Source of the DNA: Paeniglutamicibacter sp. Y32M11
GTDB taxonomy: Bacteria; Actinomycetota; Actinomycetes; Actinomycetales; Micrococcaceae
Direction: 5' to 3'
DNA length: 64,000 bases
NCBI RefSeq assembly: GCF_019285735.1
Contig: NZ_CP079107.1
Span: 4,030,001 to 4,094,000, forward strand
How positions within the stretch are numbered: position 1 is the first letter of the stretch; each line of letters begins with the position of its first letter. The notes below the pieces were generated by a model, which was given only the letters and a program-made list of their open reading frames with translations, was not told the origin of the DNA and did not search any database. Position numbers and translations under genes: made by a program. This document shows positions 1 to 64,000 of the stretch, piece after piece.

Positions 1-656
1 ACGGCCGGGGCAAAGAGCAGTCCGCCGATGTAGTCGATGCCGCGGGCTCCCGTGCGGTTGGTCGGTGAGGGCTTGAGCAGGATCGCGACCAGCAGCGCGG
101 CGATGATTCCCATGATGCCGGAGACGATGAACAGCGCCTTCCAGTTGCCCACCTGCAGCAGCACACCGGCAATCAGGTTGCCGCCGGCGCCGGCCAGGAA
201 CGAGGACCCGGCGATCAGCGCGATCACGTTGGGCACTTTCACCTTGGGTAGCTCCTGGCGGGCAAGACCTAGGCACAGCGGCAGGGTGGCACCGGCAGCA
301 CCCTGAAGCGCGCGGCCCAGGATGACGCCGCCCAGCGTGCCGAAGGAGAAGCTGATGATGGAGCCGACCACGGAGATGGACAGCACGATCACCAGCAGCT
401 TCTTGCGCCCATACATATCGCCCAAGCGTCCGCAGATCGCTGCCGAGGCAGCTGCAACCAGCAGGAAGGCGGTGACCGCCCACCCCGCAGCGGCCGCATC
501 GACGTTGAAATCATGCATCAAGTTGGGAAGGGCTATGAAGATCATCGCCGATTCAAAGGTGCCGACGAATTCTGCGACCAGCAGTACGCTGACGATCTTG
601 ACGTAGCCAGGGAATCTGGCCGCTCTCTGGGTGGTTTGCTGCCCGGACCTCATCAT
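1..656 (-). CDS. MFS transporter, DHA2-like (3' end outside window)
   Basis: Partial major facilitator superfamily transporter; 218 codons are visible and the C-terminus lies beyond the left edge. The first six hydrophobic segments and the start of a seventh can be read, with the motif A loop GRLGDMYGRKK between segments 2 and 3 and a GRALQGAAGA stretch in segment 4, as in DHA2 drug/organic-acid:H+ antiporters. The ATG at 656 is preceded by AGGA at a workable distance. It diverges from the SDR gene at 998 across a region holding the 17-bp inverted repeat at 911-927, so uptake or export of a steroid or a degradation product is a reasonable inference. The substrate cannot be told from sequence. 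The MFS protein at 60778 belongs to the same subgroup by eye. Confidence 0.85.
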   Translation of the reverse strand, partial: MMRSGQQTTQRAARFPGYVKIVSVLLVAEFVGTFESAMIFIALPNLMHDFNVDAAAAGWAVTAFLLVAAASAAICGRLGDMYGRKKLLVIVLSISVVGSIISFSFGTLGGVILGRALQGAAGATLPLCLGLARQELPKVKVPNVIALIAGSSFLAGAGGNLIAGVLLQVGNWKALFIVSGIMGIIAALLVAILLKPSPTNRTGARGIDYIGGLLFAPA

Positions 657-997
657 GGCATTTCCTGTCCTTTGGATGTGAGTGATGTACGTCCGCAGAG
701 CTTGCACGCGGCTGCATCCGTTGAAGCGTGTGGTGCCTAGGGGGTTCCCCCGGCGGCGCGGACCAATCGATGTCCTGCGCGCAGCTGCTATCGCGAGTCG
801 GGAGGCATTGCCCCCATGGGCGGGGCCGCGGCGCATCGCCAGTGGCCCCTTGCTTGCCTCCCGGAACGTGAGATCAGTATGTTGCCGATCACAACCCCGC
901 TCGGCGCGGAGTCCCAAACAGCGGGACAGGACGAGACCCCGGTCACAGTCGCGGGGCAAACTGTGTGCTGAAACGTTGGCAATCAAAAGGAGCAGGC
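657..997. other. Divergent intergenic region with one operator-like repeat
   Basis: These 341 bases separate the divergent MFS and SDR genes. No reading frame here looks like a gene. The recognisable elements are the inverted repeat at 911-927 and the AAAAGGAG ribosome binding site at 985-992 before the SDR. Confidence 0.6.
911..927. promoter_or_regulatory. Candidate operator 1 of the ATCCCG-N5-CGGGAT family
   Basis: GTCCCA-AACAG-CGGGAC: arms pair at five of six positions around a 5-nt spacer. It lies between the divergent MFS (656) and SDR (998) genes, about 79 nt upstream of the SDR start. It is one of five similar repeats in steroid-cluster promoter regions (see 7093, 7878, 12249, 15892). 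The binding protein is unknown. Confidence 0.5.
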
Positions 998-1753
998 ATG
1001 GGTGTACTCGATGGCCGCGTGGCCTTGATCACCGGGGCGGGCCAAGGCGTTGGCCGCGGCATTGCACGCGCACTGGCATTTGAAGGTGCCCGCGTAGCGA
1101 TCGTCGGACGCACCACACAGAAGGTGGAGGACGCCGCCGCACAAATCCGTAGCGAGGGCGCAGATGCCCAGGCATTCACGTGCGACGTCACCAGCGCAGA
1201 ACAGATCGAACAGCTGGTTGAAGACGTAGTGGAGCACTTCGGCGGAATCTCGATCCTGGTCAACAATGCCCAGACAACGGTGCACGGGCAGCTGCTGGAC
1301 CTTCCGGAGCAGGACTACCTGCTCGGCATGGAATCCGGTCCGCTGGCCACCTGGCGCTTAATGCGCGCATGCCATCCGCACATGCAGGGGCATGGCTCCA
1401 TCGTCAATCTGGGTTCCGCCGCCGGCGTGCGCTGGAACCCGACCGGCTATGGCGGCTACGCGGCCGCCAAGGAAGCGATCCGTGTGCTGACTCGCACGGC
1501 AGCCTGTGAATGGGCGGCCGACGGCATCCGGGTCAATGCGATTCTTCCGTTGGCGAGCTCCCCGTCGCTGGAACATTGGGAGCGCATCAATCCCGAAGAA
1601 GCGCGGGAATACCTAGCGACCATTCCCTTGGGACGCATGGGCGACACCGAGAAAGACATCGGCCCGGCTGTCGTGTTCCTCTGCTCGGAAAACTCCCGCT
1701 ACATCACCGGTCATTCCCTGCCGGTGGACGGCGGACAAGTGCTCATGCGCTGA
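998..1753 (+). CDS. SDR family oxidoreductase
   Basis: A 251-residue classical short-chain dehydrogenase/reductase. The N-terminal nucleotide-binding motif GAGQGVGRG, the NNAQ turn, the catalytic serine in NLGSAAG and the YAAAK tyrosine-lysine pair are all visible, and the C-terminal YITGHSLPVDGGQ is typical. The ATG at 998 is chosen over an upstream in-frame start because AAAAGGAG sits 5 nt before it and the protein then begins with the Rossmann strand. It is followed at 131 nt by kshA and probably co-transcribed, so oxidation or reduction of a steroid hydroxyl/keto group is the natural guess. The exact position (3, 7, 12 or 17) cannot be inferred. Confidence 0.88.
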   Translation: MGVLDGRVALITGAGQGVGRGIARALAFEGARVAIVGRTTQKVEDAAAQIRSEGADAQAFTCDVTSAEQIEQLVEDVVEHFGGISILVNNAQTTVHGQLLDLPEQDYLLGMESGPLATWRLMRACHPHMQGHGSIVNLGSAAGVRWNPTGYGGYAAAKEAIRVLTRTAACEWAADGIRVNAILPLASSPSLEHWERINPEEAREYLATIPLGRMGDTEKDIGPAVVFLCSENSRYITGHSLPVDGGQVLMR

Positions 1754-1883
1754 GCATCCCGATAGACCCTCCGCTCGCATCGTCAAGGCCTTCACCGATG
1801 ATGGACCACCATCGGTGCGCAGCTACCTCACCGGCAGAACTAGACAGTTCACCGGCACCACACCAAAGAAAATAGGAGAAGCC

Positions 1884-3071
1884 ATGACTACTGAAATGAC
1901 AGAAGTCACTGACACCGAGCAGTTCGACGAAGTTCGCCTGATCGACGCGGGCAGTAACCCGACCCGCTTCGCCCGCGGCTGGCACTGTCTGGGCCGCGCG
2001 AAGGACTTCCGCGACGGCAAGCCGCACACCGTCAAGGTCTTCGGCACCAAGGTTGTCATCTGGGCAGACACCAAGGACAAGCTCAACGTGCTGGACGCGT
2101 TCTGCCGCCATATGGGTGGGGACCTGTCCAAGGGCGAAATCAAGGGCGACGAGATCTCCTGCCCGTTCCACGACTGGCGCTGGGGCGGCGACGGCAAGTG
2201 CAAGGAGGTTCCTTACGCACAGCGTGTGCCGTTGCGTGCCCGTACCGCGGCCTGGGAGACCATGGAGAAAAACGGCCTGCTCTTTGTCTGGAACGACCCG
2301 CAAGGCAACCCTCCTCCGGCTGATGTCACCGTCCCGGAGATCGAGGGCTTCGGCACCGACGAGTGGAGCGACTGGTCCTGGAACACCTTCCTGGTAGAGG
2401 GCTCGAACTGCCGCGAGATCGTGGACAACGTCGTTGACATGGCGCACTTCTTCTACGTGCACTACCAGATGCCGCAGTACTTCAAGAACATCTTCGAAGG
2501 CCACGTCGCAGCCCAGCACATGCGCTCGACCGGCCGCGATGACATCCACACCGGCGTACAGCTGGATATGCCGGACTCGGAGACCATCTCCGACGCCGCG
2601 TACTACGGTCCGTCGTTCATGCTGGACACCATATACACGGTCGCCGGGGACACCACTGTAGAGACCAAGCTGGTCAACTGCCACTACCCGATCTCGCAGG
2701 ACTCGTTCGTGCTGATGTTCGGCACCTCCGTCCACACCATCGACGGAGTCACCCAGGAGCAGGCCGACGCTATGGCCGAGATGTTCACCGAAGGCGTGGA
2801 GACCCAATTCAAGCAGGACGTTGAGATCTGGAAGCACAAGACCCGCATCGAGAACCCCCTGTTGACCGCAGAGGATGGACCGGTCTACCAGCTGCGCCGC
2901 TGGTACGAGCAGTTCTTCGTGGATGTCGAGGACATCACCGAAGACATGGTCGCCCGCTTCGAATTCGAGGTGGACACCACCAAGGCCCTGGAAACCTGGA
3001 AGGTCGAGGTCGCCGAGAACTTGGCCAAGGGCATCGTTCCCGAGCAGGATCCGACCAAGGCGAAGGCCTAG
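1884..3071 (+). CDS. kshA: 3-ketosteroid 9alpha-hydroxylase, oxygenase component KshA
   Basis: Rieske non-haem iron oxygenase of 395 residues that hydroxylates C9 of 3-ketosteroids. With KstD action this makes the unstable intermediate whose ring B opens. Rieske ligands are C74, H76, C93 and H96 (FCRHMGG, CPFHDW); mononuclear iron ligands are H188 and H193 (DMAHFFYVH) and probably D312 (KQDVEIW). The blocks ARGWHCLG, EGSNCREI and FKNIFEGH match KshA proteins closely, as does the C-terminal RRWYEQFFVDV. The ATG at 1884 follows AGGAGAA. Electrons should come from the KshB-type reductase at 13860-14915. A small four-cysteine protein follows directly, and a degenerate paralogue lies at 12371. Confidence 0.95.
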   Translation: MTTEMTEVTDTEQFDEVRLIDAGSNPTRFARGWHCLGRAKDFRDGKPHTVKVFGTKVVIWADTKDKLNVLDAFCRHMGGDLSKGEIKGDEISCPFHDWRWGGDGKCKEVPYAQRVPLRARTAAWETMEKNGLLFVWNDPQGNPPPADVTVPEIEGFGTDEWSDWSWNTFLVEGSNCREIVDNVVDMAHFFYVHYQMPQYFKNIFEGHVAAQHMRSTGRDDIHTGVQLDMPDSETISDAAYYGPSFMLDTIYTVAGDTTVETKLVNCHYPISQDSFVLMFGTSVHTIDGVTQEQADAMAEMFTEGVETQFKQDVEIWKHKTRIENPLLTAEDGPVYQLRRWYEQFFVDVEDITEDMVARFEFEVDTTKALETWKVEVAENLAKGIVPEQDPTKAKA

Positions 3072-3156
3072 CCTTCACCGATCAACCACGCACCCGGCGC
3101 GTCGCCGCAGGGGCAAAGTACTATCGGCCCGCATGCGTGCCAGCGAGGAGCACCTC

Positions 3157-3435
3157 ATGAAACAAATCGATTGCCAGCAGTGCGGAACCGCCGTTCTGGT
3201 GGAGAAATTCAGCATTCCGCACACCAGTGTGCAGTGGGTCAGTGATGCGGCAACCTCGTGCCCCCGATTCGCCGAGGCCGCCGCCGATGCCAGGGACAGC
3301 GTGTGCGGCACCACCGCACTGAGCTGCTCGTCATTGAGCCAGAGCATCGACGATGCAGTGAGCGACGGAAGGCTGGAAATCAAGTCCCGCGTTGAGCCGG
3401 TCATCGGCGACACGCTCGTTGCCGACACCTTCTAG
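3157..3435 (+). CDS. Small four-cysteine protein linked to KshA (copy A)
   Basis: A 92-residue protein starting 85 nt after kshA with GAGGAG before its ATG. I do not recognise a named family. It carries C6xxC9, then C35 and C57 (plus C50), and the block VLVEKFSIPHTSVQW. The protein at 13417, which follows the second KshA homologue, has the same C-x2-C-x25-C spacing, the VLV-K block and TSV-x-W at the same place, so the two are paralogues. The CxxC pairs suggest metal or cluster binding, or a redox role. Association with the oxygenase (assembly, electron transfer or stability) is an inference from the repeated gene pairing. Confidence 0.8.
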   Translation: MKQIDCQQCGTAVLVEKFSIPHTSVQWVSDAATSCPRFAEAAADARDSVCGTTALSCSSLSQSIDDAVSDGRLEIKSRVEPVIGDTLVADTF

Positions 3436-3458
3436 GAGTATTCGGCGGCACACACCCG

Positions 3459-3503
3459 GCAAGGGGCTCCCACCACGGTCACACCATGGTGGGAGCCCCT
3501 TGC
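3459..3503. terminator. Strong hairpin terminator after the kshA operon
   Basis: Seventeen-base arms (3459-3475 and 3487-3503) pair perfectly around an 11-nt loop. It lies between the small cysteine protein and the OYE gene, so the OYE gene needs its own promoter. Confidence 0.8.
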
Positions 3504-3521
3504 TATCGCCTGCTAGTCTCT

Positions 3522-3538
3522 ATCCCACCACACGGCAT
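3522..3538. promoter_or_regulatory. Weak match to the ATCCCG-N5-CGGGAT repeat
   Basis: ATCCCA-CCACA-CGGCAT, with two departures from the palindrome. It lies just downstream of the terminator and about 20 nt before the OYE start, so it may be a degenerate member of the family or chance. Confidence 0.25.
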
Positions 3539-3558
3539 CCGCCGCGAAAAGGATGAAC

Positions 3559-4815
3559 ATGACCACCATGATTCCCGACCCGTTCGCCCCAACCACCCTG
3601 GGTCCGGTACAGCTGCGCAACCGCATCATCAAGGCCGCGACCTCCGAGGGTCGTTCCCCTAAGGGCCTGGTCACCGACGATCTGATCGACTTCCACCGCA
3701 GCTACATTCGCGGCGGAGCGGGCATGACCACCGTTGCCTACTGCTGTGTCTCCCCCGAGGGAGCCTCGGCCCCGGGACAGATCCTCATGAGCGCAAAGGC
3801 GCTACCCGGACTGCAGCAGCTGACCGACGCGATCCATGCTGAGGGCGGCGCGATTTCCGCCCAGCTGGGCCATGCTGGGATGGTGGCCTCCAAGAAGATC
3901 ACCGGCGTCACCTCCATGGGCCCGAGCAGGTTCGTGAATCCTTCCTCCATGGAATACTGCCGGGCCATCCGCCGGGAGGAAATTGCGTTGGTGATCGAGC
4001 AGTTCGGTCAGGCTGCACGGATCGCGGTGGACGCTGGATTCGACGCCGTGGAACTGCACTTCGGGCACAATTACTTGCCGAGTTCGTTCCTCTCCCCGCT
4101 ACTGAACCGCCGCAAGGATGAATACGGCGGAAGCATCGAAAACCGATCACGCTTCGTCCGGGAGATCGCCCAGCGAGTGCGTGAGGAGGTCGGGGACAAG
4201 ATCGCGGTCATCGCCAAGATCAGCATGGATGACGGGTTACCCGGCGGCATCTGGCTGAACGACTCGATCCGCACCGCCCAGCTGCTGGACGAAGATAAGA
4301 ACCTGGATGCCATCGAGCTGACGCAGGGTTCTTCGATCATCCGCCAGATGTATCTGTTCCGCGGCGATGTGCCGGTCGCGGACTTCGCCGCGGTGGTCAA
4401 GGAACCAATGAAAACCGGTGTGCGTTTGTTCGGAAAACTCGCCCTGGGCAGCTTCCCCTACCGGGACCTCTACATGCTGGAGGCGGCACGCCAGTTCGTG
4501 CCAGTCATGAAAAATACCAAGCTGATCCTGCTCGGCGGCATCAACAACCGAGAGCACATCGAGACCGGCATGCGTGAGGGCTTTGACTTTGTGGCCATGG
4601 GCCGCGGGCTGCTGCGCGAACCGGATCTGATCAACCGCATCGAAGCGGATGCCACGGTCAGCGGCCGCTGCATCCACTGCAACAAGTGCATGTACACCGT
4701 CTATGGCCGCACGCACTGCGTGATGGAGCCGGACAGCCACCACGGTGCACTGCCGGATAAAAATTCGCCGTACGCGGTGAACCGCGAGCGGCTACTGCCG
4801 CTGGCCAAGGTCTAG
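3559..4815 (+). CDS. Old yellow enzyme family NADH:flavin oxidoreductase
   Basis: An FMN TIM-barrel oxidoreductase of 418 residues. Typical blocks are LGPVQLRNRI at the N-terminus, AQLGHAGM, the FDAVELHFGHNYLP segment with the substrate-binding histidine and asparagine, and the phosphate-binding GRGLLREPDL. Near the C-terminus C371, C374, C377 and C387 resemble the iron-sulfur motif of 2,4-dienoyl-CoA reductases, yet the protein ends about 30 residues later and lacks their NAD-binding domains. The start at 3559 is preferred because AAAAGG lies 6 nt upstream; the ATG at 3553 touches that site. A role in reducing an enone or enoyl intermediate of steroid breakdown is inferred from position. Confidence 0.85.
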   Translation: MTTMIPDPFAPTTLGPVQLRNRIIKAATSEGRSPKGLVTDDLIDFHRSYIRGGAGMTTVAYCCVSPEGASAPGQILMSAKALPGLQQLTDAIHAEGGAISAQLGHAGMVASKKITGVTSMGPSRFVNPSSMEYCRAIRREEIALVIEQFGQAARIAVDAGFDAVELHFGHNYLPSSFLSPLLNRRKDEYGGSIENRSRFVREIAQRVREEVGDKIAVIAKISMDDGLPGGIWLNDSIRTAQLLDEDKNLDAIELTQGSSIIRQMYLFRGDVPVADFAAVVKEPMKTGVRLFGKLALGSFPYRDLYMLEAARQFVPVMKNTKLILLGGINNREHIETGMREGFDFVAMGRGLLREPDLINRIEADATVSGRCIHCNKCMYTVYGRTHCVMEPDSHHGALPDKNSPYAVNRERLLPLAKV

Positions 4816-4843
4816 GTCCATCCGTTCCAGCTGCCGCGGTGCT

Positions 4844-5955
4844 CTACCGCGGCAGCTGGACAAATCCCTTCATTAGAATCCGTGCGGTGCGCAGCAGCGA
4901 GGTACACACCAGTACGCCCGCGGCATCTACGTGCGCCGCGGCAGACACCGGACCCGAGGGCGTACCCAGCCGGATCACCTCGCCGTCCAGGGAACCGGCC
5001 AGCGAGGCAGGAATGCTGCCGGGAATTCGCGCCGCAGCCGCCAGACACATGGCTCCGGTGCCCGGAACCGCCCGATGCGTCTGGCCATGGAAACCACCCG
5101 GATCAGCAGATCCACATCCTCGGTAGGGCTCAGCGACCCATCCAGCAGCTTGGCGGGTGCCGGAGCTGCGACCAGCACGATCTCGGGGATCACAGCGCCG
5201 CCCCCGCGGCTGTTGCACACAGCCTCATGGCGACCGCCCCGGCCCGGCGGAGCTTCTCCAGCAACACCAATGCCGCCTTGTCGGCGTCGATCTGCTCCGG
5301 GCTTTCGGTGCACTGAAACCCCAGCGACGCAGCCTCGATGACCACCATCGGCAGCGCGGCGTCAACCAGGCTTACCGGGTAGTCCCGCTCGTCGACACTG
5401 AGCACATCTACCGGGTCGCCGGTGGGCAGCAGCCCCGCACTGCGACTTCCGGCCGGATCCGGATAGCTCAGTTCAATGGGTGCGGCGGTGCCGTGCACTC
5501 CGGGCAGCGACAGCTCGCCTGAACTGCGGCCTGCCCGTCGCGTACCTCCAGCCTCACCTGCACGATCTTTGAGGGTTCGTGTTGAATAGTGTGAAGCGCT
5601 GCGGTCCGCCTGAAGCTTCCAGCAGCCCGGATTCAAGGGCAAAGGGCACCACCCGGAGGACTAATTACCGCAGTTTCCGGCATAGTCGACCGTCGCGGAA
5701 TCGACCGCAACCTGTCCAAAGGTATAGTCCAGATCCACTGCCTCGCGCTGCGAACGGGCAACCACCATGACCTTGGACAGCGAGGAGATCCCGCCGCCCA
5801 TCCCGTCCAGCTGGCGACCATAGCGGTCCGGGGGAGCCCAGTGCCTCGGCGAAGATCCGGTCCCAAGCGGAGCGATCCTCCGGGAGCCGGTACTCGTTGA
5901 AAAACAGCCCCATACTCGTTCCGCCGCGGACGAATGCCGCCTCAATCCACTGCAC
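4844..5955 (-). pseudogene. PrpF-family isomerase, broken by several frameshifts
   Basis: The reading starts at a GTG (5955) with the PrpF-like opening MQWIEAAFVRGGTSMG, then shifts frame near a GGGGG run at about 5831 and continues as DGMGGGISSLSKVMVV and VDYAGNCGN. An in-frame stop follows at 5661. Further conserved pieces appear in other frames: VPFALESGLLEASGG, LSVDERDYPVSLVDAAL, and PSGPVSAAAHVDAAG at the end. At least four frame changes are needed to read it through. PrpF proteins isomerise 2-methylaconitate or related tricarboxylates (for example 4-oxalomesaconate tautomerases). The neighbours on both sides are intact, so decay or a locally poor assembly are both possible. Confidence 0.85.
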
Positions 5956-6025
5956 TCAGACTCCTCATGGCATCACTCGCGGACCGCGCTGCGGCCCCTG
6001 TGGCAATTCTAGGTGCGTCGCACCG

Positions 6026-7006
6026 TTAGCCACGGACCCGGTCCAGCTCGTGCAGGAACTCAAGGAACTTCACGCTGACTTCGGCGGCGCGCTCCATGGC
6101 GATCAGGTAGCCGCCGCCGGGCACACTCTGCACCGAACGCACGTCCTCATGGTGGGCGGCGAGCTGAGCTCGGATACCTTCGCCGTACTGATCGGCCAGC
6201 TGCAGGTCGGTCTCCGAGCCCAGGAAGTAGTACGGGACGGTGGTGCTTCCGGCTCCGCGGGCGTTGCGGTATTCCCAATTCAGGTCCGCCACCCGGTACC
6301 AGTTGATGCCGCCACCGAAGCCACCGCGGGCAAAGTCGCTGACGTAGGCTTCCAGCTCCCACTCGGTCAGCCAGGACCACGGCAGAGCCGGCGGCTGAGG
6401 CAGCGCCTCGCGGTACGCGGTTCCCGGCGTGTTGGCGTACACCGCGGCAAAATCCCCGTCGGTGGACAGGGTATGGAAGATCTTGGAGATAATGTCGCGC
6501 GGGTGGGCGTCATAGTCGGCGCGGGCCCCGTGCGGGTCCGCATGGTAGTAGGCCATGTGGTTGAAGCTTTTCTTGCCGCGCTCGAGCTCGGTCTGCGAGG
6601 GAAGTGCGTCGTAGTGCGGCAGCCCGGCGTATTGCAGGCCGATCAGCGCGCGCACCCGCTCCGGGTGTTCGACGGCCAGGTCATAGGCGGCAAACATGCC
6701 GTAGTCGATCCCGGAAAACACGGCTTGCTCCTCCCCCAGGTGATCGAGCAGGGCACACAGATCGGCGCTGATCACATCGGCGCGGTAGGCCGACAGTTCC
6801 TCGGGGGCCTCGGACTGACCCATGCCCCGCAGGTCCGGGGCAACCACCCGGTAGCCGGCCTCTGCCAGTGCGGTCAATTGGTGCCGCCAGCTGAACCAGG
6901 TGTGCGGGAAGCCGTGCAGCAGGACCACCAGCGGACCCTGGCCTTCTTCCACATAGTGCATCCGAAGATCGTTGATCCGGGCGTAATGGTGGGTCCAGTT
7001 CCTCAT
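6026..7006 (-). CDS. Alpha/beta hydrolase, epoxide-hydrolase-like, catalytic His not seen
   Basis: A 326-residue alpha/beta hydrolase. Visible are the oxyanion-hole segment HGFPHTW (residues 31-37), APDLRGMGQSE, and the nucleophile elbow GIDYG with D101 as the expected aspartate nucleophile of epoxide hydrolases and haloalkane dehalogenases. Where these enzymes carry the catalytic histidine (usually GH before an ExPEEV helix), this protein reads VPGGGYLIAMERAAEV, so residues 299-300 are Gly-Tyr. The start at 7006 follows AAAGGAG. It diverges from the TetR gene across the repeats at 7059-7109. Substrate unknown; activity is doubtful unless another histidine substitutes. Confidence 0.82.
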   Translation of the reverse strand: MRNWTHHYARINDLRMHYVEEGQGPLVVLLHGFPHTWFSWRHQLTALAEAGYRVVAPDLRGMGQSEAPEELSAYRADVISADLCALLDHLGEEQAVFSGIDYGMFAAYDLAVEHPERVRALIGLQYAGLPHYDALPSQTELERGKKSFNHMAYYHADPHGARADYDAHPRDIISKIFHTLSTDGDFAAVYANTPGTAYREALPQPPALPWSWLTEWELEAYVSDFARGGFGGGINWYRVADLNWEYRNARGAGSTTVPYYFLGSETDLQLADQYGEGIRAQLAAHHEDVRSVQSVPGGGYLIAMERAAEVSVKFLEFLHELDRVRG

Positions 7007-7058
7007 GGCGGCTCCTTTGGAAAAGTCAACGGCGGCGGTATTCTCAAACCGCCCACCA

Positions 7059-7109
7059 TTACATCCCGGTACTACCGTCGCTCGGGCGTTATATCCCGGT
7101 GGACGGGAT
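7059..7109. promoter_or_regulatory. Candidate operator 2: perfect ATCCCG-GTGGA-CGGGAT plus an upstream half-site
   Basis: The perfect inverted repeat is at 7093-7109. Thirty bases earlier the 12-mer TTACATCCCGGT (7059-7070) repeats TTATATCCCGGT (7089-7100), placing the two half-sites on the same helix face. The sites lie between the divergent hydrolase (7006) and TetR (7231) genes. Confidence 0.6.
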
Positions 7110-7123
7110 GTTCCGCCGCCAAG

Positions 7124-7137
7124 AACGAGCGCTTGGT
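7124..7137. promoter_or_regulatory. Possible KstR2-type operator
   Basis: On the minus strand this reads ACCAAGCGCTCGTT, one mismatch from the published KstR2 consensus AnCAAGnnCTTGnT as I remember it. It lies 94 nt upstream of the KstR2-like TetR gene and would fit autoregulation. A single near match could be chance. Confidence 0.35.
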
Positions 7138-7230
7138 TTGTTGCTAGGATGGAATTCGACTTTGTCGCGCCCCCGCGCGGCGCAAGAGCCAGCAAATTCT
7201 GCAACTCCACCCTCTGCGAAAGAGCGATTA

Positions 7231-7818
7231 ATGGCCGACAAGACCGCACCCACCCGCCGGACTGTCATTCTCGACAATGCTGCCCGGCTCTTTGCCCAGC
7301 AGGGCATCGGCGGCACCTCGGTGCGCGAGATCTCGGCCTCCGTGGGAATGCTTTCGGGCAGCCTGTACCACCATTTCGCATCCAAGGATGAGATGGTCGA
7401 GGAAGTCCTCACCGAGTTCCTCGAGGAACTGCAGGGACGCTACCGCGGCGTCACCGAATCCGGCGCCCAACCACGCGAAGCGTTGAACCAGCTGATCCGC
7501 ATCACCTTGGAGATCATCCGCGATTATCCGTACGCCACGCAGATCTACCAGAACGAGGTCGCGTACATTCAGAAGCTGCCCAAGTCGACCGGTGCCCGCG
7601 CGATCAGCAGCGACATCGCCAAGTTGTGGGTTGAGGTTATTGAGCTGGGCATCGAGAGCGGGATATTCAAGAAGGACCTGGATGCGAACGTCGCCCACCG
7701 CCTGATGCGCGACTCGCTATGGCTGACCGCCCGCTGGTTCACCCCGTCCAAGAAGTACACGCTGGATCAGCTGACGGCCGACTGCAGCGCGCTGTTCCTC
7801 GACGGGATCATGGCCTAG
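7231..7818 (+). CDS. kstR2: TetR family regulator, KstR2-like
   Basis: A 195-residue TetR regulator. The helix-turn-helix (residues about 10-55) ends in the recognition segment LSGSLYHHFASKDEM, which closely resembles KstR2, the repressor of the C/D-ring steroid genes in mycobacteria and rhodococci. The C-terminal ligand domain has the KstR2-like stretches LWVEVIELGIESG and LTARWFTP. The ATG at 7231 gives the usual length; its ribosome binding site is weak. The FadD3-like ligase gene lies immediately downstream, as expected for a KstR2 target. In other genera the inducer is the CoA thioester made by FadD3. Orthology rests on remembered sequences, so it is probable rather than proven. Confidence 0.8.
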   Translation: MADKTAPTRRTVILDNAARLFAQQGIGGTSVREISASVGMLSGSLYHHFASKDEMVEEVLTEFLEELQGRYRGVTESGAQPREALNQLIRITLEIIRDYPYATQIYQNEVAYIQKLPKSTGARAISSDIAKLWVEVIELGIESGIFKKDLDANVAHRLMRDSLWLTARWFTPSKKYTLDQLTADCSALFLDGIMA

Positions 7819-7877
7819 GTTTTCCCCTCTGACCATCGCCCGCTTCACCGGTTCACTCCATTCACATCCCCTTGCCA

Positions 7878-7894
7878 CTCCCGCCCACCGGGAC
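7878..7894. promoter_or_regulatory. Candidate operator 3 of the ATCCCG-N5-CGGGAT family
   Basis: CTCCCG-CCCAC-CGGGAC: five of six arm positions pair. It lies about 167 nt upstream of the FadD3-like ligase start, in the gap between the TetR gene and the ligase. Confidence 0.45.
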
Positions 7895-8052
7895 CACACA
7901 AAAACTGCGTTCCCATCCTCAGTAGCCTCAACACATTTCCCCCGCGCATGCTTTACGCAGCCTGGCCGGGGTGAAGTTTGAGCTGGATCACGCCAGAAAG
8001 AGCGTCCCAACAGTTGAGGACGGTGCTGCGAGAAGACAAGGGAGCCACGTGC

Positions 8053-9711
8053 ATGCAGAGCCATGAGCATCCGCAAACCATCCCCGCTCTGGTGGCCTAC
8101 GCCGCCGAGCATTTCACCGATCGGGAAGCATTGGTCGATGGACCAGTGCGCCTGAGTTTCGCCCAGCTGGCCGAGCAGGTGCACCAGTGCGCTGCCGGCT
8201 TGATCGCCAGCGGCGTGAAGCATGGGGACAAAGTCGCCATCTGGGCGCCGAACACCGCCCGCTGGGTCATTGCCGCGCTGGCCGCAACCAGCGTTGGAGC
8301 CGCCATGGTTCCGTTGAATTCGCGCTACCGCGGCATCGAAGCACACCAGATCCTTTCCCGGGCGGAGGCCCGGGTTTTGTTCGTTGCCGAAGGATTCTTG
8401 GACACCTCTTACACCCGACTGCTCGTCGACGGTGCCGCGCAGCTTGGCTACGGCGATGAAGCCCATGTGGTTCCTGGACTGCCCAAGCTCAGATCCATCA
8501 TCAGCCTGCCGGTCAATGCTTCCGATGGCGCACAGCTGTACGGAGCGGCGCTCCCGGTGACGAGCTGGGACGACTTCATCGCCTCGGGCCTGGGCATCGA
8601 CCCGGCGCTTGTCACCGAACGCGCCGAGCAGGTGGGCGCGGACGACATCGCGGACGTCATCTTCACCTCGGGCACCACCGGACGGAGCAAGGGTGTCATC
8701 TCGGCGCACCGCCAGTCCCTGGGGGTCAGCTACGCGTGGGCCGGACACGCCCAAATGGGGCCGGATGACCGCTACCTCGTGGTCAGTCCGTTCTCCCACA
8801 CCTTCGGCTACAAGGTCGGTATCCTGGTGTGCCTGGCCACCGGCGCGGCGATCTACCCGATGCCGACCTTCGACCTGGATGAAGCCGTGCGCCTGCTGCG
8901 CGAGGAGAAAATCAGCGTGCTCCCCGGAGCGCCAACCATCCATCAGTCGATCCTTGACCACCCGAAGTTCCCGGCGGCCGCGGAAATGAACTGGCGCCTG
9001 GCAGTGCTTGGCTCCGCCATGGTTCCGGACCGCCTGCTTGAACGCTTGCGCACTGAAGCCCAGGTTCAGCAGTTGACCACCGCCTACGGACTGAGTGAAG
9101 CCGTGGTTGTCACGATGTGCCGCCCCGGCGACAGCGCCCACACCGTCACCAGCACCTCAGGGCGGCCCACCGCAGGCTTCGAGGTACGCATTGTTGACAC
9201 CAGCGGCGCCAGCGTCCCCTCCGGCACTCCCGGAGAAATCCTGGTCCGTGGCGAGAACCTCATGCTCGGTTACCTCGATGACCCGCAGGCAACCAACAAC
9301 GCCATCGACGCCAATGGCTGGCTGCACACCGGGGACATGGGAAAGCTGAACGAGGCCGGCTACCTGAGCATCGTTGACCGCATCAAGGACATGTTCACCG
9401 TGGGCGGGTTCAACGTGTACCCGGCAGAGGTTGAAAACACCATCGGATCCCTGTACGGCGTTTCGGCCTGCGCAGTGCTCTCCCGGCCAGATGATCGCAT
9501 GGGCGAGGTGGCGCACGCGGTGGTAGAGGTGCTGACGGACTCGCACCTTTCGGAGCAAGATGTCATCGCCCACTGCCGGAAGTGGCTGGCCAACTACAAG
9601 GTGCCGCGTTCAGTGGAAATCACCCACCAACTGCCGCGCAACGCTGCCGGTAAGATCCTGAAGCGCAACCTGCGCCCGCTGGCAACAACCACTGCGGGTG
9701 CACATGCCTAG
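8053..9711 (+). CDS. fadD3: Acyl-CoA synthetase, FadD3-like
   Basis: ANL-superfamily AMP-forming CoA ligase of 552 residues. The P-loop-like motif FTSGTTGRSKGV, AYGLSEA, the WLHTGDMG aspartate motif, DRIKDMFTVGGFNVYP and the C-terminal lysine in RNAAGKILK are all present. Stretches such as PNTARWVIAAL, VPLNSRY and HRQSLGVSYAW resemble FadD3, which activates the C/D-ring propionate left after ring A/B cleavage. The ATG at 8053 is chosen because the family homology begins there and AGGGAG precedes it; a TTG at 7978 gives an unsupported extension. It follows the TetR gene and overlaps the next gene, so a KstR2-like unit is likely. The substrate is inferred. Confidence 0.85.
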   Translation: MQSHEHPQTIPALVAYAAEHFTDREALVDGPVRLSFAQLAEQVHQCAAGLIASGVKHGDKVAIWAPNTARWVIAALAATSVGAAMVPLNSRYRGIEAHQILSRAEARVLFVAEGFLDTSYTRLLVDGAAQLGYGDEAHVVPGLPKLRSIISLPVNASDGAQLYGAALPVTSWDDFIASGLGIDPALVTERAEQVGADDIADVIFTSGTTGRSKGVISAHRQSLGVSYAWAGHAQMGPDDRYLVVSPFSHTFGYKVGILVCLATGAAIYPMPTFDLDEAVRLLREEKISVLPGAPTIHQSILDHPKFPAAAEMNWRLAVLGSAMVPDRLLERLRTEAQVQQLTTAYGLSEAVVVTMCRPGDSAHTVTSTSGRPTAGFEVRIVDTSGASVPSGTPGEILVRGENLMLGYLDDPQATNNAIDANGWLHTGDMGKLNEAGYLSIVDRIKDMFTVGGFNVYPAEVENTIGSLYGVSACAVLSRPDDRMGEVAHAVVEVLTDSHLSEQDVIAHCRKWLANYKVPRSVEITHQLPRNAAGKILKRNLRPLATTTAGAHA

Positions 9712-10405
9712 CCTGCGACTTGCTGGAAATACCGCCATCTTGGACCTGGGCGAGAGCGAAAACCGCCAGGGCGTTGGCTGGATCCAACGGGTCAACGACC
9801 TGCTGGACGAGGCGCTCGCCGGACCCGCCACCGCCCTGGTCACCACTGGCTCAGGAAAGTTCTATTCCAACGGGCTGGATGTTTTAGAAGCCGACGGTCC
9901 GATCGAGCTGGACCCCGAGTACGTCAGGCTCCTACAGGAGCTGTACCGGCGCCTATTGGTGCTGCCCATGCCCACCGTGGCGGCCGTCAACGGTCACGCG
10001 TTCGGCGGCGGGGCGCTGCTGGCCATGGCACACGACTACAGGGTGATGCGCACCGAACGCGGATTCTTCTGCTTTCCGGAGGTGAACATCGGCATTGCCT
10101 TCACCCCGGGAATGGCTGCCCTGGTGCAGGCAAAGCTCACCGCAGCGCAGGCCCGCGACGCGATGCTCACCGCGCAGCACTTCGGCGGGGAGCAGGCGGT
10201 CGAGGCCGGACTGGTGGATGACGCGGTAGCCTCCGAGCAGCTGCTCGAACGCGCGGTCGAGCTGGCATCCGCCAACCTGCCGCGGCACCCACGCACCCTA
10301 GGCACGGTCAAGGAAATCATGTACGCCGATGCGGTGACCGCCCTAGCGCTGCCGCACCGCCCGGCCGGCGTGCTGGACGAGGCACGCGCAGGGCACAGTA
10401 GCTAG
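9704..10405 (+). CDS. Enoyl-CoA hydratase/isomerase family protein
   Basis: A 233-residue crotonase-fold protein. The oxyanion-hole segment VNGHAFGGGALLAMAHDYRV and the following GFFCFPEVNIG are readable. The usual glutamate pair of hydratases is not obvious, and the FCFPEVNIG form is closer to delta3,delta2-enoyl-CoA isomerases. The ATG at 9704 overlaps the last codons of the CoA ligase gene, so translation is probably coupled; a GTG at 9698 is the alternative. Beta-oxidation or double-bond shifting of a ring or side-chain CoA ester fits the context. It does not look like EchA20, the ring D hydrolase. Confidence 0.82.
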   Translation: MPSLRLAGNTAILDLGESENRQGVGWIQRVNDLLDEALAGPATALVTTGSGKFYSNGLDVLEADGPIELDPEYVRLLQELYRRLLVLPMPTVAAVNGHAFGGGALLAMAHDYRVMRTERGFFCFPEVNIGIAFTPGMAALVQAKLTAAQARDAMLTAQHFGGEQAVEAGLVDDAVASEQLLERAVELASANLPRHPRTLGTVKEIMYADAVTALALPHRPAGVLDEARAGHSS

Positions 10406-10406
10406 T

Positions 10407-10471
10407 CCTCCGCAGCACGCAAGGGGGGCGCGCATCCCGCATGGATGCGCGCCCCTTGCGTGCTGCGGAGG
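10407..10471. terminator. Long hairpin between convergent genes
   Basis: Arms of nearly 30 bases (CCTCCGCAGCACGCAAGGGG side and its complement) pair with one two-base bulge around a short loop. It can serve both the enoyl-CoA hydratase gene and the convergent kstD. Confidence 0.85.
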
Positions 10472-10568
10472 GAAAATCGGCCTTAACCACCTCTGGCCGG
10501 GTCGGTAGGCACACCGTGGTGCACCTACCGCCCCCGGGGCTTTCACGGAGGAATGCTGCCGGTTGGTC

Positions 10569-12125
10569 CTAGCCGACCTGCGCTTTCAGCGGTGCCTTCA
10601 GGGTCTGCGCCGCACGGTAGGCGAAGACCATGCCCGAACCCAACGGGGTGCCGGGGCCCGGGTAGAAGCCGCCGGAGAACGAGGCGCTGGTATTTCCCAC
10701 CGCGTACAGGCCCGGAACCGGGGTGCCGTCCTCGCGCAGCACACGCGCGTCCACGTCGGTGCGCAGGCCGCCCTTGGTGCCCAGGTCGCTGAGCACCATG
10801 CGCGCTGCGTAGTACGGTGGCTGGTCGATCGCAATCAGGGTCGGGCCCGGACCATAGGCCGGGTCGGCGAAGAACTGGTCATACGGGTTCTCGCCGCGGT
10901 GGAAGTCCTCATCCACGCCAGTGACGGTGAAGCCGTTGAACCGCTCGATGCTTGCCTTCAGGGCGTCGACCGGCAGCTCTGTGGCTTGGGACAGCTCTTC
11001 GAGCGTATCCGCCTTGACCCAGGTGCCAGCCTCCAGATGCTCTTGCGGGGAGGTGTTGTACGGACGCATGATGCCCGGCAGCTCGCCGCCGAAGCGCGAA
11101 TCAAAAATGAACCAGGACGGGATGCGCTCCGGCGCTGCGGCCAGCACGCGGCCCATCTGGTCGTAAGGCAGGCACTCGTTGGCAAAGCGCTGGCCGTTGG
11201 TATCAAGCCACACACCTCCGCGGAACCCCAGTGCAAAGGCAGTGTTTCCCCGTGGTTGCACGGCACCCGGGCACCACCAGGCTTCGTTGAGCATCTCCAC
11301 GGCGCCGCCGGCTTTCTGGCCAGCCAGGATGCCGGTGCCAACGTTTGCACCGGCCGGAGCCATGGTCCACGCCGCGGAGCCCGGCGCTTGGTTCTCGGTG
11401 CGCCATTCCTGGTTCGCCTCGAAACCGCCGGCTCCAAGGATCACGCCCTCGGTGGCGCGGACGCGGCGGGTACCCTCGGAGTCCTTCACGATCACTCCGG
11501 TCACCCGGCCGTCTTCGGTGATCAGGTCGATCAGTTCGGTTTCCAGACGAATGGTGCCGTTGCCAGTGTTGGTCAGCGCCAGCAGCAGCCGGCCGATCAG
11601 CGCCTGGCCGGCGGTCAGCGGGCCATCAGGGTGAGGCTGGTTGTAGCGGTCGTATTCAACCACCGGACGCACCAGATCGGCCAGGTCGCCGATTTCCTCG
11701 CGCGGCAGATCCACCGGCATCATCGAGCGGCCCAGCGGCTTGCTCTCGGGGCCGGTGAAGTAGTCGGGGAATGAGGTCCAGTAGAACTCGATGGCCGGAT
11801 CCCGCTCGAAGAAGGCAACCAGTTCCGGGGCGGTATCGACGAATGCCTCACGGCGTTCGATCTCATGATCACCCATGACGGAGGCAAGGTAGGCCTTGGC
11901 CGACTCGGTTGAATCCTCGACCTCGGCGCGCTGCTGCACCTGGGTTCCCGGCAGCCAGCAGGAGGCGCCGGCATAGGCCGAAGCACCGCCCAGGAGGTCG
12001 GTCTTCTCAACGAGCAGGGCCTTCAGGCCCCGCGAAGCCGCGCTATAGGCGCCCGCCATGGCCGCAGCGCCGGAACCGACGACCACAACGTCGTACTCGT
12101 CGTCCCAAACCTGATTGTTGGACAT
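10569..12125 (-). CDS. kstD: 3-ketosteroid delta1-dehydrogenase (KstD family)
   Basis: FAD-dependent dehydrogenase of 518 residues. The N-terminal dinucleotide motif GSGAAAMAGAYSAA (G17, G19) follows VVVVG, and the C-terminus has FYPGPGTPLGSGMVFAY, where the tyrosine and glycine of YPGPG correspond to catalytic KstD residues. LGAGGFEAN and GNTSASFSGG are also typical. The enzyme introduces the C1-C2 double bond into ring A of 3-ketosteroids and with KshA triggers ring B opening. The ATG at 12125 follows AAAGGAG; the longer in-frame start lacks such a site. It diverges from the KshA-like gene at 12371 across operator 4. A related 3-keto-5alpha-steroid specificity cannot be excluded. Confidence 0.9.
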   Translation of the reverse strand: MSNNQVWDDEYDVVVVGSGAAAMAGAYSAASRGLKALLVEKTDLLGGASAYAGASCWLPGTQVQQRAEVEDSTESAKAYLASVMGDHEIERREAFVDTAPELVAFFERDPAIEFYWTSFPDYFTGPESKPLGRSMMPVDLPREEIGDLADLVRPVVEYDRYNQPHPDGPLTAGQALIGRLLLALTNTGNGTIRLETELIDLITEDGRVTGVIVKDSEGTRRVRATEGVILGAGGFEANQEWRTENQAPGSAAWTMAPAGANVGTGILAGQKAGGAVEMLNEAWWCPGAVQPRGNTAFALGFRGGVWLDTNGQRFANECLPYDQMGRVLAAAPERIPSWFIFDSRFGGELPGIMRPYNTSPQEHLEAGTWVKADTLEELSQATELPVDALKASIERFNGFTVTGVDEDFHRGENPYDQFFADPAYGPGPTLIAIDQPPYYAARMVLSDLGTKGGLRTDVDARVLREDGTPVPGLYAVGNTSASFSGGFYPGPGTPLGSGMVFAYRAAQTLKAPLKAQVG

Positions 12126-12248
12126 AGTTTCTCCTTTGTCGTCCACATGAGTGTGTGCGCTAGACAATCAGACCCGGAGAGGTGGTGAACGTCTCATCCC
12201 ACCCAGCAGGACAACCGTGGACAACCGCCCGCACAAAACTTCTGTGAC

Positions 12249-12265
12249 ATCCCACACACCGGGAT
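12249..12265. promoter_or_regulatory. Candidate operator 4 of the ATCCCG-N5-CGGGAT family
   Basis: ATCCCA-CACAC-CGGGAT, one mismatch in the arms. It sits almost centrally between the divergent kstD (start 12125) and KshA-like (start 12371) genes. The spacer ends in AC before CGGGAT, as in operators 2 (reverse strand), 3 and 5. Confidence 0.6.
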
Positions 12266-12370
12266 CTACCGGTTACCAGGGTGAACTTTATGGCTAGATA
12301 TAGGTTTACGGGTTCACCGGAACCCGGTCCTTGGGGAGCGGCTTCAGGACGGGCTTGACGAAGGAATGGG

Positions 12371-13417
12371 ATGCACATGGTTCGGGTCAATCCAGAGCCA
12401 AAGGACCGGCATACGCCTCATGCTTCCCCGCCGCGTTTCGCGCGCGGGTGGCACTGCCTGGGCATGTCCCACAGCTTCAACGCCGCCGACGCCCACAGCC
12501 TGCAGGCATTCGGCCGGCGGCTGCTGGTGAAGGCGGACCCCGACGCTTCACCGCGGGTGCTGCTGGGCGAGCCCGGCCAACAGCGCGAACTGCCCGCACT
12601 TGAACAGGACGGTCTGCTGTTCGTTTGGCATGACCCGCAGGAAAATCCCCCGCCGGAGCAGCTGGCCATCCCCCGCATCACCGGGCCCGACGCGGCCAAC
12701 TGCGCCGAGGGCCCGGGCTGGTCAAACTGGTCGTGGACGGAAACGGTCCTCACGGCCCACACCGGGCAGGTCATGGAGCACCTGGTGCGCTTGGCCAACT
12801 CGACCCACGTCACAGACGGTGAACCGCTGTACTTCAAGAACGTCTTCGAGGGGCATCGGGCCGCCCAGTATTTCGAAGGGCCACTGCATCACAGCTACCA
12901 GCCGCAGGATCCGGCACCGCAGGGGGCGAAGATCCTCTTGGCAAACTCCGTGGCAAGCTACTTCGGTCCCGCGGTGATGATTTCCCAGCTGGACTACGTC
13001 ATGGAAGACCGCAGCCTTGACGCAGTGGTGCTCACTGCGCACTACCCGATCGACGAGCACCACCTGGTGCTGATGACCGGGGTGCTGGTGCGCACCGAAC
13101 AGCCCGCGGACCCGGAGCTCAAGGCCGTCGCCGCGCGGCACGCCACGCAGATCCTGCGGTCCATCACCGGTGCCGTGCACGCACAACTGCGAGGTGGCCA
13201 GGACGAGGACTCGCGGAAGACCCCCGGAGCCGACAGCCCAGTCGCGGCGCTGCGGCGCTGGTACGGTCAGTTCTTTGTCGATACAGGCGACGTCGATTCC
13301 GGGATGACCGACCGGTTCGAATACGAGGTGGATACCACCATGCCCATGGAGCTGTGGACCCGGTCCTCGGCACGAAACCTGATCCTCCGCAGAGTCAACG
13401 GAAAGCAGCTGGCGTAA
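12371..13417 (+). CDS. KshA-like protein lacking Rieske and mononuclear iron ligands
   Basis: A 348-residue protein clearly homologous to KshA: RFARGWHCLG, GLLFVWHDPQENPPP, YFKNVFEGH and LRRWYGQFFVDTGDV all have counterparts. Roughly 44 residues of the Rieske domain are missing, including both CxH and CxxH. N143 and T148 stand where KshA has iron ligands H188 and H193, and the third ligand (D312) aligns with glycine. The frame is intact, the ATG follows AAGGAA, and the conserved C-terminus argues against simple decay. It cannot be an oxygenase on its own. A structural or regulatory partner of KshA, a hetero-oligomer subunit or a substrate-binding protein are possibilities. It overlaps the next gene by one base. 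Confidence 0.88.
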   Translation: MHMVRVNPEPKDRHTPHASPPRFARGWHCLGMSHSFNAADAHSLQAFGRRLLVKADPDASPRVLLGEPGQQRELPALEQDGLLFVWHDPQENPPPEQLAIPRITGPDAANCAEGPGWSNWSWTETVLTAHTGQVMEHLVRLANSTHVTDGEPLYFKNVFEGHRAAQYFEGPLHHSYQPQDPAPQGAKILLANSVASYFGPAVMISQLDYVMEDRSLDAVVLTAHYPIDEHHLVLMTGVLVRTEQPADPELKAVAARHATQILRSITGAVHAQLRGGQDEDSRKTPGADSPVAALRRWYGQFFVDTGDVDSGMTDRFEYEVDTTMPMELWTRSSARNLILRRVNGKQLA

Positions 13418-13707
13418 TGTCGAATCGTGAACGAGATGAGCGCACCGAAACCCTGGGCACCCAAACCGGCATGCAGCCGGTGCGCTGCACCGAATGCCTA
13501 GCCAAGGTGCTGGTGCGCAAGTCCGCGTGGGCCCAAACCAGTGTCAAGTGGACCGCCCAGGCGCTGGACCTGTGCCGTGAGCGGCCTGCGGTCGCCGAAA
13601 GCAACCTGCCGCGCGACCAGTATGTGGGGTGCGAAACCCTGCGCGCGGTGATCCGTGATGCAACCGCTCAGGGCAACCTGGAGCTTGTAGATCAGGCCGT
13701 GTCTTAG
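13417..13707 (+). CDS. Small four-cysteine protein linked to the KshA-like gene (copy B)
   Basis: A 96-residue protein whose ATG overlaps the stop of the KshA-like gene (TAATG), so translation is probably coupled. C24xxC27, C53 and C72, with VLVRKSAWAQTSVKW between, match the paralogue at 3157 (C6xxC9, C35, C57). The C-terminal half also aligns weakly (ETLRAVIRDATAQGNLEL against SLSQSIDDAVSDGRLEI). The first 18 residues are extra; an internal ATG at 13471 would remove them but has no ribosome binding site. No named family is recognised. Metal or cluster binding is suggested by the cysteines only. Confidence 0.82.
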   Translation: MSNRERDERTETLGTQTGMQPVRCTECLAKVLVRKSAWAQTSVKWTAQALDLCRERPAVAESNLPRDQYVGCETLRAVIRDATAQGNLELVDQAVS

Positions 13708-13738
13708 CGCCGTCGCACCCACGCTCTTCCACAGCCTT

Positions 13739-13767
13739 CGGGACCGTACCCACAAGGTACGGTCCCG
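13739..13767. terminator. Hairpin terminator after the plus-strand pair
   Basis: Twelve-base arms CGGGACCGTACC and GGTACGGTCCCG around a 5-nt loop, followed by AATTTTGT. It lies shortly after copy B of the small cysteine protein. Confidence 0.75.
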
Positions 13768-13819
13768 AATTTTGTGCTGCGGCACCGAGCCTCAGCCGCC
13801 GGAAGCCAAACGCGGTTAG

Positions 13820-13855
13820 ATGGCAAATGCCCGCCGTGCGGCGGGCATTTGCCAT
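13820..13855. terminator. Hairpin terminator after kshB
   Basis: Perfect 16-base arms (ATGGCAAATGCCCGCC and complement) with a 4-nt loop, 4 nt from the stop of the minus-strand reductase gene. Confidence 0.75.
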
Positions 13856-13859
13856 TGGC

Positions 13860-14915
13860 CTATCCCTCGTAGGAGATCTTCACGTGCGGACTCACTGCCG
13901 TGGCCTGGCAGGCCAGGATCAGGCCTTCTTCCAGGTCTTGGTCTTCGAGCACCTCGTTGCGTTCCATCTCGACCTTGCCCTCCAGCAGGATGCAGGTGCA
14001 GGCGCTGCACGCCCCCTCGCGGCAGGAAAAGGGCGCGTCGATGCCTGCGTTGAGCAGCACGTCGAGCAGCTTGTTTCCGGCGGGCCAGGCTAAGTTGCTG
14101 GTATTTCCGTCGAGCTCCACTTCGATGGTGGCCGTTTCACCGTCCGCTTCGTGAATCAGCGGTTTCATAGGTGCGAATGGATCCGCATCTAACGAAGTAA
14201 AGCGTTCAATGTGGATGCGCTCGGGAGCGGTCCCCACCTTCTCCAGCGCCTTCTCGATGCAGTCCATGAACGGGCCCGGGCCGCAGATGAAGGCCTCGCG
14301 CTGCGCGTAGGGCTGAGCCAGGGCTGCCATCGCTGCCAGATCAGGGATGCCCTGCACGGTCTCCAACCAGTGGATCACGTGCAGGCGCCCGGGGTAGGCC
14401 TTGGTCAGCGCCACCAGTTCATCTTTGAAGATCACCGACTGCTCGTCGCGGTTGGCGTAGATCAGTGTCACGATGCCGCTGCCCGCGATCAGCGCGGATT
14501 TCAGGATAGACATCACCGGGGTCACTCCGCTGCCCGCTGCGAACAGCAGGAAGTCGGTGTCCAACGTGGTCGGCACGAAGGTTCCGGCCGGCTTGAGCAC
14601 CTCCAGCACGTGCCCGGCTTCCACGTTGTCGCAGATCCAGTTCGAGGCATACCCGTCGCGCGTGCGCTTGATGGTGACCTTAAGCTGCTCGTCCTGTTCA
14701 GGTGAGCTGCACAGTGAATAACAGCGGGCCGCGTCATGGTCCCGGTCACTGGGGATGCGCAGGGTCAGGAACTGACCCGGGCGGTAGCGGAAACTTTCCG
14801 ACTGTTCGGAGGCCGGCTCAAGCACCAGGGTATGCGCATCTGCGGTTTCCCGGATTACTTCAACTACTCGGGTTTGCAGCGCGGTGATCCGTGGGCTGCT
14901 GACGGTGCTGGTCAT
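13860..14915 (-). CDS. kshB: 3-ketosteroid 9alpha-hydroxylase reductase component KshB
   Basis: A 351-residue ferredoxin-reductase/ferredoxin fusion that passes electrons from NAD(P)H to KshA. In order: an FAD-binding barrel with RCYSLCSSP (about residues 64-72), an NAD-binding domain with LLFAAGSGVTPVMSI and FICGPGPFM, and a C-terminal plant-type [2Fe-2S] domain with SCREGACSACTC plus a last cysteine in LACQA. This domain order matches KshB/HmpA. The ATG at 14915 overlaps the stop of hsaD by four bases. It is the only such reductase in the window, so it probably serves the KshA at 1884. Confidence 0.92.
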   Translation of the reverse strand: MTSTVSSPRITALQTRVVEVIRETADAHTLVLEPASEQSESFRYRPGQFLTLRIPSDRDHDAARCYSLCSSPEQDEQLKVTIKRTRDGYASNWICDNVEAGHVLEVLKPAGTFVPTTLDTDFLLFAAGSGVTPVMSILKSALIAGSGIVTLIYANRDEQSVIFKDELVALTKAYPGRLHVIHWLETVQGIPDLAAMAALAQPYAQREAFICGPGPFMDCIEKALEKVGTAPERIHIERFTSLDADPFAPMKPLIHEADGETATIEVELDGNTSNLAWPAGNKLLDVLLNAGIDAPFSCREGACSACTCILLEGKVEMERNEVLEDQDLEEGLILACQATAVSPHVKISYEG

Positions 14916-15814
14916 GACACGTTCTCCTCACGGTTCAGGAATTCAACGACGACGCTTTCAAAGGCCTGCTTCTGCTCGATCATGGCCCAGTGCCCACACC
15001 GGGGAAACACATGCAGTTCCACGTCGGGAATGGTGCGCATCGGGATCAGCGCGGCGTCCATTGGCGTGACCCGGTCATCGCGGCCCCACAGGATCAGCGT
15101 CTTCGCCTTGACCTTATGCAACATTGCCCAGGCCGGGGGGACATCGGATTCTGCTTGTGCGGCAATCATGGCCTTCATCGCTGCGGCGCTGTACATCTTG
15201 CGGGCGCTCGCCAGGGTTCCAGGTTCGGTGGCCAGAGCCCAGCGCTTTTCAATCAGCTCTTCGGTCACGGTTTCTTCGTCGTAAACCATTGAGTGAAGCC
15301 ACTGGATGAGACGTTCGCGGGTGGGGTCCTCGGTGAAGGCAACCAACAGATTGATTCCCTCGGCGGGGAACGGGGCGAAGGTATTCAGGCCCAGTCCGCC
15401 CACAGTCACCAGACGGCGCACGCGCTCGGGATGACTCATGGAGAACAGTGTTCCGACCATGCCGCCCATGGAGTTGCCGATGATGTCGACCGTCTCGAGG
15501 CCCAACCCGTCGAGCAGGTCGATCACGGCCTGGGCCCCTGCAGGCATGGGGTGCAGGTCTGTGGGGTCACTGATTCCGAAACCCGGGAATTCCACCACAT
15601 AGCAGCGGAAATGCTTGGCAAAGGCCGGCAATACAGCACCGAAGTTCTGCCATCCGCTGACGCCCGGCCCCGAACCATGCAGGAACACCAGGGGACTGCC
15701 CTCGCCGGCTTCCCAGTAGCGCAGCGTTCCCTGCTCGGTGGGCAATTCACGCAGGATTGCGTCGGTGCCGGCTAGAGGCGTTCCGCCCGGCAAACTCCGA
15801 AGTTCCGTAGTCAT
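14912..15814 (-). CDS. hsaD: meta-cleavage product hydrolase HsaD (4,9-DSHA hydrolase)
   Basis: A 300-residue alpha/beta hydrolase of the MCP-hydrolase group, which splits the ring A meta-cleavage product into a hexadienoate and the C/D-ring propionate. The oxyanion-hole motif HGSGPG (residues 46-51), nucleophile S115 in GNSMGG, the aspartate in GRDDRVTP and the histidine in CGHWAMIEQ form the complete triad. The ATG at 15814 is preceded by GAGGAG and gives the family length. Its promoter region is shared with hsaA and contains operator 5. The context with HsaA and HsaC supports the steroid assignment over a BphD-type biphenyl role. Confidence 0.92.
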   Translation of the reverse strand: MTTELRSLPGGTPLAGTDAILRELPTEQGTLRYWEAGEGSPLVFLHGSGPGVSGWQNFGAVLPAFAKHFRCYVVEFPGFGISDPTDLHPMPAGAQAVIDLLDGLGLETVDIIGNSMGGMVGTLFSMSHPERVRRLVTVGGLGLNTFAPFPAEGINLLVAFTEDPTRERLIQWLHSMVYDEETVTEELIEKRWALATEPGTLASARKMYSAAAMKAMIAAQAESDVPPAWAMLHKVKAKTLILWGRDDRVTPMDAALIPMRTIPDVELHVFPRCGHWAMIEQKQAFESVVVEFLNREENVS

Positions 15815-15891
15815 CTGATGGGCTCCTCGTTCTGCGGATACAAATGGTCTTTGGTGTACCTTATGGCCGCACAGCACCCAGCTTGGCGCGG

Positions 15892-15908
15892 ATCCCGATG
15901 ACCGGGAT
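15892..15908. promoter_or_regulatory. Candidate operator 5: perfect ATCCCG-ATGAC-CGGGAT
   Basis: Perfect six-base inverted arms. It lies between divergent hsaD (15814) and hsaA (16045), about 86 nt from hsaD. A further ATCCCG half-site occurs some 55 nt downstream toward hsaA. Confidence 0.65.
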
Positions 15909-16044
15909 GCCCGCGCTCAACCGATTTATCCCCCTGGGAAACAGCAATCCCGATGGCTGAGACATAGGTCACGTTGGATCCGTTCATTGCCTAGGTTTTA
16001 GCCAGCAGCAGAGTTTTTGGGCGTGATTAGGAAGCGAGAAGTCC

Positions 16045-17229
16045 ATGACGACAACCACCGTGAGCGATGTCCTCACCACCCGTGCCGATGAGCTCCGCTC
16101 ATTGGCTTCCGTCAATGAAGAACTGGGCAAGCTCAGCGATGAAACCGTGCAGATCCTGCGTGAGAGCGGCGTTATGAAGCTGCTGGCACCGGTCGAGTAC
16201 GGCGGCACCCGCGCCCACCCTGTGGAATTCGCCGAAACCGTCATGAAGATCGCAAGCCTGGACGGCTCAGCCGGCTGGGTTGCCGGAGTGGTCGGCGTGC
16301 ACCCATGGGAGCTGGAGCTCATGTCGCCGAAGCTGCAGGAGGAAATCTGGGGCGAAGACGAAGACACCTGGGTTTCCTCGCCATACGCACCTATGGGCAC
16401 CGCATCTCCAGTTGAGGGCGGCTACCGCTTCACCGGCCACTGGCAGTTCTCCACCGGCACCGACCACTCGGAGTGGGTCATCCTCGGCGCCTTCCTAGGC
16501 GATTCGGAGGGCAAGCCGGTTCAGCCACCGCGCTTCCTTCACGTGGTTGTTCCGCGCAAGGACTACACCATCGTGGAGGACTCCTGGGAGGTCGTGGGGC
16601 TGAAGGGCACCGGCAGCAAGGACGTCATCATCGATGACGTTTTCGTTCCCGAATACCGCGCCATCGACCAGGCCGAGCTGTTCGCCGGCGAGACGGCCCG
16701 CAAGGCAGGGAAGACCGAGCCCATTCACCGCCTGCCGTTCTACAGCATCTTCCCGGTTGGACTGACCGCAGCTGTCATCGGAATCGCCGAGGGAGCGCTG
16801 CAGGCCCACCTCGACTACCAGCGCGAACGCGTACAGATCAACGGATTCAAGTCAGTCGAAGACCCATACACGATGTACGCGGTCAGCGAGGCCGCCGGTG
16901 AAATCAGCGCTTCGCGCGACACCCTGCTGGCCAGCATCAGCCGCCTCTACGACACGGTGGCCGCCGGCGGAGAAATCAGCCTCGAGCAGCGCGCGGTTGC
17001 CCGCCGCACCCAGATCCAGGCCGCATGGCGTGCGACCAACGCCATCGACGCGATCCTTTCGCGCTCGGGCGGCAACGGACTGCGCCTGCACAACCCGGTC
17101 CAACGTTTCTGGCGCGACGCCCACATGGGCCTGGCTCATGCGATCCATGTCCCGGGCCCGAGCTACCACGCCGCGATCATGACCGAGGTAGGCGTCGAAC
17201 CACCAGCGAATCTCGCCGCCGCCGTCTAG
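16045..17229 (+). CDS. hsaA: 3-HSA hydroxylase, flavin-dependent oxygenase HsaA
   Basis: A 394-residue flavin-dependent monooxygenase with the acyl-CoA-dehydrogenase fold, the same length as known HsaA. It hydroxylates the phenolic ring A (3-HSA) to the catechol 3,4-DHSA using reduced flavin from a separate reductase. Readable blocks are APVEYGGTRAHPVEF, GWVAGVVGVHPWELEL, the FTGHWQFSTGTDHSEW loop, VVGLKGTGSKDV and the C-terminal HMGLAHAIHVPGPSY. No reductase (HsaB) gene adjoins it; the nearest candidate is at 48762. The next two plus-strand genes probably share its transcript. Confidence 0.92.
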   Translation: MTTTTVSDVLTTRADELRSLASVNEELGKLSDETVQILRESGVMKLLAPVEYGGTRAHPVEFAETVMKIASLDGSAGWVAGVVGVHPWELELMSPKLQEEIWGEDEDTWVSSPYAPMGTASPVEGGYRFTGHWQFSTGTDHSEWVILGAFLGDSEGKPVQPPRFLHVVVPRKDYTIVEDSWEVVGLKGTGSKDVIIDDVFVPEYRAIDQAELFAGETARKAGKTEPIHRLPFYSIFPVGLTAAVIGIAEGALQAHLDYQRERVQINGFKSVEDPYTMYAVSEAAGEISASRDTLLASISRLYDTVAAGGEISLEQRAVARRTQIQAAWRATNAIDAILSRSGGNGLRLHNPVQRFWRDAHMGLAHAIHVPGPSYHAAIMTEVGVEPPANLAAAV

Positions 17230-17260
17230 CCGCCCGATACGGAACCGAAAGGAGAATCCC

Positions 17261-17470
17261 ATGGCACGTCAAACCGAATGGAAGAAGCTCGCGGGCAAAC
17301 GGGTGGAACTACGCAAGGACGGAGTGGTGGTGCGCACCGGCTTCGTCAAGGATGTTCTAGATTCCTCCGATGTCCTCTGGCTGGAAGCCGAACATTTTAG
17401 GCAGCGCACCATGATCGACAAGAGTATGGGATTCACCATTTGTCCGATGCAAGATCCTTCGTTGAACTGA
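17261..17470 (+). CDS. Small conserved-looking protein between hsaA and hsaC
   Basis: A 69-residue protein with a strong AAAGGAG before its ATG, 31 nt after hsaA. It is basic at the N-terminus (RQTEWKKLAGKRVELRKDG) and predicted mostly beta, with VVVRTGFVKDVLDSSDVLWL. I recognise no family. The ribosome binding site, the codon use and the position inside the hsaA-hsaC unit argue for a real gene. A role tied to the oxygenase or ring A cleavage is only a positional guess. Confidence 0.65.
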   Translation: MARQTEWKKLAGKRVELRKDGVVVRTGFVKDVLDSSDVLWLEAEHFRQRTMIDKSMGFTICPMQDPSLN

Positions 17471-17608
17471 CGGCCTTTTGGCCATCCACTCCGGAACCGG
17501 CGGGGCACCGGCCGCACGTTAGATCACTTCCACCGGTTCCGATCTTCTAGGCCACCCGGCCTGGCCCGCACCGCATTTCACCGACACTAGCTATAAGTGA
17601 GGAAGACA

Positions 17609-18538
17609 ATGACTCATATCCGTGGACTTGGATATCTCAAGGTTCAGACCCAGCACATTGCCCGCTGGCGAGAACTGACCGTCGAGGCCCTGGGCTTCGC
17701 CGAAACCGTTGGCCCAAACCCTGACGGACTGTACCTGCGCATGGATGAGCGCGAAGCCCGCCTGATCGTTATTCCGGGCGACGTTGACCAGGTCGTTGCC
17801 GTTGGCTGGGAGGTCCGCGACCAGTTCGCACTGGCCTCCGTGGCCAAGGACGTCGAGGCCGCAGGCATCACCGTCACATGGTTGACGGAAGAGGAAAATG
17901 ACGAGCGTGGCCTGGAGCAGGTCATCACGTTCACCGATCCAGCCGGCCACCCGGTTGAAATCTTCTTCGGCCCGCGTCTGGACCACACCCCGTTGAAAAC
18001 CGGTTACGCCCAGAAGTTCATCACCGGTGCGCAGGGCATGGGACACGTGGTGTTGCCGACCACCGAGATGGAGCAGACCACCTCCTTCTACACCGAGGTG
18101 TTGGGCTTCCTGCCCCGCGGCGCCGTCCGCCTGGGTCCACAACGCCCAGCAACCCGCTTCCGCTTCTATGGCTGCAACGAACGTCACCACTCGCTGGCTA
18201 TGGGACCGGCCCCGCACGGGGAGGCACCGGGCTTGGTCCACCTCATGGTCGAGGTCGAGGATCTGGACACCGTTGGCCGTGCCTACGACAAGGTTCGCCA
18301 GATGGACTTCAACATCACTGCGTCCCTGGGCCGCCACACCAACGACCACATGGTTTCCTTTTACGTCCGGGCACCGGGCGGTTGGGACATCGAGTACGGC
18401 ACGGACGGCTTGCTGGTTGACGAGGCCTACTACACCTCGGAAGAAATCACCGCCGAAAGCTACTGGGGCCATTCCCATGAGGGCGCCGAACCGTTGGCCG
18501 CATTCGTACCACCGGTAGAGGTAACCGCGGGCGTATAG
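17609..18538 (+). CDS. hsaC: 3,4-DHSA extradiol dioxygenase HsaC
   Basis: A 309-residue type I extradiol dioxygenase made of two vicinal-oxygen-chelate domains. It cleaves the catechol ring A (meta cleavage) to the substrate of HsaD. The iron ligands are H146 (GMGHVVL), H211 (GLVHLMVEV) and E262 (WDIEYG), with the conserved RFRFYGCNERHHS and the YVRAPGG loop. The ATG at 17609 follows GAGGAAG; the GTG at 17597 overlaps that site. It ends the plus-strand unit before the hairpin at 18576. Confidence 0.92.
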   Translation: MTHIRGLGYLKVQTQHIARWRELTVEALGFAETVGPNPDGLYLRMDEREARLIVIPGDVDQVVAVGWEVRDQFALASVAKDVEAAGITVTWLTEEENDERGLEQVITFTDPAGHPVEIFFGPRLDHTPLKTGYAQKFITGAQGMGHVVLPTTEMEQTTSFYTEVLGFLPRGAVRLGPQRPATRFRFYGCNERHHSLAMGPAPHGEAPGLVHLMVEVEDLDTVGRAYDKVRQMDFNITASLGRHTNDHMVSFYVRAPGGWDIEYGTDGLLVDEAYYTSEEITAESYWGHSHEGAEPLAAFVPPVEVTAGV

Positions 18539-18575
18539 TCCCCCGAATCGAACGGAGAAAAAGTCCGTTGCGATC

Positions 18576-18608
18576 GAGTATGCGGGAGCGTTCAGCTCCC
18601 GCATACTC
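18576..18608. terminator. Hairpin terminator after hsaC
   Basis: Perfect 13-base arms GAGTATGCGGGAG and complement around a 7-nt loop, 38 nt after the hsaC stop. It marks the right border of the steroid cluster. Confidence 0.8.
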
Positions 18609-19119
18609 GCACCACCACCACCGCCGCATGCGGCGGTTCGCTAGGTCTTTTGAAACCTACCCCCAGGCGCGGCGACAGAATGGCGAGCGATGTCTTCCGA
18701 GCAGGCAGTTGGCAAGACCCAATTAGGACGGTGGACGACTGGAGATTTCGTAATCCCCAATAGGCACGACGGGTCATGCCCCATTCGTGGTCTTTTTCCC
18801 GCGACATGCCCGCACGGTGCAGATTCACCACCCGCGTCCACCGATTTTTCCATTCCTTTCAACGGATTTGCCGCATCCGTCGCCTGAACCACCCATCAAG
18901 GCCGGAGTACTTTCTGGGCGTCTGCGACAGCCTGAAATAGTCCATCCATCCTCGAATGTATTGGTTCAGCTTTTGAACGCTGTAGTCCATGGATACACTC
19001 CACTTCCCCTAAATCAGAAAACGAATTGTGGTTGCACCACCTGGAATGGTGGAGTCTCTCAACACCGTGCGGTCCAGTAGTTTGATTATGTGGCTATGTG
19101 TTGGGGAAGCAAGAAACCC
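18609..19119. other. Intergenic stretch without a recognisable gene
   Basis: About 510 bases between the steroid cluster and the transposase remnant. Short open frames occur on both strands but none resembles a known protein or has a convincing ribosome binding site. It may include decayed ends of the insertion sequence. Confidence 0.4.
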
Positions 19120-20360
19120 ATTTCCCCACTGTGCCATTTACCTGCTGGTCCAGGGTCATCAACTCGGTCATGGAGCACTCCGAAAGGTAGCGTCGGTCCC
19201 CGGCTTTCCATTCGTCATGCTGTTCCACCAGGGCCGGGCCGCCAGGCGCAGCAGGACCATTGGGTTCGCGAAGATGCCTACCATTGTTTCGTCTTTTGAT
19301 TTTCTTGTTGACCCGTTCCAGGGGATTTGTGGACCATTTCTTGCGCCAGTATTAACGCCCATGAAGAAGTGCCCACTGACGGCCATTGGTTCATGGCCGT
19401 ATGCGGGCTCGGCCGTGGCCGCCGGCGGGCAGCCACTTCGCGGCTGCGGGCGAGGAAGCACCCGTAGGAGTTGTTCTGCGCCCGGAGGCTAAACGTCATC
19501 ACCGGAGACGTGGAAGGTGACTGCGGATCGCGCGTGACGAAGAGTCCAGCCTCATTGAGATTCGTTGCTATACCGGGCGAGAACGGGTGCTGCGGGACGA
19601 TCCGGCAGCACCGAGATGGGGCGTGCCCAGCAGTCGGCAGGGAAGGTCCGCAGGTCTGCGGGGCCGTGAGAAGTGCGATCGACCGGAACCCTTGATTCGT
19701 GCGTTTTGTCTGGTCGCCGGCGGGCAGCTCTCATGACCATTCCGAGCGAATCGACTGGCTGCATGCTGGCCGCCACTGGCCACTTTCCCCTGGCCACCAA
19801 CACGCCAGTGACGTGGCAGGAACTGGGTGAAAACCAGCACGCCCCCGCGGGCACCCGAAACATCCCCAGACCTTGGGGTGCGAGGAGGCGAACAACTTGA
19901 TGACCTTCCGGGTACTGCTGCTGGACCTGTTGTGCCGCGGGCAGGCTGAAGGCGGTGCGGACAAGGGAGACGACACTTTCTTGGGAGCCCGGCACGTGGT
20001 GAGCACGTTGCGCATGAAATGTCTGCGGAAGCGTTGCCGTGCGGCGCCCTGGAACGCGGTGGCGATGGACCTTTTCAAGCACATGTGGGCATCGGAGGTC
20101 GCCAGATCCACCCCGCCCAGCCCGCGGGTCTTCGAGAAGCGCAGGAACACTATCCCGAGGGCCTCGTTCACGCAGTCACTGAGGTCGAAGCCCAGCACCT
20201 GCCGCTGTCCGTCGCCCGCCACCTCCGAAGATCACCAGCACCGATTGGGAGACCACACACTGGTTTAGCCGCGCCAGGAGGTAGCTGGCGTACGGGTACT
20301 CCAGGGCGGACAGATCTCTGGCGCGGAAGTTAGAGACCTCGTGGTGCAGATCCTCGAGAT
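19120..20360 (-). mobile_element. IS256-family transposase remnant
   Basis: On the minus strand, pieces of a Mutator/IS256-type transposase follow in the right order but in different frames. FRARDLSALEYPYASYLL (the FRxRxLxxxxYPY block) comes near 20330-20270, then GQRQVLGFDLSD and ATSDAHMCLKRSIATAFQGA with the DAH aspartate, then QRFRRHFMRNVL. Near the end come TMVGIFANPMVLLRLA and DRRYLSECSMTEL. The N-terminus and several joints are lost, so it is inactive. Target duplications and terminal repeats were not found. It separates the steroid cluster from the decayed rhamnose region. Confidence 0.75.
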
Positions 20361-20577
20361 CTCGAAATTCAGATCTCGGTGTCGGAGCCCAGTGCTGCAC
20401 GAAGCGTACGCCGTAAGCAACGACTGGCTGGCAGGCCAGCGCGACGGCAGCATTGGAAGCTGCCGTCTGCTGACCCCGCTGGTCGTACGTGCCCACGTCC
20501 GGTTTTCATCGAGCAATAATTCCTACTCATCGGGACCTCGACAAAGGACCTCCAACTATGCGTGTTGTAATCGGACC

Positions 20578-21393
20578 ATGATACGTAGTTCGGTTTTCAC
20601 GCCCGGGGCTCTGCTCACCGGCCGTCGGGCCCTCGTCACCGGCGGTGCCTCGGGCATCGGCGCAGCCATTGCCCGCGCATTCGCCGCACACGGCGCACAC
20701 GTCCTCGTCACCGATCTATACTTCGGTAATCCACTCGACTTCGATCCGGGCTCGGACGGGACGATCACCACACTTGAGCACGATGTCCGCACTGACAGCC
20801 CTGACCCGCTCCTCGAACATCGGCCCGACATCCTCGTCAACAACGTCGGTCACTACCTGTGCCCCCCGCGACCCTTCACGGACAACGCCCCCGACCTATG
20901 GGCGGAGCTACACGAGATTAATCTCGGTCACGTGCTGCGTTTGACCCACGCGGTCCTGCCAGGTATGAACGAGCGTGGCCGCGGCGGCTCGATCGTCAAT
21001 CTCACCACCGTCGAGGCGCACCGGGCCATGCCTGGCCATACCATCTACTCCGCCTACAAGGCCGCCCTCATGCAGTTCACTCGCTCGCTCGCCGCCGAGG
21101 TCGGTCCGTCAGGGATCCGCGTGAACGCCCTCGCCCCGGATCTGATCGAAACCGTCCAGGTTCCTTACACCGATCTCGTGCCCGAAAGGGACCTGCCGCT
21201 GTGGCCGAGCTGGTCACCTCTCGGCGGTCCCGGGCAACCCGAAGATGTCGCTGGCGCGGCTCTCTTCCTCGCTTCTGACCTGTCCCGCTTCGTCACCGGC
21301 GGCACCATTCACGTCGACGGCGGAACGCACGGCGCCGGCGGCTGGGTACCCCGCGCGTCCGGCGGCTGGACCAACCGTCCTCGTAACCCCTGA
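20578..21393 (+). CDS. SDR family oxidoreductase, catalytic Ser replaced by Thr
   Basis: A 271-residue short-chain dehydrogenase/reductase. GGASGIGAAIARAF binds the cofactor, ILVNNVGHY is the NNxG turn and YSAYK holds the catalytic tyrosine and lysine. The segment before it reads NLTTVEAHRA, so a threonine stands where most family members have serine. FVTGGTIHVDGGTHG closes the fold, followed by a 20-residue tail. The start at 20578 is the first ATG in frame with the Rossmann motif; no clear ribosome binding site is seen. It is paired with the epimerase-like gene 18 nt downstream. Substrate unknown. Confidence 0.82.
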   Translation: MIRSSVFTPGALLTGRRALVTGGASGIGAAIARAFAAHGAHVLVTDLYFGNPLDFDPGSDGTITTLEHDVRTDSPDPLLEHRPDILVNNVGHYLCPPRPFTDNAPDLWAELHEINLGHVLRLTHAVLPGMNERGRGGSIVNLTTVEAHRAMPGHTIYSAYKAALMQFTRSLAAEVGPSGIRVNALAPDLIETVQVPYTDLVPERDLPLWPSWSPLGGPGQPEDVAGAALFLASDLSRFVTGGTIHVDGGTHGAGGWVPRASGGWTNRPRNP

Positions 21394-21411
21394 TCTAAAA
21401 GGAACATTACT

Positions 21412-22323
21412 ATGAAGATTTTGATTGTCGGTGGCACCGGCATGATCGGCGCCCACACCGCACTGCACCTGCGCGATCAGGGTAACGACGTCACCATCGC
21501 AGCGCGCGCCCAGATGACGGCCGAATCGCCGGTAGCCGATTTCCCAATATTGATCGGCGATTACACGCTTCCGTCCTTAACTCCCGAGCAACTATCGGGG
21601 TTCGACGGCATCGTCTTCGCGGCCGGCCAAGACGTGAGGCACAAGAATAGCAACGCGGATGATTCGCAGTTCTGGGAGAAGACCCAGTCCGGTGGCGTCC
21701 CGCGTTTTGCGGCACTGGCAAAACAGGCGGGCGTTCCCCGGTTCGTTCAGGTAGGCAGCTACTACCATCACCTCCGTCCCGACCTGGCAGTCGGCAACCC
21801 ATACATTACGGCCCGGCAGGCTGCTGATGAGGGGGCGCGGGCACTCGCGGACGACTCGTTCATAGTCTCGACCCTCAATCCACCGTCCATCATCGGGGTC
21901 GTGCCGGGGGCATCGGTGAATCGGTATCGGCGAATGGTCTCGTGGGCCGCGGGCAACGAGCTGGATATCCCCGACTTTGCCCCCGTTGGGGGGACCAACT
22001 ACATGTCAGCTCGATCGTTAGCGGAAGCGGTTTGGGGTGCGCTTCGCAGCGCAAAAACGGGGTCGGCCTACCTGGTTGGCGACCAGAACCTCCGCTACCG
22101 CGAGTTCTTCCAGATGCTCGTCGACGCCGCAGGTTCTTCCCGTATGATCGAAGAGCGCAACGAAGAGCACCCACTGTTACCGGACAATGCCATCATTCAG
22201 GGCCGCGGCAATGCGCTTTCTTACGAGCCGGACGCGGAGAATCTGTGCTTGCTCAGTTATACGCGCAATGACTGTGCTCGTGCAGTCCAGGAACTCGTCG
22301 ATACCGTGCGTGCTGCTGGCTAA
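21412..22323 (+). CDS. NAD(P)-binding epimerase/NmrA-like protein
   Basis: A 303-residue Rossmann-fold protein of the extended SDR/NmrA kind. The N-terminal ILIVGGTGMIGAHTA binds the dinucleotide; FDGIVFAAGQD and FVQVGSYYHHL follow. The usual YxxxK of epimerases is not evident (YITARQAADEG in its place), so a sensor or an atypical reductase is possible. AAAAGGAAC precedes the ATG. It almost certainly shares an operon with the SDR upstream. The pair is intact although it is bordered by an insertion-sequence remnant and by rhamnose-gene fragments. Confidence 0.75.
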   Translation: MKILIVGGTGMIGAHTALHLRDQGNDVTIAARAQMTAESPVADFPILIGDYTLPSLTPEQLSGFDGIVFAAGQDVRHKNSNADDSQFWEKTQSGGVPRFAALAKQAGVPRFVQVGSYYHHLRPDLAVGNPYITARQAADEGARALADDSFIVSTLNPPSIIGVVPGASVNRYRRMVSWAAGNELDIPDFAPVGGTNYMSARSLAEAVWGALRSAKTGSAYLVGDQNLRYREFFQMLVDAAGSSRMIEERNEEHPLLPDNAIIQGRGNALSYEPDAENLCLLSYTRNDCARAVQELVDTVRAAG

Positions 22324-22350
22324 AACTCAGCACTCCTGGATGAATAAGTC

Positions 22351-22431
22351 TTAAGCGGCGCCGAGCCTCTTTTTATCTGCTCCCAACCGGTTGGACCGGG
22401 TGATCAGATCTTGCACTGTTGTTGATGTCAT
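22351..22431 (-). pseudogene. N-terminal stub of a RhaD-type rhamnulose-1-phosphate aldolase/dehydrogenase
   Basis: A 26-codon frame starting at 22431 with GGAGAG before it encodes VQDLITRSNRLGADKK, the opening of the bifunctional aldolase/dehydrogenase of actinobacterial rhamnose operons, and then runs into a stop. The remainder of the gene is absent. Its position behind transporter and isomerase remnants supports this reading. Confidence 0.55.
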
Positions 22432-22455
22432 GGTTCTCTCCAGCTAAAAAGTGTT

Positions 22456-23118
22456 TTACGCGTCGGCCAGGGCACGGGGCGTGCCATAGCGCTCGGCTTC
22501 GATGTCCTCCAGGGACTTGCCCGCGGTGTCCGGGGCCCAGATGGTGCCGATGAGCAGCGCAGCGACCTGCAGGCCGAAGATGATCAGCCCGAACTTCTCC
22601 AGGCCGATGCCGGTGAGCATCACCGGGAAGACCAGCGAGAACAGGCCGACCATGACCCGGGCGAGCATGAACAGCACGCCCTGGGAGCTGGCCCGGAATT
22701 TGGTGGCGAAGAGTTCCGCGGCCCACAGTCAGTAGAACGCCTGAGCACCGAGGCCCGCCGAGACGCCCCTGGCAATGGCGAAGAAGAACAGCGCGAACGG
22801 GCCAGGGGGCGCGAAGATCAGTCGGCTTCCGGTGACTCCCAGCGGTTCCACGAGGACTGCCAGTGCGAATCCGATGGCCGGGCCGATCGACCAGGCCAGT
22901 TGTGCGGCACCGAAGGCATTGGCCGACACCGCGGCGATGACCCCGACGAGCGCGGCATCAAAGCCGAAGGCGTTCTGCCAGAGCGTGAGGCTGGTGACCA
23001 GCGCGATGATCGCCCCGGCCTCCGTGTAGTTGGACATGGCCACGGTGGCTTTCCAGCCGCTGATAGTGCGTGGAGCCTTGACTGGTTTCGTCGTAGTGGT
23101 GGCCAAGGACTCAGGCAC
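22456..23118 (-). pseudogene. MFS sugar transporter remnant
   Basis: Two pieces of one transporter lie in the same frame, separated by a TGA around 22730. The first (MPESLATTTT... to AGLGAQAFY) has the N-terminal helices, and the second reads WAAELFATKFRASSQG then the last helices and TAGKSLEDIEAERYG. It is shorter than a normal 12-helix carrier, so an internal deletion is likely as well. SLEDIEAERYG is typical of the C-terminus of sugar porters. It lies between rhaI and rhaD remnants, so L-rhamnose uptake was its probable job. Confidence 0.7.
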
Positions 23119-23163
23119 CCCGTCCGGCTTGTACGCGCCGACGCGTGCGGCCTCGATGCCCGC

Positions 23164-23950
23164 CTAGTAGCCGGAGGCGCGGAACGCTGCTTCCGAGTCC
23201 GCTGGGAGGCCGCGGGAGGCACGCCACTGCGCCAATTCCGCGCGCACATCGGTGCAGAACGCGTCCATGAACACCGCGTTGGCGGCCAGCACGTCGCCGG
23301 AACGCTGCGCGGTGACCAACGCGTCGTGATCAACCAGCAGGGCGCGGGCATACATTTCCTGCACGTTGAGCACCCAGCGGATCTGGCCCTGGATCTTGTT
23401 CTCGACGTTGTGGCGCTGGTCAAGCATGAAGGTGATCTCGGTGTCGGCGTCCAGGCCATCGCCGCGGATCACCTCTAACATGGTGCGGAAGAGCTGGAAC
23501 GGATCCGCGGATCCCACAATCAGGTCGTCGTCCGCGTAGAAGCGCGAGTTGAAGTCGAAAGATCCCAGCTTGCCCAGTCGCTGCAGCTACATCACGATGA
23601 ATTCGACGTTGGTTCCCGGTGCGTGGTGCCCGGTGTCCAGGCAGACCTTGGCCCGGGTCTCCGAGGGCTGCTACCTGGGCGTAGGAGGTTCCCAGTCGGG
23701 AACATCGGTGTGGTAAACCGATGGCTCAAAGAACTTATACTCGAGCATCTAACGCTGATCGCCACTCAGGCGGGGGTAGATCTGTGCCAAGGACTCGGCC
23801 AAGCGGTCCTGCCGGCCACGCATGTCGGCCTGGCCCGGGTAGTTCGAGCCTTCGGCGAGCCAGATCTTCAAATCACGGGAACCGGTGGCATCCATGACGT
23901 CCACGCATTCGAGGGGGCGGTCCACGGCCTTGCGGCGCACCGCCGGGAAT
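23164..23950 (-). pseudogene. L-rhamnose isomerase remnant
   Basis: Minus-strand pieces match actinobacterial L-rhamnose isomerase in order: LECVDVMDATGSRDLKIWL, SNYPGQADMRGRQDRLAESL, then a TAG at about 23750, MLEYKFFEPSVYHTDVPDW, KVCLDTGHHAPGTNVEFIVM, a second TAG near 23590, LGSFDFNSRFYADDDLIVG and DPFQLFRTMLEVIRGDG to the end. A frame change lies between the middle pieces and the N-terminus is missing. The metal-site segments survive as text but the gene cannot be translated. This looks like gradual decay after loss of selection. Confidence 0.8.
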
Positions 23951-23959
23951 CAGCGGTGG

Positions 23960-24130
23960 TCCCCCCTGACCTCGGTTCGCCAACCTGCGGTCGAAATCGG
24001 ACGTACCGCTGTTGAGGTACTGCTGCGCGAGGCCGGGTCCGGCGCGGTGCGCGAACAATTCGTCTTTGCCCCCAAGCTCGTTCAGCGCGCGTCATCAGCC
24101 ATCAACCCTGCGATGCACCGCCCCGACTGA
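23960..24130 (+). pseudogene. LacI-family regulator, C-terminal fragment
   Basis: The plus strand reads TSVRQPAVEIGRTAVEVLL and FAPKLVQRASS, the characteristic end of LacI/PurR-type repressors, followed by a stop at 24130. Nothing upstream in frame resembles the rest of such a protein; instead the reversed rhaI remnant begins. It is probably the tail of the former rhamnose repressor, joined to rhaI by a deletion. Confidence 0.6.
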
Positions 24131-24165
24131 TGATTCCCCCGCCTGTCCATAGGCAGGCCTCCGGC

Positions 24166-24786
24166 TCATCCCCGCGAAATCAACCATTCGAGCACCTCGG
24201 GTTCCAAGGTGCGATCGGCGAAAATGAGTCGTTGCACAGAACCAAGCCCTACTGCCGCCCGCGTTTTCTGCGAGGTTTCTCCCGTCCACAGCAGTCGCAG
24301 CCCGACCTTGGTTGCGACTCGGGCGGATGCGGGATTGGTTGATAACACCCGCGCGATGACGGGTACCTCTGTCCGTGTTTCCCCGGCTTTTGTTATGGCT
24401 CGGCGCGCCAGGTGGGTGGCAAAGCCGTGGCCCCAGCCGTCCGGATCCAGCCGGTAGCCAAGATTCCAGATGTTGGGCCCAGCCCCAGTTTTGAAGAGGT
24501 GCACTCCCCCGGTTCCCAGCACTTGGCCGGGCAGTAGGCCCGGGTAAGTCCCCGCGCTTCCCAGTCGGACTACCCAATGCGATAGTCCATGCTCTTGCCA
24601 ACCGCGGCCAAACATCGCCAAGGTGGCCGTCACTTGCTCCGGATCGGTCACTCGCTCGCCCGGGATGTGAGCCCAGGTCCGGGGGTGGTTGGCTATGGCG
24701 AAAATTTCATCAAGATCACCTGGTTGAGGAACATCGAAGAGCAGGGGTCCGGACTGCTGTGTGCCGTGCGAAGTTTTAGAATCCAT
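24166..24786 (-). CDS. GNAT family N-acetyltransferase
   Basis: A 206-residue acetyltransferase of the RimJ/RimL type, which transfers acetyl from acetyl-CoA to an amino group. The core shows GTGGVHLF, the LGYRLDPDGWGHGFATHLA segment that forms the CoA-pyrophosphate loop (GxGxA-like), and ARVLSTNPASARVATKVGLRL. The ATG at 24786 is chosen; a GTG at 24795 is in frame. The substrate (protein, antibiotic or metabolite) is not inferable. It is intact, although both sides hold decayed genes. Confidence 0.8.
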   Translation of the reverse strand: MDSKTSHGTQQSGPLLFDVPQPGDLDEIFAIANHPRTWAHIPGERVTDPEQVTATLAMFGRGWQEHGLSHWVVRLGSAGTYPGLLPGQVLGTGGVHLFKTGAGPNIWNLGYRLDPDGWGHGFATHLARRAITKAGETRTEVPVIARVLSTNPASARVATKVGLRLLWTGETSQKTRAAVGLGSVQRLIFADRTLEPEVLEWLISRG

Positions 24787-24959
24787 GATTCTCACAGTGT
24801 AAAGGCCGGACTTCCCCCGCCAGGGCTGCGCGGAATCCGGTGGCAGACTTCCGGAAAATCATCGATCTCTAGGAGAACGGTGTGACCCCGCAGTGCGCCT
24901 CAGGAGGCAGGATAGTGGCCGTCTTCCCACGACAAGTCGATAGCCGGAATATGGGGTGT

Positions 24960-25345
24960 AGTTCCATGCCAAGGCGCGAAAGAAGTTGGGCGGCTAATTG
25001 CCGATGCCATGGGTGAAGCACGCATCAGCCAGCGAGCCTTCGCAGATCAAACAAGCATCTCCCAATCCACTATTTTCAGGATCATTTCCGGGCAACGCAC
25101 GGCAAAACTCCCTGAGATCATTCAGATTGTCTGGGCCACAGGATGGACAGTCGCCAAAATCAGGGGGCCTACGCCGTACCCGACCGGGTCCAGTGCGCCG
25201 CGCGGGCGATATTGCGAGACCGTTCGCCGTCGAGCTCTCCCAAGTGGTGCGGAACGTCGATGGTTCCAGGACGCATCGGGTGCACTTCGTGGCTTCTGGT
25301 CCGGCGGGCAGGATCGAGCCGTCCGATCTCCCGACGCTGCTCTGA
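24960..25345 (+). pseudogene. XRE-type helix-turn-helix regulator, frameshifted
   Basis: The plus strand encodes KEVGRLIADAMGEARISQRA, then FADQTSISQSTIFRIISGQR and a WATGWTVAKI helix, a clear phage-repressor-like HTH. No in-frame start codon with a ribosome site precedes it. Near a GGGGG run at about 25164 the expected continuation (AYAVPDRVQCAARA) moves to another frame, and the rest is not readable as one protein. It was probably a small stress or phage-type regulator. Confidence 0.6.
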
Positions 25346-25514
25346 CAACGCGCAACTCCACGACCCGCGGTTCCGGCATACCCGCAGCCCGTCGGTGTTG
25401 TCGCTTGGCCAGCGGAAACCACCAGCGACCCAGATCGCATATGAGTCAATACTCGTTGCATATCTATTACTTCCCGGGACCGTTCGACCGCTGGCCATTG
25501 GGTAGGGTGTGACC

Positions 25515-26213
25515 ATGATCAACTCAGCCCGCTTGCACTCGGACCTCTCCCGCCTCAGCCGCGAAACCGGCATGATGCTAGCCACCATCGATACGCTCTC
25601 CGACGCCGAAATGGCCGCCCCGTCGCTGTGCGAGGGGTGGAGCCGCGCGGATGTCATTGCGCACCTCGCGTCCAACGGCCGCACCCTGGTGAAGCTCATC
25701 GACTGGGCCACTTCCGGGGAGCCGCAGCAGCTTTATGCCTCCCCGGAGGCTCGCACCGAAGAGATCAACACGCTGGCGGCGTTGCCCCGCGAGGAACTCA
25801 TCGCTCGTTTCCGCGAGGCCGCAGAATTCTTCGCCGAGCAATCCGATCGGCTCACCGGCGAGCTGGCGATCGAGGAGGTGGACCTGCACGGCAAGGTCAT
25901 TCCCGCGACCTCCATCGTGGCGCTGCGCATCTCCGAGATCGTGGTTCACCACCATGATCTGGACACCGCATGGACCATTGCCGAAGCGGACCCGGACTCG
26001 CAGCTGAACGCCGTGGAGGCAGCCGTGCGCACCATGCGGGCCAAGAACGCCCCGGGCATGAGTATTGTCTCCGAGGAAGGCGATGAATGGGTCATCGGTG
26101 ACGGATCGCTGAAGGTTCGCTCCGACCGCGAGGGCCTGATCGAATGGTTGGCCCGCGGCCAGGGCCGCTACATCGAGGCCGACGGGCCCTTGCCGGTCTT
26201 GCCCACCTGGTAA
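25515..26213 (+). CDS. Maleylpyruvate isomerase family mycothiol-dependent protein
   Basis: A 232-residue protein with the MDMPI/DinB-like four-helix fold. LCEGWSRADVIAHLASN holds the first metal-binding histidine of the family and IVVHHHDLDTAW the others. The C-terminal half (DEWVIGDGSLKVRSDREGLIEWL) resembles the SCP-like domain of mycothiol-dependent isomerases. The ATG at 25515 is preferred over a GTG two codons earlier. Mycothiol dependence fits an actinobacterium. The substrate is unknown; many members act in detoxification or aromatic catabolism. Confidence 0.8.
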   Translation: MINSARLHSDLSRLSRETGMMLATIDTLSDAEMAAPSLCEGWSRADVIAHLASNGRTLVKLIDWATSGEPQQLYASPEARTEEINTLAALPREELIARFREAAEFFAEQSDRLTGELAIEEVDLHGKVIPATSIVALRISEIVVHHHDLDTAWTIAEADPDSQLNAVEAAVRTMRAKNAPGMSIVSEEGDEWVIGDGSLKVRSDREGLIEWLARGQGRYIEADGPLPVLPTW

Positions 26214-26221
26214 GCAAACAA

Positions 26222-26262
26222 CGTCGGGCCCTACAAACGCATGGCGTTTGTAGGGCCCGACG
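26222..26262. terminator. Bidirectional hairpin terminator
   Basis: Perfect 19-base arms (CGTCGGGCCCTACAAACGC and complement) around ATG, followed by GCTTTT. It lies between the convergent genes ending at 26213 and 26284. Confidence 0.85.
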
Positions 26263-26283
26263 GCTTTTAACGGATCAGCAGAA

Positions 26284-27120
26284 CTACAATGCGATCTGGC
26301 GGTTCTGGTCCTTGTAGAGCAGGTAGCGGAAGTTCGATGGTCCGCCGGCGTAACAAGCCTGCGGACAGAACGCGCGCAGCGACATGTAGTCCCCTGCCTC
26401 GACCTCAACCCAGTCGGCGTTCAGGCGGTAGACCGCCTTGCCCTCGAGCACGTATAGGCCGTGCTCCATCACGTGGGTTTCCGCGAACGGGATCGAGGCG
26501 CCCGGTTCGAACGTCACGATATTCACGCCGAAGTCGAACGCCACGTCCTGGGGGTCGAGCATGCGCGTGGTGCGCCACTTACCCTCGGTCTCCGGCATGG
26601 CGCCGGGCTCGATGTCGCGCTCGTTGCCGACGACCGGCGCCGGTGCAGCAACACCCGCCAAGACCTCGTAGCGCTTGCGGATCCAGTGGAAGGTTGCCAC
26701 CTCGACGCCGTTGTTGTGCGCCTGCCACTGCGTGCCGGCCGGGACGTAAGCGAAGCCGCCCTCTTCCAAGGTGTGGGCAGTGCCGTTGATGCTCACGCTC
26801 AAATGCCCGGAGACCACAAACAGGAAGGACTGAACCTCGGCCTGCGGCTCCGGGTGATCCGAGCCGCCACCCGGGGCGACCTCCACGATGGACTGGGCAA
26901 AGGTGGTTGAGCCGCCGGCGACCGGGCGGTTGAGCACCCAGGCGCGGGTGCCGGTCCACTCGGGGAAGACCGAGGTGACGATGTCGCGCAGCACCCCGCG
27001 CGGGATGACGGTGTACGCCTCGGTGACGATGGCGCGGTCGGTCAGCAGGTCGGTCTGCGGCGGATGCCCACCGTAGTTCGTGTAGTAGCTTGCATCGCCA
27101 CGAGTCTGGATCTTAGACAT
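26284..27120 (-). CDS. allE: (S)-ureidoglycine aminohydrolase
   Basis: A 278-residue bicupin that releases ammonia from (S)-ureidoglycine, a late step of allantoin breakdown. Two cupin domains are visible: FLFVVSGHLSVSINGTAH with YVPAGTQWQAHNN in the first half and HVMEHGLYVLEGKAVYRLN with VEAGDYMSLRAFCPQACYAG in the second, the latter giving the metal ligands. The ATG at 27120 overlaps the end of the upstream DUF6986 gene by eight bases, so the two are co-translated. The operon continues with malate synthase and malic enzyme upstream, linking ureide breakdown to glyoxylate use. Confidence 0.88.
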   Translation of the reverse strand: MSKIQTRGDASYYTNYGGHPPQTDLLTDRAIVTEAYTVIPRGVLRDIVTSVFPEWTGTRAWVLNRPVAGGSTTFAQSIVEVAPGGGSDHPEPQAEVQSFLFVVSGHLSVSINGTAHTLEEGGFAYVPAGTQWQAHNNGVEVATFHWIRKRYEVLAGVAAPAPVVGNERDIEPGAMPETEGKWRTTRMLDPQDVAFDFGVNIVTFEPGASIPFAETHVMEHGLYVLEGKAVYRLNADWVEVEAGDYMSLRAFCPQACYAGGPSNFRYLLYKDQNRQIAL

Positions 27121-28390
27121 TCGAGTCCTCCGTCTGTGTTGCTCGCGCCAGGGCGATTGATTCAAGGGTGGATAGGGATATTTCGGCCGTCGAGGTGATT
27201 TCCTCGGCGGTCAGTGCGCCACAGATCAGCCCGCGGCGGATGAAGTTGGCCAGCGCCTTCGCGGTTGCCGGTTCATCCATGATGGACGATTCGAAGCGGT
27301 GCACGTAATTGCGCAGGCGTGCCGCGGCGGCGGCAAAGCCTTCGCGGTAGAACGCGTAGGTCGCCAGGTAGCGGGTCGGCAGCTGGTTCTGATGTAGGTC
27401 CCAGCCTTGGTAGATCCCGCGTTCCAGGTGGCGGCGCACCAGGCGGGCGTGAAGCGCCCAGGCGGCCTGGATTTGTTCCGGTTCACCCAGCGGCAGGATG
27501 TTGGTCGAGCCGTCGGAAAGGTGGACGCCGGTGCCGGCGACGGCCACCTGCATGACGTTTTTGGCGTGGTCCGCTGCCGGATGCTCCATGGACTGATAGG
27601 CCGCCGCGATCCCCAGCGAGGCCGAGTAGTCGTAGGTGCCATAGTGCAGCGAGGAAATCCTGCCCTCGCCGACGTGCAATAGTGTGGCCGCCGGCACGGT
27701 TCCCTCATGGGAGAGGATCAGCTGCGGGGTTTCCATCTGCACCTCGAAGCGCAGGCGTCCAGCGGGTAGCGAATGCGCTGCCTCCAGCTGCTCGCAGACG
27801 AAGACCATGGCCTTGACCTGATCAACGGTGGTGACCTTCGGGAGGGTCAGCACCAGGCCGTCGGGCAGTTCACCGGCGCCGAGTAGGGTGGCGATGAACA
27901 GATCCAGCGTACGCAGCCCGCGGGACCGGGTGGGTGCCTCGAAACACTTAAAGCGGATACCGATAAATGGCGGGGCCAAACCCGTTGCCACGGCCTTGGT
28001 GACCTGTCCGGCCGCGGCAATGGCCGCTGCGTCCTCGGCCGCATCGCCGCGGTCCCCATAGCCGTCCTCGAAGTCCAGGCGCAGGTCCTCGATGGGCTCG
28101 CGTTCCAGCTTCGCGGCCACCAGCACGGCCAGTTCCTCCGGCCCCGCCAGCCCCAGCGTCTGGGCCAGGGCGGCGAGCCCGGCCACGCCGCCGGCAGCCT
28201 CAAGGGCAGCTTCGCCCCAGGCCGCGGGCAGCTCGGGGGTAAAACGGTCGGCCGGGACATAGACGGTATGGATGGGCTGGCGCGCACCGGAATCCCCGGG
28301 GTAACTCTTCGCCAGCAGTTCGTCGGTGGTTGCCAGTTGACGCTCGACCTGTTCTAGGGCTGCTGCGCTCAGCACGCCGCGCCCCGTCAT
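27113..28390 (-). CDS. DUF6986 aldolase/citrate-lyase-like protein
   Basis: A 425-residue protein with the HpcH/HpaI-aldolase type TIM barrel. DLRLDFEDGYGDRGD and LRFEVQMETPQLIL carry the acidic metal ligands (aspartate/glutamate), and VLTLPKVTTVDQVKAM and GEGRISSLHYGTYDYSA belong to the same fold. It is annotated in databases as DUF6986 to my knowledge; its reaction is not established as far as I know. It is sandwiched by four-base and eight-base overlaps between malate synthase and ureidoglycine aminohydrolase, so cleavage or condensation of a glyoxylate-derived acid is the obvious hypothesis. Confidence 0.8.
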   Translation of the reverse strand: MTGRGVLSAAALEQVERQLATTDELLAKSYPGDSGARQPIHTVYVPADRFTPELPAAWGEAALEAAGGVAGLAALAQTLGLAGPEELAVLVAAKLEREPIEDLRLDFEDGYGDRGDAAEDAAAIAAAGQVTKAVATGLAPPFIGIRFKCFEAPTRSRGLRTLDLFIATLLGAGELPDGLVLTLPKVTTVDQVKAMVFVCEQLEAAHSLPAGRLRFEVQMETPQLILSHEGTVPAATLLHVGEGRISSLHYGTYDYSASLGIAAAYQSMEHPAADHAKNVMQVAVAGTGVHLSDGSTNILPLGEPEQIQAAWALHARLVRRHLERGIYQGWDLHQNQLPTRYLATYAFYREGFAAAAARLRNYVHRFESSIMDEPATAKALANFIRRGLICGALTAEEITSTAEISLSTLESIALARATQTEDSNV

Positions 28391-30015
28391 TTTGTCGCCA
28401 GTTCGGTACTTAGCAGGCGGTAAGCCGGCAGCGTGAGGAAATCTTCAAAGTCCTCATCGCGCCCGGAGACCAGGCGGCCGATGAGCTCCGCGGCGGGCGC
28501 GTAGTAGGCGGCGAAGGATTGCTCGTCGTCGACCTCGGAACGCAACTTTTCGACCTGAACGGCCAAGGCCTCGGCAACAAGCTCGGCGGTGATGGTGTTG
28601 CCGGTGTCCGCGGCAACGACCTTATTGCGGATCTGCTGCCAGATCTGCGAACGCGAGATCTCTGCGGTGGCGGCATCCTCCATGAGGTTGTGGATGGCCA
28701 CCGCACCATTGCCCGAGAGCCAGACCGCGGTGTAGGCGACAGCGACGTAGAGGTTGGCGTTAACTCCGGCCTCGGTGACCGAGCCCGGTGCCGAAGCAAC
28801 ATCGAGCAACTGCTCGGCGGTCACGTTGACCTCGGGGCGCTGTCGGTCCAGCTGGTTTGGCTTGGTGCCCAGCACGGAGTCGAAGACCTCGACGCAGATC
28901 GGGACCAGGTCCGGGTGGGCGACCCAGGAGCCGTCGAAGCCGTCGTTGGCCTCGCGGGTCTTATCCGCTCGGACCTTTGCGAAGGCGGCGGCGGTGACCT
29001 CGGGTTCGCGGCGGTTGGGGATGACGGCGGCCATGCCGCCCATGGCGAAGGCTCCGCGCTTGTGGCAGGTCTGGACCAAAAGTTCGGTGTAGGCGCGCAT
29101 CATCGGGGCCGTCATGGCCACGTCGGCGCGATCGGGCATAACGAACTTTTCCCCTGCCTCGCGGAAGTACTTGATGATGGAGAAGAGGTAGTCCCAGCGG
29201 CCGGCGTTCAGGCCCGAGGCGTAGTCGCGCAGCTCGTAGAGCATCTCGTCCATCTGGAACGCCGCGGGAATGGTCTCGATGAGCATGGTGGCGCGCACCG
29301 TGCCGTGTTTGATGCCCAGTTCGGCCTCGGCGAAGGCGAATACGTCGTTCCACAAGCGGGATTCGAGGGCTGACTCCATTTTGGGCAGGTAGTAGAACGG
29401 TCCCTGGCCTGATTCGGAGAGTAGCTTCGCGTTGTGGAAGAAGTGCAGGCCGAAGTCGACCAACGCACCAATGGCCGGGGCGTCATTGATGAGCACGTTG
29501 GCCTCGGGCAGGTGCCAGCCGCGCGGGCGGACGACCACAGTGGCAAGAGGCGCGTCGGTGCGCAGGGTGTAGGTTTTGCCCTTGGCCGCATCCTCGAAGG
29601 ACAGCGTGCCGGCCGCGGCAACGCTGAGGTTGGCCAGTGAATCGACCACGTTATACCAAGTCGGGGTCGAGGCGTCTTCTAGGTCGGCAAGCCAGACCTT
29701 GGCACCGGAGTTCAGCGCGTTGATGGCCATCTTGGCCGGGGAAGCCGGGCCGGTGATTTCCACGCGGCGGTCCCGCAGTGCGGCCGGTGCTGGCGCGACC
29801 TTCCAATCGCCGGCCCGGACGTCGGCGGTGGCCGCATCAAAATCTAGGGTCCCGGTTGTGGCGACCTTGGCCCGCGCGGTCGTGCGGGCTTCAAGGAGCT
29901 CATCGCGGGTTGCACCGAACTTCTGGTGTAACGCAAGAACGAAGGCAAGGGCCTCGGTGGAAAGGATTTCATCGGCCGTGGCAACTGCCGGGATGTGTGT
30001 CAGGGTGATGCTCAT
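28387..30015 (-). CDS. aceB: Malate synthase A
   Basis: A 542-residue malate synthase of the A form, condensing glyoxylate with acetyl-CoA to malate. Conserved segments are VVVRPRGWHLPEANVL (catalytic arginine), FYYLPKMESALESRLWNDVF, RATMLIETIPAAFQMDE with the metal-binding glutamate, GRWDYLFSIIKYF, and HKRGAFAMGGMAAVIPNR. Length is normal for form A. Its end overlaps the DUF6986 gene and its start is 23 nt behind the malic enzyme gene. In this setting it recycles glyoxylate released from ureides rather than serving only the glyoxylate shunt; no isocitrate lyase is present in the window. Confidence 0.93.
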   Translation of the reverse strand: MSITLTHIPAVATADEILSTEALAFVLALHQKFGATRDELLEARTTARAKVATTGTLDFDAATADVRAGDWKVAPAPAALRDRRVEITGPASPAKMAINALNSGAKVWLADLEDASTPTWYNVVDSLANLSVAAAGTLSFEDAAKGKTYTLRTDAPLATVVVRPRGWHLPEANVLINDAPAIGALVDFGLHFFHNAKLLSESGQGPFYYLPKMESALESRLWNDVFAFAEAELGIKHGTVRATMLIETIPAAFQMDEMLYELRDYASGLNAGRWDYLFSIIKYFREAGEKFVMPDRADVAMTAPMMRAYTELLVQTCHKRGAFAMGGMAAVIPNRREPEVTAAAFAKVRADKTREANDGFDGSWVAHPDLVPICVEVFDSVLGTKPNQLDRQRPEVNVTAEQLLDVASAPGSVTEAGVNANLYVAVAYTAVWLSGNGAVAIHNLMEDAATAEISRSQIWQQIRNKVVAADTGNTITAELVAEALAVQVEKLRSEVDDEQSFAAYYAPAAELIGRLVSGRDEDFEDFLTLPAYRLLSTELATK

Positions 30016-30038
30016 AATGGTGGACCAGATCTCTCTTG

Positions 30039-31427
30039 CTACTTGTTCTTAGCGGCGGCGGCGGTAACGGCTGCGGCAACATCTGCTGCCACGTGCGGAT
30101 CGAAGACGGAGGGAATGATAAATCCAGGGTTGAGTTCATCTTGGCCCACCCGAGCGGAAATCGCATCGGCTGCCGCTAACAACATTTCGTCGGTGATATC
30201 TGAAACGTGTGCGTCGAGCAGTCCGCGGAAGAAGCCGGGGAAGGCCAGGACGTTGTTGATCTGGTTGGGGAAGTCGGAACGTCCGGTGGCGACAACGGTG
30301 GCGTGCCGGCCAGCGGCGATTGGGTCGACCTCGGGATCCGGGTTGGCCATGGCAAAAACGATGGCGTTCTTGTTCATGGCTTCGATGTCGGCCTCGTGAA
30401 GAATGTTGGGGGCGGAGACTCCAATGAAGACGTCGGAGCCGATCATGGCTTCCTTGAGGGTTCCGGTGAACTGCTCCGGGTTGGTATTTTCCGCCAACCA
30501 CTGGCGGTGCGGGTCACTGGAGCGATCGGCCCGGCTGATCGCGCCGTTGCGGCCCGCGGCAATGATGTTCGTGGCACCGCGCGCGGTCAGGAGCTGGATG
30601 ATGGCGTTGCCTGCGGCACCGACCCCCGAGACAACGATGCGCACCTTGTCGATCTGCTTGCCGACCACCAGTAGCGCGTTGTTTAGGGCGGCCAGGGTGA
30701 CAATGGCGGTGCCGTGCTGGTCATCGTGGAAGACCGGGATGTCGAGTTCCTCGCGCAGGCGGGCCTCGATTTCGAAGCAGCGTGGTGCGGCGATGTCTTC
30801 GAGGTTTACCCCGCCGTAGACCGGCGCGAGCGCCTTGACGATCATGATGATCTCCTCGGTGTCCTGCGTGTCTAGGCAGACGGGCCAGGCATCGACGTTG
30901 GCGAACTGCTTAAAGAGCGCCGCTTTGCCTTCCATCACCGGAAGCGCGGCGGCCGGGCCGATGTTGCCCAGGCCCAGGACGGCGGAGCCGTCGGTGACCA
31001 CGGCAATGGTGTTGCGCTTGATAGTCAGATTGCGGGCGTCCGCTGGGTTTTCGGCAATGGCCAGGCACACGCGGGCCACCCCGGGGGTGTAAGCGCGGGA
31101 CAGATCGTCGCGGTTGCGCAGGGCGACCTTGGGGACGACCTCAAGCTTGCCGCCTAGGTGCATGAGGAAGGTGCGATCCGAAACGTTGCGGACGTTCACT
31201 CCCTCGAGAGCGTCCAAGGCGTCGCGGACTACCTGGCCGTGTTCGGCATCGGTGGTGTTGCAGCTGACGTCGACAACCATGTGGTCATGGCCGGATTCGG
31301 CCACGTCAAGGGCGGTGATCGAACCTCCGGCGCGACCCACGGCCGCTGCCAATTCGCTGGTTGCAGTGATCGAGACGGGCGTTTGGACACGCAACGTCAG
31401 GGAATATCCCGGGCTTGGAACAGCCAT
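30039..31427 (-). CDS. NAD(P)-dependent malic enzyme with N-terminal ACT domain
   Basis: A 462-residue malic enzyme that decarboxylates malate to pyruvate. Residues 1-80 form an ACT-like domain ([28 protein letters not shown]). The catalytic part has the [16 protein letters not shown] tyrosine loop, [20 protein letters not shown] and [20 protein letters not shown]; the dinucleotide motif is [16 protein letters not shown]. The ATG at 31427 follows AGGAGG, which overrides a much longer open frame upstream. As first gene of the minus-strand operon it lies opposite the IclR regulator, with the site at 31446 between. It would turn malate from glyoxylate into pyruvate. Confidence 0.92.
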
Positions 31428-31445
31428 ATCGTCCTCCTGAAAATG

Positions 31446-31462
31446 TTTCCGTATAGTGGATA
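31446..31462. promoter_or_regulatory. Candidate IclR/AllR-type operator, site 1
   Basis: TTTCC-GTATAGT-GGATA, an imperfect inverted repeat of the size and style bound by IclR-family proteins. It lies 19 nt before the malic enzyme start and upstream of the divergent IclR gene. The same 5-7-5 layout recurs at 36330. Confidence 0.5.
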
Positions 31463-31644
31463 CTATTATCTGCGGAGTGAAATTACAAGCATCTATGTGC
31501 AATGGGTCACGGGAATTGTGTGCCAAAGTTTCGGATCGTGGAATAATCTTCTGAGGCTCCGGTATTGTTGGGCCCAAGTACCAGCCCATTTGCGAGATCA
31601 TCCCCATGATTCGCGCTCGCCCACAAAGATCCAGGAGCATTTCC

Positions 31645-32409
31645 ATGGCCGAAGTAAAGACGACATCGGGCGTCCAATCCGTCGAGCGCGCTTTCGAGCT
31701 TCTCGAGCTCATTGGCCGGGCCGGCGGAGAAGCGGCCCTCAGCGAACTGGCCATGGACACCACGCTCCCGTTGCCCACCATCCACCGGCTGCTGCGTACC
31801 CTGGTGGGCATTGGATACGTCCGCCAGCTGAGCAACCGCCGCTACGCCCTGGGCCCCCGGCTGATCCGTCTGGGCGAGGTTGCCAATCGCCAGCTTGGAG
31901 CGCTGTCCACTCCCATCCTCCAGAACCTGGTGAACGGTTTGGGCGAATCGGCCAGCATCGCGGTGCTCGACGGCGACATGGTCACCTACATTTCCCAGGC
32001 CCAGTCGCCGCACGCGATGCGCATGATTACCGAGGTTGGACGCCGTTCCTCACTCCACGGCACCGGCGTCGGCAAGGCGATCCTGGCGGTGCTGGACAAC
32101 GAACGGGTCCAGCGCCTAGTCAACCAAGCCGGTATGCCGGCTCACACGCCAAAGACCATTGGAACCATGCACCAGCTCTTTGACGAACTCGAAAAAGTGC
32201 GGGCACGCGGCTACGCGATCGATGAGGAAGAGCAAGAGATCGGTGTGCGCTGTCTGGCGATGTCGATCCCCGGCGCACCGACACCAATGGCCATCTCCAT
32301 CTCCGGTCCGGTCACCCGACTGAGCGACGAATTCGCCGCCCGGGCCGTACCGCTGCTGCGCGCGGCGACCACCCAGCTTTCCGCGGCGCTGGCCGTGACG
32401 ACCGGCTAA
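31645..32409 (+). CDS. IclR family regulator, AllR-like
   Basis: A 254-residue IclR protein. The N-terminal winged helix reads SVERAFELLELIGR, LSELAMDTTLPLPTIHRLL and YVRQLSNRRYALGPRL; the C-terminal effector domain has ITEVGRRSSLHGTGVGKAIL and the family signature GYAIDEEEQEIGVRCLAMSI. CCAGGAG precedes the ATG. It diverges from the malic enzyme/malate synthase/ureide operon, so regulation by glyoxylate or allantoin, as for AllR, is a reasonable inference. The uricase genes nearby carry a similar site at 36330. Confidence 0.88.
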   Translation: MAEVKTTSGVQSVERAFELLELIGRAGGEAALSELAMDTTLPLPTIHRLLRTLVGIGYVRQLSNRRYALGPRLIRLGEVANRQLGALSTPILQNLVNGLGESASIAVLDGDMVTYISQAQSPHAMRMITEVGRRSSLHGTGVGKAILAVLDNERVQRLVNQAGMPAHTPKTIGTMHQLFDELEKVRARGYAIDEEEQEIGVRCLAMSIPGAPTPMAISISGPVTRLSDEFAARAVPLLRAATTQLSAALAVTTG

Positions 32410-32426
32410 CACCCGCACAAACACCA

Positions 32427-32483
32427 CAAGACGGTCCCGTGGATGCGGGAACAGTGATTCCCCGCTTCCACCGGACCGTCTTG
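32427..32483. terminator. Large hairpin between convergent IclR and permease genes
   Basis: CAAGACGGTCC pairs with GGACCGTCTTG, and the inner bases also pair (GTGGATGCGGG against CCCGCTTCCAC with one mismatch). It serves both convergent genes. Confidence 0.75.
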
Positions 32484-32509
32484 CTCGTTAAATCGACCGC
32501 ACCGGCGGA

Positions 32510-34114
32510 TCAGTGGTGTGTTGCGGGCGGAGAAGAACGCATAAATTCGGACTCGTCCGGGCATGGAACGCCGGCTTTCGCACATTTTTTGCGATGCGCC
32601 TCCACGATGCCCTTAAATTCGTCCTCGTTGACGACGGGGATTTCATCACCGTTTGCGTCAATAATCTTGCCGGACTTGAAGCGGTCCCCCTCTAGCAGCC
32701 CGCGGATCTCCTCGGCCTTGACGATGCGCGGAATCTGATCCGCAATGAGCATGCGCGGCGGGGCCGCGGCAAAGGCCGAACCGTCTTTCCTCGGAGTGCC
32801 AATCTTCAGCTCGTTAAAGAGCAGGTTGAGCAACACGGCCATGACCGCAGCCGAGCTAATGCCCGAGTGGAAGATGGTGGCGAACCACGTTGGGAACGCG
32901 TCGTAGAAATCGGGCTTCACAATGGGCACGGCGCCAGAGGCGATCGAGGTCGCCACGATGATCAGATTCAAGTTGTTCTCGTACTTCACGCTAGCCAACG
33001 TGCGAATGCCGGAAGCCGCAACGGTGCCGAAAAGTACGATCCCCGCCCCGCCCAGCACGGGGGTGGGGATGGCAGCAACCACGCGGCCGAGCACCGGCAA
33101 CAGACCTAGGACCACGAGGATGCCACCCCCTGCGGTGACCACAAAGCGGGACTTGACGCCGGTAATGGCCACCAGCCCGACGTTCTGCGCGAACGCGCTC
33201 TGCGTGAAGGTGTTGAAGACGGGGGCCAAAATGCTCGAGGCCATGTCCGCACGCAGTCCGTTGGCGATGCGCCGCGAATCTACCCGGGTCTTGGCAATCT
33301 CGCCGACCGCCAGAATGTCCGCGGTGGTCTCGGTGAGGATCACGATGACGACAATTGTCATTGAGACGATGGCACCAACCTCAAAGACAGGCCAGCCGAA
33401 GGCAAGAGGCTGCGGGAAGGCAAAGATGGTGCCGTGGGCCACCGCGGAGAAGTCCGCCATGCCTAGGAATACCGCGATGATGGTGCCGATGACCATCGCC
33501 AACAGAATCGACAGACGCGAGATCGCCGCCTTTCCGACCTTAGAGAGCAATAGCACGATGACCATGGTCATTCCGGCGAGTCCGATGTTGGCCAACGACC
33601 CGTAGTCATCGGCCTTGGTGTTCCCGCCCATGGCCCAGTTGGCGGCCACCGGGGTGAGCGAGAGTCCGATCATGGTGATGACCACGCCGGTCACCACCGG
33701 TGGGAAGAATCGTACAATTTTCGCGAAGAACGGGGCGATCAGGAAGCCGATCACCGAGGCGGCCAAGACGGCACCAAATACCGACTGGAGACCACCGTCC
33801 CCATTAACAATCGCCACCATGGTGGACACCGAAGCAAACGAGGTGCCCTGCACCAGCGGAAGCTGACAGCCAAAAAACGGGATTCCGACGGTTTGTAGGA
33901 TCGTGGCCAGACCGCCGACAAAAAGGCAGCTGGCGACGAGCACGCCGATTTGCTCCGGGCTCAGCCCCGCGGCCCCTCCGATGATCAGCGGCGGGGCAAT
34001 GATGCCGCCATACATGGTTAATACGTGTTGGAGCCCGTATGCGACGGTTTTACCCAGGGGTAGCCGCTCGTCCTCGGGCCGGGATAATGTATTTTTGACT
34101 TGCGCAGCGTTCAT
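32510..34114 (-). CDS. NCS2 family purine (urate/xanthine) permease
   Basis: A 534-residue nucleobase:cation symporter-2 protein with about 14 hydrophobic helices from residue 20 to 450. The NCS2 signature is readable as QNVGLVAITGVKSRFV, preceded by the TQSAFAQ segment, and the N-terminal helix 1 has QHVLTMYGG. About 80 hydrophilic residues follow the last helix, longer than usual, ending ATHH. Placement upstream of uricase on the same strand points to uric acid or xanthine as substrate. A hairpin lies between it and the uricase stop, so expression may be partly separate. Confidence 0.9.
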   Translation of the reverse strand: MNAAQVKNTLSRPEDERLPLGKTVAYGLQHVLTMYGGIIAPPLIIGGAAGLSPEQIGVLVASCLFVGGLATILQTVGIPFFGCQLPLVQGTSFASVSTMVAIVNGDGGLQSVFGAVLAASVIGFLIAPFFAKIVRFFPPVVTGVVITMIGLSLTPVAANWAMGGNTKADDYGSLANIGLAGMTMVIVLLLSKVGKAAISRLSILLAMVIGTIIAVFLGMADFSAVAHGTIFAFPQPLAFGWPVFEVGAIVSMTIVVIVILTETTADILAVGEIAKTRVDSRRIANGLRADMASSILAPVFNTFTQSAFAQNVGLVAITGVKSRFVVTAGGGILVVLGLLPVLGRVVAAIPTPVLGGAGIVLFGTVAASGIRTLASVKYENNLNLIIVATSIASGAVPIVKPDFYDAFPTWFATIFHSGISSAAVMAVLLNLLFNELKIGTPRKDGSAFAAAPPRMLIADQIPRIVKAEEIRGLLEGDRFKSGKIIDANGDEIPVVNEDEFKGIVEAHRKKCAKAGVPCPDESEFMRSSPPATHH

Positions 34115-34142
34115 GTCTGACTCCTTGATGGATTGCGACGCA

Positions 34143-34178
34143 TTGGGGGTGCCCGCGTGGCAGCGCAGGTACCCCCAA
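34143..34178. terminator. Hairpin between uricase and permease genes
   Basis: TTGGGGGTGCC pairs with GGTACCCCCAA with one mismatch around a 14-nt loop. It is 11 nt past the uricase stop, and may end that transcript or attenuate read-through into the permease gene. Confidence 0.55.
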
Positions 34179-34188
34179 ACCCTATCGG

Positions 34189-35115
34189 TTAGCAGAATCC
34201 GGGCGTATTTTCCCAGATGGGGTGGGCCGCAGAAGCCCCTTCCCGGGTGATGGCAGCCTCGATCAGGCCGTACGGACGATCCGCCGCAAAGAAGACCTCA
34301 TTCGGGTTGTCTTGACCAAATGGCGTCAGATCAACAAGGAAATGATGCTTGTTGGGCAGGGAGAACCTGATCTCCTCGATCTCCGGATGGGCTTCGAGTA
34401 CCGCCTCGCCCATGTCGAACATCGTTTGCTGCAAAGCAAAGGAATGTCTGGCGGCGAAACCCGTTAGCAGCAGTTCACGCACCGAGGCATAGACGGCGTT
34501 GAAATCCAGGACCCCTCCGGCTACCGCGGTCGAGCTGTAGCGCCAGCGGCTGCTGACATCGGTGGCAAGAATCCTGTCATCGGTTTCCTGCAGCGTGGTG
34601 TAGCGATCGACGGGAAAGTTGCGGAATTCACTGGCGGTGGTTTTGAGCACCGTCAGGTCCTTAATCCCGGCCAGCACCGTCGGCTCTCCATCAGTGATTT
34701 CCAGTACGGCGGTTCGCACCTCGCACTTGTTTCGGGAAAAGGCGTGGTCGTGATTCCGGATGCGGTCCCAGAAATATTGTTCGGCTGCCCATCGTCCACC
34801 GGTGACCCAGTCAAATTCCGTGGTGAAGTGCTTACCGAGCCGCAGTAGGAACGCCTCCGGTGAGCCAACTCCATCCCGGGCAAGGCCGTAGACGGTGTTC
34901 TTCTGCGTGTCGGTGGCAACGACGTGCCGGTTGTCCCCATCGACGTGCGCGGCGAGAAAATCGCCGCGAAGCTGAGAGGTGACGTTCAAATCCTCGATCT
35001 GGTGGCGGGCGGTGTCGCGCGTGATTTTCACCAGCCGGACTTCGGCCTTGCCATATTGATTGGCTCCAAGCACGATCTTGGTGCCTGTTCGTTTTTCGGT
35101 TGCTGCGGTATTCAT
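34189..35115 (-). CDS. uox: Urate oxidase (uricase)
   Basis: A 308-residue cofactor-free uricase, which oxidises urate to 5-hydroxyisourate. The tandem T-fold domains show LGANQYGKAEVRLVK (active-site lysine), VVATDTQKNTVYGLA (active-site threonine), the AAEQYFWDRI and ATDVSSRWRY blocks, and SLPNKHHFLVDL near the end. Length is normal. The HIU hydrolase gene lies 5 nt upstream on the same strand, and OHCU decarboxylase before that, so all three steps from urate to (S)-allantoin are present in one unit. Confidence 0.95.
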   Translation of the reverse strand: MNTAATEKRTGTKIVLGANQYGKAEVRLVKITRDTARHQIEDLNVTSQLRGDFLAAHVDGDNRHVVATDTQKNTVYGLARDGVGSPEAFLLRLGKHFTTEFDWVTGGRWAAEQYFWDRIRNHDHAFSRNKCEVRTAVLEITDGEPTVLAGIKDLTVLKTTASEFRNFPVDRYTTLQETDDRILATDVSSRWRYSSTAVAGGVLDFNAVYASVRELLLTGFAARHSFALQQTMFDMGEAVLEAHPEIEEIRFSLPNKHHFLVDLTPFGQDNPNEVFFAADRPYGLIEAAITREGASAAHPIWENTPGFC

Positions 35116-35120
35116 GTTCT

Positions 35121-35477
35121 CTAGCTCCCTCGGTACGTGGAATAAGCAAACGGGCTGATAAGAAGAGGCACGTGGTAATGAGCAGCGGTGTCGCTAATGA
35201 CGAAATCGATGCTGACCACGGGAAAGAAGGTTTCCGTACCCGTCATTCCGAAGTAGTCACCCGTGCCGAAGGTAATTCGGTGGTGACCAGCTTCAACCTT
35301 TGTCGGACCAAGGGTCTGGATGCGCCCATCGGCATCGGTGACTCCTGACCCGATTTCTTGCCATCCGGATGCCGTCTTGGCTTCCAGCGTGGCCTTGACA
35401 CCGGAGGCAGGCCTCCCGGTCCCGGTGTCGAGTACATGGGTGGTGATGTGGCTTCTCGCAGCCTGGGTGACACTCAT
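35121..35477 (-). CDS. uraH: 5-hydroxyisourate hydrolase
   Basis: A 118-residue transthyretin-like protein that hydrolyses the product of uricase. The N-terminal SHITTHVLDTGTGRPA contains a catalytic histidine, ITFGTGDYF and FFPVVSIDFVI the core strands, and the C-terminus ends in the diagnostic YRGS tetrapeptide. The ATG at 35477 follows AAAGGAG. It lies between uraD and uricase with short spacers. Confidence 0.95.
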   Translation of the reverse strand: MSVTQAARSHITTHVLDTGTGRPASGVKATLEAKTASGWQEIGSGVTDADGRIQTLGPTKVEAGHHRITFGTGDYFGMTGTETFFPVVSIDFVISDTAAHYHVPLLISPFAYSTYRGS

Positions 35478-35536
35478 CAAGGACTCCTTTGGATTCGTTG
35501 AAGGGGAAAGAAAACCAGCAAATTTTGGCCTGTGAT

Positions 35537-36043
35537 TTAGCGGTCGGGCACACGGTTGAACGCCGCGGCAAGACGCAGAAGCGCGATGGCACGCAGCTGC
35601 TCGTCGACTTCCACCAGCTCGGTCTCAAAGTCGTTCCTCAGACGGCGACGCAGTTCTGCAAGAATTTCTTTGCTGCTTCGGCCTGCGGCCCGGATGAGAA
35701 AAAGCCGGGAGAACCGTTCTTCGTAGGCGCGGTTCCCAGCCAGCAGCTCGGCGGCAACCTGCGCGTCGAAGGCCAGATCGGATTGTTCGCCGCGGCTGAG
35801 CGCCGCTTCTGCCGAGGACCCGGCGGCGCGTTCCCCGATGCGGGGATGGTGGGCCAGTGCCGCGTTGATCTCCGCTTCGGTGAAGGGGTTGGCGGCAGTT
35901 TGTGCACAGGCCAGAAGTTCTTCAAGAGAACTAAAAGGGCGGGCATCAAGAGTGGCTTCAACCCAGCGATCTACGTCGGCACATGGTCGAAGCACTGCGT
36001 CCGCTGTCTTTGCGTCGAGTGCATTAAAACGAGAAATGTCCAT
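35537..36043 (-). CDS. uraD: OHCU decarboxylase
   Basis: A 168-residue 2-oxo-4-hydroxy-4-carboxy-5-ureidoimidazoline decarboxylase, which gives (S)-allantoin from the HIU hydrolase product. The catalytic histidine is in ALAHHPRIGERAAG; ANPFTEAEIN, AYEERFSRLFLIRAAGRS and ILAELRRRLRND are family blocks. It is the first gene of the minus-strand uricase unit; the likely promoter lies in 36044-36330. Confidence 0.93.
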   Translation of the reverse strand: MDISRFNALDAKTADAVLRPCADVDRWVEATLDARPFSSLEELLACAQTAANPFTEAEINAALAHHPRIGERAAGSSAEAALSRGEQSDLAFDAQVAAELLAGNRAYEERFSRLFLIRAAGRSSKEILAELRRRLRNDFETELVEVDEQLRAIALLRLAAAFNRVPDR

Positions 36044-36370
36044 GGGGTGATCAGCTCTTTCATTCCTGCTTGGTATACCGACACCATCCAGGGCTGAACA
36101 CCCTTACCACCGGCGTGAACCGGCTTCGACTCGATGTTTCTGGATGGTGGAACTTTGCTTTCACACCATGTAACTCCGCTCACACTCCATCCGTCAAGGG
36201 CTTCGGCGAATCTCCTTTCGCGGCCCGCTGCCCCCAAAGCCGCCCCGGCTGGGTGCGAAGCACGTCACATTTCCCTCTTGCGGTTCACATGATTCGCGTT
36301 CATACTTATTCTCACAAGACAATATTAAATTTCCATATATCGGAATTCAGATCGTTCCGAGGAGGATCAC
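36044..36370. other. Promoter region between uraD and a small plus-strand ORF
   Basis: These 327 bases hold no convincing gene. From about 36300 they are unusually AT-rich for the window and include the inverted repeat at 36330-36346. A GAGGAGGA ribosome binding site ends the stretch, just before the GTG at 36371. Confidence 0.5.
36330..36346. promoter_or_regulatory. Candidate IclR/AllR-type operator, site 2
   Basis: TTTCC-ATATATC-GGAAT, within a longer AAATTTCC...GGAATTC imperfect palindrome. It shares the 5-7-5 layout with the site at 31446. It is 25 nt before the small ORF at 36371 and upstream of the uricase unit. Confidence 0.5.
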
Positions 36371-36562
36371 GTGAAAGTCACCCAGCCCATCGCTGAAGTA
36401 TCCAGCGAGACACAACCACACACGGTTCCGGAAACGTCTACGGCGCTGACCACCAGCATGTTCCATCCCATCAGGGGATTAGATCCGGATCTTAGTATCG
36501 AACCGCGTCGCACCAAGCCACGGGTCGGGCTCTGGTCGCGGCTCTGGACCACGCGCAACTAA
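36371..36562 (+). CDS. Unrecognised 63-residue ORF with strong ribosome binding site
   Basis: A GTG at 36371 sits behind GAGGAGGATCAC, one of the best ribosome sites in the window, directly downstream of the AllR-like repeat. The product is hydrophilic, rich in threonine, serine and proline, and ends basic (RVGLWSRLWTTRN). No family is recognised and no membrane segment is seen. It may be a real small protein of the uric acid regulon or the first codons of a gene whose remainder was deleted; nothing recognisable follows before the SDR at 36774. Confidence 0.4.
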   Translation: MKVTQPIAEVSSETQPHTVPETSTALTTSMFHPIRGLDPDLSIEPRRTKPRVGLWSRLWTTRN

Positions 36563-36773
36563 CACCAAGGTGACCGGCATCCCGCACGGTGTCGGGGACC
36601 ACGTCATGATGCCATGACCCAGGAAACGCCTACACTACGACCGCCAGCCCATGGGCTACTTCCCATACGGCGGCATCAACACCAGTAGACGGGGAGCTAA
36701 ACACCGCGCAGCTCATCCTCAGGACAGGTTCACAGAGAAGAATGACAGCCTCACGCTCAAAGGATGATTTCAC

Positions 36774-37541
36774 TTGAATCCAGTCCAGAATCAAGGCGGG
36801 CCCGCGCCTCGAACCATGCTGATCACAGGAGCCGGGTCCGGGATCGGGCGTTCGGTGACCCGGCGGATGCTCGCCGCGGGATGGAACGTGGTCCTCGCCG
36901 GTCGACGTGAGGAACAACTGCGACAAAGCGCCAGCGCCTACCCCCATGCCCTGGTAGTTCCGACGGACATCACCGATTCGTCGGCGGTAGAGCGACTTTT
37001 CGCCGCCGGAATCGAACGTTTCGGCAAGATCGACGTGCTCTTTAACAACGCCGGTGTCTTCGGCTGCGCCGCAACCATCGGAGAGCTTTCGGCGCAGCAA
37101 TGGCAGGACGTCTGCGCCGTGAACCTCAATGGGACGATGTTCTGCGCTGGAGCCGCCTTCAGGCACATGCAGGAATCCGGCGGTGGGCGCATCATCAATA
37201 ACGGCTCAATCAGCGCCCACGTGCCACGACCGGCCTCCGTTGCCTACGCGGTGACCAAACATGCCGTCACAGGATTGACCAAGTCCATCGAGCTGGACGG
37301 TCGCCCCTATGGCATTTCCTGCTCGCAGATCGACATCGGCAACGCAGCCTCGGAGATGATGCAGGATGTTGGAGCAACTTCGGGTGCCTTACAGGCCGAC
37401 GGTAGCCGGAAGGTCGAGCCGACCTTCGACATGGAGCTGGCCTCGGCCACCGTGGAGTTCATTGCCACGGCCCCGGCCGAGGTCTCGATCAACAATGTCA
37501 CCATCACCGCGGCCGGAATGCCGTACATCGGGCGCGGCTAG
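36774..37541 (+). CDS. SDR family oxidoreductase
   Basis: A 255-residue short-chain dehydrogenase/reductase. LITGAGSGIGRSVTRRM binds the cofactor, VLFNNAGVFG is the NNAG turn, the catalytic serine is in NNGSISAHV and the YAVTK motif gives tyrosine and lysine. The TTG at 36774 is used because AAAGGA lies 8 nt upstream and no ATG comes before MLITGAG. RREEQL after the second strand suggests NADP preference. Substrate and partners are unknown; the next gene is convergent. Confidence 0.82.
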   Translation: MNPVQNQGGPAPRTMLITGAGSGIGRSVTRRMLAAGWNVVLAGRREEQLRQSASAYPHALVVPTDITDSSAVERLFAAGIERFGKIDVLFNNAGVFGCAATIGELSAQQWQDVCAVNLNGTMFCAGAAFRHMQESGGGRIINNGSISAHVPRPASVAYAVTKHAVTGLTKSIELDGRPYGISCSQIDIGNAASEMMQDVGATSGALQADGSRKVEPTFDMELASATVEFIATAPAEVSINNVTITAAGMPYIGRG

Positions 37542-37556
37542 GAACGATGCGAAGAC

Positions 37557-38003
37557 CTAAAGGTGAGCGGCGAACAACGCCTCTAGTTTGGTGAACGAGG
37601 ACTCCCAGCCGGCGCGTGCCGGAACCAGAACCTCACCCGGCAGCGGACCCTGGGTGATTGTCAGCGCGGTGCCCATCGGGCAGTCGGCGAATTCCACACG
37701 CATGGTGATCACCAGGTTCAGGGTCATTTCATGGGGCCCGTCTTCACCCACGAGCAGTTCGTGTTCCCGCACCTCGGTGAACTTCGCGTGCACCGGCGAG
37801 GTCTGCGTGGGGTCCTCGAGCAGGTGCATCACGAACTTCTGTACGCCCCCAATACGTGGCTCGATGGTGACGGTGTCCACATGCACGCCCCAACCCTCTG
37901 GGCCGAACCACTCGGCCAGGATCTCGGGTTCGGTGAAGGCCGCCCACAGTGCCGCACGGGGTGCCGCAAATTCATGATTAATAACCAGTTCGCCCATATC
38001 CAT
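37557..38003 (-). CDS. AHSA1/SRPBCC family protein
   Basis: A 148-residue START-like protein of the activator-of-Hsp90 homologue type, a hydrophobic-ligand-binding helix-grip fold. It shows [30 protein letters not shown] at the start, [12 protein letters not shown] in the middle and [20 protein letters not shown] at the end. The ATG at 38003 begins just ahead of the first strand; the ribosome site is weak. Such proteins are often stress or unknown-ligand proteins, and many lie beside ArsR regulators; none is here. Confidence 0.82.
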
Positions 38004-38099
38004 GCGCTCGAGATTACCGTGGATACGGCCGCGAATCGAATATTGGTGGCACCGTGTGATGGCAAACATGCATCAGGTGATGATGAAAGGATTACGGGT

Positions 38100-38435
38100 A
38101 TGACTGTGATCAAATCAATCCTGCTTTTTGGTGTTGCCGCGGTGCTGGAAATCGGCGGCGCCTGGCTGATCTGGCAGGGTATCCGTGAGCATCGTGGCTG
38201 GTTGTGGATCGGTGGCGGTGCGGTAGCACTGGGACTTTATGGCATCGTGGCCACGCTCCAGCCCGATGCCAACTTCGGCCGCATCTTGGCCGCCTACGGA
38301 GGCGTCTTCATTGCTGGTTCACTGATCTGGGCGGTGTTCCTTGATGGTTTCCGTCCAGATCGTTGGGACATCACCGGTGCCATCATTGCCCTGGCCGGAG
38401 TGGGGCTGATCATGTACGGCCCGCGCGGCTCCTAG
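38100..38435 (+). CDS. YnfA family membrane protein (UPF0060)
   Basis: A 111-residue protein with four hydrophobic helices: [58 protein letters not shown] and [33 protein letters not shown] and RVLAAYGG-like AAYGGVFI are family blocks. AAAGGA precedes the ATG. YnfA resembles small multidrug resistance transporters and has been proposed as an efflux protein; its natural substrate is uncertain. Confidence 0.88.
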
Positions 38436-38904
38436 GAGTACTGCACGAGACTGGATATTGGTCCCATTCCCGGCTTCTGGGTGGACCCCACGAGTGCGTC
38501 GCGGATGGTGTCCATGTCATCACTGTGGGTGGCCAGATGCACACCGTGGTCCGGGTGGTTCGCTTCCGCAATCCGGCCGATGGGCCGCTTCCATGAATCC
38601 CTGCAGGTCCGACACCGCGGCGTCAGTGCTGCAGGGCTGGATGACTGCGGCAAGTTTCGTATAGCTCGCGGTTCCGACCATGAGGGCGCATTCACCGCGG
38701 CAACCGCTGAGAACGGGATTTTCTCGGGACGGATCCCGTCATCGTCCGTAATGACACTGTCGCGGATTAACACAGCGTGGCGGATGGGACGACCCGTCAG
38801 GGTGAGGATAGCGTCCAAGGCCCGGTACTGGGCCGGGGGCATGGCTCGCTCGTCCTCGAAGCTGAGCAAAAGCACCCCCTAGTGGAGATCAATGGAGGGG
38901 AGGT
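38436..38904. other. Unresolved stretch, probably decayed coding sequence
   Basis: A minus-strand frame of 147 codons (38432-38875) is open but resembles no protein I know and lacks a clear ribosome binding site. Its codon pattern is plausible in the part around 38650-38870 (ALDAILTLTGRPIRHAVLI) and less so elsewhere. It lies beside an MFS fragment, so it is likely a gene remnant. Confidence 0.3.
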
Positions 38905-39200
38905 CCTGGAACTAGCGACAAGAGAAACGCCACTTGGCCCGCCGGAAAATACCGAAGAAGTGAAGGCCCATGATCAGCCACAGGAACGAGCCGCCTACCG
39001 CTGCCAGCACCGATCCTGCCACCATGACGGCCAAACAGACAACCATCATCTTGCGTTTGCCGTACATGTCCGCGCTGCGCGAAATGATGGGAGTCGCCAC
39101 TGCACTGGCGAGCAAGGTGGCGGTCACCAGCCAAGACGCGTCTTCGGCAGTCACTCCTAGATGAGTCAGTCCTCTAGGTTGGCGAGCCCCAGTTACAGAA
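38905..39200 (-). pseudogene. MFS transporter N-terminal fragment
   Basis: The minus strand reads GLTHLGVTAEDASWLVTATL, LASAVATPIISRSADMYGKR and VVCLAVMVAGSVLAAVGGSF, the second and third helices of a DHA2-like transporter with its motif A. It loses the frame near 38940 and has no start or later helices. It is similar in type to the intact MFS genes at 1 and 60778. Confidence 0.65.
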
Positions 39201-39608
39201 CATCATCACCCAAGTCATCCAACCCCCTGTCCCCATCCCAACCGCAACGCCAGGCGGGGCCGGGCGGGGCCGGGCGGAAAGTCCGCCCATGCAGAGCTAT
39301 TCAGTAGTAAAGGCGTTGCTTTGACGGGCGGAGCCCGCGGTTCTGATGCTCGAGAAGGATGGGGCGCTGCACGTCCTGGACCCGGACTCGCGCCGGGACT
39401 GCGGAGCATCCCGGTGGTGCAGGCGTGGATCGAACCGGATGCTGGCAGCAGCCGCGCCGCACCCTCTACGTGCAGGACGGCACGGACCTAGCTGGCGGCG
39501 GCTACATGCTGTGGGCGTGGACTCCGGAGAAATCCGGCTCAGCACCGAACTGCCGCACATCGAACGGGCTCACCGGCGTCGAGGGCTGAGCTGCCGGTCC
39601 GCCGGTTC
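39201..39608. other. Gene-poor stretch with a short GC-rich repeat
   Basis: No protein is recognised in these 408 bases. A 10-bp unit GGCGGGGCCG is repeated about two and a half times at 39253-39277 and runs into a hairpin GGGCGGA-AAG-TCCGCCC (39272-39288). A plus-strand frame ending at 39589 shows GGGYMLWAWTPEKSG, which I cannot assign. Confidence 0.35.
39253..39288. repeat. Tandem GGCGGGGCCG repeat ending in a hairpin
   Basis: Two full copies and part of a third, followed by a seven-base stem with a 3-nt loop. It lies in the gene-poor gap between an MFS fragment and the convergent-side end of the adenosyltransferase gene. Confidence 0.6.
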
Positions 39609-40247
39609 CTACTCGCCGGGGCCCGGGGCGGCGGCGTCAGTGTCGGTGTCGACCGGCTGCACCGATGCCTCCGGGATCCACACGATGTCCCCGTGCTCGG
39701 CATTGGCTCCCCGTGCCAGGACGAACAGAATGGACGACAAGCGGTTCAGATAGCGGGCGGTCAACGGATTGACCATATCCGGATACTCCTCGACGGCGAT
39801 CCAGACCGCTCGCTCGGCGCGCCGGACCACGGCCCGGGACATATACAGCAGCGCCGCCCCTGCAGTGCCGCCCGGGAGCACTGTGCCGCTGACGTCCTCG
39901 GAATCCGCGGCGAAATGCTGCTCGGCACGTTCCAGCCGGTCGATATGCCCTTGGACTATCCTTGCCCGCGCCGGCTCCTGGCTGCATAACGGGACAGAGA
40001 GGTCCGCCGCAAGATCGAAAAGGTCGTTCTGCACGCTCACCAGCATGGATGTCAGGTTGATTGGCAGACCGCCCATGGCGACGGCGACGCTGATGGACGC
40101 GTTGGCTTCATCGCACTCTGCATAGGCGGCAACCCTTGCGTCTCGCTTGGGCACGCGGCCGTGGCCGCCGAACTCGGTGTGTCCGTCGTCTCCATTCCGG
40201 GTGTAGCCAGCGGGCTCCGGGGTTAGGGATTCTTCGCGGTCACTCAT
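39609..40247 (-). CDS. Cob(I)alamin adenosyltransferase, PduO type
   Basis: A 212-residue ATP:cob(I)alamin adenosyltransferase, making adenosylcobalamin. The ATP-binding N-terminus reads YTRNGDDGHTEFGGHGRVPK, slightly divergent from the usual TRTGDDG; YAECDEANASIS follows, and the C-terminal NPLTARYLNRLSSILFVLAR is diagnostic. The ATG at 40247 is used; a GTG upstream would add nine residues. The N-terminal tail and the C-terminal TDTDAAAPGPGE are acidic extensions. No cobalamin-dependent enzyme is encoded nearby. Confidence 0.85.
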   Translation of the reverse strand: MSDREESLTPEPAGYTRNGDDGHTEFGGHGRVPKRDARVAAYAECDEANASISVAVAMGGLPINLTSMLVSVQNDLFDLAADLSVPLCSQEPARARIVQGHIDRLERAEQHFAADSEDVSGTVLPGGTAGAALLYMSRAVVRRAERAVWIAVEEYPDMVNPLTARYLNRLSSILFVLARGANAEHGDIVWIPEASVQPVDTDTDAAAPGPGE

Positions 40248-40353
40248 GTCTGCAACTATACTGACGAAGGCCACGCGGTGAACAACTAGCTATCCTCCCG
40301 GACGTTGGACCGCACAATGACCCGGCATAGGCCGCCATTTTGTGAGGAGTCCG

Positions 40354-42114
40354 ATGAAACATCATTCAACCGACCAGGACATGGAGGAGCGGGTGGGGGA
40401 ACCCGCATCATTGCCGCCGGCCCAGGGCTGGGCGAGCGTTGACAAGACGGTCTTCGGCGTCTCAGCCGGAATCATTCTTGTGCTCATCCTGCTGGGCGTG
40501 TTCTTCACGGATGCCGTCGGGGACGGCGCCGCAACGGCCCTGTCTTGGATCACCAGCACCTTCGGCTGGCTGTTCATTCTGGGTGCCTCCGGATTCGTCG
40601 TCTTTTCCCTGGTCTTGGCCTTCGGCCGCTACGGACGGATCCCGCTTTCCAATGAAGGCGAAGCGACAGAATTTAGCACCCTCTCCTGGATCGCCATGAT
40701 GTTCAGCGCCGGCATGGGGATCGGGCTGATGTTCTACGGCGTGTACGAACCCGTCACCCATCTGGCGTCCCCGCCGCCCTTTGTCGACGTCGCACCCGGC
40801 AGCCCGGAGGCCGCCAGCACTGCCATGGCCTACACGATGTTCCACTGGGGTCTGCATCCCTGGGCAATTTATTCCGTCGTAGGGCTGGCGCTGGCCTATT
40901 CCACCTACCGGATGGGCCGCGGCAACCTGATGAGTGCCCCGTTCCAGTCCCTGTTCGGCCAGGAACGCATCGAAAAGAGGGGCTGGGGCAAGCCCATCGA
41001 CATCCTGGCCATCATCTGCACCAAATTCGGTACCGCCACCTCGCTCGGTCTCGGGGCGCTGCAGATCGCTGCGGGCCTCGCGCTACTGCGCACCGGCAAA
41101 TTCGAGGAAGACCCCTCGGCCGCGGTGCCGATCCTCGTGATCTGCGCGCTGACGGTCGGCGTGGTGCTCTCCGCCGCCAGCGGCATCTCCAAGGGCATTA
41201 AATGGCTGAGCAACACCAATATGGTCCTGGCCGGAATCCTGCTGCTGTTCGTCTTCATAGTCGGCCCCACGCTCTTCATCCTGGATCTGCTGCCCTCTGC
41301 CATCGGTGCCTACCTGACCGAGCTGGTCCCGATGAGTTTCCATTCGGCCGTCTTCGGCGGCAGTGACTGGCTGGCCAGCTGGACCATCTTCTACTGGGCC
41401 TGGTGGATCTCCTGGACCCCGTTTGTCGGCACCTTCATCGCCAGGATTTCCCGCGGGCGCACCATCCGGGAATTCGTACTGGGCGTGCTACTGGTGCCCA
41501 CCGCCGTCAGCATGGTGTGGTTTGTCGTCTTCGGCGGGGCCGGCATAAACCAGCAGCTGAACGGCGTGGACATCGCCGGCACCGGCAGCGAGGCGGCGGG
41601 GTTCTTCGCAGCCCTGCAGAACTACCCGTTCTTCATCGGGGCGGCGCTGGTGGTCATGGTTCTGACCGCCGTCTTCTTCATCAGCGGCGCCGACGCCGGC
41701 GCCCTGGTGCTGGGGACCTTGTCCACACGCGGCAGCAAGCACCCCTGGAAACCGCTGGTGATCTTCTGGGCCGTCCTCACCGGCGCGGTGGCGGCCGTCC
41801 TGCTGGCCGTCGGCGGGCTCGCTGCCCTGCAGACTTTCACCATCCTGGCCGCCAGCCCGTTTGTGCTGATCATTATCGGGCTCTGCGTGGCACTGTACGC
41901 TGACCTGCGCCGCGACCCGCTGCGCCAGCGTCGGCCCGGCCCGGTTCGCGGAGCGACGGGGTTGCAGGCAGCCGTCCCCTTCAGCGAGGCGGCCATGGCC
42001 GAGGCCGAAGAAGGCACGAACCCCGCCGACGACAGAAGAGGGACAAAGGAAAAACCTACGCCGCCCGCCGGTGGGAGCGAATCTGGGCCGGATTTGCCCA
42101 AGACGCCCCGGTGA
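40354..42114 (+). CDS. BCCT family transporter (betaine/choline/carnitine type)
   Basis: A 586-residue secondary transporter with 12 hydrophobic helices between residues 30 and 525. The substrate-site segment WTIFYWAWWISWTPFVG in helix 8 and the MFHWGLHPWAIYSVVGLALAY block in helix 4 identify the BCCT family; GMGIGLMFYGVYEPV is the glycine stretch of helix 3. The C-terminal 60 residues are hydrophilic and charged, often the osmosensing part. The ATG at 40354 follows GAGGAG. Uptake of a quaternary ammonium compound, for osmoprotection or nutrition, is expected; which one is not clear. Confidence 0.93.
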   Translation: MKHHSTDQDMEERVGEPASLPPAQGWASVDKTVFGVSAGIILVLILLGVFFTDAVGDGAATALSWITSTFGWLFILGASGFVVFSLVLAFGRYGRIPLSNEGEATEFSTLSWIAMMFSAGMGIGLMFYGVYEPVTHLASPPPFVDVAPGSPEAASTAMAYTMFHWGLHPWAIYSVVGLALAYSTYRMGRGNLMSAPFQSLFGQERIEKRGWGKPIDILAIICTKFGTATSLGLGALQIAAGLALLRTGKFEEDPSAAVPILVICALTVGVVLSAASGISKGIKWLSNTNMVLAGILLLFVFIVGPTLFILDLLPSAIGAYLTELVPMSFHSAVFGGSDWLASWTIFYWAWWISWTPFVGTFIARISRGRTIREFVLGVLLVPTAVSMVWFVVFGGAGINQQLNGVDIAGTGSEAAGFFAALQNYPFFIGAALVVMVLTAVFFISGADAGALVLGTLSTRGSKHPWKPLVIFWAVLTGAVAAVLLAVGGLAALQTFTILAASPFVLIIIGLCVALYADLRRDPLRQRRPGPVRGATGLQAAVPFSEAAMAEAEEGTNPADDRRGTKEKPTPPAGGSESGPDLPKTPR

Positions 42115-42287
42115 ACCTCTAACGACTCCGTCCTAGGCCAGCACCTCCAGGGCCACCATCATGTACAGCACCACTGTCACCAGGATGGTCATGGTTGCGG
42201 CGCGTGAGTCTTGGACCTTGGGGAACGACGCCGAAACCCACGATGATTGCGAGCGTGTGCACGACCGTCGGCAGCGGCAGACGGAAT

Positions 42288-42400
42288 TCAGGGGGGGTAG
42301 GGGCGGGCGTAGACGTCCAGTACATCCTCCATGTGGGCCACGAATTCCCCGTTGACCTTGGGCAGGGTAGCCCAGTATTCCTTCAGGTGAGGTTGAAGTT
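42288..42400 (-). mobile_element. IS630-type transposase fragment
   Basis: The minus strand reads LKEYWATLPKVNGEFVAHME then DVLDVYARPY, the segment that in IS630-family transposases precedes the catalytic RPVVCxDE motif. It is cut off right there and joined to unrelated sequence. Its upstream end abuts the DUF998 fragment. It is a short inactive scrap. Confidence 0.6.
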
Positions 42401-42550
42401 TCGTCTTTTTAAGCTTTCGGCATCGCTGATCACGCTGTATTGGGGCGGAAGGAACTGGAGCATCACGTCGACGAGGATGTAGACGGCGACACCGGCCATG
42501 GCCGTGGTGGCAAACCTCCGTCGGGCGTGGTCCTTGCTCTGGGCCATCAT
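42383..42550 (-). pseudogene. DUF998-like membrane protein, N-terminal fragment
   Basis: From an ATG at 42550 the frame reads ATTAMAGVAVYILVDVMLQF then LPPQYSVISDAES, the start of DUF998 membrane proteins, and breaks directly after AES. The following bases belong to the IS630-type fragment, so the gene appears interrupted by insertion and later deletion. Confidence 0.55.
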
Positions 42551-42710
42551 TGGACCAGCCTTCCACATCGGAACCTCTTCCGCCGCACGGTTTCATGTCG
42601 ACGACGATTCAGCGCAAAACATCGAAAGCACGGACCGTGGAATCGAAGGTTCCACTTTGAGGCTAGGCGAACCCTTGAATCCGGAGCGCCACGGTGCTGG
42701 ACTACATGTC

Positions 42711-43820
42711 ATGGACAACTACGCACGCACCATCCTTGCCATCGGGACCAAGAAGGGCCTCTGGCTGGCCGAAAGCACCGACCGCGAAAACTGGAATCTC
42801 ACTGGACCCCACTTCGCCAACCTTGAGGTCCCCTCCGTGGCCATCGACACCAGGGAGGGCAGGACCCGCATTCTGGCTGGGATCAACGACTGGCATTGGG
42901 GACCCACCGTCGTCTACAGCGACGACGCGGGAGCCACGTGGTCAGAACCCGAGAGCGGTGCCATCAAGTTCCCGGCGGACACCGACACCGCGCTGGAACG
43001 GATCTGGCATTTGCGCCCCGATACGGAGGAACGACCGGGTGTCGTGTGGGCCGGATGCGAACCGATCTCGGTCTTCAAGTCCACCGATTCCGGGGAGAAC
43101 TTTGAGTTGAACCGTGGCCTTTGGGACCACCCCCACCGCAGCGAATGGGGTGCTGGCTTCGGCGGGGCCGCGGTGCACAGCATCGTGCCCAATGCTGTGG
43201 ATCAAAATGTCGTCCATGCCGCCATGAGTACCGGGGGTGTGTACCGCAGCACCGACGCGGGGGCTTCGTGGGAGCCGCGGAACAAGGGCATCCACGTGGA
43301 CTTCGCCCCCGATCCGTTCCCGGAGTTCGGCCAGTGCGTCCACCACATCACCGCCGATGCACAAGACCCGGACCGGCTATATGCGCAAAACCATGGCGGG
43401 GTTTACCGCACCGATGACGCCGGGGACCAATGGAATAGCATCGCCGACGGTCTGCCCGCCGACTTCGGATTCGTATTGCTGTCGCATCCACGCATGGGCG
43501 GCACCGTGTGGACTATTCCGCTGAAGGCTGCCGAGGAACGAAACCCGGTGGGTGGACGACTTTCGGTCTACCGCTCCACGGATGCCGGGGAGAACTGGAT
43601 TGAACAACATGCTGGGTTGCCGGATGCGGACTGGAACGCGGTGTTGCGCGATGCGGCAGCGGTGGATGAACACCCCGAAACCGTGGGCGTCTACTTCGGT
43701 ACCCGTGGAGGGGAAGTCTTCGCCAGCAACGACGAGGGAGCGCACTTTGTCACGGTGGCCCAGCGCCTGCCCGATGTGCTTAGTGTCCGGGCAGCCCAAG
43801 CCAACGGTGCGAGGAAATGA
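42711..43820 (+). CDS. BNR/Asp-box beta-propeller protein (sialidase-like fold)
   Basis: A 369-residue beta-propeller with at least six Asp boxes (S/T-x-D-x-G-x-x-W type): YSDDAGATW, KSTDSGENF, RSTDAGASW, RTDDAGDQW, RSTDAGENW and ASNDEGAHF. It has no signal peptide, so it is cytoplasmic, and the sialidase catalytic residues are not evident. The ATG at 42711 begins just before the first strand (ARTILAIGTKKGLWLA). Its stop overlaps the start of a MoaD/ThiS-like gene (ATGA), a tight pairing that suggests a joint function, perhaps in sulfur transfer or protein conjugation. The activity is unknown. Confidence 0.85.
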   Translation: MDNYARTILAIGTKKGLWLAESTDRENWNLTGPHFANLEVPSVAIDTREGRTRILAGINDWHWGPTVVYSDDAGATWSEPESGAIKFPADTDTALERIWHLRPDTEERPGVVWAGCEPISVFKSTDSGENFELNRGLWDHPHRSEWGAGFGGAAVHSIVPNAVDQNVVHAAMSTGGVYRSTDAGASWEPRNKGIHVDFAPDPFPEFGQCVHHITADAQDPDRLYAQNHGGVYRTDDAGDQWNSIADGLPADFGFVLLSHPRMGGTVWTIPLKAAEERNPVGGRLSVYRSTDAGENWIEQHAGLPDADWNAVLRDAAAVDEHPETVGVYFGTRGGEVFASNDEGAHFVTVAQRLPDVLSVRAAQANGARK

Positions 43821-44104
43821 CGGAGATTACCGTCGAGGTTCCCTCGGTGTTGGCCTCCACGCTGGGCGGCCAACGTAGCCTTCAAGTCCAACTACCCAGC
43901 AACGGCACTGTGGGCGGGATCCTGGATGCGCTCGGCGAGCAGTACCCACTCTTTGCCCGGCGCGTGCGTGACGAGCGCGGTGAGGTGCGCCGCTTCGTGA
44001 ACGTCTTCATCGGGCAGGACAACATCCGTTCGTTGCAGGGCCTTGATTCGGTGGTTCCGGCTGGTGAGCAGGTGCTGATCATGCAGTCGGTGGCTGGCGG
44101 CTAG
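43817..44104 (+). CDS. MoaD/ThiS family ubiquitin-like protein
   Basis: A 95-residue beta-grasp protein ending in VAGG; the terminal Gly-Gly is the site of adenylation and thiocarboxylation in sulfur carriers. ITVEVPSVLASTLGG, TVGGILDALGEQYP, RFVNVFIGQDNIR and VPAGEQVLIMQSVAGG follow the family pattern. It overlaps the upstream propeller gene by four bases. No E1-like enzyme or molybdopterin gene lies nearby, so it is not placed in a known cofactor pathway by context. Confidence 0.88.
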   Translation: MTEITVEVPSVLASTLGGQRSLQVQLPSNGTVGGILDALGEQYPLFARRVRDERGEVRRFVNVFIGQDNIRSLQGLDSVVPAGEQVLIMQSVAGG

Positions 44105-44188
44105 TCGGTGGTTGGAGGGCGGTGACGCATAAGACACAGATCATCCGGGGTGATCCCAAATCCGATGATTCGGCACTAGTCTGAAACC

Positions 44189-45196
44189 ATGAGCAATCTT
44201 GAGGCGGCCCCCGACGAGGTCGTATGTGGCGCCGATGCGCGGTGTGCTGGAATTGAGCTTTTGTCTCCCCGCAATGTTCCGCTCGGCGGTCCACGCGCCA
44301 TGGACGTGCGCAGGACACTACCGCAGAAGCAGCGAAGCCTCATCGGGGCATGGTGTTTCCTTGACCACTATGGCCCAGATGCCGTGGGTGATAGCGGCGG
44401 AATGGCTGTTCCACGCCATCCACACACGGGGCTGCAGACCGTTTCTTGGCTTTTTACCGGAGAAATTGAGCACCGAGACTCCGCGGGCTTTCATGCCATG
44501 GTTCGCCCCGGTGAGGTGAACCTCATGACCGCTGGCCGCGGGATCAGCCACTCGGAGTTCTCTACTCCCGAGACCACCGTCCTGCACGGCGCTCAGTTAT
44601 GGGTGGCGCTCCCCGATAATGCCCGCCATATGGAGCCAACATTCGCCCATCACCGCCCCGAGCCGCTGACCGGGAGCGGGTGGGCATTGAGCGTATTTTT
44701 GGGCCATCTCACCGTGCGCAATCCCGCCGGACTAGACCAGTTCTCCGCATCGCCCGTCAAGACACATACCGAACTACTCGGTGCCGAACTTCGGTTGGAA
44801 CCCGGTACCAGCATCACCGTGGCGCTAAACGCCCACCACGAGCATGGCCTCTTGGTTGATTCCGGGGACCTGAACCTCGAAGCCGACCACGTTCCCGTGG
44901 ACCATCTGGCCTATCTACCGGTCGGAACCTCGGAGATCACCCTGACGGCCGGGACGGAGCCGGTATTGGCCCTGCTCATTGGAGGGGAACCACTGCACGA
45001 GCAGATCCTGATGTGGTGGAATTTTGTCGGCCGCACCCATGAGGAAGTCGTGGAGTACCGCAGGGCCTGGCAGTCAGAGATCGGTGCCGAAGGAACCATC
45101 AGTGGCACCAAGCGTTTCGGCGATTTTCCCAGCGATCAGCCGGCGGCGCTTCCTGCACCGGCATTGCCCAGCGTGCGGCTGCGTCCCCGCGACTAA
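44189..45196 (+). CDS. Pirin family protein
   Basis: A 335-residue bicupin. The N-terminal cupin contains the pirin metal site: PRHPHTGLQTVSW, GEIEHRDSAGF and GRGISHSEF supply the histidines and glutamate. The C-terminal domain has GLLVDSGDLNLE and LLIGGEPLHEQILMWWNFVG with RTHEEV, typical of pirins, some of which have quercetinase-like activity. The true role is not known. It follows the MoaD-like gene by 84 nt on the same strand. Confidence 0.9.
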   Translation: MSNLEAAPDEVVCGADARCAGIELLSPRNVPLGGPRAMDVRRTLPQKQRSLIGAWCFLDHYGPDAVGDSGGMAVPRHPHTGLQTVSWLFTGEIEHRDSAGFHAMVRPGEVNLMTAGRGISHSEFSTPETTVLHGAQLWVALPDNARHMEPTFAHHRPEPLTGSGWALSVFLGHLTVRNPAGLDQFSASPVKTHTELLGAELRLEPGTSITVALNAHHEHGLLVDSGDLNLEADHVPVDHLAYLPVGTSEITLTAGTEPVLALLIGGEPLHEQILMWWNFVGRTHEEVVEYRRAWQSEIGAEGTISGTKRFGDFPSDQPAALPAPALPSVRLRPRD

Positions 45197-45253
45197 GGCT
45201 CCATCTCCTGCCAAAAAGACTCGATGGACTCAAGGAAAGGGCAAACCAAGAAC

Positions 45254-45637
45254 ATGTCACTGACCGAGGAACTGGCCAAGTTGCGCGAAGCATTGGCCGA
45301 ACGTGCGGGACTGGGCGACCAGTTGGAGTCCAAGCGCGAAATGGAGCATTTTGTTTCCTTCCGCTCACTGCGTGAGGCCACCGAGGCGACCACTCACTTT
45401 GAACAAGCTGGTTGGCAGGTTGACGCCGACATTGAACAAGATCAACATTCCCGGTTTCCGCTTCGGGTGTACCGGATTCAACGCATCGATGTGGAACACG
45501 CAGAGAATGCGCTGCGCTCGGTCCACTCGATCACGCTAAAACACGGTGGCAGTTACGACGGTTTTGGTGCCGTTTTCATTGAAGCCGACGGCACCGAACC
45601 TCGCGGCTTTTTCGGCCGCCTCTTTGGCAACCCCTAA
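45254..45637 (+). CDS. RraB-like ribonuclease E inhibitor domain protein
   Basis: A 127-residue protein with the RraB fold: EHFVSFRSLREATEATTHFE, GWQVDADIEQ, RFPLRVYRIQRIDVEHAEN and GGSYDGFGAVFIEA are the alternating strands and helices. In proteobacteria RraB binds RNase E; in actinobacteria the role is not established. The ATG at 45254 is preferred over one at 45224 by homology, though neither has an ideal ribosome site. Confidence 0.78.
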   Translation: MSLTEELAKLREALAERAGLGDQLESKREMEHFVSFRSLREATEATTHFEQAGWQVDADIEQDQHSRFPLRVYRIQRIDVEHAENALRSVHSITLKHGGSYDGFGAVFIEADGTEPRGFFGRLFGNP

Positions 45638-45670
45638 CCCCTCAACGACCCCTCAACAAGAAGGAACCCG

Positions 45671-46003
45671 ATGACAGAGATTCGTTTTGAGCTCCTCGCC
45701 GAACGCCGCCGCTATGCCCTCATCGACGGCGAGAACGTAATTGGTGCCGCCCATTACCGGGATTTGGAGACAGACACGGGCATCGAACGGGTTTTCTTCC
45801 ACACCGTCGTCGACGAGGCTTACGCAGGGCAGGGTTTGGCTGGCAAGCTCGCTGCCCAGGCGCTGGCCGATACCGTCGCCCGGGGATACAAGATCGTGCC
45901 CGTCTGCCCGTACATCAAGGTGTATGTGCGAAAGCACCACGAATTTGATGCCGAGCTCATCACGCCGACCCCGGAGCACCTCGCGATCCTACCGAAGGGC
46001 TAA
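45671..46003 (+). CDS. Small GNAT N-acetyltransferase (YjdJ/GATase type)
   Basis: A 110-residue compact acetyltransferase. RYALIDGENVIGAAHYRD is the N-terminal sheet; VFFHTVVDEAYAGQGLAGKLAAQALA contains the Gly-rich acetyl-CoA loop; KIVPVCPYIKVYVRKHHEF is the hallmark of this short subfamily. AAGAAGGAA precedes the ATG. The substrate is unknown. Confidence 0.88.
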   Translation: MTEIRFELLAERRRYALIDGENVIGAAHYRDLETDTGIERVFFHTVVDEAYAGQGLAGKLAAQALADTVARGYKIVPVCPYIKVYVRKHHEFDAELITPTPEHLAILPKG

Positions 46004-46013
46004 GCGCCACGGC

Positions 46014-46205
46014 TCAGTCGGCCAGTTCCAGACCGATCTCCGCCAAGGCGGATCGCAAGATGGTGATGCCCCGAGGTCCAAATCCGTGCAGCGCCAGTAA
46101 AGCCCGTTGCCCGTGCGCTGCTGCCTGTTCAAGACTCGTGATCCCGGCTGCATGCAAGGCACGGGTGGCGGGTGCGGAAAGCTTCGGCAAGGCGTGTGTG
46201 CTCAT
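46014..46205 (-). CDS. Small helix-hairpin-helix protein
   Basis: A 63-residue protein whose body (LSAPATRALHAAGITSLEQ, GFGPRGITILRSALAEIGL) matches the helix-hairpin-helix of RNA polymerase alpha C-terminal domains and similar DNA-binding minidomains. It is convergent with the GNAT gene. A nucleic-acid-binding role is likely; no partner is evident. Confidence 0.65.
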   Translation of the reverse strand: MSTHALPKLSAPATRALHAAGITSLEQAAAHGQRALLALHGFGPRGITILRSALAEIGLELAD

Positions 46206-46350
46206 GATCCCAGCCTAGCGTCGCCTTCCTGCTCCCCCGCTGGTTGGATCATCACGACCTACTCCCGGGGATTGCCGGTAACAGCAGACCGGGCGGTTGG
46301 CTTTCCTCGTGGGAAAGGCCAACCGCCGGGTCTTGGGTGATTTTCGGGTG

Positions 46351-47724
46351 CTAGCCGTGCCCGTCTTGGGCCATGTTGCTGAAGCGCGAGTAGTGGCCCT
46401 GGAAGGCGACGGTGATGGTCTTGGTGGGTCCGTTACGGTGTTTGGCCACGATCACGTCAGCTTCGCCGGCACGAGCCGATTCCTTGTCGTAAATGTCTTC
46501 ACGGTGCAGAAGGATGACCATGTCGGCATCCTGCTCGATCGAGCCGGATTCACGAAGATCCGAAATCATCGGCTTCTTGTCCGTACGCTGCTCCGAACCA
46601 CGGTTCAGCTGAGACAACGCGATAACCGGAACGTCCAGCTCCTTGGCCAGAAGCTTCAGGGCACGGGAGAACTCCGAAACTTCCTGCTGACGTGATTCGA
46701 CTTTTTTGCCGGAGCTCATCAGCTGCAGGTAGTCGAGTACCACGAGCTTGAGGTCATGCTTCTGCTTGAGTCGACGGCACTTGGCGCGAATCTCCATGAG
46801 CGACATGTTCGGCGAATCATCAATGAACAGGGGCGCGTCGTTAAGTCGGCCCATCGTGGTGGCGATCTTCGACCACTGTTCGTCCTGGATGGTGCCCTTA
46901 CGCAAATCTTGCAGCGCAATGCTGGCCTCTGCCGAGAGCAGACGCATGGCAATTTCGTTCCGGCCCATTTCTAGGGAGAAGAAAACGGCAGTCATGTTGT
47001 TCTTAATGGACGCTGAGCGAGCGAAATCCAATGCGAACGTTGATTTACCAACGGCCGGACGGGCGGCGATGACGATCATCTGGCCACCGTGCAGGCCCTG
47101 GGTCAGTTCGTCGAGTTCGAAGAATCCGGTGGGAACACCGATCACGCCTTCGCCGCGGCTGCCGGCGGATTCAATTTCGTCGACGGTGCCCTCGATGATG
47201 TCGCGCAAGGGCACGTAGTCTTCGGCCGTGCGGCGTTCGGCGACCTTGTAGACCTCGGCCTGAGCCTCGTTAACGATGGCGTCGACCTCGCCGTCCTGCG
47301 AGTAGCCGAGCTGAACGATCTTGGTACCCGCATCAACCAGTCGGCGAAGCACCGCGCGTTCCCGAACGATCTCGGCGTAGAAGCCGGCGTTGGCGGCGGT
47401 AGGCACCGACTGAATGAGCGTGTGCAGGTAGGCCGGGCCACCGATGCGGGTGATTTCACCGCGCTTAGTCAACAGGTCCGAGACGGTGACGGCATCGGCC
47501 GGCTCACCACGTCCGTAGAGGTCGATGATGGCTTCGTAGATTGCCTCGTGTGCCGGACGGTAGAAGTCCAGTCCTCGCAGTACTTCAACGCAGTCGGCGA
47601 TGGCGTCCTTGGAGAGCATCATGCCACCGAGGACACTCTGTTCTGCGACAAGGTCCTGCGGTGGAGTACGTCCATACTCCGATTCGCGAGAATCGGAGGT
47701 GGCATTTGAGCTGGCTAGCGACAC
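46351..47724 (-). CDS. dnaB: Replicative DNA helicase DnaB
   Basis: A 457-residue hexameric helicase. The N-terminal DnaB domain begins QDLVAEQSVLGGMMLSKDAI; the RecA-like motor has the Walker A ARPAVGKSTFALDFAR, MTAVFFSLEMG, the Walker B LVVLDYLQLM and ALSQLNRGSEQR. It carries no intein, unlike some actinobacterial DnaB proteins. It starts at a GTG (47724) behind AAGGGAAA. Upstream lies a region dense in DnaA boxes. The ribosomal protein block is 3 kb upstream on the same strand. Confidence 0.97.
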   Translation of the reverse strand: MSLASSNATSDSRESEYGRTPPQDLVAEQSVLGGMMLSKDAIADCVEVLRGLDFYRPAHEAIYEAIIDLYGRGEPADAVTVSDLLTKRGEITRIGGPAYLHTLIQSVPTAANAGFYAEIVRERAVLRRLVDAGTKIVQLGYSQDGEVDAIVNEAQAEVYKVAERRTAEDYVPLRDIIEGTVDEIESAGSRGEGVIGVPTGFFELDELTQGLHGGQMIVIAARPAVGKSTFALDFARSASIKNNMTAVFFSLEMGRNEIAMRLLSAEASIALQDLRKGTIQDEQWSKIATTMGRLNDAPLFIDDSPNMSLMEIRAKCRRLKQKHDLKLVVLDYLQLMSSGKKVESRQQEVSEFSRALKLLAKELDVPVIALSQLNRGSEQRTDKKPMISDLRESGSIEQDADMVILLHREDIYDKESARAGEADVIVAKHRNGPTKTITVAFQGHYSRFSNMAQDGHG

Positions 47725-48241
47725 GGGCTTTTCCCTTCAAGCATTGCGGGTTCCCAAGGTTTCCGCTTCATGACCTACCCCCAGTGTCTCAAGGAGAACC
47801 GACGATTCGTTAGGTGCAATATCACACGTGCGTAATGGCACCACGAACCTGTGGAAATAGGTGGGGAACAGTGCCACCCTAGACCCCATTTCGGCAAAAC
47901 CCAAGGCGGTTATCCACAGGTCATGTGGATAACCTGTGTACCTCGTGGCGTGTTGTGTGCACAGTCTGGGGAGAACTTTGTGGATTAGCAGCATTGTTGA
48001 TCTTTAAACCCGCCTTGACTAGGCGTTATATGTCTCCACAGCTGTGGATAGAAACTTATTATCCACATCCTCCGTCGGCGTAAATTCAAGTTATACACAC
48101 AAAAACCCCTAGATTCCGGGGCTAAACAGACCCTCTTTCCACAGTTACCCACAAGCTATCCACAGACACGCCGGTCAAAAGCAAAAAACTGGGGATAGTG
48201 GACATTGATGGGCGTCACGTTGCACTGCCATACTGGGCCAC
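47725..48241. other. DnaA-box-rich intergenic region upstream of dnaB
   Basis: 517 bases between divergent dnaB and the DUF1801 gene. Three perfect TTATCCACA boxes lie at 47910-47918, 47924-47932 (opposite strand) and 48059-48067. One-mismatch boxes are at 47979-47987, 48043-48051, 48145-48153 and 48156-48164, with a weaker TTTCCACA at 48136-48143. The first two form an inverted pair with a 5-nt spacer. AT-richer pieces lie around 47990-48010 and 48085-48110. The arrangement resembles an origin or a DnaA-titration locus, but dnaA and dnaN are not in the window. Confidence 0.75.
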
Positions 48242-48706
48242 ATGAGCGAGAACAAGACCAAGCCCACGGCCATCGACCCTCACAAATTCATCGCCGCCGT
48301 ACCCCACCCAACCCGGCGGGCCGACGCCGAGGTTCTCGCGGACATGATGGGAGCGGTCAGTGGACAGCCGCCGAAAATGTGGGGTCCAACAATTGTTGGT
48401 TTCGGAATCTACCACTACGTCTATGAATCAGGACGCGAAGGGGACGCCGGCGCCATCGGCTTTTCGCCACGTTCGGCCAATCTTGCACTGTATGGGCTGA
48501 CCATCGCCCCCACGGCCCCAGCGCTTCTGGCGCAACTAGGCAAACACAAGCTCGGGGCATCGTGCCTCTATATCAACAAGCTCGCGGACGTCGATCTTCA
48601 GATCCTGCGGCAGTTGGCCGCCGATGGCTACCGCTACATGATGGATGTGGTGCATTGCCCCTCAGAGGCCAAGATCCTGACCAAAGAAAAGACTCCCGGC
48701 ATATGA
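48242..48706 (+). CDS. DUF1801 domain protein
   Basis: A 154-residue DUF1801 protein. The sequence AVPHPTRRADAEVLADMMGA, then MWGPTIVGFGIYHYVYESGR and IGFSPRSANLALYG are the family core. No signal or membrane segment is present. The function of the family is not established. Its start lies 78 nt beyond the last DnaA-like box, and its end meets a hairpin shared with the convergent flavin reductase gene. Confidence 0.85.
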   Translation: MSENKTKPTAIDPHKFIAAVPHPTRRADAEVLADMMGAVSGQPPKMWGPTIVGFGIYHYVYESGREGDAGAIGFSPRSANLALYGLTIAPTAPALLAQLGKHKLGASCLYINKLADVDLQILRQLAADGYRYMMDVVHCPSEAKILTKEKTPGI

Positions 48707-48743
48707 CGCCGAATCCAAGATTCGACATCACATGCCGGGAGTC
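48691..48743. terminator. Hairpin between convergent DUF1801 and flavin reductase genes
   Basis: GACTCCCGGCAT pairs with ATGCCGGGAGTC, with an inner stem CGAATC-CAA-GATTCG. It overlaps the last codons of the DUF1801 gene. Confidence 0.7.
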
Positions 48744-48761
48744 CGTCGAACGCTAGACGCC

Positions 48762-49271
48762 CTAGGAGACCAGCTGCTCGGCTTCCAGTCGGCGGAAAGC
48801 CGAGCCGTGGAACACCAGCGGCGAATGGGCGTTATCGTGCGTCTCGTGGCCGTGCACGCGCATGATCACCACCTGGTGATCCCCGGCTTCGATCTCCTGC
48901 TCGATCGAGCAGTCAAGCCACAACGTGGCGTCATGCAAGAACAGCGCGCCCTCGTCGGTCGAATCGAGGCGAAGACCGGCAAAGCGGTCCCCCGCCTTGG
49001 AAGCAATCTGACGGCAGACGCCCTCATTCTTTTCGCTGAGGACCGAAACACCGATACGGCCGCTGCTGCGCACCAGCGGCCAGGTGCGCGAGGTGTTCTG
49101 GACGGCAAACATCACCAGCGGTGGATCCATGGAGACACCAACGGTGAAGGAGGAGGCGATAATTCCTTGGGGCGCTCCATCAACGATCGCGCAGAGCGCT
49201 GCAATGCCCGATGGGTGCTGGGCAAAAACATTGCGCAGGGTATTGGGCGTGAGGTCAGAGGTAAGAGTCAT
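48762..49271 (-). CDS. Flavin reductase family protein
   Basis: A 169-residue FMN-binding split-barrel protein of the flavin reductase type that supplies reduced flavin to two-component monooxygenases. FAQHPSGIAALCAIVDGAPQ, ASSFTVGVSMDPPLVMF, RIGVSVLSEKN and the GDHQVVIMRVHGHE motif are readable. The ATG at 49271 follows AAGGA. HsaB, the partner of HsaA, belongs to this family and is missing from the steroid cluster 31 kb away, so this gene is a candidate, not a proof. No other monooxygenase is nearby. Confidence 0.85.
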   Translation of the reverse strand: MTLTSDLTPNTLRNVFAQHPSGIAALCAIVDGAPQGIIASSFTVGVSMDPPLVMFAVQNTSRTWPLVRSSGRIGVSVLSEKNEGVCRQIASKAGDRFAGLRLDSTDEGALFLHDATLWLDCSIEQEIEAGDHQVVIMRVHGHETHDNAHSPLVFHGSAFRRLEAEQLVS

Positions 49272-49687
49272 GATGCTCAATCCTTCGGCTTCTGCCACCG
49301 TCGCAGGTGCGTGAGATTCACGCGATAACCTGCGAGGTGAGCGGTGTTTGCCGCCCGGGGTCCCGTTCGGCCGAATCATCACCTGGAGCACCCCACCACC
49401 GTGAGAGGGTTGCCGGTCAACGGGCCAGGGCCTGACGTTGACACTCTTGATTCATCACTAACGTTAGAAGCAATAATTACGTCTCGTCAAAGTTTATTTC
49501 GACATGAGAAGTCACGAAGCATCAAAATCGAAGAATCTGCGACCAACTCGTGACAAGTGAACACTTCCGTTGTAGAAGTGTCTAAGCTACTGAACACTCA
49601 CGGATGAGAGCTCAAGCACACGTAACATCCCTGGTTACTTCCGCCATCTCGAATTGCCTTCCACTTAGCCACAGATCGAGCTACCGA
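49272..49687. other. Intergenic stretch without a gene
   Basis: These 416 bases separate the flavin reductase and RibD-like genes, both on the minus strand. They are AT-richer than the surroundings around 49450-49530. No protein, RNA gene or clear repeat is recognised; the part next to 49280-49330 presumably carries the flavin reductase promoter. Confidence 0.4.
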
Positions 49688-50314
49688 TCATGCAACGTCG
49701 GCAACACCGGTATACGTCGAAAATGCTGCGTCACCCGAATTTTCATAGGTGAGGATCGCCAGACCGCCCGGAGTGGTTGTGGCACTGACCAGTTGTAACC
49801 CGGCAGGGGCACCGCCATCAACAAAGAGGTGCCTGCCCTGACCCACGACCACGGGCGCGACCACCAGACGGAGTTCGTCAATGAGTCCCGCTGCCAACAA
49901 ACTGCCGGCCAATCGTGCACTTCCGTGAATCTGCAGTTCCTTGCCCGGGGTGGCCTTGAGTTCGGCAACACGTGCGGGGACGTCGCCGGAAAGAACAGTG
50001 GTGGGATCCCAGCTCCCTTCGCTGAGGGTCTGCGTGGCAACATACTTCGGCAAGGAGTTCATCAGGCCGGTAAACGGGTCATCTTCGGCAGTAATCTCTG
50101 GCCAGTCTCGGGCAAAAGCCTCATAGGTCCGCCGACCCAACAGCAATCCATCGGCCAAGCGGAGCCATTGCGCGGCTTGATCAATGAAGGCCTCGTCCAT
50201 ATGCGGAACGAACCAGCCTCCGCGGGTGAATCCACCGCTGCGGTCTTCCTCCGGAGAACCAGGACCTTGGCAGACCCCATCAAGACTTACAAACTCGGTG
50301 AGTGTCAGTTTCAT
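49688..50314 (-). CDS. Dihydrofolate reductase family (RibD C-terminal) protein
   Basis: A 208-residue protein with the RibD C-terminal/DHFR-like fold. MKLTLTEFVSLDGVCQGPG opens it; ADGLLLGRRTYEAFA, NSLPKYVATQTL, LQIHGSARLAGSLLAAGLID and LRLVVAPVVVGQGRHLF are the typical blocks. The ATG at 50314 follows GGAG. Such proteins are NADPH-dependent reductases of unknown substrate and are common in actinobacteria. Confidence 0.87.
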   Translation of the reverse strand: MKLTLTEFVSLDGVCQGPGSPEEDRSGGFTRGGWFVPHMDEAFIDQAAQWLRLADGLLLGRRTYEAFARDWPEITAEDDPFTGLMNSLPKYVATQTLSEGSWDPTTVLSGDVPARVAELKATPGKELQIHGSARLAGSLLAAGLIDELRLVVAPVVVGQGRHLFVDGGAPAGLQLVSATTTPGGLAILTYENSGDAAFSTYTGVADVA

Positions 50315-50519
50315 GTGCGCTCCGCCTGTCCATGGGTGGGCATTACTGGGGAAGGCCCTTGTCATGGAAACATTACGTACCCCTGGCCCCGAGCGCTAGA
50401 TCCGGCGTCGAATCCATGAGCCTTCGGAAGACCGGCGATCGGTTGGCCAACGGCCGGATGAGCGACATCCAGCGACGACCGGTTCTGCGAGCTTCAAGGC
50501 CCTGACCGGTAGTCGCGTT

Positions 50520-50563
50520 AACCTACTGTGGACCCCACCAAAGGGTGGGGTCCACAGTAGGTT
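50520..50563. terminator. Terminator of the ribosomal protein operon
   Basis: Perfect 20-base arms (50520-50539 and 50544-50563) around AAAG. It lies 33 nt past the rplI stop on the minus strand. Confidence 0.85.
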
Positions 50564-50595
50564 GTCGTCAATGACGACGGTAGTTGCTAAAGAAA

Positions 50596-51051
50596 TTACT
50601 TCTTTACAGCAACAACTACGAGAGAGATCTTTGCCGAAACATCAGCGTGCAGACGCACGGTAGCCGAGTAGTTACCCGTCGACTTGATGTGGTCGTCAAT
50701 TTCGATGTTGCGCTTGTCGATCGAGCCAGCGCCAGCAGCTGAAACAGCCTTGGCGATGTCGTCGGTCTTCACGGTGCCGAAGAGGCGACCGGTAGCGCCA
50801 GCCTTGACGGTCAACTTGACCGGCTTGGCGGAAATCGAAGCAGCAAGTGCCTGTGCCTCTTCCAAGGATGCAACAGCGCGAGCAGCACGGGCGGCCTTGA
50901 TCGACTCAACCTGCTTCTCACCGCCCTTGGTCCAGGTGATAGCGAATGAACGCGGGAGAAGGTAGTTACGTGCGTAACCATCCTTCACCTCAACGATGTC
51001 GCCTGCGGCACCGAGGCCGGTAACTTCGTGGGTCAGAATGAGCTTTGCCAT
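50596..51051 (-). CDS. rplI: 50S ribosomal protein L9
   Basis: A 151-residue L9. The N-terminal domain [33 protein letters not shown] is diagnostic, linked by the long helix ([18 protein letters not shown]) to the C-terminal domain with [16 protein letters not shown]. It is the last gene of the rpsF-ssb-rpsR-rplI operon, 15 nt after rpsR. Confidence 0.98.
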
Positions 51052-51066
51052 GTTGGTATACCTTCC

Positions 51067-51306
51067 TTAGCCGCGGCCAGCGCCGGAGTAAGGCAGCAAT
51101 GCCACTTCGCGCGCGTTCTTGATGGCCTGTGCGATCTTGCGCTGTTCCTGTACGGAAACGCCGGTAACGCGACGGGCACGGATCTTTCCGCGATCCGAAA
51201 TGAACTTGCGCAGCAATGCTACGTCCTTGTAGTCGATGACAGTGATGTCAGCGGCCTTCAAGGGATTGGACTTTGGTTTGGGCTTACGGAGTTCAGCCTT
51301 AGCCAT
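51067..51306 (-). CDS. rpsR: 30S ribosomal protein S18
   Basis: A 79-residue S18: [40 protein letters not shown] and [14 protein letters not shown] are the conserved core. No zinc-binding cysteine cluster is present, so it is the zinc-independent form. S18 forms the pair with S6 that binds 16S rRNA and, in many bacteria, the rpsF leader. Confidence 0.98.
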
Positions 51307-51369
51307 CGTGGAGCTCCTTAATTCAGGTGGAGCCCGCAGAAGATTCTGCGGGATGGTGAATAAATGTGT

Positions 51370-51951
51370 TTAGAAGGGCGGTTCGTCGGAACCCGGGTTG
51401 CCCCATCCGCCGTTGTTTCCTCCGGCAGGAGCGCCCCATGGATCGGCTGCAGGTGCATTCCAGCCGCCACCGTTGTTTCCGCCAGCGTTGCCGCCACCGA
51501 AACCACCGTTGCCACCTTGATTGCCGCCGGCAGGAGCGCCGGAGTTCTGCTGGCCGCCAAAGCCACCACCGTTGCCACCGCCGGAGCGCTGGGTACGGGT
51601 GACCTTTGCCGAGGCGTAACGCAACGATGGGCCGATTTCATCGACCTCTAGCTCGGTGACGTTACGCTTTTCGCCTTCTTTGGTTTCGTAAGAACGCGAC
51701 TTAAGGCGACCCTGGGCGACGACTCGCATGCCCTTGGTCAACGTCTCAGCGACGTTTTCTGCAGCCTCTCGCCACACCGAAGCCCGGAGGAACAGCGTGT
51801 CGCCGTCCTTCCATTCATTGGTCTGACGATCGAAGGTTCGCGGGGTCGAAGCAATGGTGAAGTTCGCCACTGCCGATCCTGACGGGGTGAAACGCAGTTC
51901 CGGGTCAGCGGTCAAATTACCAATAACCGTAATGACTGTCTCGCCTGCCAT
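51370..51951 (-). CDS. ssb: Single-stranded DNA-binding protein
   Basis: A 193-residue SSB. The OB fold ([57 protein letters not shown]) spans about residues 1-115. A glycine-asparagine-rich linker follows, and the C-terminal SDEPPF is the acidic tip that recruits replication and repair proteins. It lies between rpsF and rpsR in the usual order. Confidence 0.97.
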
Positions 51952-51995
51952 TGGAGCCTCCTAAAGTGTTGTTCTACGAAGATCGAAAAGCAGAA

Positions 51996-52301
51996 TTACT
52001 CTGCTACGACCTTTGCCTCTTCCGGGCGGGTGATCTTGGTGCGCATGATGGTCTCATTGAGGCTCAGCTGGCGATCAAGCTCTGCGGAAGTAGCGGGGGT
52101 AGCGGTGAAGTTAACTACCGCGTAAATGGCCTCATTCTTCTTCTGAATGTCGTAGGCCAGGCGGCGACGGCCCCAGATGTCAACCTTTTCGATGGTTCCA
52201 CCATCGTTGAGGACAACGTCCAGGAACTTACCGAGGGTCGGTTCAACGGTTCGCTCGTCGACCTCGGGGTCGATCAGCACCATCAATTCATAAGCACGCA
52301 T
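51996..52301 (-). CDS. rpsF: 30S ribosomal protein S6
   Basis: A 101-residue S6: [40 protein letters not shown] and [20 protein letters not shown] are typical. The ATG at 52301 follows AAAGGAGGTG. It heads the operon; its leader can fold to cover this ribosome binding site (see 52310-52354). Confidence 0.98.
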
Positions 52302-52309
52302 GTGAACCC

Positions 52310-52354
52310 ACCTCCTTTGGGCTAAACGGTCACGGCATTTCCGCAACAGGAGGT
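52310..52354 (-). promoter_or_regulatory. rpsF leader hairpin, S6:S18-type autoregulation candidate
   Basis: In the transcript, ACCTCCT (52354-52348) is complementary to the AGGAGGT Shine-Dalgarno of rpsF (52316-52310). Between them lies a small stem CGG-AAATG-CCG (52343-52333). A CCG-containing hairpin next to the ribosome site is the known layout of the S6:S18 RNA motif. The full consensus could not be checked. Confidence 0.5.
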
Positions 52355-52475
52355 TCTTTGCATTTGCTGTCGCCGCAACCCGATTGCTGGGCGCGGCAGA
52401 AACAGCCTCAACTATTCTAGCTGAAAAACGCGCTTTGCCCCGACAAGTTCTGGTGCGCTGCATCACGCATCGGCT

Positions 52476-54608
52476 TTAGCGGCTCGATTCCAGGTGATCT
52501 TTATCCATCGCGGCGCGCAAGCGTTGGTCAAATTCCGGCGCTAGCGTGCGCATATAGGTGTCGGAGATGTGGTGCTTGTCCCGATATACCAACACGTTCC
52601 CGGTCACCGCCGGGCAGAACTCGTTGCTGCAGAACTGGTCGGAGAAATCCAAGACATCAACCCGCGGATCGAGCTTGGCCGCAGGGAGCGTGAAGTCGTT
52701 GGCCTCGAAGGCCTTCGACTTCGGCGTGCCACAGGATTGAAGTTGTTCCGGATGCTGCACCACACAGTCACGCGCGTAGGTCTTCAGGCCCGGGCGCGGG
52801 GTGTCCAGAATCGGATAGACAGCAATGCCCGCATCCTCAAGTGCACCCCAGTATTGGGCAAAGCCCTCCGCGGCACCCTTGGCAAAGGCCGACCCGGCCC
52901 AGTGGCTGGTCACCACGGCGTCCACATCGCCCCGGGAAACGATCCGCTGAAGGGTGTCCTTATTGGCTTGCTGGCAGGAAATGCTGCCATTTTTCTCCGC
53001 CGTCCGCTCGGTGGCGGTGAAGGGGCAGGAGTTTTTCAGATACGTCAGGACCTTCCAGCCATGTTGCTCGGCGGTTGCTTCCACCGCCCTAAACCAATGG
53101 GCCGCGTGAGAATCCCCCACCAGGGCGATCGTAAATTTGCCGTTCTTGACGCCACGGGTACATTCGCGGGTCACCTCGGACTGCGGCTTTTGTACACATT
53201 CGCCCAGATCGGGCAGGTCGCTGGCGGCTTCCGCGGGGACCGGGACGATCTGTTTCATGCCCTGCAGGTAGGCGGGCGCCCCGGCGGGAACCGAAGCTGC
53301 GCCGAAACCCTCGGGAGGAGCGGCAAGCATCGTGGCCGCGGCACGTTCCTGAGCCACAACTTCGCGCTGGGCCAGCGCTCCCGGGGCTAGGGACATCGCG
53401 GCAACCAAGCTCAGTGCCACCGCGCCGACGCCCAGGGCCCGCCAGCTTGAGGAACGCAGTGGGGCGAAGTTCCGTGCGGGTGTTTCAACCCAGCGGTAAC
53501 TCGCCGTGGCCAGCAGCAGGCTGAGCACCAACAAGCCGATGCTCTGCAACGCTCGCGGCTCACGCTCGGCAAAGAAGAGGAAAAAGGTCAGTACCGGCCA
53601 ATGCCACAGATAAAGCGAGTAGGAGATGTTGCCCAACCACTGAACCGCCGAATGTTCCAACAGCTTTTGTGGGGCCAACCTCCCGCGGGTCTCCCCCGCC
53701 AGGATCACCGCCAGGGCGCCAAGCACCGGAAGGGCTGCCGAGGCCCCCGGGAACGGCGTTTTCGCATCATAACCAAAGGCCGCCACCGCGATGGCCGCCA
53801 AGCCAGCCCAGGCCACAGCGGTACGGACACCCGGTGTCTGGAACCATTTGATGGTCCGCGGCATCAGGCCCGGCTCCGCGGGGGCAAGACAGAGCGCCAG
53901 CAGGCCTCCGGCAGCCATTTCCCACACGCGGGCGGGGGTCACGAAGTAGGCCGCGGGATCCCCCGAGCCCACCAGAACCATCGAATAGGTCAGCGAGATG
54001 ATGATGATCGCGCCAAAGACCATGGCCAGGGCGGTACGTGGCAGGGCACCGCTCAGCCCCCGACGCCCCACACGTTCGGTCTTTTTGGCTGCCCAGTTAC
54101 GACGCCCCACCCACATGGCGAGCAGTACCAACAGCGGCCAGAAGAGGTAAAACTGTTCCTCCACGCCCAGTGACCAGAAGTGTTGCAGCGCCGTGGGAGC
54201 TTGATCGGCGGCCAGGTAGTCCACCGCGTTGGCAGCCAGCACCCAGTTTTCCACCGAGAATGCCGAGGCCAGCGCCGCGGTGCCCACCGTTTTCCACAGC
54301 GTGGAAGGAAGGAAAAGGAGCGTGGCGATGACTACCGCGATGATGACCACAAAGGCGGCGGGGAGGATGCGGCGCACGCGTGCCGCCCAGAATCCCGGCA
54401 GGTTGATCCGACCCGAGGTACGGACCTCGCGCAGGAGATGTCCGGTGATCAGGAATCCGGAGATGGCAAAAAAGACATCCACACCAACAAAGCCGCCCGG
54501 CACCAGGCGCGGTTCCAGGTGATAGGCCACGACCAGTGCGACGGCGAGGGCTCGCAGCGATTGAACCTCTGGCAGGAAACGGCGGGGCGGCTTTAAATCG
54601 GTGTTCAT
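52476..54608 (-). CDS. Acyltransferase-3 membrane protein with C-terminal SGNH domain
   Basis: A 710-residue OafA/YrhL-type O-acyltransferase. Residues about 15-400 form the integral membrane acyltransferase (SLRALAVALVVAYHLEPRLV with the conserved histidine, GGFVGVDVFFAISGFLIT, RRILPAAFVV, LWHWPVLTFF). After one more helix a periplasmic SGNH domain follows: the serine in ALVGDSHAAHW and the late aspartate-histidine in YRDKHHISD. Such fusions acetylate cell-wall or surface polysaccharides. The ATG at 54608 is chosen by homology; its ribosome site is weak. Confidence 0.9.
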   Translation of the reverse strand: MNTDLKPPRRFLPEVQSLRALAVALVVAYHLEPRLVPGGFVGVDVFFAISGFLITGHLLREVRTSGRINLPGFWAARVRRILPAAFVVIIAVVIATLLFLPSTLWKTVGTAALASAFSVENWVLAANAVDYLAADQAPTALQHFWSLGVEEQFYLFWPLLVLLAMWVGRRNWAAKKTERVGRRGLSGALPRTALAMVFGAIIIISLTYSMVLVGSGDPAAYFVTPARVWEMAAGGLLALCLAPAEPGLMPRTIKWFQTPGVRTAVAWAGLAAIAVAAFGYDAKTPFPGASAALPVLGALAVILAGETRGRLAPQKLLEHSAVQWLGNISYSLYLWHWPVLTFFLFFAEREPRALQSIGLLVLSLLLATASYRWVETPARNFAPLRSSSWRALGVGAVALSLVAAMSLAPGALAQREVVAQERAAATMLAAPPEGFGAASVPAGAPAYLQGMKQIVPVPAEAASDLPDLGECVQKPQSEVTRECTRGVKNGKFTIALVGDSHAAHWFRAVEATAEQHGWKVLTYLKNSCPFTATERTAEKNGSISCQQANKDTLQRIVSRGDVDAVVTSHWAGSAFAKGAAEGFAQYWGALEDAGIAVYPILDTPRPGLKTYARDCVVQHPEQLQSCGTPKSKAFEANDFTLPAAKLDPRVDVLDFSDQFCSNEFCPAVTGNVLVYRDKHHISDTYMRTLAPEFDQRLRAAMDKDHLESSR

Positions 54609-54706
54609 GCCCGCGAGCAAAGCACACACGCATGAACACCTCGTGACCTGCGAGTGTTAACTCGCTATCCGGTGCACGCTTTTATTGCGCCCTTCACGGT
54701 GCGTTG

Positions 54707-55984
54707 TTAGGCGGCGAAGAAGGCCGCGGAGATCTTGGCCAGGCGCAGCGGATCCTCCACTCCACACATTTCGCGCGCCGAGTGCATCGAGAGCAGCGGG
54801 ATGCCAACATCCACGGTGCGGATACCCAGACGCGTGGCGGTCAGCGGGCCGATGGTGGAACCGCACGGCATCTGATTATTGGAGACGAACTCCTGATACG
54901 GCACCTGAGCCTGCTCGCAGAGCCGGGCGAAGAGTGCCGCCCCAATGCCGTCGGTGGCGTAGCGCTGGTTCGCGTTGATCTTCAACAGTGGTCCGGCGCC
55001 CAGCAGCGGGCGGTTGGCCGGGTCGTGACGCCCCGCGTAGTTCGGGTGCACCGAGTGACCGGCATCGGCCGAGACGCAGAAGGAATTGGCGTAGGCGCGG
55101 TTGCGGTCCTGGGTGTCGGCGCCCAGGTGGTGCCCGATGCGTTCGAGCATGTCTTGGAGGAACGGGCCGCAGGCACCGGAGCGGGAGGAGGACCCGATTT
55201 CTTCGTGGTCAAAGGCCGCCAGCAGGGCAATGTGCTCACCGGTACCCGTCGCCGCGTGTTCGATCAGTGCCACCAGCGAGGCGTGCACCGAGGAGAGGTT
55301 ATCCAGCCGCCCGGAGGCAAAGAACTCGTTGGATCCGCCGAAGATTTCACCGGCTTGGGTGTCGGCCACCACCACGTCGTAACCGCCGATCTGCGCCGCG
55401 TCTACCCCCGCACTTTCGGCGAGCACTGCCAACACATCGGCTTCGGCCGGGTTGCCGATCCCCCACACGGGGTTCATGTGCGTCTGCTTGTCCAGCGTCA
55501 GCGAATCATTGACCGTCCGATCCAGATGGATGGCCAGCTGCGGGAAGCGCAGCAGCGCGCCGGTGCGGGCCAACACGGTGCGTCCGTCCTTCATCGCCAG
55601 CCGTCCGGCGAGCAAGAGCTCGCGATCCAGCCAGGAGTTCAGCAGCGGGCCGCCGTATACCTCGACTCCGGCCTGCAGCCAGCCGTGGGCCCCGGTGGTC
55701 GGCTTGGGCTTGAGCTTAAAGGAAGGCGAATCCGTGTGTGAGCCAAGGATGTGGAATCCGGTGCTCGCGGTGGCGTTGGCCGGCTGCACCCAGGCGATGA
55801 TCGCTCCGTCGCGGATCACATAGTGACCTCCGGGGCCCAGTTCCCAGGCAGCGTCCTCGGCGTGTGAGCTAAAGCCCGCGGCATCAAGTCTGCGCGCCGC
55901 CTCGGCGACCGCATGGAAGGACGAGGGCGAGGCCGCTACGAAGGCGGCGAGGTCGTTGATGTGCTTGATGGCTGCGCTGGGCAT
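54707..55984 (-). CDS. M18 family aminopeptidase
   Basis: A 425-residue aspartyl aminopeptidase-like zinc protease. Metal and catalytic segments: GSHTDSPSFKLKP near the start, SGRLDNLSSVHA, AAFDHEEIGSSSRSGA, DAGHSVHPNYAGRHDP and PLLSMHSAREMCG at the end. The ATG at 55984 follows CAAGGAA. M18 enzymes remove acidic N-terminal residues from peptides in the cytoplasm. Confidence 0.93.
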   Translation of the reverse strand: MPSAAIKHINDLAAFVAASPSSFHAVAEAARRLDAAGFSSHAEDAAWELGPGGHYVIRDGAIIAWVQPANATASTGFHILGSHTDSPSFKLKPKPTTGAHGWLQAGVEVYGGPLLNSWLDRELLLAGRLAMKDGRTVLARTGALLRFPQLAIHLDRTVNDSLTLDKQTHMNPVWGIGNPAEADVLAVLAESAGVDAAQIGGYDVVVADTQAGEIFGGSNEFFASGRLDNLSSVHASLVALIEHAATGTGEHIALLAAFDHEEIGSSSRSGACGPFLQDMLERIGHHLGADTQDRNRAYANSFCVSADAGHSVHPNYAGRHDPANRPLLGAGPLLKINANQRYATDGIGAALFARLCEQAQVPYQEFVSNNQMPCGSTIGPLTATRLGIRTVDVGIPLLSMHSAREMCGVEDPLRLAKISAAFFAA

Positions 55985-56032
55985 TCGAAACTTTCCTTGG
56001 CTGATATGGGGCAAGAGGTGCGAGAGAGGGGT

Positions 56033-56197
56033 TTAGGTTCGGGTACGAAACAGGGCCACCACTAGGGCCGCTACACCTGCAACGATGCTAGCCCACCCGA
56101 GGAGGGGAAGCGCGAAGTTGGTGATCAAAAATGCGCCGGCCACCAACAAGACCCCGGCCAGCAGGAGCCACGGCGAGCGCAGCAGTTCGGAATTCAT
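56033..56197 (-). CDS. 54-residue membrane protein
   Basis: A short ORF of 54 codons with AGGGGGAG before its ATG, starting 8 nt after the response regulator stop. The product has two hydrophobic helices, WLLLAGVLLVAGAFLITNFA and WASIVAGVAALVVALF, and a basic end RTRT. No family is recognised. Spacing implies co-transcription with the two-component genes, so an accessory membrane role is possible. Confidence 0.6.
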   Translation of the reverse strand: MNSELLRSPWLLLAGVLLVAGAFLITNFALPLLGWASIVAGVAALVVALFRTRT

Positions 56198-56205
56198 CAC
56201 TCCCC

Positions 56206-56922
56206 CTAGTAGTCAAGTCCCTGGCTGGGAATAACCAGACCGGTCTCATAGGCGTAGACCACTGCCTGGACGCGATCACGCAGGTGCAACTTGGTCAGGA
56301 TTCGCCGCACATGAGTTTTCACCGTGGCCTCGGAGAGGAAGAAGCGGTGAGCGATTTCGGCGTTGGAGAGTCCCTCGGACATCGCTCCGAGCACCTCGAG
56401 CTCGCGTGGGGTCAAGTCTTCGAGCAGCGGGTCCCGTTCCGGGGCAGTATTGTTGGCCCGGTTCGGGGTGCCGTTGCGCACATAGGTTTCCAGCAGTCGT
56501 GCCGTGACTCGGGGTGCGACCACCGCATCACCCGATGCCACCAGGCGCACCGCCTGCACCAGCTCTTCCGGGGCCACGTCCTTGAGCAGGAACGCACTGG
56601 CGCCGGCTTGCAACCCGGCGAAGGCGTATTCGTCGAGGTCGAAGGTCGTGAGGATGATGACCTTCGTATCGGGCAGCTCCCTGACGATGCGAGTGGTGGC
56701 CTCGATACCGTCCATGGTGGGCATCCGGACGTCCATGAGCACCACGTCCGGCTTTAACTTCAGCGCCTGGCGCACACCATCGGCACCGTCCGAGGCCTCA
56801 CCGAGGATGGCTAGATCGTCCTCACCCTCCAGGATGAGCCTGAAGCCCATGCGCAGCAACGGCTGGTCATCAACCAGCAGCACCCCAATGCGCGGTGTTG
56901 GAACTTCAACGGTGTCTGACAT
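56206..56922 (-). CDS. LuxR/NarL-type response regulator
   Basis: A 238-residue response regulator. The receiver domain has the acidic pair D18-D19, phospho-acceptor D64 (VVLMDVRMP), the switch threonine in IILTTFD and lysine in FLLKDVAPEEL. The LuxR-type DNA-binding domain is LTPRELEVLGAMSEGLSNAE then ATVKTHVRRILTKLHLRDR. It lies 10 nt behind the histidine kinase gene and forms a system with it; the ABC exporter genes upstream are the likely target. Confidence 0.93.
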   Translation of the reverse strand: MSDTVEVPTPRIGVLLVDDQPLLRMGFRLILEGEDDLAILGEASDGADGVRQALKLKPDVVLMDVRMPTMDGIEATTRIVRELPDTKVIILTTFDLDEYAFAGLQAGASAFLLKDVAPEELVQAVRLVASGDAVVAPRVTARLLETYVRNGTPNRANNTAPERDPLLEDLTPRELEVLGAMSEGLSNAEIAHRFFLSEATVKTHVRRILTKLHLRDRVQAVVYAYETGLVIPSQGLDY

Positions 56923-56931
56923 GTGTACGAT

Positions 56932-58269
56932 TCACGATCCTTGGTGTTGAGGCTTGATGGCCGTGGGCCGGGTGGCCGGCGGCGCGGGTTCTTCTGGACA
57001 ACGAGTCGGCCTCGGCAGCCTGAGGGTGGCCGTGACGGTCCACCCGCCGGAGGCGCTGGGGCCGGCCGTCAGGGACCCCTCAAAGAGGGCGGCTCGTTCG
57101 GCCATGCCGCGGATTCCCTGACCCGATCCAATGTTTTCGCGCAAGGAGCCTTGGTGGGTGCCGTCGTCATGGATGCGCACGCTCACGTCTTCGCCCTCGC
57201 GGTGCACCAAGACCTCCACCAAACTCACATTGCGACCATAGCGCAGCACATTGGTCAGTGATTCCTGAATGATGCGAAAAACGGTCAGTTGGAATGTCGC
57301 ACTCTCGGGCAATGTCGGCCCGGATTGGGTAAAGCGCAGTGGCAACCCCGCCACGGTGAATCCCGCGAGCATCTGTTCCACCGATTCGGCCGCCGGCTGT
57401 GGCTCTAGCGAGGTGTCCTCACCGGTGCGCAACACTCCGATCACCCGGCGCATGTCGCCCAGGGCTCGCCGCCCGGTGCTGGAGAGTTCGTTCAGGACCT
57501 CCCCCGCGCGCTTCGGGTCGCGTTTAAGCACCACCGCCGCACCATCGGAGAGGGCAATCATGACCGAGAGCGAATGCGCCACCACGTCGTGCATCTCGCG
57601 GGCGATCCGTGTCCGTTCGCGCACCCTGGCCAGCGTCTGGACGCGCTTGGCCCAGTTGTTCAGCTCCGCCTCGTGGAGTCGCTGGTTTCGCACCGCCGCG
57701 CCGATGGCCACCGCGGCGAAGTTCGTACCCAGCATCATGCCGATCACCAACGCCATGGTCAGTTCACGTCCACCCAGTTCGGCGAGGGTCGCTTGATCTT
57801 CGGGAGACTGGCTGAACATCGAGGGCATCCCAAAGATACTGAAGATCAGACCCTGCAGGGCGGTGAACAAGATCATCAGGATGTACATCCGCCGTGCCGA
57901 GTACTTGGTCGCCGCGGCATAAAGCGCCAGCCATAAACCCGTGCTTCCGCCCACGTAGGAGGAGTCCAGCAGGGTTGCCGAAGAGTCTAGGGCCACCGAG
58001 ACAAAAAGGACGAGCATCGGCCAGCCCCGCCGGAAGAAGAGCAAGATGCCCGAGAGCAGTAATAAAGCGACCGTGGGCCAGTGTGAGGACACGGCGGAAT
58101 CGATGATGCTGCTGGCCGTCAGCAGGAAATAGAGGACCACCACTGCACCGTCAACAAGGGTTGGATGCGCTCGCATAAAACGGCGGAGTCGGCCGATGCG
58201 GTGGGCCGAGAGCTCGTCAAAGCTCGCCTCCAGTGAACCGGAGGCGAGCTTTGACGTATTTTCTCTCAT
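56932..58269 (-). CDS. Sensor histidine kinase (HisKA_3 type)
   Basis: A 445-residue kinase of the NarL-partner class. Five or six hydrophobic helices span residues 35-200, then the phosphoacceptor histidine in RIAREMHDVVAHSLSVM. The ATP-binding domain follows, with VFRIIQESLTNVLRYG and GSGQGIRGMAERAALFEG. There is no extracellular sensor domain, so it may sense membrane stress or an exporter. It is followed by its regulator and preceded by ABC-2 exporter genes, an arrangement common in actinobacterial antimicrobial-peptide or drug resistance modules. Confidence 0.93.
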   Translation of the reverse strand: MRENTSKLASGSLEASFDELSAHRIGRLRRFMRAHPTLVDGAVVVLYFLLTASSIIDSAVSSHWPTVALLLLSGILLFFRRGWPMLVLFVSVALDSSATLLDSSYVGGSTGLWLALYAAATKYSARRMYILMILFTALQGLIFSIFGMPSMFSQSPEDQATLAELGGRELTMALVIGMMLGTNFAAVAIGAAVRNQRLHEAELNNWAKRVQTLARVRERTRIAREMHDVVAHSLSVMIALSDGAAVVLKRDPKRAGEVLNELSSTGRRALGDMRRVIGVLRTGEDTSLEPQPAAESVEQMLAGFTVAGLPLRFTQSGPTLPESATFQLTVFRIIQESLTNVLRYGRNVSLVEVLVHREGEDVSVRIHDDGTHQGSLRENIGSGQGIRGMAERAALFEGSLTAGPSASGGWTVTATLRLPRPTRCPEEPAPPATRPTAIKPQHQGS

Positions 58270-58298
58270 GATCTGAGCCTAGCGATTATTGCGACTGA

Positions 58299-59162
58299 TT
58301 AGATGTCGCGACGCTGCAGAACCAGGGCGGCGAGGATCAAGGGAATCAGCGACCACGCGGCCATGAGCAGGCCGTTTTGCCACTGTTCCAGCCCGCCGGG
58401 GGCCACCGTCAGCTGGGTTAGTGCGGTACCCGCCTGATCCGGGAGGAAGCGCATGGCCTTGGCCAGCCAATCGACCATCGTGCTGAACCCGCCCATGGCC
58501 ATGGGCAGAACAAAGAACAGTGCGGCCAGCACGACAATTCCGCCGGCGGAGTTGCGCAGCAGTCCACCGAGCGCCATGCCGATCAACGCCACCATCACCA
58601 CATAGAGCACACTGAACCAGAGGCTGCGCTGGAACGCTTCGGAGGAAAAGTCGATGTCCAGGTTGTAGTGCCCAACAATCGGCTTGACCACCAGGAAGGA
58701 CAGGAGAATCGAGACCAGGGCTACCACTGCCGCCACGATCGTGACCATCAGGGCCTTGGCCCAGAACACCATTTGGCGATTCGGGACGGCGACAAATGTT
58801 GATCGGGCCGAACCGGTGGTGAACTCGGAGCTCATCACCATGACGGCCAGCGCACCAACGATCAATTGGGCGAAGACCAGCCCACTGGCCGGGAGGGTGT
58901 TGGCGATACCACCAAGGTCTCCCATCTCGGCTGCCATCTCCGGGGATTCAGCGGCCATCTCTAGTGAGAACCCGATACCCCAGGAAACTACCGCTGCGAT
59001 GCCGACCATCACCACGATGGTTGCCAGCACCAGGATCAGCGTGGAGAGCAGGGAGCTGAATTTGATGAATTCGCTGCGCAGCACTCCCATAAAAGACACT
59101 TTTCCGTTGCCTGCTGCGCCGGGGCCGGCCGATCGCGGCCTAGCCATTGCCGTTGTACTCAT
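58299..59162 (-). CDS. ABC-2 type exporter permease
   Basis: A 287-residue membrane protein with six hydrophobic helices, first around VLRSEFIKFSSLLSTLIL and last ending in LILAALVLQRRDI. VMSSEFTTGSARSTFVAVPN is the conserved cytoplasmic segment of ABC-2 permeases. The ATG at 59162 is separated by one base from the stop of the ATPase gene, so the two are translated together. Substrate unknown; efflux is likely. Confidence 0.9.
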   Translation of the reverse strand: MSTTAMARPRSAGPGAAGNGKVSFMGVLRSEFIKFSSLLSTLILVLATIVVMVGIAAVVSWGIGFSLEMAAESPEMAAEMGDLGGIANTLPASGLVFAQLIVGALAVMVMSSEFTTGSARSTFVAVPNRQMVFWAKALMVTIVAAVVALVSILLSFLVVKPIVGHYNLDIDFSSEAFQRSLWFSVLYVVMVALIGMALGGLLRNSAGGIVVLAALFFVLPMAMGGFSTMVDWLAKAMRFLPDQAGTALTQLTVAPGGLEQWQNGLLMAAWSLIPLILAALVLQRRDI

Positions 59163-59163
59163 C

Positions 59164-60108
59164 TCAAGCCTGCTTTCCATTGGTGCCAGCAAAAGCCTGT
59201 TGGCCCAGGCTCGAGTGGTATTCAACGTCGTTTTGGGTCAGAGCCATGTAGGCCTCTTCGAGGGATTGCTGTTGCGGGGTCAGTTCATGCAGCAGAATGT
59301 TGTGATCAAGTGCCCGTTGGGCGATGGTGCGCCCATCAAGGCCCACCACCGAGATGGTTTCAGCGTCGAGCCGCGTCACCTGTATGTTCTCACCCAGGAG
59401 GGCGTTCATCAGGGCGTCTGCGTCGTCGGTCTTTACCCGGGCGGTAGGAAGATTCTGCCCGCTGATGACCTGTTCAATGGGTGCGTCGGCGATGATGCGG
59501 CCGCGGCCGATGATGATCAGGTGATCTGCGGTCAGCGCCATTTCACTCATGAGGTGCGAGGAAATGAATACCGTTTTGCCTTGTGCTGCCTGTTGCCGCG
59601 CCAGGTGGCGAACCCACTGCACACCCTCCGGGTCCAGTCCATTAACCGGCTCATCCAGGATGAGGGTCTGTGGGTCACCGAGCAACGCGACGGCGATGCC
59701 CAGACGTTGTCCCATGCCCAGGGAGAATCCGCCGACCTTTTTGGTTGCTACGGCGCTGAGCCCGGTGAGCTCAATGACCTCGTCGACCCGTGCATTGGGG
59801 ATCGAGTGGGTGGCAGCCAAGGAGCGCAGGTGGGTCCGGGCACTGCGCGATTTGTGGACGGACTTGGCCTCCAAAAGTGCGCCGACTTCACGCAGCGGGG
59901 CGGCGTGTTCGCCGTACTTGCGTCCGTTAACCGTCACGGTTCCGGTGGACGGTCGGTCAAGTCCGACGATCATGCGCATGGTGGTGGATTTTCCCGCGCC
60001 GTTCGGGCCGAGGAATCCGGTGACCTTGCCTGGCTGGACGGTGAAACTCACCGAATCTACTGCGCGCTTGACGCCATAATTTTTTGTCAATGCCTCTGCT
60101 GTGATCAT
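59164..60108 (-). CDS. ABC transporter ATP-binding protein
   Basis: A 314-residue ATPase. Walker A is GPNGAGKSTTMRM, the signature reads SLGMGQRLGIAVAL, Walker B LILDEPVNGLDPEG and the H-loop ISSHLMSEMAL. The C-terminal extension (VKTDDADALMNALLGEN) is typical of the drug/bacteriocin exporter ATPases. It pairs with the permease downstream; the two-component system follows on the same strand. Confidence 0.95.
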   Translation of the reverse strand: MITAEALTKNYGVKRAVDSVSFTVQPGKVTGFLGPNGAGKSTTMRMIVGLDRPSTGTVTVNGRKYGEHAAPLREVGALLEAKSVHKSRSARTHLRSLAATHSIPNARVDEVIELTGLSAVATKKVGGFSLGMGQRLGIAVALLGDPQTLILDEPVNGLDPEGVQWVRHLARQQAAQGKTVFISSHLMSEMALTADHLIIIGRGRIIADAPIEQVISGQNLPTARVKTDDADALMNALLGENIQVTRLDAETISVVGLDGRTIAQRALDHNILLHELTPQQQSLEEAYMALTQNDVEYHSSLGQQAFAGTNGKQA

Positions 60109-60242
60109 GAGGTCAACGCTACGGTGGTTATGGCCATCGGTCGCCGCTCCAGCGGATGATCTTCACCGGCGGATCCATCACTCTTTCGGCGTAGGGGTCA
60201 TCCCCTAGGGGACGCTTTCGGTACGGCGGCATTGGCACCGAG

Positions 60243-60689
60243 CTAGGAAGTGGCCTTTGTTTCGCGATACTCCTCGATCGAGACATTAAACCGGTGCATC
60301 AACTCCGCGAACTTGTTGACGTCCTCATCTGGCCAGTCGGCCAGAATTCGTTCAATGGCGTTCACCGAGTACTCGCGCACCTCCCGTAGCCGTGTTCTGC
60401 CCGCATTTGTCAGGGCGAATTTGCGTGCAACGCCGCCGACCGGATCCAGCACACGCTCAAGGAAGCCGCCACGCAATCCGACGGTTGTTTGGCGCTGCAG
60501 CGTTGATGCGTCCAAGCGGAAAACGGCGCTCAGTTCGCTAATCGACATGGGGCCTTGACCATCGATGCGGCTCATCAGCAGGTAGACGCTGCGGTCAAGT
60601 CCTTCACCGTTTCGATGCTGAGCGACCGTATAACGGCTCAGTAGCATCTGTTCGTATTCGATGTCCGCGACGCGACGTTCCATTGGCAT
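60243..60689 (-). CDS. MarR family regulator
   Basis: A 148-residue winged-helix protein. SMSELSAVFRL-like MSISELSAVFRLDASTLQRQ is the HTH, with the wing LERVLDPVGGVARKFALTNA following. The flanking helices form the dimer. It diverges from the MFS gene at 60778; inverted repeats lie between. Repression of the transporter, relieved by its substrate, is the usual arrangement. Confidence 0.9.
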   Translation of the reverse strand: MPMERRVADIEYEQMLLSRYTVAQHRNGEGLDRSVYLLMSRIDGQGPMSISELSAVFRLDASTLQRQTTVGLRGGFLERVLDPVGGVARKFALTNAGRTRLREVREYSVNAIERILADWPDEDVNKFAELMHRFNVSIEEYRETKATS

Positions 60690-60709
60690 ACTTCCCCCTT
60701 TAAGGATCC

Positions 60710-60756
60710 TACGATCGTACCCCGACGTGTACTATGAACATTCTATGCATTATGCA
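60710..60756. promoter_or_regulatory. Candidate MarR operator sites
   Basis: Two palindromes lie between the divergent MarR and MFS genes: TACGATCGTA (60710-60719) and TGCAT-T-ATGCA (60746-60756), the latter flanked by ACATTC and CACATTCC. They are the best symmetrical elements in the gap. Confidence 0.45.
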
Positions 60757-60777
60757 CATTCCGTCTGAAAGGCCCTC

Positions 60778-62232
60778 GTGTCCCACCCCATCCCGGCCGG
60801 CGCCGCTGGCCGCCGCCCAGGTCTAGTCGTTGGTGTCCTGGCTTCCGCCGGCATCGCCTCATCTATCACCCAGACCATGGTCACACCGCTGATTCCCCAG
60901 CTCCCCACGATTTTTAACACCCCGGCATCAAACACTGCGTGGATTATCACCGCGACACTTCTGGCCGCCGCCGTGGCAGTACCGATTTCGGGCCGCCTGG
61001 GTGACCTGTTCGGCAAGCGCCGGATGATCCTCATCCTGGCGATGCCGCTGATCCTGGGCGCCATCGTGTGTGCCATCGCCCCCACGGTGGAAATCATGAT
61101 CGCGGGACGGGCCATGCAGGGGCTGGGTTCGGGCATGGTGCCCCTGGCCATCGCCATGCTGCGAGATCTCGTTCCCAAGGAACGGCTCTCGTCGGCGATC
61201 GCCACCGTCAGTGCAACGATGGGTGTCGGAGGTGCAATTGGCATGCCGATCGCTGCGGCAGTTGTTGACTTCTCGAACTGGCGGGCACTGTTCTTCGGCA
61301 GCGCGGTCGTCACAATGATCGTTGTCCTGGCCATCTGGAAATTCATCCCCGCATTGCCCGCCGGCGCCTCGGGCCAGCGCTTTGACTGGTTGGGGGCCAT
61401 TGGATTGACCATCGGCTTAATTTCCCTCATCCTCGCCGTCTCCAAGGGATCCTCATGGGGCTGGGCAGCACCCATAACCCTGAGCCTGCTTGGCCTTGCT
61501 GCAGTTTCGCTGCTGTTGTGGGGCATCTGGGAGACACACACCAGGGATCCGCTGGTTGACCTGCGCACCGCCGTCATCCCTCGCGTGCTGCTGACAAATA
61601 TCGCGTCAATCTTCGTTGGCTTCGGCATGTATGCGAGCATGCTGGTCATGCCGCAGATCCTGCAGCTCCCCGCCGAGACCGGCTACGGTTTGGGACAGTC
61701 AATCCTCGCCGCCGGTCTGTGGATGGCTCCCGCGGGTCTGATGATGCTGGTGCTCTCGCCCGTGGGTGGCCGACTCACCAACTCGCGCGGCCCAAAGTTC
61801 ACCCTGGTACTGGGAGTTGCGATCATTGCGCTCGGCTACGGCGTTGGCCTGCTGGGCATGGGCAGCGCGTGGGGCCTGATGGCCACGAGCTTTGTCATCA
61901 ATGGCGGAGTGGCCCTGGCTTACGGCGCCATGCCATCAATCATCATGGGTGCGGTTCCGCGCAGCGAAACGGCTGCCGCCAACGGATTTAATACCCTAAT
62001 GCGTTCGCTGGGCACCACCACCGGCGCAGCTGTCGTCGGTCTGGTCCTGGCTCAGATGACCACCGACTTCGGCGGGGTTTCGGTCCCGTCGGAGGCCGGG
62101 TTCCGTGTCGCCTTGATTCTCGGCGCCGGCATCTCCGTCATCGCAGCCATTTTGGCCGCGTGCATCCCGGCTGCGGCCTCAAAGATCCCACTCGAGATTG
62201 CTCCCCAACAAGAAGTGGCCCTCGCCAAGTAA
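60778..62232 (+). CDS. MFS transporter, DHA2-like
   Basis: A 484-residue transporter with about 14 helices. Motif A is SGRLGDLFGKRRM; GRAMQGLGSGMVPLAIAMLR in helix 4 and GVGGAIGMPIAAAVVDFSNW in helix 5 (motif C-like) mark drug:H+ antiporters. It starts with GTG at 60778 and is controlled most likely by the divergent MarR protein. The substrate is unknown. Confidence 0.92.
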   Translation: MSHPIPAGAAGRRPGLVVGVLASAGIASSITQTMVTPLIPQLPTIFNTPASNTAWIITATLLAAAVAVPISGRLGDLFGKRRMILILAMPLILGAIVCAIAPTVEIMIAGRAMQGLGSGMVPLAIAMLRDLVPKERLSSAIATVSATMGVGGAIGMPIAAAVVDFSNWRALFFGSAVVTMIVVLAIWKFIPALPAGASGQRFDWLGAIGLTIGLISLILAVSKGSSWGWAAPITLSLLGLAAVSLLLWGIWETHTRDPLVDLRTAVIPRVLLTNIASIFVGFGMYASMLVMPQILQLPAETGYGLGQSILAAGLWMAPAGLMMLVLSPVGGRLTNSRGPKFTLVLGVAIIALGYGVGLLGMGSAWGLMATSFVINGGVALAYGAMPSIIMGAVPRSETAAANGFNTLMRSLGTTTGAAVVGLVLAQMTTDFGGVSVPSEAGFRVALILGAGISVIAAILAACIPAAASKIPLEIAPQQEVALAK

Positions 62233-62287
62233 ATGACGAGGTGAGCTTCTCCCCTCCCCGGCACCACCGTGAAGGTCCCGGCGCCGA

Positions 62288-62317
62288 GCATGCCCCCACT
62301 CAACGGTGGGGGCATGC
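62288..62317. terminator. Hairpin terminator after the MFS gene
   Basis: Perfect 12-base arms GCATGCCCCCAC and complement with a 6-nt loop, followed by TTGTTTAA. Confidence 0.8.
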
Positions 62318-62394
62318 TTGTTTAACGGGAAACCGTGGATGTGATCGATGCGATGTCAACCGAGCGCTCGGCGCCTATCGTCTCCATTGGCCGC

Positions 62395-63063
62395 TCAGTC
62401 CATTTCCGATTCAAAAACGCACAGCGCCACCTGGACCCGATTGTCCGTATCCAGTTTCTCCAAGACGCGTCCGACATGGGTTTTTACCGTGGCCAAGGAA
62501 ATGAACAGCTTGCTGGCGATCTCCGGGTTCGAATGTCCCCGTGCCATCGCCACGGCAATCTCCCGTTCGCGCTCGGTCAGCAGCTCGAGTCGCTCCAAGG
62601 CCTCGGCGCGGCGTGAACTTGGCTGCCTGGACCCGGCAACGTTGATCAACTGTTTGGTTACCGATTCCGACAACATGGTTTTCCCGGCAGCCACTTGCCC
62701 TACCGCGGACATCAGATCGAGGGGTGGCGTGTCCTTCAGCAGAAAACCGCTGACCCCGAGCTTGAGAGCGGAGAGCACCATGTCATCGGTGTTAAAGGTG
62801 GTGAGAATCAGGATCTTTTGTTCCACATTTTGGCGCAAGATCTCCGCACTGGATTCCAGTCCATCCATGATAGGCATGCGAATATCCATCAACACCAGAT
62901 CCGGGGCCAGCGAGGCAACCATCCGCACCGCTTCGCGGCCATCGGCGCATTCGCCGACCACCGTAATGTTCGGATCCGATTCAAGAATCATCCGCAATCC
63001 CACGCGCACGAGGTTCTCATCGTCAACCAGCACGATCCGAATCGACGCACTTGGGTTCACCAT
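62395..63063 (-). CDS. LuxR/NarL-type response regulator
   Basis: A 222-residue response regulator: acidic pair D14-D15, phospho-acceptor D60 (LVLMDIRMP), LILTTFN and FLLKDTPPLDL in the receiver. The HTH is LTEREREIAVAMARGHSNPE then ATVKTHVGRVLEKLDTDNR. The ATG at 63063 overlaps the stop of the kinase gene at 63057, so the pair is co-translated. The target is not evident in the window. Confidence 0.93.
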   Translation of the reverse strand: MVNPSASIRIVLVDDENLVRVGLRMILESDPNITVVGECADGREAVRMVASLAPDLVLMDIRMPIMDGLESSAEILRQNVEQKILILTTFNTDDMVLSALKLGVSGFLLKDTPPLDLMSAVGQVAAGKTMLSESVTKQLINVAGSRQPSSRRAEALERLELLTEREREIAVAMARGHSNPEIASKLFISLATVKTHVGRVLEKLDTDNRVQVALCVFESEMD

Positions 63064-64000
63064 GGCAACCACACCTTCACCACAAACTCGTCGTCATTTT
63101 TCATATCAATCAGTACATCGCCACCGGCCAACCGCGCCCTTTCGGTCACACCGGTGAGACCCAGCCCGGCGGCAGGGGCGCCGGCGGGCGGCCGTTGCCC
63201 ACGAAGACCTGCGGGAAGCCGATTAGAGACCCGCAGCAGGAGCTGGTCTTCAGCGCCCCCGGCAATTTCCATGATCACCGGCTCTCCGGGGGCATGGCGC
63301 CGGGCATTGGTGAGCGTTTCCTGGATGATGCGATAGAGATGTCGGCCGGTGGATTGGGCGAGGCTTGGGAGTCGGTCGCTCGTCGCCTGCGACATCACCA
63401 CCTCAACCTCGGTTCCCACCGCGCGACTTTCGGCAATGACCTGGTTCAGTTCCCCCAGAGTGGGTTGCGGCCTGGCCAGTTCATTATCAAAGAGCGTTCC
63501 CGGATCCCGCAACGTGCCCAGAACCTCGCGCAGTTCACCCAGGGCTAGGCGCGAATTTTCCCTGATGATCCCCGCCGTGGCACGCGTCTGTTCAGGCGAT
63601 AAATCTTGGCGAATTTCCAATGCCCCCGAATGCAGGGCAACAAGCGAGAGCCGATGGGCCAGCACATCATGCATTTCTCGAGCAATGCGAGTTCGTTCAT
63701 CGGCCTTTGCGGCATGGATCTGCGCCTGCCGTTCACGCTGGGCACTGCGCGTCTGTTCAAGTAGTGAGTCCGCCAGTTGCCGCTTGCCGCCGATATACAT
63801 GCCGATCAGCATCGTCGGGCCCACCAGCACGATGCCCACGATTAATGTCTGCCACCAGGTGATCACCTCTTCGGGCATCGGAAGCACGGCACCAAACAAC
63901 GCCTCGGAGGCGAATATGCCCAGCACAAAGAGGGTTCCGATGCCCAGTATTTCCCACATCCGGCGCCTGGTGGCCAGGGATACCATGGCCAAACCCGCAA
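63057..64000 (-). CDS. Sensor histidine kinase (5' end outside window)
   Basis: Partial HisKA_3-type kinase; the frame stays open to the right edge, so the true start probably lies beyond. Two hydrophobic helices (ILGIGTLFVLGIFASEALFG and TLIVGIVLVGPTMLIGMYIG) precede the phosphoacceptor histidine in RIAREMHDVLAHRLSLVAL. The ATPase domain has YRIIQETLTNARRHAP and GLGLTGVTERARLAGGDV. It forms a system with the regulator at 62395. Confidence 0.9.
   Translation of the reverse strand, partial: AGLAMVSLATRRRMWEILGIGTLFVLGIFASEALFGAVLPMPEEVITWWQTLIVGIVLVGPTMLIGMYIGGKRQLADSLLEQTRSAQRERQAQIHAAKADERTRIAREMHDVLAHRLSLVALHSGALEIRQDLSPEQTRATAGIIRENSRLALGELREVLGTLRDPGTLFDNELARPQPTLGELNQVIAESRAVGTEVEVVMSQATSDRLPSLAQSTGRHLYRIIQETLTNARRHAPGEPVIMEIAGGAEDQLLLRVSNRLPAGLRGQRPPAGAPAAGLGLTGVTERARLAGGDVLIDMKNDDEFVVKVWLPW

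Follow-up and report, generated by a model that had tools for sequence, protein, structure and literature searches.

The gene that stands opposite a kstD-like gene in the 64,000-nucleotide stretch of DNA analysed here (the window) raises the question of what a protein can still do when it has kept the body of the oxygenase KshA and lost every residue that holds its metals. A preliminary description had read this gene (12371..13417, + strand), called here pseudo-KshA, as an open frame with a good ribosome site, lacking about 44 residues of the Rieske domain with all four cluster ligands and carrying Asn, Thr and apparently Gly in place of the three iron ligands. As roles it had put forward a non-catalytic chain in a KshA hetero-oligomer, a regulator that binds steroids, or a protein that channels the substrate. 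The frame runs for 348 codons from an ATG, and AAGGA, a ribosome-site-like sequence, is found at 12361-12365. Alignment with intact KshA confirmed the deletion as a single 44-residue gap after residue 64, which spans both Rieske motifs and with them all four ligands. In the KshA numbering used here for ligand and pocket residues (that of PMC4064121), H181 is replaced by Asn and H186 by Thr, as described; D304 aligns with an Ala beside a Gly where the alignment is weak, so that "apparently Gly" was a fair reading. The bridging residue D178 is aligned with Arg.

The search against Pfam agreed with the alignment, as pseudo-KshA matched KshA_C (PF19298) alone (E 8.4e-39, 134 bits for a cut-off of 23) and gave no Pfam match to the Rieske domain (PF00355), while the window's other KshA (1884..3071, + strand) matched both. 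The protein is therefore without the Cys, His, Cys and His ligands of the Rieske [2Fe-2S] cluster and without the iron ligands His181, His186 and Asp304 by which a functional KshA is recognized. It retains the KshA_C domain and, in a predicted model, a fold like that of solved KshA, and its solved relatives by sequence are the three KshA sequences of the PDB. By the known mechanism, a protein that has lost all its metal sites would be unable to transfer electrons or to activate oxygen.

The neighbourhood is that of a steroid degradation locus. The divergent neighbour, placed opposite as the preliminary description had it, is a kstD-like FAD dehydrogenase (10569..12167, − strand) with NCBIfam matches below the curated cut-offs. 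Downstream lie a small four-Cys protein gene (see below), a kshB-like reductase with FAD, NAD and 2Fe-2S domains (13860..14915, − strand; named by domains and position), an hsaD-like hydrolase (14912..15877, − strand) and an hsaA-like monooxygenase subunit (16045..17229, + strand), the last two below NCBIfam cut-offs. The KshA at 1884, with all its ligands intact, belongs to a second cassette of kshA and small protein gene.

The region between kstD and the stripped gene contains an inverted repeat, TCCCACMCASYRGGA, twice: as an operator-like TCCCACCCAGCAGGA (12197..12211, + strand), kept in six aligned loci, and as TCCCACACACCGGGA (12250..12264, + strand), with 0-2 mismatches across these loci. 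They are followed by a promoter-like block, TTTATGGCTAGATATAG[AG]TTTA (12287..12308, + strand), which differs by at most one base among the four loci of the short form defined below. With one mismatch, operator-like copies also precede the SDR-kshA genes (912..926, + strand; recurring in G001 and G004) and the ligase gene at 7978 (7879..7893, + strand; recurring in G001, G036 and G085). At no more than one mismatch the window thus holds four copies, where 0.08 would be expected from shuffled sequence; two of the four are those that defined the motif. When two mismatches were allowed, the five matches found were not unusual (2.1 expected; 9 of 100 shuffles held as many), and therefore only the stricter count carries weight. 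The shared repeat suggests, at the level of sequence, that the stripped gene and the canonical kshA are under joint control. We take the motif to be unlike the KstR and KstR2 operators. A TetR-like gene, named by eye (7099-7818), has a weaker copy of the repeat at 7094 and may encode its regulator.

The preliminary description had asked whether orthologues with the same loss exist elsewhere and always accompany a normal KshA. A search of 59 relatives identified two full-length orthologues, that of G001 (86%) and that of G036 (68%), with further, more distant orthologues in G004 and G006; a family-level search added G085 (66%). With the window genome (G000), the carriers of the ligand-less form are thus six in number, four with the short form (G000, G001, G036 and G085) and two with a less eroded one (G004 and G006). 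This latter form is a middle stage: 14 residues are deleted and the two His ligands of the iron and one His of the Rieske cluster are lost, and three of the four Rieske ligands, D178 and D304 are kept. In the short forms, position 178 is occupied by Arg or His. The family-level search, a sample of 395 genomes, gave matches in 12: the six carriers, five with a single intact KshA, all of genus g53, and a weak partial match in G406. Among 97 aligned KshA rows all eight residues are present in 90, the other seven being the six carriers and L023, which is G085 again. None of 79 other actinobacterial KshA loci, drawn from the best 80 of 551, has lost a ligand. Profile searches of samples from the order (396 genomes) and class (394), with up to five candidates scored per genome, found nothing above 366 bits except the window's own protein and that of G036, the carriers scoring at least 610 bits; the 26 records of a plasmid search were all below 60% identity.

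Each of the six genomes also has an intact KshA, which lies 10-14 kb from the stripped gene in five of them; in G004 the two are on different contigs. By genus, matches were found in 4 of 15 genomes of g1 and 2 of 18 of g23, every one with both the stripped and the intact gene, and in 5 of 29 of g53, with one copy each. Neither the conservation of the loss nor its company of a normal KshA failed in this check, although the co-occurrence would also be expected from history alone, because the pathway needs a working enzyme.

The g53 loci (L119-L123, from G300, G245, G321, G327 and G349) have the whole kstD-kshA-small protein-kshB-hsaD-hsaA block with a single, intact KshA, and are the natural comparison for the stripped gene. 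The slot that this KshA occupies, between kstD and small protein-kshB-hsaD-hsaA, holds the stripped gene in the window, G001, G006 and G085; the fetched stretch of G036 stops short of hsaA, and the contig of G004 short of kshB. In KshA trees the six stripped proteins stand beside g53 and at a distance from the canonical KshA that each genome also encodes, and they do so even if one or the other stripped form is omitted. Two free trees group all six (support 99/98 and 99/97), but the AU test does not reject a tree constrained to join the less eroded form to g53 (p-AU 0.086), and long branches meet at this point. As far as these sequences indicate, a single origin of both stripped forms is favoured over independent loss. 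In a tree of the small four-Cys proteins (50 rows, including partners from four of the five g53 loci and four of the six canonical cassettes), the pseudo-KshA and g53 partners group together (100/98) and the canonical partners group with Rhodococcus jostii and Speluncibacter (100/97). The shared slot, the KshA trees and the small-protein tree therefore argue for the decay of a kshA cassette at its original position, in genomes with a second cassette; we infer the order of these two events. As judged from sequence, the stripped gene is descended in place from a KshA lineage other than that at 1884, with loss of the catalytic residues of an enzyme whose function in g53 is judged from its intact ligands.

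The canonical KshA of these genomes (1884-3071) sits on a long branch (0.72). Its placement among actinobacteria varies, with Rhodococcus and Speluncibacter rows in one tree (87/92) and a Nocardioides row in another (54). Its dS between G000 and G036 is 0.34, compared with 0.48-0.74 in other cluster genes, and it may have been transferred later.

To what extent is the stripped gene under selection? Pairwise dN/dS (NG86) was 0.288 for G000/G001, 0.124 for G036/G085, 0.325 for G000/G036, 0.350 for G001/G085, 0.373 for G001/G036 and 0.155 for G004/G006, with bootstrap intervals below 0.5 for five pairs (G001/G085 left out). Intact KshA gave 0.096, 0.119, 0.061, 0.095 and 0.027 in matched genome pairs, and KshA pairs of g53 0.069-0.218. 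Relaxed selection, named in the preliminary description as the mark of a decaying duplicate, was therefore not found: dN/dS is well below 1, although constraint is weaker than on intact KshA in four of the five matched pairs (3 to 6 times its dN/dS; equal in G036/G085). For each of four pairs simulated, pN/pS was below all 300 neutral simulations. The frames are open in all six carriers, which is in itself weak evidence of selection because 1%, 8%, 26% and 41% of the neutral simulations for the four pairs stayed free of stops. Taken together, these results show that a gene without catalytic residues is retained under purifying selection. A decaying duplicate of the KshA at 1884 is disfavoured by synteny, trees and dN/dS alike.

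Relative to the short-form relatives, dN/dS of pseudo-KshA is 0.29-0.33, that of other cluster genes 0.05-0.31, that of the canonical small protein 0.13-0.53 and that of the small protein beside pseudo-KshA 0.33-0.74. A long frame at 5897-7147 (+ strand) looks spurious, with dN/dS of 1.3-2.4 in the five loci where it could be aligned; on the opposite strand lies a hydrolase-like ORF (6026-7249) with relatives in the same place.

Constraint on pseudo-KshA peaks in residues 201-240, its best conserved internal part, and in residues 316-348. The latter confirm the C-terminal conservation noted earlier (pN 0.013 and pS 0.33 for G000/G036), part of which is at the DNA level, in the final codons, where the putative ribosome site of the following gene is situated. 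According to PMC4064121, KshA trimers form with the participation of C-terminal features, to which residues 316-348 presumably correspond. The predicted model has a KshA-like fold, towards which the KshA rows of the input alignment pull it (mean pLDDT 72.8; below 50 for the former ligand stretch 143-150), and retains the sheet of the helix-grip fold. Of the substrate pocket, residues Q204, Y232 and M238 (KshA numbering) are kept in all six carriers. The pocket is otherwise partly lost: Thr replaces N257 in every carrier, the four short forms have changes at F301, W308 and residue 240, and conservation is poor in the region of the former D304 and W308.

We propose that, in an ancestor of these bacteria, the kshA between kstD and kshB was stripped of Rieske cluster, iron site and bridging Asp where it stood, hydroxylation presumably being taken over by the second cassette nearby, and that the gene may have been kept on account of its KshA-like body still doing something. 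Pseudo-KshA could enter the canonical KshA trimer, or stack on it, through its C-terminal segment and helix-grip sheet, and might serve as an alpha-prime subunit without catalysis of its own, adjusting the stability of the enzyme, the entry of substrate or the delivery of electrons. A conserved pseudoenzyme of this kind, for which we infer expression, binding to KshA and an effect on it, is our leading candidate, with a probability that falls just short of even. It has to accommodate a dN/dS that exceeds the value for intact KshA 3 to 6 times in four of the five matched pairs, the share of C-terminal conservation due to GGAAAG before the next gene, and the restriction of the stripped form to six among all genomes searched.

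The best of the alternatives, although we consider it unlikely, is that pseudo-KshA is a steroid carrier or sensor, in which the metal-free helix-grip domain, an SRPBCC-type fold for hydrophobic ligands, would bind a steroid and either hand it on or signal its presence, without oxygenation. The retention of Q204, Y232 and M238, the position of residues 201-240 within the sheet and the adjacent kstD are consistent with such a role, but the replacement of N257, F301, W308 and residue 240 and the poor conservation near the former D304 and W308 argue against it. We prefer the partner reading, since no part has changed less than the C-terminus, whereas the pocket has suffered erosion.

The small four-Cys gene (13417..13707, + strand; 96 residues) starts within the stop of pseudo-KshA (TAATG), and GGAAAG, a ribosome-site-like block (13400-13405), lies in the last pseudo-KshA codons in all six carriers. 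Its canonical counterpart is at 3157..3435 (+ strand). A protein of this pattern (CxxC...K...TS...W...C...C) is encoded directly 3' of kshA in 74 of 79 actinobacterial loci (L024-L102, from the best 80 of 551), gives no match above chance in Pfam or NCBIfam, and is modelled as short strands and helices (mean pLDDT 73); it appears to be a general, as yet unnamed accessory protein of KSH. By gene order, its mycobacterial member is probably Rv3527. The latter is listed in PMC6429209 as a hypothetical protein essential for survival in macrophages and mice. The TAATG overlap and the embedded GGAAAG would also fit a frame kept mainly for translation of the small gene, pseudo-KshA itself doing little. 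We judge this improbable, as amino-acid constraint extends to residues 201-240, far from the junction, and the small gene is no more constrained than pseudo-KshA in the three short-form relatives.

Equally slight is the chance of a new, metal-independent catalysis on a steroid intermediate: residues such as E174-H175 and T257 are common to the six proteins and absent from g53, but no conserved catalytic-looking set was identified beyond them, and the former active-site stretch varies and is of low confidence in the model. That the gene is a relic on its way out, as the stepwise loss across relatives and the raised dN/dS might indicate, is just as improbable given six open frames, dN/dS of 0.12 and 0.16 in two within-genus pairs and pN/pS below every neutral simulation.

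A stripped KshA gene kept intact beside a working KshA in related bacteria suggests a helper role for a dead enzyme. Intact (g53), half-eroded (G004 and G006) and fully stripped stages exist in living relatives, making the path from oxygenase to something else directly testable. KSH opens the steroid ring and is of industrial relevance (PMC4064121). A natural non-catalytic KshA partner, if real, could bear on KSH stability and selectivity.

With regard to known systems, pseudo-KshA differs from KshA, the oxygenase of 3-ketosteroid 9alpha-hydroxylase (PDB 2ZYL, 4QCK, 4QDC, 4QDD and 4QDF), in having no Rieske motifs, iron ligands or bridging Asp, and thus lacks what a Rieske oxygenase needs for the known mechanism. 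Among kinases and proteases, pseudoenzymes are well known. No metal-free KshA or metal-free Rieske oxygenase chain kept by selection was among the literature matches listed, in a search covering accessible texts and few subscription journals. NdmC, an N-demethylase chain of the alpha type, is like pseudo-KshA without a Rieske domain of its own, but reportedly keeps its iron site and activity. The beta subunits of Rieske oxygenases form a family unrelated to the alpha subunits, whereas pseudo-KshA descends from an alpha subunit. Their non-catalytic supporting role, as presented in PMC12445004, would nevertheless be analogous. That two distinct alpha chains can share an assembly is known from the alpha3-alpha-prime3 hexamer of the Rieske N-demethylase NdmA/NdmB (PMC12445004), in which both chains are enzymes, whereas the pseudo-KshA chain is metal-free and its assembly proposed. 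A more far-reaching reading, to which we give a likelihood clearly below even, is that pseudo-KshA has become a dedicated, metal-free alpha-prime subunit in a heteromeric 3-ketosteroid hydroxylase. It would then be an accessory chain, beta-like in role, that derives from an alpha chain and arose after a second KshA had taken over.
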